From contig NW_003109110.1 of the NCBI RefSeq assembly GCF_000003605.2, positions 99,084 to 123,923 of the forward strand: a stretch of 24,840 nt of DNA. Direction: 5' to 3'. The translations under genes were made by a program, and so were the position numbers. Positions within the stretch are counted from its first letter, which is position 1; each line of letters starts with the position of its first letter. Positions 1 through 24,840 of this stretch are shown here, piece by piece. This DNA is from Saccoglossus kowalevskii (lineage: Eukaryota > Hemichordata > Enteropneusta > Harrimaniidae). The notes under the pieces were generated by a model, which saw nothing but the letters and a program-made list of their open reading frames with translations, had not been told where the DNA came from and ran no database searches.

Positions 1-1850
1 GCGCTTTAATACTAATATATATGTATACCACATTTGCTATATTAGCGCATGCGCTCATTAAAATTACATAGGTGATTCTACTGTCAACATAAGTAATGTT
101 TTAATGATTCAGTGTACACAATTTAGCGGGGGGTATATGCAATTTTATTGGAGATGCGCTTTTAGGGAATCAAATACGGTATTTGAGCTGCATTATTAAT
201 GTTTACAGATATATAAGACAATCCTGTTATCACTGTGACTATACCTCTAATGACATGGCGAGCGAACACGTGTCCTGTCGTAACCCCGCCCTTTAAGGTA
301 GAATGTTACACAGAAGTACAAATATTGCCATTTTCTCAATTTTTACATATTTGACTGATATTTCATGTCACGAGGATGGAGAGAATGGAATGAACATACG
401 GGGTCTAGTATTTATACATATTTTTAAAAAATACAATATTTTAAGTGGAAAATGTTTTTTATTGTGGTCTATGGAAACTGCTGCTGAAGTAGCTGCATTT
501 TGTGCATATTATTGTACTGTTTTTTTTTTTCTCCTCAAAAAACAGATTGACAGTAATAAAACAATCACATACTGTTCACTAATACTAAGACAAATATTTT
601 TAGACAGATTTTGACACAAAATATTGCTACAGCCATGTTCGCTAAAATATCATGATGTACACATGTACAAAAACAACAACTCCCGAATCGCATTCTACCT
701 TGAACCGAAAGAATCAATGAGACAGCTGTCTGGAGCTTTCGTATTTCTCTGAAAGGTTACATTTCCTGGCAAGTATATTTATATTTAGCGACTGAAACGG
801 TAGCCTTTTAAAACTGTAAAGGTCAACTACCAAGCGATTTACTGTGTTTCACAACAGCCACGAAATAAACTGTATTTGCACCATACGGTAACGTAATAGT
901 ATCTTCCGATAATTTGTTTTAATGGTACGTACCTACTAGTATTTAGAGTGCCGATGAAACGTGTGTTGGTATCTTGAGTAATTACATTCAACCTAAAACA
1001 TGCGCGTAAATAAAATGTTAAATGTTAATGTAATAACTTTGTCTACTTCATGGTTGTTAACCTATAAACTGATGCGGTGTTCGATTTATGACCAAATGCA
1101 CTTTTTTTTATGAACTTTTTTTTGATTAAAACTTGTTTTTAAGACTACACATAAAAACACTATGTCCTAAATATATTAACTCTATCTCTACAGAACACGC
1201 TCAAGAGTAGGCTTAATTTATTAGTTTATTGACGCTTCAGGCGTGATGTGTAACGTCTTCTGGTTGACTGTTTCCTGTCTCGAGTGCCATAACGCACCAA
1301 GCCGTAATTAATGAAGCAGGTGAACGCTTTTCACTAGCTGTATGCTGCCCTCAACGGTAATTTGTTTGAAGGTACGAAAATGAGATCACAGGGTACATTT
1401 CTGGTACAGGAACGCAGCGGTATATGATGCCGAATGTAAACTTTCGTAGGTCGATTACATCGTACTATTTTCTATGCCCTTAGTCGCATAGCTGCATTTT
1501 GCATAAGAAATACGGCATTTTAACAAATACAGATAGGAGACCCGGGAAGATCTCTTGGGGGATGAGTTTAAGTTAGGTACCAGAGTTAGGCACGCTCTAG
1601 TAGAGAGAAATTCACACCTCCTTCCAGGTTCAAGGTTGAGCTAAACACAAAACATTATGAAGTTACACACTAAACACGGTTCATGGTGGCGTTTATAAAA
1701 TATAACAATACCCCCGTGGCATTCTAGTGTTTGTTGCCAGCGAATGTTACAGGGGAATCTTCAGACATTTTTGGCCGCGAAGCAAGATATTCTTCTAAAT
1801 GCTATTATTGATTTCAAATTATACTACTTAAACGTACATTTTTTTTCTTT
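1..1850. other. Non-coding flank, no gene recognised
   Basis: AT-rich sequence with short T-rich runs. The longest open frame (303-614 on the plus strand) has low-complexity, membrane-like random composition, lacks flanking splice sites and matches no family I recognise. I see no RNA gene or clear repeat here. Confidence 0.5.
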
Positions 1851-1901
1851 TAATGAAGACTGCGTTGCGTACCCGACTTTAGTCGAGTAAAGACAGATTG
1901 C

Positions 1902-2036
1902 ATGGGCAGCAACGGCGTCGGTGCGCATTCAAGTTGGGAACAACATTCGGTAAGCTTTACAATGATTTTGGCAGAAAAACTGATGCTGCCCGACGCCACG
2001 TGGCTGCCCGACCCCGACTACGTAATCGAACAGTGA
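1902..2036 (+). CDS. Orphan exon-like short ORF, unknown product
   Basis: I do not recognise this product. An ATG at 1902 opens 44 codons ending in TGA at 2034. The second half is GC-richer than its surroundings and its composition looks genuinely coding (residues PDATWLPDPDYVIE near the end). A consensus donor GTGAGT starts at 2033, so the segment may be a coding exon ending at 2032 in phase 2 rather than a complete ORF. The frame is also open upstream to about 1854. A possible acceptor at 2199 would add only His-Met-Thr and a stop. I found no convincing partner exons on this strand within the window, so it could be part of a gene that extends to the left, a gene fragment, or chance. Confidence 0.25.
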   Translation: MGSNGVGAHSSWEQHSVSFTMILAEKLMLPDATWLPDPDYVIEQ

Positions 2037-2914
2037 GTTCAATGGACGCACCTGTTGGCATCCAATTTTGCATAAATTTAAGACTGGAACGCACAACTAC
2101 ATTTGTATAATCTGTCAGGCCGAGTTCGGTGGTTCAACCATTCAATTGGTTGTGTTTGAAGCACGTGTTGGGTACAGAATGTGTTTTTTTTTCTTTTAGC
2201 ATGACGTGATCTCAATGTAGGCTGAATTTAATACGTCAAAAAAAAAAGGATGTCAGCAAACAAGCCATTTTCTGATTGGTCTGACAAGTACAATCTTGTA
2301 AGTATAGCTTCTCCTTGACTCGAAATTGTTATTGACTTAGGAAATACAAGTAGGCTCTAAAACTTTATTGCTGTAGTGTTCCAAGAATACAAAATGATGA
2401 ATTCCCCCATTAGCACGGATAACCGCACACCTATGATATAAATGTCACGTGATTTAAATAATAACAATCGATATTGAGAGTAAACTAAAAAAAAAAATTT
2501 CTCATTTGCTATTGGTTAATGTTCTATGTTGTTTTGGTAATTTTGTGAAATCAGCTCCCGATTTGCTTCGCGTGGAAAAGCGTTGCCAATGAAATGAAAC
2601 ATCTAGTTACGGTCTAGTTATTGGGCATATCAATTGCAATAATAAAACTAAGAACCATTGTGACAGTATGCTGCCATTAAATTTTGAGTGCAGTCGTGTC
2701 TCGTTTGATGACTGTCAGGTTATAATAGCCTGAGTACTAAGGGATATCGTGACTACCACGCCACAAATGAACATGCGAACCGCAGGTCGTTTACACAGAT
2801 GTATATGTTGAAAAGATTTAAACATCACATAAAACTATTGACAGCATGTTGTACGGAATGACCTGATTTCTCTAATGCCCTTCAAACCATGCTGTTTGCA
2901 CATTGTTAGGATAA

Positions 2915-2932
2915 TATACTACATGTAGTATA
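2915..2932. repeat. Perfect 18-bp palindrome
   Basis: The 18 bases read identically on both strands, centred on ACATGT, and the symmetry stops abruptly on both sides. It may be a dimeric factor site or chance. Confidence 0.6.
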
Positions 2933-3498
2933 ATTAAGTTTGTTAGTTTCTTGTATCTGATCTCATGAGCTGATCACTGGAAACTGTTATTCCTATAGTT
3001 GTAATCAAAATACGTCTACGACGTTTAACATTGCAACATCTAGTAGGGAAAACCAGTAAGGCTGAATTTACGTTTTTTTTGTTTACTTATCGCTTTCACT
3101 ACTAATAGTAAGATTAAATTGGGTCTCCTCGCTGGAAGGTGCTACTTTTTGGAAATTACGTACGTGCGTTTTTATCTTTCAAGATCGCATACGCGAGTTT
3201 TACCAAGACCCCCCCCCCCTTGTCTCTGAGTATTATATAATGTAATGAATATAATGTAATGACCGTCTAATAATTGCATCGACCCAGGATTGGTAGGCGA
3301 TCAGAGTTGAACTCCAATAAGTGGTCGTTGACCCTAGGCGCCGAGTGCACCTCATATCCACTGCATCATCATAATATGGGCGAGGCTTTTAATAAACCCT
3401 TGGAAAACGTTCGTTTAAAGTAGTTATTTTTTTTTTAAAACCACATATTAACAAATCTAAATTGTCGACATGTCAAAGTCACTGTTGGTGTAACACCG

Positions 3499-3533
3499 TT
3501 GACATGACAACAATGGCATTGTTGTTATGACAA
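3499..3533. repeat. Near-perfect inverted repeat, 17-bp arms
   Basis: Arms 3499-3515 and 3517-3533 pair at 15 of 17 positions around a single central base. The inner ACAACAATG/CATTGTTGT core is perfect. It lies about 230 bases before the stronger hairpin at 3766, so both may be remnants of one foldback element. Confidence 0.6.
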
Positions 3534-3765
3534 TAGCACCGTGGACGTAACAAAGTTAATTTCTATGACGTATTGAAGAATGTCATCAAATCAATCAATG
3601 AATGACGTCATTGCTACTCATTCTAGCCAAAATAACACACAAAACGTTCCAATAAATGTCCCATGTATAATAAATATAAAAAAATATTTATTCATCACAC
3701 GCACAAGCGAAACAGTAACAGTGGCTTGGAAAATGGTTCAATCACGAATAGTAAAAACAGCGATG

Positions 3766-3803
3766 GAGACTATATAACATCAGCGGTGATGTTATATAGT
3801 CTC
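3766..3803. repeat. Perfect 17-bp hairpin with 4-base loop
   Basis: Arm 3766-3782 is the exact reverse complement of 3787-3803, with loop GCGG. A perfect 17-bp stem is well beyond chance in a single position, but the stem is too short for an animal microRNA precursor. It is more likely the terminus or relic of a foldback transposon. Confidence 0.8.
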
Positions 3804-5221
3804 AAACATAGAATATGATTTGTGTTGCAACTGGACTTGATTTCTAGTCGTGCCCTCATCTGGCTGTTCAGTCTATATACATTTACCTCAGTGGCCAGGT
3901 ATCGAGGCGTTTAAAACAAAACCGCAATACACGGCAAGCGGCTCTTTGGACCCGAGGTGAAACAAGAAAGCGGAGACAGCGATGAACTGGAATGGAACAT
4001 ATGTTTTTTTTTAGTTCTTTTTCGTCCCGAATTCAGTTTTTAATTGAATGTCAATGATCTGCTTATAGCGCCCTCACAGGCTCTCAGTTTAATTGTGTTT
4101 GATGGAGGAAGATGGAGACTTCTTTTTCACATTAAACTTTAAGAAGATGAGATATAAGAAAACCCATAAAGACAATAACTCTAATTCAAGACATGTCGAG
4201 AGGAACCGAATTTTGATTAATCCACATGCCTCAAAAGATGATGCCAAGCACTACATTTTATTATAAGTTGAATTCAGCTATATATTTCTGACTCTAAATT
4301 AGAAATATTAATTTAAATAGTATTACACAAAGTATCTTAAATAATTGCTGTTAATATTGCACTTCATTGGCACCTTATTTTTAGCTTGCATATATTTTAT
4401 TTCTTTATTTGCGGTAAAGGGTCTTAGCCATCATACAATACAAGTGACAATTATTGGGTAACAGAATAATGTTTATTATTTTTCATTGATATGTATTATA
4501 TAGAAATAAGAATATCTAATGTGTAATTTTGGAAGATATCAAGGTTATAAACATCGATATATTGCAATTTATGTATAAAGAATGAGGCAAAACAGCATTT
4601 CTGCATGTTATTGTGATGCATAAGGCATTTTTAGAAAAAAAGTAAAATTCCCCCACCACGTACGTAAAAATACTTTTACAAAATATGCAACATCTGTTCT
4701 CCTTTAGTAATCATCTAGGCCTGTCAATTTTTATATTAATTACATCCCTAAAAACACCGAAACTAACTATTATATGTTTTTAAAATACATGTTAGATAAA
4801 CATGATAAATATTTCTCAGATTCCAGAGCTGACTTGATTGTAACATAAGTACATATTTTATTCAATTGCGTTAATGGACCATGCAAATACCTTATTCTTA
4901 AAAAGAATAGCTCACAAATATGAATAGGGTCATCGACCTACTGCTCGAGCCAGGCTGTCCTGAAACCATATCTGAAAAGCATATTCGCAATACAGGAAAC
5001 CCACGGTGTTCTACCGCATTCATCCATTTTTTTTAACGTACTAGTAATATAACACGTTTTGAGATATTGAGTATTTTTCATAGGCACTAATTTGGTTCAA
5101 TAACCAATTAAATGCAATTCTTGAATTATGCACAACATAATGATAGCCTCCTACATTCACCAAGAACTGTCTTTGTATTCACATTATTGTTAACACCGAT
5201 TAAAAAGTGGCGACATTTCGT

Positions 5222-5227
5222 TTTAAT
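5222..5227 (-). terminator. Possible poly(A) signal of the amidohydrolase gene
   Basis: On the minus strand this is ATTAAA, the commonest variant signal, 210 bases beyond the stop codon. No AATAAA occurs between it and the stop; the next lies near 4856. Confidence 0.3.
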
Positions 5228-5436
5228 ACTACGGTATTAAACGAAAAACAATTATTTGTATCTTATTAATTGAATATCTATTTTCCAGTTTTGACAAAAA
5301 GGAATAACCGGTATATATTTCATTGTATTTAAATAAGGAAACGATAAAAGACCATGAATATCTACATTTTATAATATATAACATGTTGTAATTTGCCGTA
5401 CATTGGTCAGTTTAAACATTATGCATATCTACATTG

Positions 5437-5637
5437 TTAGTAATTAAGGGGTACTTTGATATTGTAGAATTCCACAGCATTTTCACCCCAGATAGCCCTC
5501 TTTTCTTCTTCTGTGCATCCGTCGAGACATTCTTGTAGCACTGTATAAACCCCCTCGTATGTAGTGTTGGCCATTCTAAACACGGGGTAGTCGCTTCCAA
5601 ACACACATCGTCTTGCACCGAAACAATCCAAACAAAA
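5437..5637 (-). CDS. Amidohydrolase exon 7 (terminal)
   Basis: 66 codons and stop TAA, phase 0 acceptor (AG at 5638-5639). It encodes residues 232-297, including the CVFGSDYP motif with the conserved barrel Asp and the WGENAVEFYNI segment typical of family C termini. Confidence 0.9.
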   Translation of the reverse strand, partial: FCLDCFGARRCVFGSDYPVFRMANTTYEGVYTVLQECLDGCTEEEKRAIWGENAVEFYNIKVPLNY

Positions 5638-8600
5638 CTATAAAGAGAACGAATAATGAGACATGAAATATTGAATAGAAGCATTTGTTATTTTGTATTA
5701 TGTAACTTTTGCGATAGTACCTTATTAAAATCACAAATTTATTACGTGGGGTGTATTGTCCGTAAACTCCCATCGCCTATGAAACAAGCAGCCTGTCGGC
5801 TGAGATAGCTCCGCTGTTAGCAATGCACATGGCAATTAAAGAACAGAAGATATCATTACAAAATGACAAATCTGAGAGAGGTCCACATGTAGTACCTATA
5901 TATGTATATCAAAGCAATTGGACTTGCGGTTTCAACAAGAAGTCGAAAATATCACTTTTTACTAAAAATGACAAAAATATTCACCAAAATTAGAGAATTG
6001 AAGATATCATCATGAAATGAACAAATCTGAGAGAAGTCTACCCAAGGTACATATACACCAAGTATCAAAGCATTCAGGCTTGTAGTTTTCAAGAAGAAGT
6101 CGAAAAAATAAAACATTGACACGGACGACGGAGACGGACGACGACGGACAATCACTCATATGATAAGCTCCGCTCGACAAAGTCGACAGCGGAGCTAAAA
6201 AAGATCCAGCAGAGAAAATCTAAGTTTAGATCATTGCTTAAATGTTGATGGAATCTTTCCGTGGTATCCATAATATGATAGGTTGTTATCAAATGTGTAT
6301 GGCAATATATTTTTTTGGGCCCAGCATATGTGAAACCATATAAGCCTACGTTAAATAAAAACGAACGAAATCAGTCTTATGACCACTACTCAATTTTCAG
6401 TGCATGTACTAACGATTTGTTTACACACATCCTTCATTATATGAATCAAACAAAATATAGTGCAAAGTTTTAAACTCTTTGTACCCAAACTCCGCACACT
6501 TTATACTATAGTAATATTACTCACCTTAACGTAAGGCTTTAAATCATGTGACTTCCATGTATCCAAATCAGCCTCAGTCACCAGCCCAGATCTAAAATAT
6601 GAGATTAAAATAGAAGAAAAAAAATCTCACCAGTCTAGAAAACAAAACGACCATTGAGAACTAGTAATATAACTCTCGATCACGACAAGTACATGGCTGT
6701 CGCAGGCAGAGACTCTACTTATCAAGCCACACTCACTCACGGGCACTGAGTTCCTCAAGTACGCCGCCAACGACTGTGATGAGTTGAGGCTTGAAAATTG
6801 CCTGAAAAAAGCTAACAACTTATTTTTGCTTCTCAAGACAGGGGGACAAGTCATCAACTGTCGATTGTGCTTACCAAAATAAAATATTTGATTGAGAAAA
6901 CCGTGTTCATATTGCCCTAACCAATATAACCATCTGTTAGATATTAGGATGAATTAGTTTCACGCCACGTGAACAAGAAGCTAGCTTAATGTTTTTAGTT
7001 GCAATTTAGTTGTGTGTATCATGTACTTGTTTGTGCATGTGAAACAGAATCTCAAAGTCATTGGTTGAAATTAAACTATGGTTGCAATACGTAGCTACAT
7101 TCATTGGCCTACTATATTAAACATGGAGCAAATAAAGCCTAACGTCATTTTAAAGATTACATCATTCTACGCATACGTCGATTGTATCGTGGAATGTAAC
7201 GCCACGCTGTGTCATTCACAAACTTACAATTTACAGTATACATTGGGATACTTTGCCGCCTGGCTGATATGCTGTTTCCACTCGTCTATGTACTTCCCAT
7301 CTTTAATGTCCGGTTTCCCAATGTGGTCAATCATCAGTTTCAGTCTTGGGAACTTTTCAGCTAACTCTGCTGCGTAGCGTGATTTATGAGGTGGTCTGTA
7401 TCGACAATGGAAACAAAACTAGTCACGTGTCAGTATGACGTCAGGGTGAACTAGACATCTAGCATTGCAAGCGACCAATACAAATTTACCCGAACACACA
7501 ACACGTATTATTTACATACGTTCTCCTTAGCCGAGGTAAAAGAATGGACCACTATTTATTGGGTAAAAAACATGTATCGTTGCATGTTCGTTATCAATGA
7601 GATCTCGACGGCCATCTGTGTTTAAAGTACATTAAACAGAAAGTAAAAGCCGACTGGGGGTTACTTCCACGACTTTTCAGTTTATTCTGAATGACCATTG
7701 ACAGTTATCTACAATAACTGGTAATATTTGTAGCAGTACATTTTAGAGTTCCACAAATTTTACCTACCCCCAATCGGCGTAACTGTGACACAATGAAAAC
7801 TACCTGATGAGCAGGTCAAAGGTTAAACCTCTGTTCTCTATAATTGACAAGCTTTTGTGTACTTCAGGCCGCCCCAACCAATCAGAATCTTCGAACTCTG
7901 TGATGTATCTTAAACCAACCAATAACGGATTGGTCCTCAGATTATCTACAATGGCTCCCACCTATAAATCAGACACCAAATAAAGAAGGTTAGATGTGAC
8001 AGAGGTGCCCGATTCCCTGCAGAAAATATGTTTTTATTTCTTTGCTTGCTTACAGCATAAATCACAAATAAACATAAATCAGTTGACAAGATATGTTAAT
8101 GTTATTATGTCTTGTATAAACTATTGTAAATAAAGTTTTATTCAGAGAGAATTTATATAGATGTATTTGGGTATTGGAAATAGTTGATAGTATGAATTTA
8201 TGCGGATGTGGGATATACTTATACATATATATAAATAATCCAATTTTGATGTTTTTCATGTCTGAAAGGAGGCAATTGTTTTGATTTCTCATTTAATTGT
8301 GTGTTCAAATCCCTTCGCTCACCCCTTTGAATAGTATTCAAACGCTTGTTGATTCACAAAGACTCGCCTCTGGTCCTAAAGACCACAGCAAATTGAAACA
8401 ACGAATGCATAGCCCTGGAGAATTTCTGTTTTTTTCTGCAACATGACTACTGACCCAAAACAAATACTAGTAATCGCTGTTTTATCTGGCATTATGTTTA
8501 TTTTATTAACACCATGTTATTATCCAGTGGTTGCTGAGTAAACAGTGAGAAAATAATGCAACATTGGTTATTGGAATGAAACAAATGCTTACCTCATCGG

Positions 8601-10231
8601 GTTTTGATAAATCTACCCATCCCACGACTCCAACTATACTGCTGTGCTTACGGGCTAAATCAAAGATCCAGTCTGAAATAATAATAACATAAATATGTTG
8701 TTTTACATTAACATAAATATATTAATATATTGCATGCGTCGAGGGGCATTTGGTGGGTAGGATTTCTGAGAGTTTTGATCCTAGGAATGCAAAGGCTGAA
8801 TTTTGTCACAATTTTCAAAAGATGATCCATACATAGTCAGTCTGCATACAGTAAAATACTTTATTTTCGCTTGGAATTAATTTTTGCTATTTTCGCTGAA
8901 GGAATGATTCAGTGAAAATAAAATCCAGCGAATATACATTTTTTCCTATATTTCACATTCAACTTGTCGAAAATCAGTGAAAATAAATTCCATACAAATC
9001 CACCCAAAAATTCTTTTTAGCAAAAATTAATTCCAGCTAAAATAAAGTATTTTACAGTAGTTTTGTATTCGTTAAGAAATTTCTCTGTGAAAGAATACAT
9101 ATAATACTATATTGAAACATTATGCTGCATCATTTTATTCGAAATCGAAAGATGGTAAAAAACCTGCATGGTTTGTTTCACAAATTTTGAACATTTATGG
9201 ATATTGTAGAAAAATACATGAAAGTGGGTGATATGCTGATTATGGCATTCAAAGAATGAAAGAAATATAAACTTAAATAAATAAAGCAAAGCTTAACAAA
9301 GATCCTATACTATTTACTCTAGTATATGCACTTATCACATCCTGGAAAATGTATGAAATGGAATATTTAACTAATATATTGACAGTTAACAGATAATGAC
9401 GTACGACAATTCAAATATGACCCGACTTACAATTTTCATCTAGGGTGTTATTAACCACTTGTACAAATATAAAATTTTTCACAGGAATTGAAGAATTCTT
9501 CAACTCGTCTTCAAGGTCTTCTGGGAGGAAGCTTCGAAACAAGGCAGAATGTTCTTCTGTTGGCCACGCATAATTGAACTTCTTTAAATTCCAAAAATCT
9601 AGTAAGAAATAAGTGGTAATCGAGATTATATAACTAGGAACTAAAACAGTTATGCTTTAATTATTGCATTACCACAAGAATACATCATGATAAAACCAAA
9701 ATATCCAAGAATAGATTTTCAGGAAAGGTCAATGACTCGACAATGCACACAAAACGCATAAAATAATGGTAAAGACAATGAGCCCATTCCATCGTGAGTT
9801 ATTTGCATATACAGGAAACAACGCCCCTTTTCAAAACTCGTGAAACATGGAGGATGTTTAAACGTACTACATAACAGACCCATTGAGACGGAATTATGTG
9901 AAAACACGTACACATGGGTTCACATACTTGCTTGGATGTTACTGACATATATTTTGATGTTTTAGACTAGATTTATACGCCAGACGTTTGATTATATGAA
10001 TATTTATACAAATTGCGTTCTAATCAATTGTCAGTTCATTTTTGTTACTAGCTCTTCAGAGATTCACACTCCAGGATTTCGTTCACCCGACTGCTGCTGA
10101 AAAAAGACGAACGAAGCAAACATATGAGCCCCTGGGACAGGGTACGGTTATACTGGTAAACAATTTCATTTAGTAACTTACGACAGTGAGTCCACGGTTA
10201 TCGGCGAATTGCTTTGCACATTCGACTGCAT
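5437..10231 (-). CDS. Amidohydrolase (COG3618 / Amidohydro_2 type), seven exons, frameshift in exon 1
   Basis: Predicted metal-dependent hydrolase of the family that includes L-fuconolactonase-like and 2-pyrone-4,6-dicarboxylate lactonase-like enzymes. It forms a TIM barrel and is probably cytosolic, since no signal peptide is visible. Exons, minus strand: 10231-10182, 9598-9431, 8672-8593, 7961-7804, 7395-7228, 6591-6525, 5637-5437. Exons 2 to 7 join in phase at consensus GT-AG sites. With the missing codon position counted, the protein is about 297 residues, the usual family length. Landmarks are HFWNLKKFNYAWP just after the metal motif, WIFDLARKH (about 75-83), the DHIGKP motif (176-181) with a probable metal or active-site His177, NVYCKLSGL (about 204-212) and CVFGSDYP (242-249) with the conserved Asp247. 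Exon 1 encodes MQSNVQSNSPITVD followed by out-of-frame codons for HCH. The window is two bases short inside the D-x-H-x-H motif, so translation as printed stops early in exon 2. Substrate unknown. Confidence 0.88.
5807..6196. repeat. GACGGAC-type interspersed repeat with inverted ends and an internal duplication
   Basis: The 9-mer AGCTCCGCT at 5807-5815 is matched in inverted orientation by AGCGGAGCT at 6188-6196. A second AGCTCCGCT at 6166-6174 forms a terminal hairpin with the right end. Inside are two diverged direct copies of about 120 bases (5834-5950 and 5987-6108), each carrying a GATATCAT block, an ACAAATCTGAGAGA block, a TATCAAAGCA block and an AGAAGTCGAAAA block. A GACGGACGACGGAC-rich stretch (about 6118-6149) follows. 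It sits in intron 6 of the amidohydrolase. From memory, repeats of this style are common in molluscan genomes, but I cannot confirm the family here. Confidence 0.75.
6525..6591 (-). CDS. Amidohydrolase exon 6
   Basis: 67 bases, one base completing Leu209 plus 22 codons (SGLVTEADLDTWKSHDLKPY and two more). The donor is GTGAGT and the acceptor AG at 6592-6593. This is the short connector between the NVYCKLSGL strand and the C-terminal Asp motif. Confidence 0.88.
7228..7395 (-). CDS. Amidohydrolase exon 5 (DHIGKP motif)
   Basis: 168 bases, entering in phase 2 and leaving in phase 2 with donor GTAAGT. It encodes the DHIGKP metal-site motif (bases 7311-7328) and ends in NVYCKL. The plus-strand open frame over this stretch is a shadow of this exon. 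Confidence 0.92.
7641..7787. repeat. Small foldback element in amidohydrolase intron 4
   Basis: GCCGACTGGGGGT at 7649-7661 is repeated in inverted orientation at 7766-7778 with one mismatch, enclosing about 105 bases. The flanks agree only loosely, so the element limits are approximate. Confidence 0.5.
7804..7961 (-). CDS. Amidohydrolase exon 4
   Basis: 158 bases, phase 0 in and phase 2 out. It encodes 52 codons from VGAIVDNL to FDLLI and the first two bases of Arg153. Segments GLRYITEFEDSDWL and ENRGLTFDLLI are typical barrel strands of this family. Confidence 0.92.
8593..8672 (-). CDS. Amidohydrolase exon 3
   Basis: 80 bases, two completing Tyr74 plus 26 codons (WIFDLARKHSSIVGVVGWVD, then LSKPDE). 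The donor is GTAAGC and the acceptor AG at 8673-8674. Confidence 0.9.
8847..9059. repeat. 213-bp foldback (MITE-like) element, TACAGTAAAA ends
   Basis: The left end (8847 to about 8893) is nearly the reverse complement of the right end (about 9015 to 9059). The arms share TAAAATACTTTATTTT, GGAATTAATTTTTGCT and flanking bases, about 40 paired positions in all. There is no coding capacity, so it would be non-autonomous. It lies in intron 2 of the amidohydrolase. A second element with the same outermost bases lies at 21260-21473. Confidence 0.8.
9431..9598 (-). CDS. Amidohydrolase exon 2
   Basis: 168 bases, two completing the second His of the metal motif plus 55 codons beginning FWNLKKFNYAWP. 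It ends in phase 1 with donor GTAAGT. The first bases require the previous exon to end in C, which exon 1 at 10182 does. Confidence 0.9.
10182..10231 (-). CDS. Amidohydrolase exon 1 with a 2-base deficit in the metal-binding motif
   Basis: The ATG at 10231-10229 has A at -3. Codons read MQSNVQSNSPITVD, then one lone T, then CAC TGT C before a perfect GTAAGT donor. Joined to exon 2, CAC TGT C+AT TTT TGG reads HCHFW, the expected D-x-H-x-H-F-W motif, but in a frame two bases away from ITVD. The upstream frame leads to a stop in exon 2. Either the printed sequence lacks two bases or this copy is broken. Confidence 0.7.
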
Positions 10232-10382
10232 TGTGAACTTTGACCTATTTTGCTGCGATCATGAAATGTGTCCATTGGTCCAAACATAACCCCCAATCTG
10301 CGTTTTCAGATGGCTATAAATGAAACCCCGAGAAGAGGGGTGTCAATAATGAAACGGACAGACAGATCTCAATCTTCAAGTG

Positions 10383-10480
10383 AACTCACTTCCGGGTACG
10401 CTCTCCACGCAAGGTGGCGCTTCTTCAAATCACTGCCTGCGCTAAGAACTCTGGGATGGAGAGTGTTCCGGGTACCAGCA
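10383..10480 (-). promoter_or_regulatory. Candidate amidohydrolase promoter (ETS-like site)
   Basis: About 150-250 bases upstream of the start codon. On the minus strand ACCCGGAAGTG (10387-10397) fits the ETS/GABP core, a frequent element of TATA-less animal promoters. Next to it, CGCAAGGTGGCGC (plus strand, 10408-10420) resembles a CTCF-type site. No TATA box was seen. Motif-level support only. Confidence 0.3.
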
Positions 10481-10499
10481 TTATGGGACTCGCCTCAGA

Positions 10500-12950
10500 A
10501 TATGTCATAGTTTTCCACACACTGCAATTATCAACCGTATTAATGCGCGAGGTTCGTGCACTGGTGGGAAATATATACTCCAGTGCCGTACTGGGCTTTT
10601 TGTTGTTAGTTGTGAATGATGGTGACATATAGCCTCATTAATATGCCGGCAGCTGTCTGGTTTCACATATACCTGTCACGGGTTTGAATATAACAAAACA
10701 TATAAGGTTGATTTTTTTATTGTCACACAACAAACAGACAATTAGGAAAAGTAACACATAAAAACAAGAAAACTTAACCAGTCATGAATACATTTAAACA
10801 CAAGCAGAATGCCATTGTTGAAAGTATGCTGTTGGTCATGTATCTATGGTATCATGACACGAACGCTCCCCGTTTGTTTTTAAAAAAACAATTATCATAT
10901 GTGCCTTTTTACGGTCTATATATTGTTCCACTGAAGATCACTTTAAATTTATAAAGTCAATGAAAAGTAATGTAAATAATTTTTCATTTTACGACAATTA
11001 AATCTGATTTTTCCTCCAATCACTAGCGCGTAGTTAATAAAAGCACTTTCTTTCAAGTCCCTGCAAAACATTGACTAGTGGCCGAATAGTCATGAAGAAA
11101 CCTGGGAAATGTAACAATTGCCAATATTGAAAATCGTTCCAGCCTGTAATAGACAATTTCTTGATTTTTTTTTTCAATTTGTTTTCTAAAATTCAATAAT
11201 GAGTTTTTATACTTATTAATATATTGTTGATATACTTTTAAGATATTTGAACGTATCAAAAACGATAGATATTTTGCCGGACTAATCCGTAGAGATCCGA
11301 TAATAAAATTTTTTGGGTGATTACGGTTGGACCACCAGCCTGAGGGAAGAATTCCATCATTACGTTGGAAGCGCTCTGATGTAAAAGCGTTTAATGATAC
11401 TTTCACTAATATATAGCTATATGTAATTAGTATTATATTTAATAACACCTGCTGGACAATACCTTGGATGTAATTTTATACCTCATAAAAATAATAATAA
11501 AGAAATTGATCTCAACTTTTTTCCAAACCGGTTCTGCTTTTGTTTTTCAGTTACTTGCTAGTTTCTGTTAGTGAGAAAGTTGCTCGTTTTCATATGAAGA
11601 AACAAATATTTACCACGAAATACGCAAACCAAGCCCAACAATGTCTGTGAAATTCAACAACATTGATTTTAAATTAAAAGACTTCAAACATTTAAACTTC
11701 TTTTTTCTTTAGTCGCAAATGTGCATCTTTTCTTATTTGTAAATGGATCAACACAATATCAGAATCATACTTATTAATTGTCGGTAGGTTGTATATTGAA
11801 ACTAGGTCCTTGTGTGCTTTCAGTAGTTTTAGTGGTTTTTGCGGGAGCGATGTAAACATAATCCACCAAGAAGCCGTGTAGGATTTGACCGAGAAGCCGA
11901 GTATTTCACCTCGCATAAAAATGCATATGCCCAATCCAAGTTGGCGTAATATGTGACAACAAAATGTTGTGCTGTGTTGCATATTATTTTTATGCAGCTT
12001 TTCCATAGTTCACACTGACAGAATTTTCTTCGGTATGTGGCCAAGTAAAGAAAAAACTAGTTGGTCAAACTGTGTATGCAGACTACCACTGACCCTGTAT
12101 TTGGCGCATTTGGCGCATTGTAGCTTTGATATTCATGCGTCCGTTTCCTTGACTTGCAGTACGAAACCTCCGCCTCTGTGCAAATATTTAAAACACCTAT
12201 AAAATCTTACCAGTCCACAGTATATACAGTTGGTATGTTTCCAAACGTGCCACTGTTAAAAAAATCAACTTGCATCGTACACAAGATGTAATATTCTCAT
12301 ATGTCGATTAGGCTGCTTATCATACCCCTAAATGTTGTATTGGTTACAGATATTCACAACACAAAAGTGGCTAATTTAGTCAATACATTAACGCTTCCCG
12401 CGTTTTACCCCATGCTAGTATTACCTACTGCAGGTATATAGATGTCACAGGAAGTCTGCAAAGAAATTAACTAGTGTGAACAAGCTAGCTAGTGCGTGCT
12501 CAGCCTTTGACCAATAGAACAAATATTCTAGTTTTATGTCCGATTACTATGACAACTAATTCTTTTTTGTCTGTCATTTCAGGTACCTTTTAATTTAACA
12601 TTAATAAAAATACGATGTGACGACCAGAAAGTTACATAAAATATGTCTGTGTCGTTGGTGTTCAACAAATTCAATTCTACTGACAGGGTTAAAAGCTGGA
12701 ATTCATTGACAAAGTTAAAATAGCATTAACATAAACAAAACAAATTAAAACAACACATCCCGCATTTCTAAGTTAGTTATACAACAAATTGCAGTTCCAC
12801 TCAAATCGGTGCTTCCTATGTTAGTATGACGTCACTCGCAGAGGACGTGCACTCGTATGCCGCTGTTAGTATCTGCCATGAGCTTTTTTCTAAATAGATA
12901 AAAGGTCTGTCAATGATAAACTGACCTCGGATAAGTTTAAATAATAACGT
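10500..12950. other. Divergent intergenic interval
   Basis: AT-rich sequence between the two 5' ends. The minus-strand frames at 11053-11448 and 11692-12006 are open but show no domain, repeated coding signal or paired splice sites that I can recognise. A tandem pair of E2F-like octamers lies at 12100-12116. I find no gene here. Confidence 0.45.
12100..12116 (+). promoter_or_regulatory. Tandem E2F-like octamers
   Basis: Two copies of TTTGGCGC (12100-12107 and 12109-12116), the E2F consensus, one base apart in otherwise AT-rich intergenic DNA. They could regulate either divergent gene, but there is no positional support beyond the motif. Confidence 0.25.
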
Positions 12951-12959
12951 ACAATACAG

Positions 12960-13179
12960 ATACTGACTGCTGCCGCCATTATTACTCATCAGACACAGTG
13001 TTTATGAAGAAGATTTGGAAATATTGATCGAAAAACAATTTCTTACATCGCGCCACATTTATTGCAATAGGAGGTGTACTTCTCCGGCAGCTCTGGAATT
13101 GTCTTGTGTGACAAAGGATTCATAATTCAGCCGATTTGACGTCGACACTGTAAATTGTGTCTTTTTATCATTGAACAGG
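12960..13179 (+). other. Likely 5' UTR exon of the reductase gene, with YY1-like motif
   Basis: A perfect donor (AACAGG followed by GTAAGT at 13180) ends this segment, and the first coding exon begins directly at its acceptor with the ATG, so an upstream non-coding exon is required. GCCGCCAT (12973-12980) is a YY1-type motif of the kind found just inside transcription starts. The 5' limit is a guess. Confidence 0.4.
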
Positions 13180-14045
13180 GTAAGTTATTTTAAGTTGACG
13201 AGGAAATTATGTCCTTTATTTCCGTAATCACATGTGTGCATAGTGTCCCATTCTCTCACGGTTAACTCTCAGTGGTAAATCACTCTCATAGGGCCGTGCT
13301 AAGTTGTTGGCGGGCTGCACAGTGAAGCGAATTATATCAATATAGTAAGGGCGGGTGGCGTATTTTTAATAAATCAGTTGAAGACTGGCTGTGTGAGTAC
13401 AACACACCTGGAGTGAATTAATACGAAAAACAAACAAACAAACTAAGTGTGTCGGAAAATCATTGAACTCTAGAATTTCGTTCAACAAATCAGTATGATT
13501 CCCGAGCATGCATGTTACGTTCGTCCCTAATTTGCATACTGTGGAACGTCTTATTATTATTTTCCCGCCAGAAAATCAAACGCATATTTTTTTGAATTCA
13601 TACGTCATTTGCTATGAAAATTGCAAATATACATTATATTGTATTTTGTAAGCAGATTTGTTTAAAGGATTTCTGTCACTGTAATAAGTAGTCTACATAT
13701 TTAAATAAATTTCAAAAGAAAGAATATTATGAGGTCAAAGTTCAGGTTGTATGATCTGTGGCAGTCACCAATTTAAAGTCAACATTTTATCGTTGCTGTT
13801 TACACAAGGTAAACTTGTGAACTACTTCATCTGCCACACGGTCTAGTCGCTGGGTTCCAGTTAAATATTCACGATAGAAGTGAGGTGTTTATATTTATTT
13901 ATGTGATATTCCAGAGAACTAGTGAATGTATAAGATGAAATTATTACCATAGGGTCTATGGTATTACTAACCCGAAATCCCTGCAATAATTTCGCCCATA
14001 GGGAGAGCAGTTCAGTGAAGTCGACCCATGGCCACCATGAATAGG

Positions 14046-14291
14046 CACTTCATTTGAGTATCATACCATATAATGACACTCTTATTTGAATACCATGCAA
14101 TCTAAGACCCCTTTAATTTGAATATCATACCATATAATGACACTTTCATTTGGTTACTATACCATATAAATACCCTTCCGTCTATTTGAATGCCATATAA
14201 AAACACTCTCATTTGAATGCCATGCTATATAAGGCCCCTTGTAATGAAATATACCATACAAGGACTCTCTCATTTGAATATTTTACCAAAC
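14046..14291 (+). repeat. Degenerate minisatellite, about 31-bp unit, eight copies
   Basis: About eight tandem units of 29-33 bases, each roughly CACT(C/T)TCATTTGAATA followed by CATACCATATAATGA, lying in the first intron. CATTTGAA and ACCATATAA recur in most units, while a CACTCT or CCCCTT block begins each unit. Units are diverged, so the array is old. Confidence 0.85.
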
Positions 14292-14522
14292 ATTAACGAT
14301 ATGTGTCAACATTCTTTTGTTCCATTACGAGGTGCCAGCAGTAAAAGTGAAATATTTTGTTTGTGAACAGATGATGTATACAACGCAAGTTGAGATATTA
14401 CGACACGTGTGCCCTACAACATGTACCATTCTATGTTTCGCACGCACTGAGTTGTTCTATTCCGTTCTAGTTTTTATTTTACATTGCTAATTAGATATTA
14501 ATTGTTTTCACCTTGTCGTTAG

Positions 14523-14582
14523 ATGCATGCATGGCGAAAAATAACACTGGATCTGGTCGTGATCATATGTGCTGCCACACAG
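14523..14582 (+). CDS. Reductase exon 1, signal peptide
   Basis: 20 codons, MHAWRKITLDLVVIICAATQ: a basic start followed by a hydrophobic core, as in secretory signals. The ATG follows immediately after the acceptor AG at 14521-14522, and the donor is GTAAGG. Confidence 0.85.
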
Positions 14583-17500
14583 GTAAGGTCACTGCACTGT
14601 TGACAGGAGAAAAACGAGTTAGTTCATATTCGAAAACCTGGTAAATAGTTCACCAAACATTTACATAACCAGGCTGAGTGACTAACTAAAGAAATGAATT
14701 TAATTAGCATACTGTTTGGAGCTGTTTTACATAAAAAGGAGCATTTAATAAATTAGTAATGTTCCATCTTGGTCAAGCAGATACCATGGCCTCTTCTCAA
14801 GGGTCTATGTTTAGTTAGCATTCACTCTCGATGAAAGTCAGTGTCTGGGTGGCAGTCTACTACTTTTCAGGGAAATACAGTGCTCGTAGATTGCATACTT
14901 GTGTATTTATAAACTAAGATTGTTGTGGAATATATTTAATAATAAATAAGCTGTTTATCTTCGGCCAAATAGGGAGACACGTTTTATTAGGTTAGGTAAC
15001 TATTGTAATCAGGGTATTTGAAACACTGAGTAAAAACAAGTCACGTGGCTCTCGCTCACAATGAGATCTGGGCGGCCATTTTCGTCAAAAAGTCTAGTGT
15101 ATAACTATACCTTTACATTTTTTGTCTCGGACCCGACACGAGATAGTGAACGATTCATGACAGTATAGTTTCTTTTTGTAGTTCACGGTTACGGCGCTAG
15201 TAGATAGCGATAAATGCGGTGTTACAAAGAGCTGCTTTCATGACCCCCCGTACTGCAAGACACCTGACTGTGACGTATTGATCACGTGGGAAGATACGCA
15301 CACTTTTTACGGCGAACCAGCCACCTCATTCGGAATATGGGGGAAAACCTGGCAACATGAGGACTGGGTTGGTTTTGGACTATCACGTGACAAAGAAATG
15401 GTAAGACGTATTTTATTCTCATGGATTGCAACGTGTCACGAATCACCGCGCAGCACGCGGTTAAATTTCACATTTAAACCTTTTTACTTCCAGACTTCCT
15501 TGCCCAAATTTTTCAGCACTTTTTTCTTATACTTGTTAATATTTCAGGACATGAACCCTAATTTTGGATTCAACAGACAAAATTTGAGTCAGTTTGGGTA
15601 TTTTTATCCTAATCTTCAAAAGGAACAAAAACGTGTTCATTTCAAAGTTTATATTTTGTGTTTAAGATGTCTGCCGCCATCAGTGACAGGAGAACGCGTG
15701 TAATAAACCAAAACTACGCACACATATACGTTTTAAAAGCGGATTGAAGACTGAAAAATAGTTATTTTTAAATTGTGACTTCTTTATCAATATATTTATT
15801 ACAGTTGAAAACACTGCCGGATTTTGTAAAATGTGTAATCTAGTAGCTTTGGAAGATGAATTTCATTTCCCCCTTGCGTGTGCTGAGGGCACACCACCTT
15901 ATCAATTCATTGTGCATTCGAATTATTTCAAATTTCAATCTCTATTACGCTCAACAGACACTTATGTATTACAATCTGTAATGCACTACATATAAAAAGG
16001 AATTTTCATCATGGTTTCTTTCTTTAATTTCACAGTGATTTAATTTAATTTATTTTTTGTAAATATATATTTTGGACTTCATTAGTATTTTGTATTTATG
16101 TATAATCTGCTACTGTCATTTCAACGTGAATATCTGATCAGAAAGGGGAGGGGTTGCTCACGACCTACGACAAAGATTTTTAATAAATCGGTCACTATTT
16201 TCTCGCTGATCTCAATTTACATTTCTTATGAAAGTTGCACCCTCGAGCTGTTCTATGACGTAATAGTCACGCACATTGATCAAATAAATAGTTCTATATG
16301 GCTAGTCGCTTTCGATCTGTGATAAAGTGCATTTAAAAAATCAGTATGTTTTATTGACGGACTATGGTCGAGCAAGATAATATATCGACACCATCACCGG
16401 TGTCTGAATTACCATTCACATCACAGAAGCGCCACTGCATACTCCTGTTTATACCGTAGGGGGCGTTTGTAGGTAAAACTTGAATCACTTTGCGCAAAAG
16501 ATCTGTACGCACATATTCTATGCCAGCACACATTTAGTTACATGAACACGTCATTTGCCGAACATTTTGCAGGACGATACTGATGTTTGGGCATGTATGG
16601 AATTGGAGAATAGAAGCGTCGTACTCGATCATTCTTTCAACAGGTACGATCACAGGAACCAACAATTGGACCAGGTAAGTGGCAAAGAGAAAGGCATGTT
16701 CTATATGAACGGTGAAGGGGCTAGATTTCACCCTATATTTAGCTCGTGTTTACAACCGAGGACAAAATAGCGTGTACATTACATCTACATGAAACAGTCA
16801 CTCCATTTTGTACTCTGTTGTATATTTACTGGTCAGTGTTTACAGTAACATAAACGGGATGCAACGGACATATATTACAATATTCTGAGTTGTTCTATTA
16901 TATCTGCCACCGTGTCTAGTTTTCGATGTGACAGGAGTCGGGTACTGCATAGTAATTATAAGTCATTCTCCGAAATATACATCATTCGAGTATCGAGATT
17001 ATGACAATGTGCTATGTTTAACCACAGTCCCTGTGGTTAAACAGCTCGGCTACTCCTGTGTCTAATAATTATAATATTTTAATAATTAATTTTGTTTTGT
17101 GTAATTGCAGACTGGGGCACGTAATTTCCAGTATACTTACTGGAACGGACTAATGGAATGTACATTTGACCGCCTGAACTCCATAGAATCTCACGACCAA
17201 TTTTTTGACCTGCGTGATGGGCCGTATTATATGATAACCGCATTTGGCCCAAGTGCTCCGGGACCAGGAGGTAAGGTATCAGAGAAAACATAAAAATAAA
17301 ATTCTAAAATCTTGACAAGGAGAAAGGATCGTCCTACAATCACAGCTTCCTCGGTGTGTTGTTTTGAACCCCCGTCTATTGTGTATTCGTAAGTACTAGC
17401 ACGGCTGTTTTGAAATGGCCAATAGCCGTTCTAGAATTCCCTTAAAGGGCGGCAGTCGTCAATACAATTTTATTTACATGAAACACCGCGCTTTAACCTG

Positions 17501-20500
17501 GTTATGGCATGGTTTGGTATACGAGATCAAAATATTGAAACATCAACAAATTGACAAATTAAGCTACGTGTGTTCAGAACAACAATCTAATTGGTCAAAA
17601 CTTTCCATTGGCGACAGCTGTCACGGTGGTACGAATCAGTTAAATCGTGTTCGCGTGACGGCTACGCGCTCATGGTTTATAAGCCGTGACCATCACGTGA
17701 CTAGTTCACCTCGAGTTCGCACGGGGGGGGGGGCGTGTCTTTAGTTATAATTCATACATTATGCTTTGTTTACAGAGATACGAGTCTAGATGCTTTAATA
17801 TCTGACTTATCTTTTTTGCGAATTATTTTCTGTGCCAATTCACATACTTAAAAAACAATTCTATCACTGATCGACGACTTTCCCGGAAGTTGAAGATACA
17901 GCGTTTCGCATGCGCGCACATGTCATTTTGGGGTGTAGCGTGAACTTGTATGCGTGATATTGGGCTTCTGGGTGCACCAATCGATGTTACAAAAATAAAG
18001 TTCCCTTCTATCGATTATCAGCAAACTGACATGTTTGTATTTTCAGCCATGACAAAGTAGGAGTATTTTTGCACCCCAGTCTCGCTACTTCCGAGAAAGT
18101 CGTCAACTATCACTCTATAAGCGCGCCCTCTAGTAGCTACGAACTGCTTCTGTGGTGTAGTCGGCGAAAGAAGAAACGTTCACAGTTTTTCTATTCTGTT
18201 GATTTGTTTGTTCTGTCGATGTTTTTGTTTGTTTGTGAGACTTGATGTCAAATCACTTCACAGCCGAAACAAAAGTGTCCATTCCCTCTTCTTCGCTTTT
18301 ACACACCTACGCCATTTCGTTGCCATCGCTAGAGGGCCCTATTTATTTGTTCGGGTTAGGAACGCTAATGTTTACTGGGAGTACTAGTATTCGATTTTAA
18401 AAATACCAGTCATCCTAGACGCTTCAGGACCCGGAATGTTCCATGACAAATATCACATTTTCGGGTTAGCCAAATGTATGGAGATCAGGTGTACATACAT
18501 TACATGAGACTTCGCATTAACTAAGTTCAACCCCATCTTCAAACTACAGATAGTGTATATGCGAGAAAAGAGAAATTAGGTCAGCATGGCAGAGAACCCC
18601 TTGTATCAAGAGATATGATAGAATTCAATCAAATCACCGTATCGTATGGGAAAGAGAGGACGCCTGGCTCGTACAAGACACATGGTACGTACCAAGAATA
18701 TATTTATGTCCGATATCACGAGTTATTACAGTGTGTCGACGTCGCATTTTGTCGAGACAGCGTAATTCACAGCCTGGCATGTAGGCGTGAGTGGCGCCCT
18801 CGCCGGCCGAACGGCATCAGACTCCACTAATGTGTTGGGTTTGGAGCACCTCGAAGGGTGCAACTCAAGCGACCTTTTCCGGCTACGCAATTCATTGTAA
18901 CAGCAATTGCTCCTAATAAAGTAAAAAAAAGGTGATGCAGCAATACTTAAATAATTTGCATTTGACTTTGACCTAGCCCCACTATACTTGACGTATTTAC
19001 CTTGATTAATTCAATCCATTATACTAGGCGCCCTGATGATTACAGCATGGATCGGATTTGCCAGCGTCGCCTTGATATTGGCGAGGTATTTTAAACACAT
19101 GTGGCCAAATACAGAAGTACTTGGACAGAAAGTATGGTTTACGGTAAGTTGTCAATACTAGCATTTCCTCCTACGAAACTTTGTTGTTGTTCAAGTTCTT
19201 ATTACAGAAGCCCGTCGCATAGGAATTTTGATACTGGACGCATGGAGCCGGGAACAGCCATTGATGGCGTTGTATACAATCGAAACCTATTAAGGCTTGC
19301 CTACGCTCGTTCAGAATACACACTCCGACCATGTCATACTCTGTAATGTGCAACAGAACAATAAGTTCACCTTTTGATTTGTTTCTTTTCAGTTTCATCG
19401 AATTCTCATGATTATAGCTCTCATTCTGTGTATCGCTGCTTTTATCCTAATATTTGTCGTTAATGGCGGCTGGGTGAAATACGAGTACATTGATGACGTA
19501 AGTCTTTTTTTAGTTTCCTCTCTAACACAAAAATCACTAACCAACGCGAAAATCAGTAATTGCACCCCCTTCGTTTACTTATGAAATATTCAAATATTTT
19601 TTTAATTTTAGCCGGAGCACATCCATGCTATTATTGGTTGTATAGTCGTCTCGCTTGGAATTATTAACCCAATTCTTGCAATTTTCAGATGCGATCCCAA
19701 ACATTCCAAGTAAGTACACCGCTATACTTTACTCTACCGCCCTCTGCGGTGAACATGGCATTTGCTTTTGTCTATTTTGTTTGCACATAGTTCTAAAATT
19801 TGCACAAAGTAATCCAAAGTATGTATGTCGGAGATTCATCAGCTTTTATTGTTATGTGATATACACCAAGAAGTCGATATACATATGTGTATATTTCATG
19901 TTTACAGACGATGGATGTTTTCCTGGGCCCATTGGGCTATTGGCACAACAACGCATATACTGGCAGGTAAGATATTCCAAACTATAATCTTGTTAATGTA
20001 TATGCAGAAAGGTATTTATAAGACGAGATAAAATGACACAATTACATTTGACTGTGAAAATAATTTCATTGTCTAAAGTGACTCACCAAGCATGTGGATT
20101 TTGCCAACAACTTTTCTACCAGTGCGCCCTCTAGCGACTAAAAAAACTCTGTGACGTAAACAGTGACGGGACAGTAGTTCATGGCGTCTCCGCTGTTTTT
20201 CTATACAGGTTTTCGTCAATTGATAGGATATTTTCTTTATTGTGATCGAGGAACTACAATGAAACTCATTTCTCGCTTGGAACGACGCTCACTCTACGTC
20301 ATGTTGACGCCATTAAATAGCTCCGTCGCGAGAGGGCATTACTTGTAGAAAATGTGAATTTATTGGCGGTACAATCATGTCTTTTTAAATGAGACGTTAG
20401 ATTTAAGCACAGTTTTAAATGTTACACAATTAGCGTGAATCGATAGTCGATATCATCGACATTAAATTCAAAACAGTATACAGTGATCATTTTAGATTGT

Positions 20501-23372
20501 TTTATTATCTGGGCCGTTTGTTTGGTTCACAGTCGTCAACACATTTCTCGGATCGAAGTACGTGAGAGTACCAAGATATGCCACGTGGGTGTTGCTATTT
20601 TGGGTGCTCTGTCATATCCTTGTAGGAATGTTTTACGAAATATTGAACTGCGTCAACAACGAATCAAGTAAGTATTATAAGTAGTACCTGGAGCTGACAA
20701 AGGGGGCACTTTAGATAAGATTGTGTTTTTATAGGGGAGATAATGAAAGAAATCTAAATATGATTATAAGAGCTTGAAAATGATGCACTTCCGCAATTCA
20801 GGTTCACGGGCGGCGTTGTTTTCGGTTTCTGTGGTATCTGTGTCAACTCATGTTCTACTCAAGCTGATATCTCAAGAACAACTAGCTGTATTTAAATGAA
20901 CCTTGGCACGCAGCTTTTATATCACGAACACGATAACCGCGCGTCATGTCATGTTGGCTGTTTGTATATTTTGATATTTTTTTTATTAGACGCATAAAAT
21001 CCTTAGGAAAGGATAAAAAGGGTCTTACAGAAAGAAATTAAAAACAAACAAACTACAATCTAAAAAATAAAACAAAAAATAGAAACTTTTCTAAAAAAAA
21101 AATAAAACAAGTCAAAAACAAAAAAGTATATGCAAATATTTAATTCGAGAGTAAATAACATTTCAACTATGGATTGAAACTAAATGCTACATATTTTTTG
21201 TCTGGGTTCGTTATCAAATCCATCATTATGTTCATCAAGCAGTGTGTAGTCAGTGGTATTACAGTAAAACATGTTGAAAAAGCGGCATGCAAATTTAGCG
21301 AATTGTGGTAAAATGTTGATTTAGCGAATCTCTCTTGTCATTGCTGATTCTTTGTTTGGCGGCCATTTTGAATTGATAATAAAGTCATTAGCGACATCTT
21401 GAATTAGCGAATCAGTTCTCTCGCTAAATTCGCGAAAAAAACATGCTCGCGCGAAAAAGACATGTTTTACAGTTTATTCGTTGAAATAGTCCCAAAAAAT
21501 CTTGGTATCCTCGCGTCACGTGTTTGTTTCTCTCCCATCATCGGGTTCTCTGCTCAAAATACAATGATCAGTAAAACACTGAACGCGATGGCGGGAGAGG
21601 GTGGATTTTCAGTGACATGTCTGTAGTTATTTGGTCGTAGATATAAAACAACGGCAGACAAAGAGAAACTGAGACGGCTATCTAGCCTACAGCGTTACAA
21701 ACATTAATATAATTTAATATGTAGCTGTACGAAAAACAAAATGGCGTCCAAGGGTTTATTTTATGAATTATTCCAATCTATTCCAGCCGCCTTCACGTCA
21801 TACAAGATGTATTCTGCAGTCAAATCAGATGCTAGCAGTAAGTGAATTTTCATGAGATGTACGGGCATCTACGAATCGTACACAAATCTTATGCATACCT
21901 GGCTTGCAGCTAGTGCTGTTGACATTGCATAGAGACCAGTATATTTAGACGAGAAAATAGAATCTCCCAAAGTACATTTAAATTGGAATTGTGTGTAACA
22001 TTTTTTGTGCAAAATATGAGAATTGTCCCAGACAGAATTAATATTCAAATTTAATTATTCATAGCTACTGTTCATATGTATTTCAAATATTACAACTTGA
22101 ATCATACATATATGCTTAAGGCAGATATATACTAGTAGTGATTTTTTTTATTATTTGCTATTTGTAGCTAAAGCAGAAGCGGATGCAATAAAAAGACAGC
22201 AAGGTGAGTCCGACCGTACACACAAGTTTGCTAGTTCTCTCGAGGGAGCACGGCCCAACAACATTCCCATACTCTCATATATTATGAGGGAAATTGAAGG
22301 TGGTTCTTGACCCCTTTATTGTTATTGTTAAGTTATTGTTGCTTTGAATGTTTTCAGCAAGAGTATTCAAATCGTCACCGTAAAAATATATAAATATATG
22401 ATTTTAGTCGTCAATGAAGACAAACACAGCTTTGAACACGATTTCCGTGCTTTAAACGATGTCGACTTCACTCATCAGCGAAAATGTTCGTCACATAAGC
22501 GATACATTGATAGGGGCGACATTTACAGGAAATCCTATTGTGGTTTTGTTCAGAAGAGTGGTTGTGTAAACACGACTTTAATAGCGTGTATCTGTCCATC
22601 ATTACGGCAACCCCCCCCCCAGCTCAGACCAGATGGTTCTATTTGCAACCACTAGATTATCTGAATACGACCTATTTTTCACAGAGCCAATGAATCAAAC
22701 TGGAGTTGAAATGCAGTCTGTAAATACCCAGGAATCAAACATTGACCCATATGACAACTACGGAATGGGTACAGTTAAAAAACAACCACCACCGCATGTA
22801 AGTAAACACATTAAATATGTTACAGTGTCTAGCGATATTTATGTTCGAGTAAGTTATCAAATCTACCATCGTGTTCATCCTCGTTCGTAGCTAGCAGTGT
22901 CTTCAAATACTCAATTACGCATATAAATATATAATCATCACACCATAGGATTGGTAAGTATTTATTTGCTTATGTAGCCCAATATGGACTCGGAGTCGCT
23001 AAAGCACAAATAGTATGGACATCCTTAACTCGTGCGTGTTAACCTACTTTGAATGAGCATACAATTTGGTCGATTACCACGCATTCCAGAGCCAATGGTC
23101 TTTTAGGTTCTACACGTGATGCGATCTGGATAGCCATTTCCACTTTCTAAGTTCGACGATCACTGATCAGGTTGCTTCATGCGGACACTTGACTCTTGTT
23201 AGTCGTCAAACCTTGTCATTGTAAACTCGCTGTGTTTTTTTTCTGTTTCACACCCTGCTTCTTTTGTTCATTTCAGAATTCCGTGTTGCGGACCACTGTA
23301 CTCTGTATTTACATCGTGTTTACTGTTGCTGTCGTAGTGTATTTGATAGTGGAAGTATCATTGAGAGACTAG
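14523..23372 (+). CDS. FRRS1-like: FRRS1-like DOMON / cytochrome b561 membrane reductase, 494 aa
   Basis: Probable transmembrane electron-transfer protein that reduces ferric chelates or another acceptor using ascorbate-type donors; activity is inferred from the family. Exons: 14523-14582, 15182-15400, 16573-16674, 17111-17270, 18550-18684, 19028-19143, 19393-19497, 19612-19709, 19908-19966, 20533-20667, 21787-21837, 22168-22203, 22685-22797, 23277-23372. All introns are GT-AG and all phases agree, giving exactly 495 codons with TAG. Layout: signal peptide (about 1-20), DOMON domain (about 28-175, with Cys32, 38, 45, 50, 101, 144), linker, then five b561 helices (about 226-247, 266-287, 304-324, 336-358, 369-390), a polar tail (391-463) and a final helix (466-490). 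Candidate heme ligands are His225 (KTHG), His266 (FHR), His304 (HAIIGC) and His340 (WAHW). Unlike FRRS1, no Reeler domain precedes DOMON. A closer relation to other DOMON-b561 proteins is possible. Confidence 0.93.
15182..15400 (+). CDS. Reductase exon 2, DOMON first half
   Basis: 73 codons, phase 0 on both sides. It encodes a Cys-rich start (CGVTKSCFHDPPYCKTPDC) and then strands LITWED and DWVGFGLSRDKEM, the hallmark opening of FRRS1-type DOMON domains. The frame stays open into the intron to 15703, so the long ORF seen there is read-through. Confidence 0.93.
16573..16674 (+). CDS. Reductase exon 3, DOMON middle
   Basis: 34 codons, phase 0 on both sides, DDTDVWACMEL through NQQLDQ. It continues the DOMON sandwich (the D-D-x-D-V-x-x-C pattern follows GLSRDKEM in the family). 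Confidence 0.92.
17016..17042. repeat. Perfect 12-bp hairpin upstream of exon 4
   Basis: Arms GTTTAACCACAG and CTGTGGTTAAAC flank a 3-base loop (TCC). The hairpin ends 68 bases before the exon at 17111, in the usual range just upstream of the branch point. Confidence 0.75.
17111..17270 (+). CDS. Reductase exon 4, DOMON end
   Basis: 160 bases, phase 0 in and phase 1 out. It encodes the last DOMON strands: FQYTYWNGLMECTFDR, then FDLRDGPYYMITAFGP, and ends in a Gly/Pro hinge (SAPGPG). Confidence 0.93.
17864..18114. repeat. Foldback element of about 250 bp
   Basis: The left arm CGACGACTTTCCCGGAAGT (17872-17890) is matched inverted by ACTTCCGAGAAAGTCGTC (18087-18104), with weaker pairing continuing outward through ATCACT/ACTATCAC. 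It lies in the intron between exons 4 and 5 and directly abuts the element at 18117. Confidence 0.6.
18117..18345. repeat. MITE-like element A with GCCCTCTAG termini
   Basis: The left end GCGCGCCCTCTAGTAGC (about 18121) is matched inverted by GCTAGAGGGCC at the right (about 18328-18338). The size is near 225 bp. The internal CAGTTTTTCTAT block and the ACACCTACGCCATTT region resemble the element at 20116. The termini fit the CTCF core (AGAGGGCGC). Confidence 0.55.
18550..18684 (+). CDS. Reductase exon 5, linker and first heme histidine
   Basis: 135 bases, two completing Asp181, 44 codons, one base of Gly226. It reads DSVYARKEKLGQHG onward to RTPGSYKTH and joins the next exon to give KTHGALM, the start of the b561 core. 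The acceptor (CTTCAAACTACAG) is good and the donor is GTACGT. Several weaker in-frame AGs lie further in (18581, 18594, 18612), so the left limit carries some doubt. It is symmetric (phase 1/1) and could be skipped in frame. Confidence 0.82.
19028..19143 (+). CDS. Reductase exon 6, b561 helix 1
   Basis: 116 bases, phase 1 in and 0 out. It encodes ALMITAWIGFASVALILARY and then FKHMWPN. The ALM-x-x-AW and ARYFK patterns are typical of the first core helix of FRRS1-type b561 domains. Confidence 0.93.
19393..19497 (+). CDS. Reductase exon 7, b561 helix 2
   Basis: 35 codons, phase 0/0. FHR with candidate heme ligand His266, a hydrophobic helix, then NGGW, matching the GGW turn of the family. Confidence 0.94.
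19612..19709 (+). CDS. Reductase exon 8, b561 helix 3
   Basis: 98 bases, phase 0 in and 2 out. HIHAIIGC (ligand candidate His304) is followed by the NPILAIFR end of the helix. Confidence 0.94.
19908..19966 (+). CDS. Reductase exon 9, b561 helix 4 start
   Basis: 59 bases, phase 2 in and 1 out. RWMFSWAHWAIGTTTHILA carries candidate ligand His340 in the W-x-H-W motif. Confidence 0.92.
20116..20348. repeat. MITE-like element B with CTACCAGTGCGCCCTCTAG termini
   Basis: The left end (20116-20138) pairs with the inverted right end (about 20325-20348): CTACCAGT-GCGCCCTCTAGCGAC against CTACAAGTAATGCCCTCTCGCGAC. It is about 233 bp, non-coding, and lies in the intron between exons 9 and 10. Its interior shares blocks with element A. 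Confidence 0.65.
20533..20667 (+). CDS. Reductase exon 10, helix 4 end and helix 5
   Basis: 135 bases, phase 1/1. VNTFLGSKYVRVPRYATW leads into VLLFWVLCHILVGMFYEIL, the last core helix, and ends CVNNES at the cytoplasmic tail. Confidence 0.93.
20985..21130 (+). repeat. A-rich low-complexity tract
   Basis: Intronic stretch dominated by A runs broken by single C or T (AAACAAAC and AAATAAAAC patterns). It may be the tail of an old retroposon, but no body was recognised upstream. Confidence 0.5.
21260..21473. repeat. 214-bp foldback element, TACAGTAAAACATG ends
   Basis: The left end (21260-21305) and inverted right end (about 21420-21473) share GTAAAACATGT, a run of A/T with GCG, GCATG and AAATTTAGCGA. 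There is no coding potential. The outer bases match those of the element at 8847-9059. Confidence 0.7.
21741..21837 (+). CDS. Possible alternative first exon (tail-only isoform)
   Basis: An ATG with near-optimal context (AAAATGG) opens MASKGLFYELFQSIP, which runs without a stop, in frame, straight through the acceptor of exon 11 into AAFTSYKMY. Spliced on, it would give about 113 residues: the polar tail and the final helix only. A TATA-like ATATAAAA at 21641 lies 100 bases upstream. Chance openness over 15 codons is quite possible. Confidence 0.3.
21787..21837 (+). CDS. Reductase exon 11, tail
   Basis: 51 bases, phase 1/1, encoding TAFTSYKMYSAVKSDAS in the cytoplasmic tail. The acceptor is CTATTCCAG and the donor GTAAGT. 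Small and symmetric, so skippable. Confidence 0.85.
22168..22203 (+). CDS. Reductase exon 12, tail microexon
   Basis: 36 bases, phase 1/1, TKAEADAIKRQQ plus one base. The acceptor TATTTGTAG and donor GTGAGT are both good, and the frame agrees on both sides. Confidence 0.8.
22685..22797 (+). CDS. Reductase exon 13, tail
   Basis: 113 bases, phase 1 in and 0 out. A polar stretch with EPMNQTGVEMQSVNTQ, DPYDNYGMG and the proline patch KKQPPPH. No domain was recognised. Confidence 0.88.
23277..23372 (+). CDS. Reductase exon 14, C-terminal membrane helix
   Basis: 31 codons and TAG. NSVLRTTVLCIYIVFTVAVV through YLIVEVSLRD is a single hydrophobic helix after the polar tail, as in FRRS1-type proteins. 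The acceptor is strong (pyrimidine tract then TTTCAG). Confidence 0.92.
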   Translation, partial: NSVLRTTVLCIYIVFTVAVVVYLIVEVSLRD

Positions 23373-23787
23373 ACATTCTTATTTGGGAATTTCAGCGAAG
23401 ATGGTTTTATATTTTAAGATATAATTTGTTATATTTGTATTAATCATTATATATGCATCTCGGGTGCATTGGTAGTACGTGTTATAACATAGAGGTGTTT
23501 CAACTCTGTTATTTGGCCTCTACTGATGAAGTCGATATTTGTTTCTATTTCAGCTGTAGTTGTACATTTTATACATGCCATAAATTCAATGTATAAGGCA
23601 CAGCATTCTTCTCGCTTCTATACACGTTTTAGATGTTACGTGTACGAAACACCTACTTCATTTACGACCGTCTGGGGTAAGTTGCAAAAGACAATCAAAT
23701 AATAGCCGGGGAAAAATTAGCGTGGTCGTTTCCTTTGTATTGTTAACGTGCCCTGTGTCAAAGGAACAAACTGAACTCCCAGGAAAA

Positions 23788-23793
23788 AATAAA
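23788..23793 (+). terminator. Poly(A) signal of the reductase gene
   Basis: AATAAA, the first canonical signal I see after the stop at 23372, giving a 3' UTR of about 430 bases. Confidence 0.5.
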
Positions 23794-23799
23794 GCCTTA

Positions 23800-24840
23800 C
23801 TCAGTAAGTGTACGTTGTTTACAAATCCCAATTTTAGAAGATTCGCTTAAATTCATCATTATCTATCTGCAATCTCGACATGTTATGGAGTATATATTGG
23901 TTAGGAGATGGTGCGTGCAAATTGGAATGTAACTGTAAAGTGAAAATTATGTCAGAAACTACTATGAAAATTATGAAAATAATTACATAAATTAAAGCGG
24001 CAATAGCTGTAACTGTCAATCTTTTACTCCCATTTTTATTTTGAATAAAACATTTTCTGTATCATTCGTGTATCATTCAATTTTTAACGGCCATCACCGA
24101 AATGTCAACACTGAAAGCATAGCGAGGAATATGGGTGTCAGGATCACCAGAGGGCGCCATCTATTGAAAACAAGTTTTGTCAAGCGAAAACCGGAAATAC
24201 GGTACGAGATAACGACTTTCTGGGACCCGGGCGAATTGTCAAATACGTCGCTTTCATTTGAGGTTAAGCCTATCTCCGACGGTCTCCCACTGATGTTATG
24301 TGTCATTTCCAATAATAGTGTGCGTCGTGTGTCACAATGTGTAAGTGTACATAAGTAAAATATTGATGAAAAAAGATAAAAAAAAAGTGTTGTCTTAATG
24401 TATTTATGAATATTCATAAGCAATGTTGAACTATGTATTCAAGTTTGACCGTTAAACCATCAATCGTGTCCACTTAGGCATAACTGTTTTTTTTCTAAGG
24501 CAATGTATAAAATATCTTTATAACATGTATCTCGTGGTACATTCAAATTGATAAGATTGATTCTATTGACCAGAGAAGCCTATTTCCTTCTACGTCTTTC
24601 CCTCAATCATGACCGAATTACGTTTAACGTAGACCCCATCACATTTATTTAAGACGCTTGAAATGAATCATTCCCAGATAATTATTTTACATAGTGTAGT
24701 TTATATAGACTGTCGACAGTTCTCGGGCCTAATAAAGAGTCACTTATTTTCAAACGCCATAGGCCGTTTCAACGCCAGGGCCGTAAGGCCCTAGAGACTG
24801 TTATAGCATGTAACGCCCTCAGCATTTCGTAAACACACCT
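23800..24840. other. Downstream flank
   Basis: The overlapping open frames of about 105 codons on both strands (24041-24423) mirror each other and match no family I know. A CTCF-like CACCAGAGGGCGCC lies at 24147-24160, further AATAAA motifs at 24044 and 24731, and a small AGGGCC/GGCCCT hairpin at 24777-24792. Confidence 0.45.
24147..24160 (+). promoter_or_regulatory. CTCF-like site
   Basis: CACCAGAGGGCGCC fits the conserved bilaterian CTCF core (CCASYAGAGGGCR). Unlike the sites at 18121 and 20125, it shows no inverted partner nearby. Confidence 0.35.

Follow-up and report, generated by a model that had tools for sequence, protein, structure and literature searches.

A two-base deficit at the D-x-H-x-H motif of an otherwise open amidohydrolase gene in Saccoglossus kowalevskii

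The stretch of DNA analysed here, referred to in the following as the window, comprises 24,840 nucleotides from the hemichordate Saccoglossus kowalevskii (contig NW_003109110.1, positions 99,084 to 123,923). It is AT-rich, with a GC content of 30-43% per kb (24 bins), and carries eukaryotic, intron-bearing genes; no Rfam match was found in the window. One of the genes is an amidohydrolase gene of seven exons on the minus strand, running from 10231 down to 5437. Exon 1 (10231-10182) has 50 bases, starts with an ATG and ends at a good donor, GTAAGT, which follows 10182 directly (from 10181). Exon 2 (9598-9431) completes the second His of a D-x-H-x-H motif and continues with FWNLKKFNYAW. Exon 3 (8672-8593), exon 4 (7961-7804), exon 5 (7395-7228, with a conserved DHIGKP stretch), exon 6 (6591-6525) and exon 7 (5637-5437, with a conserved GSDYP stretch and ending in TAA) all follow in phase. 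Joined together, exons 2-7 give 279 open codons plus the stop, without any internal stop or frame break, and every intron is of the GT-AG type.

Several repeats were also observed. In intron 2, an inverted repeat at 8847-9059 has 38-base arms that are 82% complementary and lie 137 bases apart, and it overlaps a perfect 18-base pair, which makes it a palindromic, MITE-like element. In intron 6 (5806-6197), the perfect 12-base inverted repeats TAGCTCCGCTGT / ACAGCGGAGCTA are 368 bases apart and may represent the termini of a small transposable element. Outside the gene, a tandem array at 14052-14280 consists of 3.6 copies of a 64-base unit with 69% matches, and can partly be read as a 32-base unit.

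A second gene is arranged head to head with the amidohydrolase gene, at 14523-20667 on the plus strand and on to about 23372. Its product matches the Pfam profiles DOMON (46.3 bits) and cytochrome b561 (39.5 bits), and presumably resembles ferric-chelate reductase 1. Ten exons of this gene are in phase, and further C-terminal exons were placed by eye only.

The family of the first gene was examined with the protein encoded by exons 2-7, using collections of prokaryotic sequences, solved structures and profile libraries. Against PF04909 (Amidohydro_2), this protein scored 143.1 bits, well above the cutoff of 26.4; the match begins only at profile position 64, and exon 1 does not share a frame with the other exons. 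In the case of NF052480 (L-fucono-1,5-lactonase), exons 2-7 covered profile positions 9-286 of 287 with 163.8 bits. As this score, for exons 2-7 only, is below the equivalog cutoff of 400 bits, the gene is an amidohydrolase whose substrate cannot be assigned. The only strong match to a solved structure was 4dlf, named Amidohydrolase 2 (85.1 bits, E 4.8e-23, query residues 1-276), which we take to be the L-fucono-1,5-lactonase of Burkholderia multivorans. The 4dlf fragment is 30% identical to the exons 2-7 protein and shares with it CKLSGLVTEAD, DH.GKP and GSD.PV. Thus, the lactonase aligns over nearly all of exons 2-7, and the difference lies in the D-x-H-x-H motif, which is not in frame in our record. 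From the resemblance to L-fucono-1,5-lactonase, the gene would be a PF04909 / COG3618 amidohydrolase; COG3618 stands in the title of the paper describing the bacterial L-fucono-1,5-lactonase.

To describe the motif in the family, the best 80 of at least 574 confirmed bacterial sequences were used as relatives. They were selected by patterns covering a C-terminal region and the FW together with the residues that follow it, which introduces some bias towards FW; D-x-H-x-H was not required. In 79 of these 80 sequences, D-x-H-x-H is immediately followed by a hydrophobic residue and Trp, and its first x is A, S, G or T. The remaining sequence (L063) is unreadable at the motif: its match starts only at residue 50, and some of the sequence upstream is given as X. 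Among the best 15 of the at least 574 bacterial matches, with identities of 40-43%, 13 are from Planctomycetota according to their record titles, a count in which we presume Mariniblastus and Laterigemmans to belong to this phylum.

A preliminary description of this locus had placed a two-base deficit inside the motif, in a gene model whose other six exons are intact and in phase, and our analysis bears out both. Read from its ATG, exon 1 encodes 14 residues, the last four being ITVD, before it departs from the family frame. A second frame of exon 1 holds His-Cys-(His)-Phe-Trp; a stop codon is found just upstream in that frame, and the second His is formed by the last base of exon 1 together with the first two bases of exon 2, just as described earlier. 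Between the Asp codon (10192-10190, minus strand) and the His codon there is a single base, 10189. Because 79 of the 80 relatives have a single residue separating D from H, a full codon is expected at this position, so that two bases are missing, although which two cannot be assigned. As a pattern (Asp codon, one base, His codon, any codon, C, GTRAG), this arrangement occurs once in the window, at exon 1, with 0.01 occurrences expected by chance for a pattern that was devised after the site was known. Exon 1 was absent from the tblastn matches (25 best bins, bacterial relatives as queries), the stretch being very short; its identification therefore rests on the motif, the reading frame and the donor.

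The record thus has no in-frame D-x-H-x-H ahead of the first hydrophobic-Trp pair and, if it is right, the frameshift in exon 1 is a disabling lesion of the reading frame, as expected of a pseudogene or null allele. The labels ‘metal-binding’ and ‘catalytic’ given earlier to the site are a different matter: the motif itself is confirmed, and its role in metal binding or catalysis is drawn from knowledge of the superfamily, in which D-x-H-x-H binds metal, rather than from the present data. L-fucono-1,5-lactonase, the nearest characterised relative, reportedly binds zinc and seems not to need it. Loss of function would follow whatever the role of the metal, because everything after residue 14 is out of frame, except where a different first exon or shifted splicing came into play. 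Translation of the spliced message from the ATG of exon 1 yields 45 residues, of which 14 precede the lesion; this product gave no solved-structure match up to E 10.

The remainder of the gene was then compared with the relatives. Near-invariant positions were defined as those at least 95% conserved among the 79 bacterial relatives (without L063), with positions before FW not counted. Exons 2-7 retain 40 of 42 such positions (0.952), the two departures being W to Y and C to F. When each of the 79 relatives was compared against the rest, the mean was 0.988 and the minimum 0.905, so that the value of the Saccoglossus gene is within their range. In addition, no frame break was found in the 837 further coding bases of the amidohydrolase gene. 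In the neighbouring gene, used as a control, the 1189 coding bases of the ten exons are equally free of stops and frame breaks; since the limits of these exons were set by eye to stay in phase, the control is weaker near exon ends.

As exons 2-7 show no further damage, any lesion must be young. Counting stop-making substitutions and splice-site bases, but not indels, we bounded the neutral divergence since the lesion at less than 0.046 per site (95%). The same bound falls to 0.030 or 0.020 at assumed ratios of 0.05 or 0.12 indels per substitution. The age of the lesion would therefore fall within the range of polymorphism or of very recent loss.

A working gene would still be conceivable if the true first exon were elsewhere and 10231-10182 were a relic or a coincidence. 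The absence of exon 1 from the tblastn matches listed would fit such an arrangement, even though the stretch is very short, and so would an Asp-x-His-x-C followed by GC far upstream at 22492 (minus strand). This GC site was rejected, however, as it is about 12 kb off, lies behind another gene and by eye does not resemble a GC-AG donor. Moreover, Asp-x-His-x-C followed by GT occurs nowhere in the window, and the sole complete D-x-H-x-H in the six frames, at 23129, is on the plus strand and thus on the wrong one. In the His-Cys frame no upstream exon could be joined by an ordinary acceptor, because the stop is followed by no AG before the motif. The region reaching from 600 bases upstream through exon 1 contains 15 ATGs (13 of them upstream of 10231, with the upstream stretch read unspliced), and none of these enters exon 2 in the family frame; the first in-frame Met beyond exon 1 is residue 156 of 279. 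On these searches, which covered the window, a first exon elsewhere appears very unlikely. A tblastn search of the window with the 79 relatives other than L063 detected no second copy of the gene: of the 25 top-scoring bins, those with E<0.03 were all on exons 2-7. Ribosomal frameshifting was set aside, no slippery sequence being apparent by eye.

Alternatively, shifted splicing could produce an in-frame barrel protein without D-x-H-x-H, the gene working without the motif. Donor and acceptor sites between the ATG and the end of exon 2 were combined into 1089 pairs. An open frame down to the natural stop results from 17 of these, three of which use the natural donor; two of the three keep the whole of exon 2, starting at 9654 or 9633, that is 56 or 35 bases upstream of its usual start. 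Within the 120 bases beginning at the ATG, a stop codon precedes the only GT that has the right phase. None of the 1089 pairs, and hence none of the 17 open ones, yields the D-x-H-x-H that is kept in 79 of 80 relatives, and some open pairs would presumably arise by chance alone. The natural acceptor of exon 2, on the other hand, is good, and the two bases following it complete the second His. We regard a gene that works in this way as very improbable. As to the variant in which a real lesion is tolerated, the shifted splicing giving a motif-free barrel that acts as a metal-free enzyme or as a non-enzymatic derivative, we consider it somewhat less probable still.

There remain the two readings between which the preliminary description had left the choice, a recent null allele or pseudogene and a sequence error. 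This two-way choice stands, and the data favour neither side decisively. In the case of an error, the gene of the animal would be intact and two bases would have been lost from the assembly here. Draft assemblies are well known to contain single frameshifts in otherwise undamaged genes, and the deficit is indeed the sole lesion in a clean gene that keeps its near-invariant residues. An isolated two-base deficit with an intact remainder fits a working gene recorded wrongly equally well, which counts against a real lesion. Conversely, the ten neighbouring exons, free of stops and frame breaks, argue against a high local rate of indel errors, as does the absence of any other frame break in the 837 coding bases of the gene itself, and the deficit site is not a homopolymer run. 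An error is therefore a serious alternative, to which we assign somewhat less than an even chance.

From the observed deficit, the open remainder and the expected motif, we infer with a slight lean (a probability of roughly 0.5) that the two-base deletion is real and recent, making this copy either a null allele or a pseudogene of very recent origin. The deletion would have hit D-x-H-x-H in exon 1 of a seven-exon gene. The resulting message would encode 45 residues, its stop codon lying in exon 2, ahead of five further exon junctions. Messages of this kind are normally subject to nonsense-mediated decay, which would be expected here as well. Such an event is of a kind already known and an ordinary type of lesion: segregating loss-of-function indels and young pseudogenes likewise carry one small frameshift with the other exons and splice sites intact, and we saw no difference from them.

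Regarding the family in animals, the relevant part of a 2026 review (PMC13406643) reports an apparent absence of bacterial L-fuconolactonase homologues from mammalian proteomes and gives the mammalian L-fuconolactonase enzyme as unknown. Because of this apparent absence, an animal gene of the family that carries introns has some interest of its own. Among the literature matches listed, the titles and abstract openings contained nothing on this animal amidohydrolase gene or its loss. If the deficit is an error, it is relevant only to annotators of this genome. If the deletion is real, the allele would be a clean and recent loss of function in an animal relative, itself uncharacterised, of the bacterial sugar lactonases, and thus a natural knock-out for probing the role of the enzyme.
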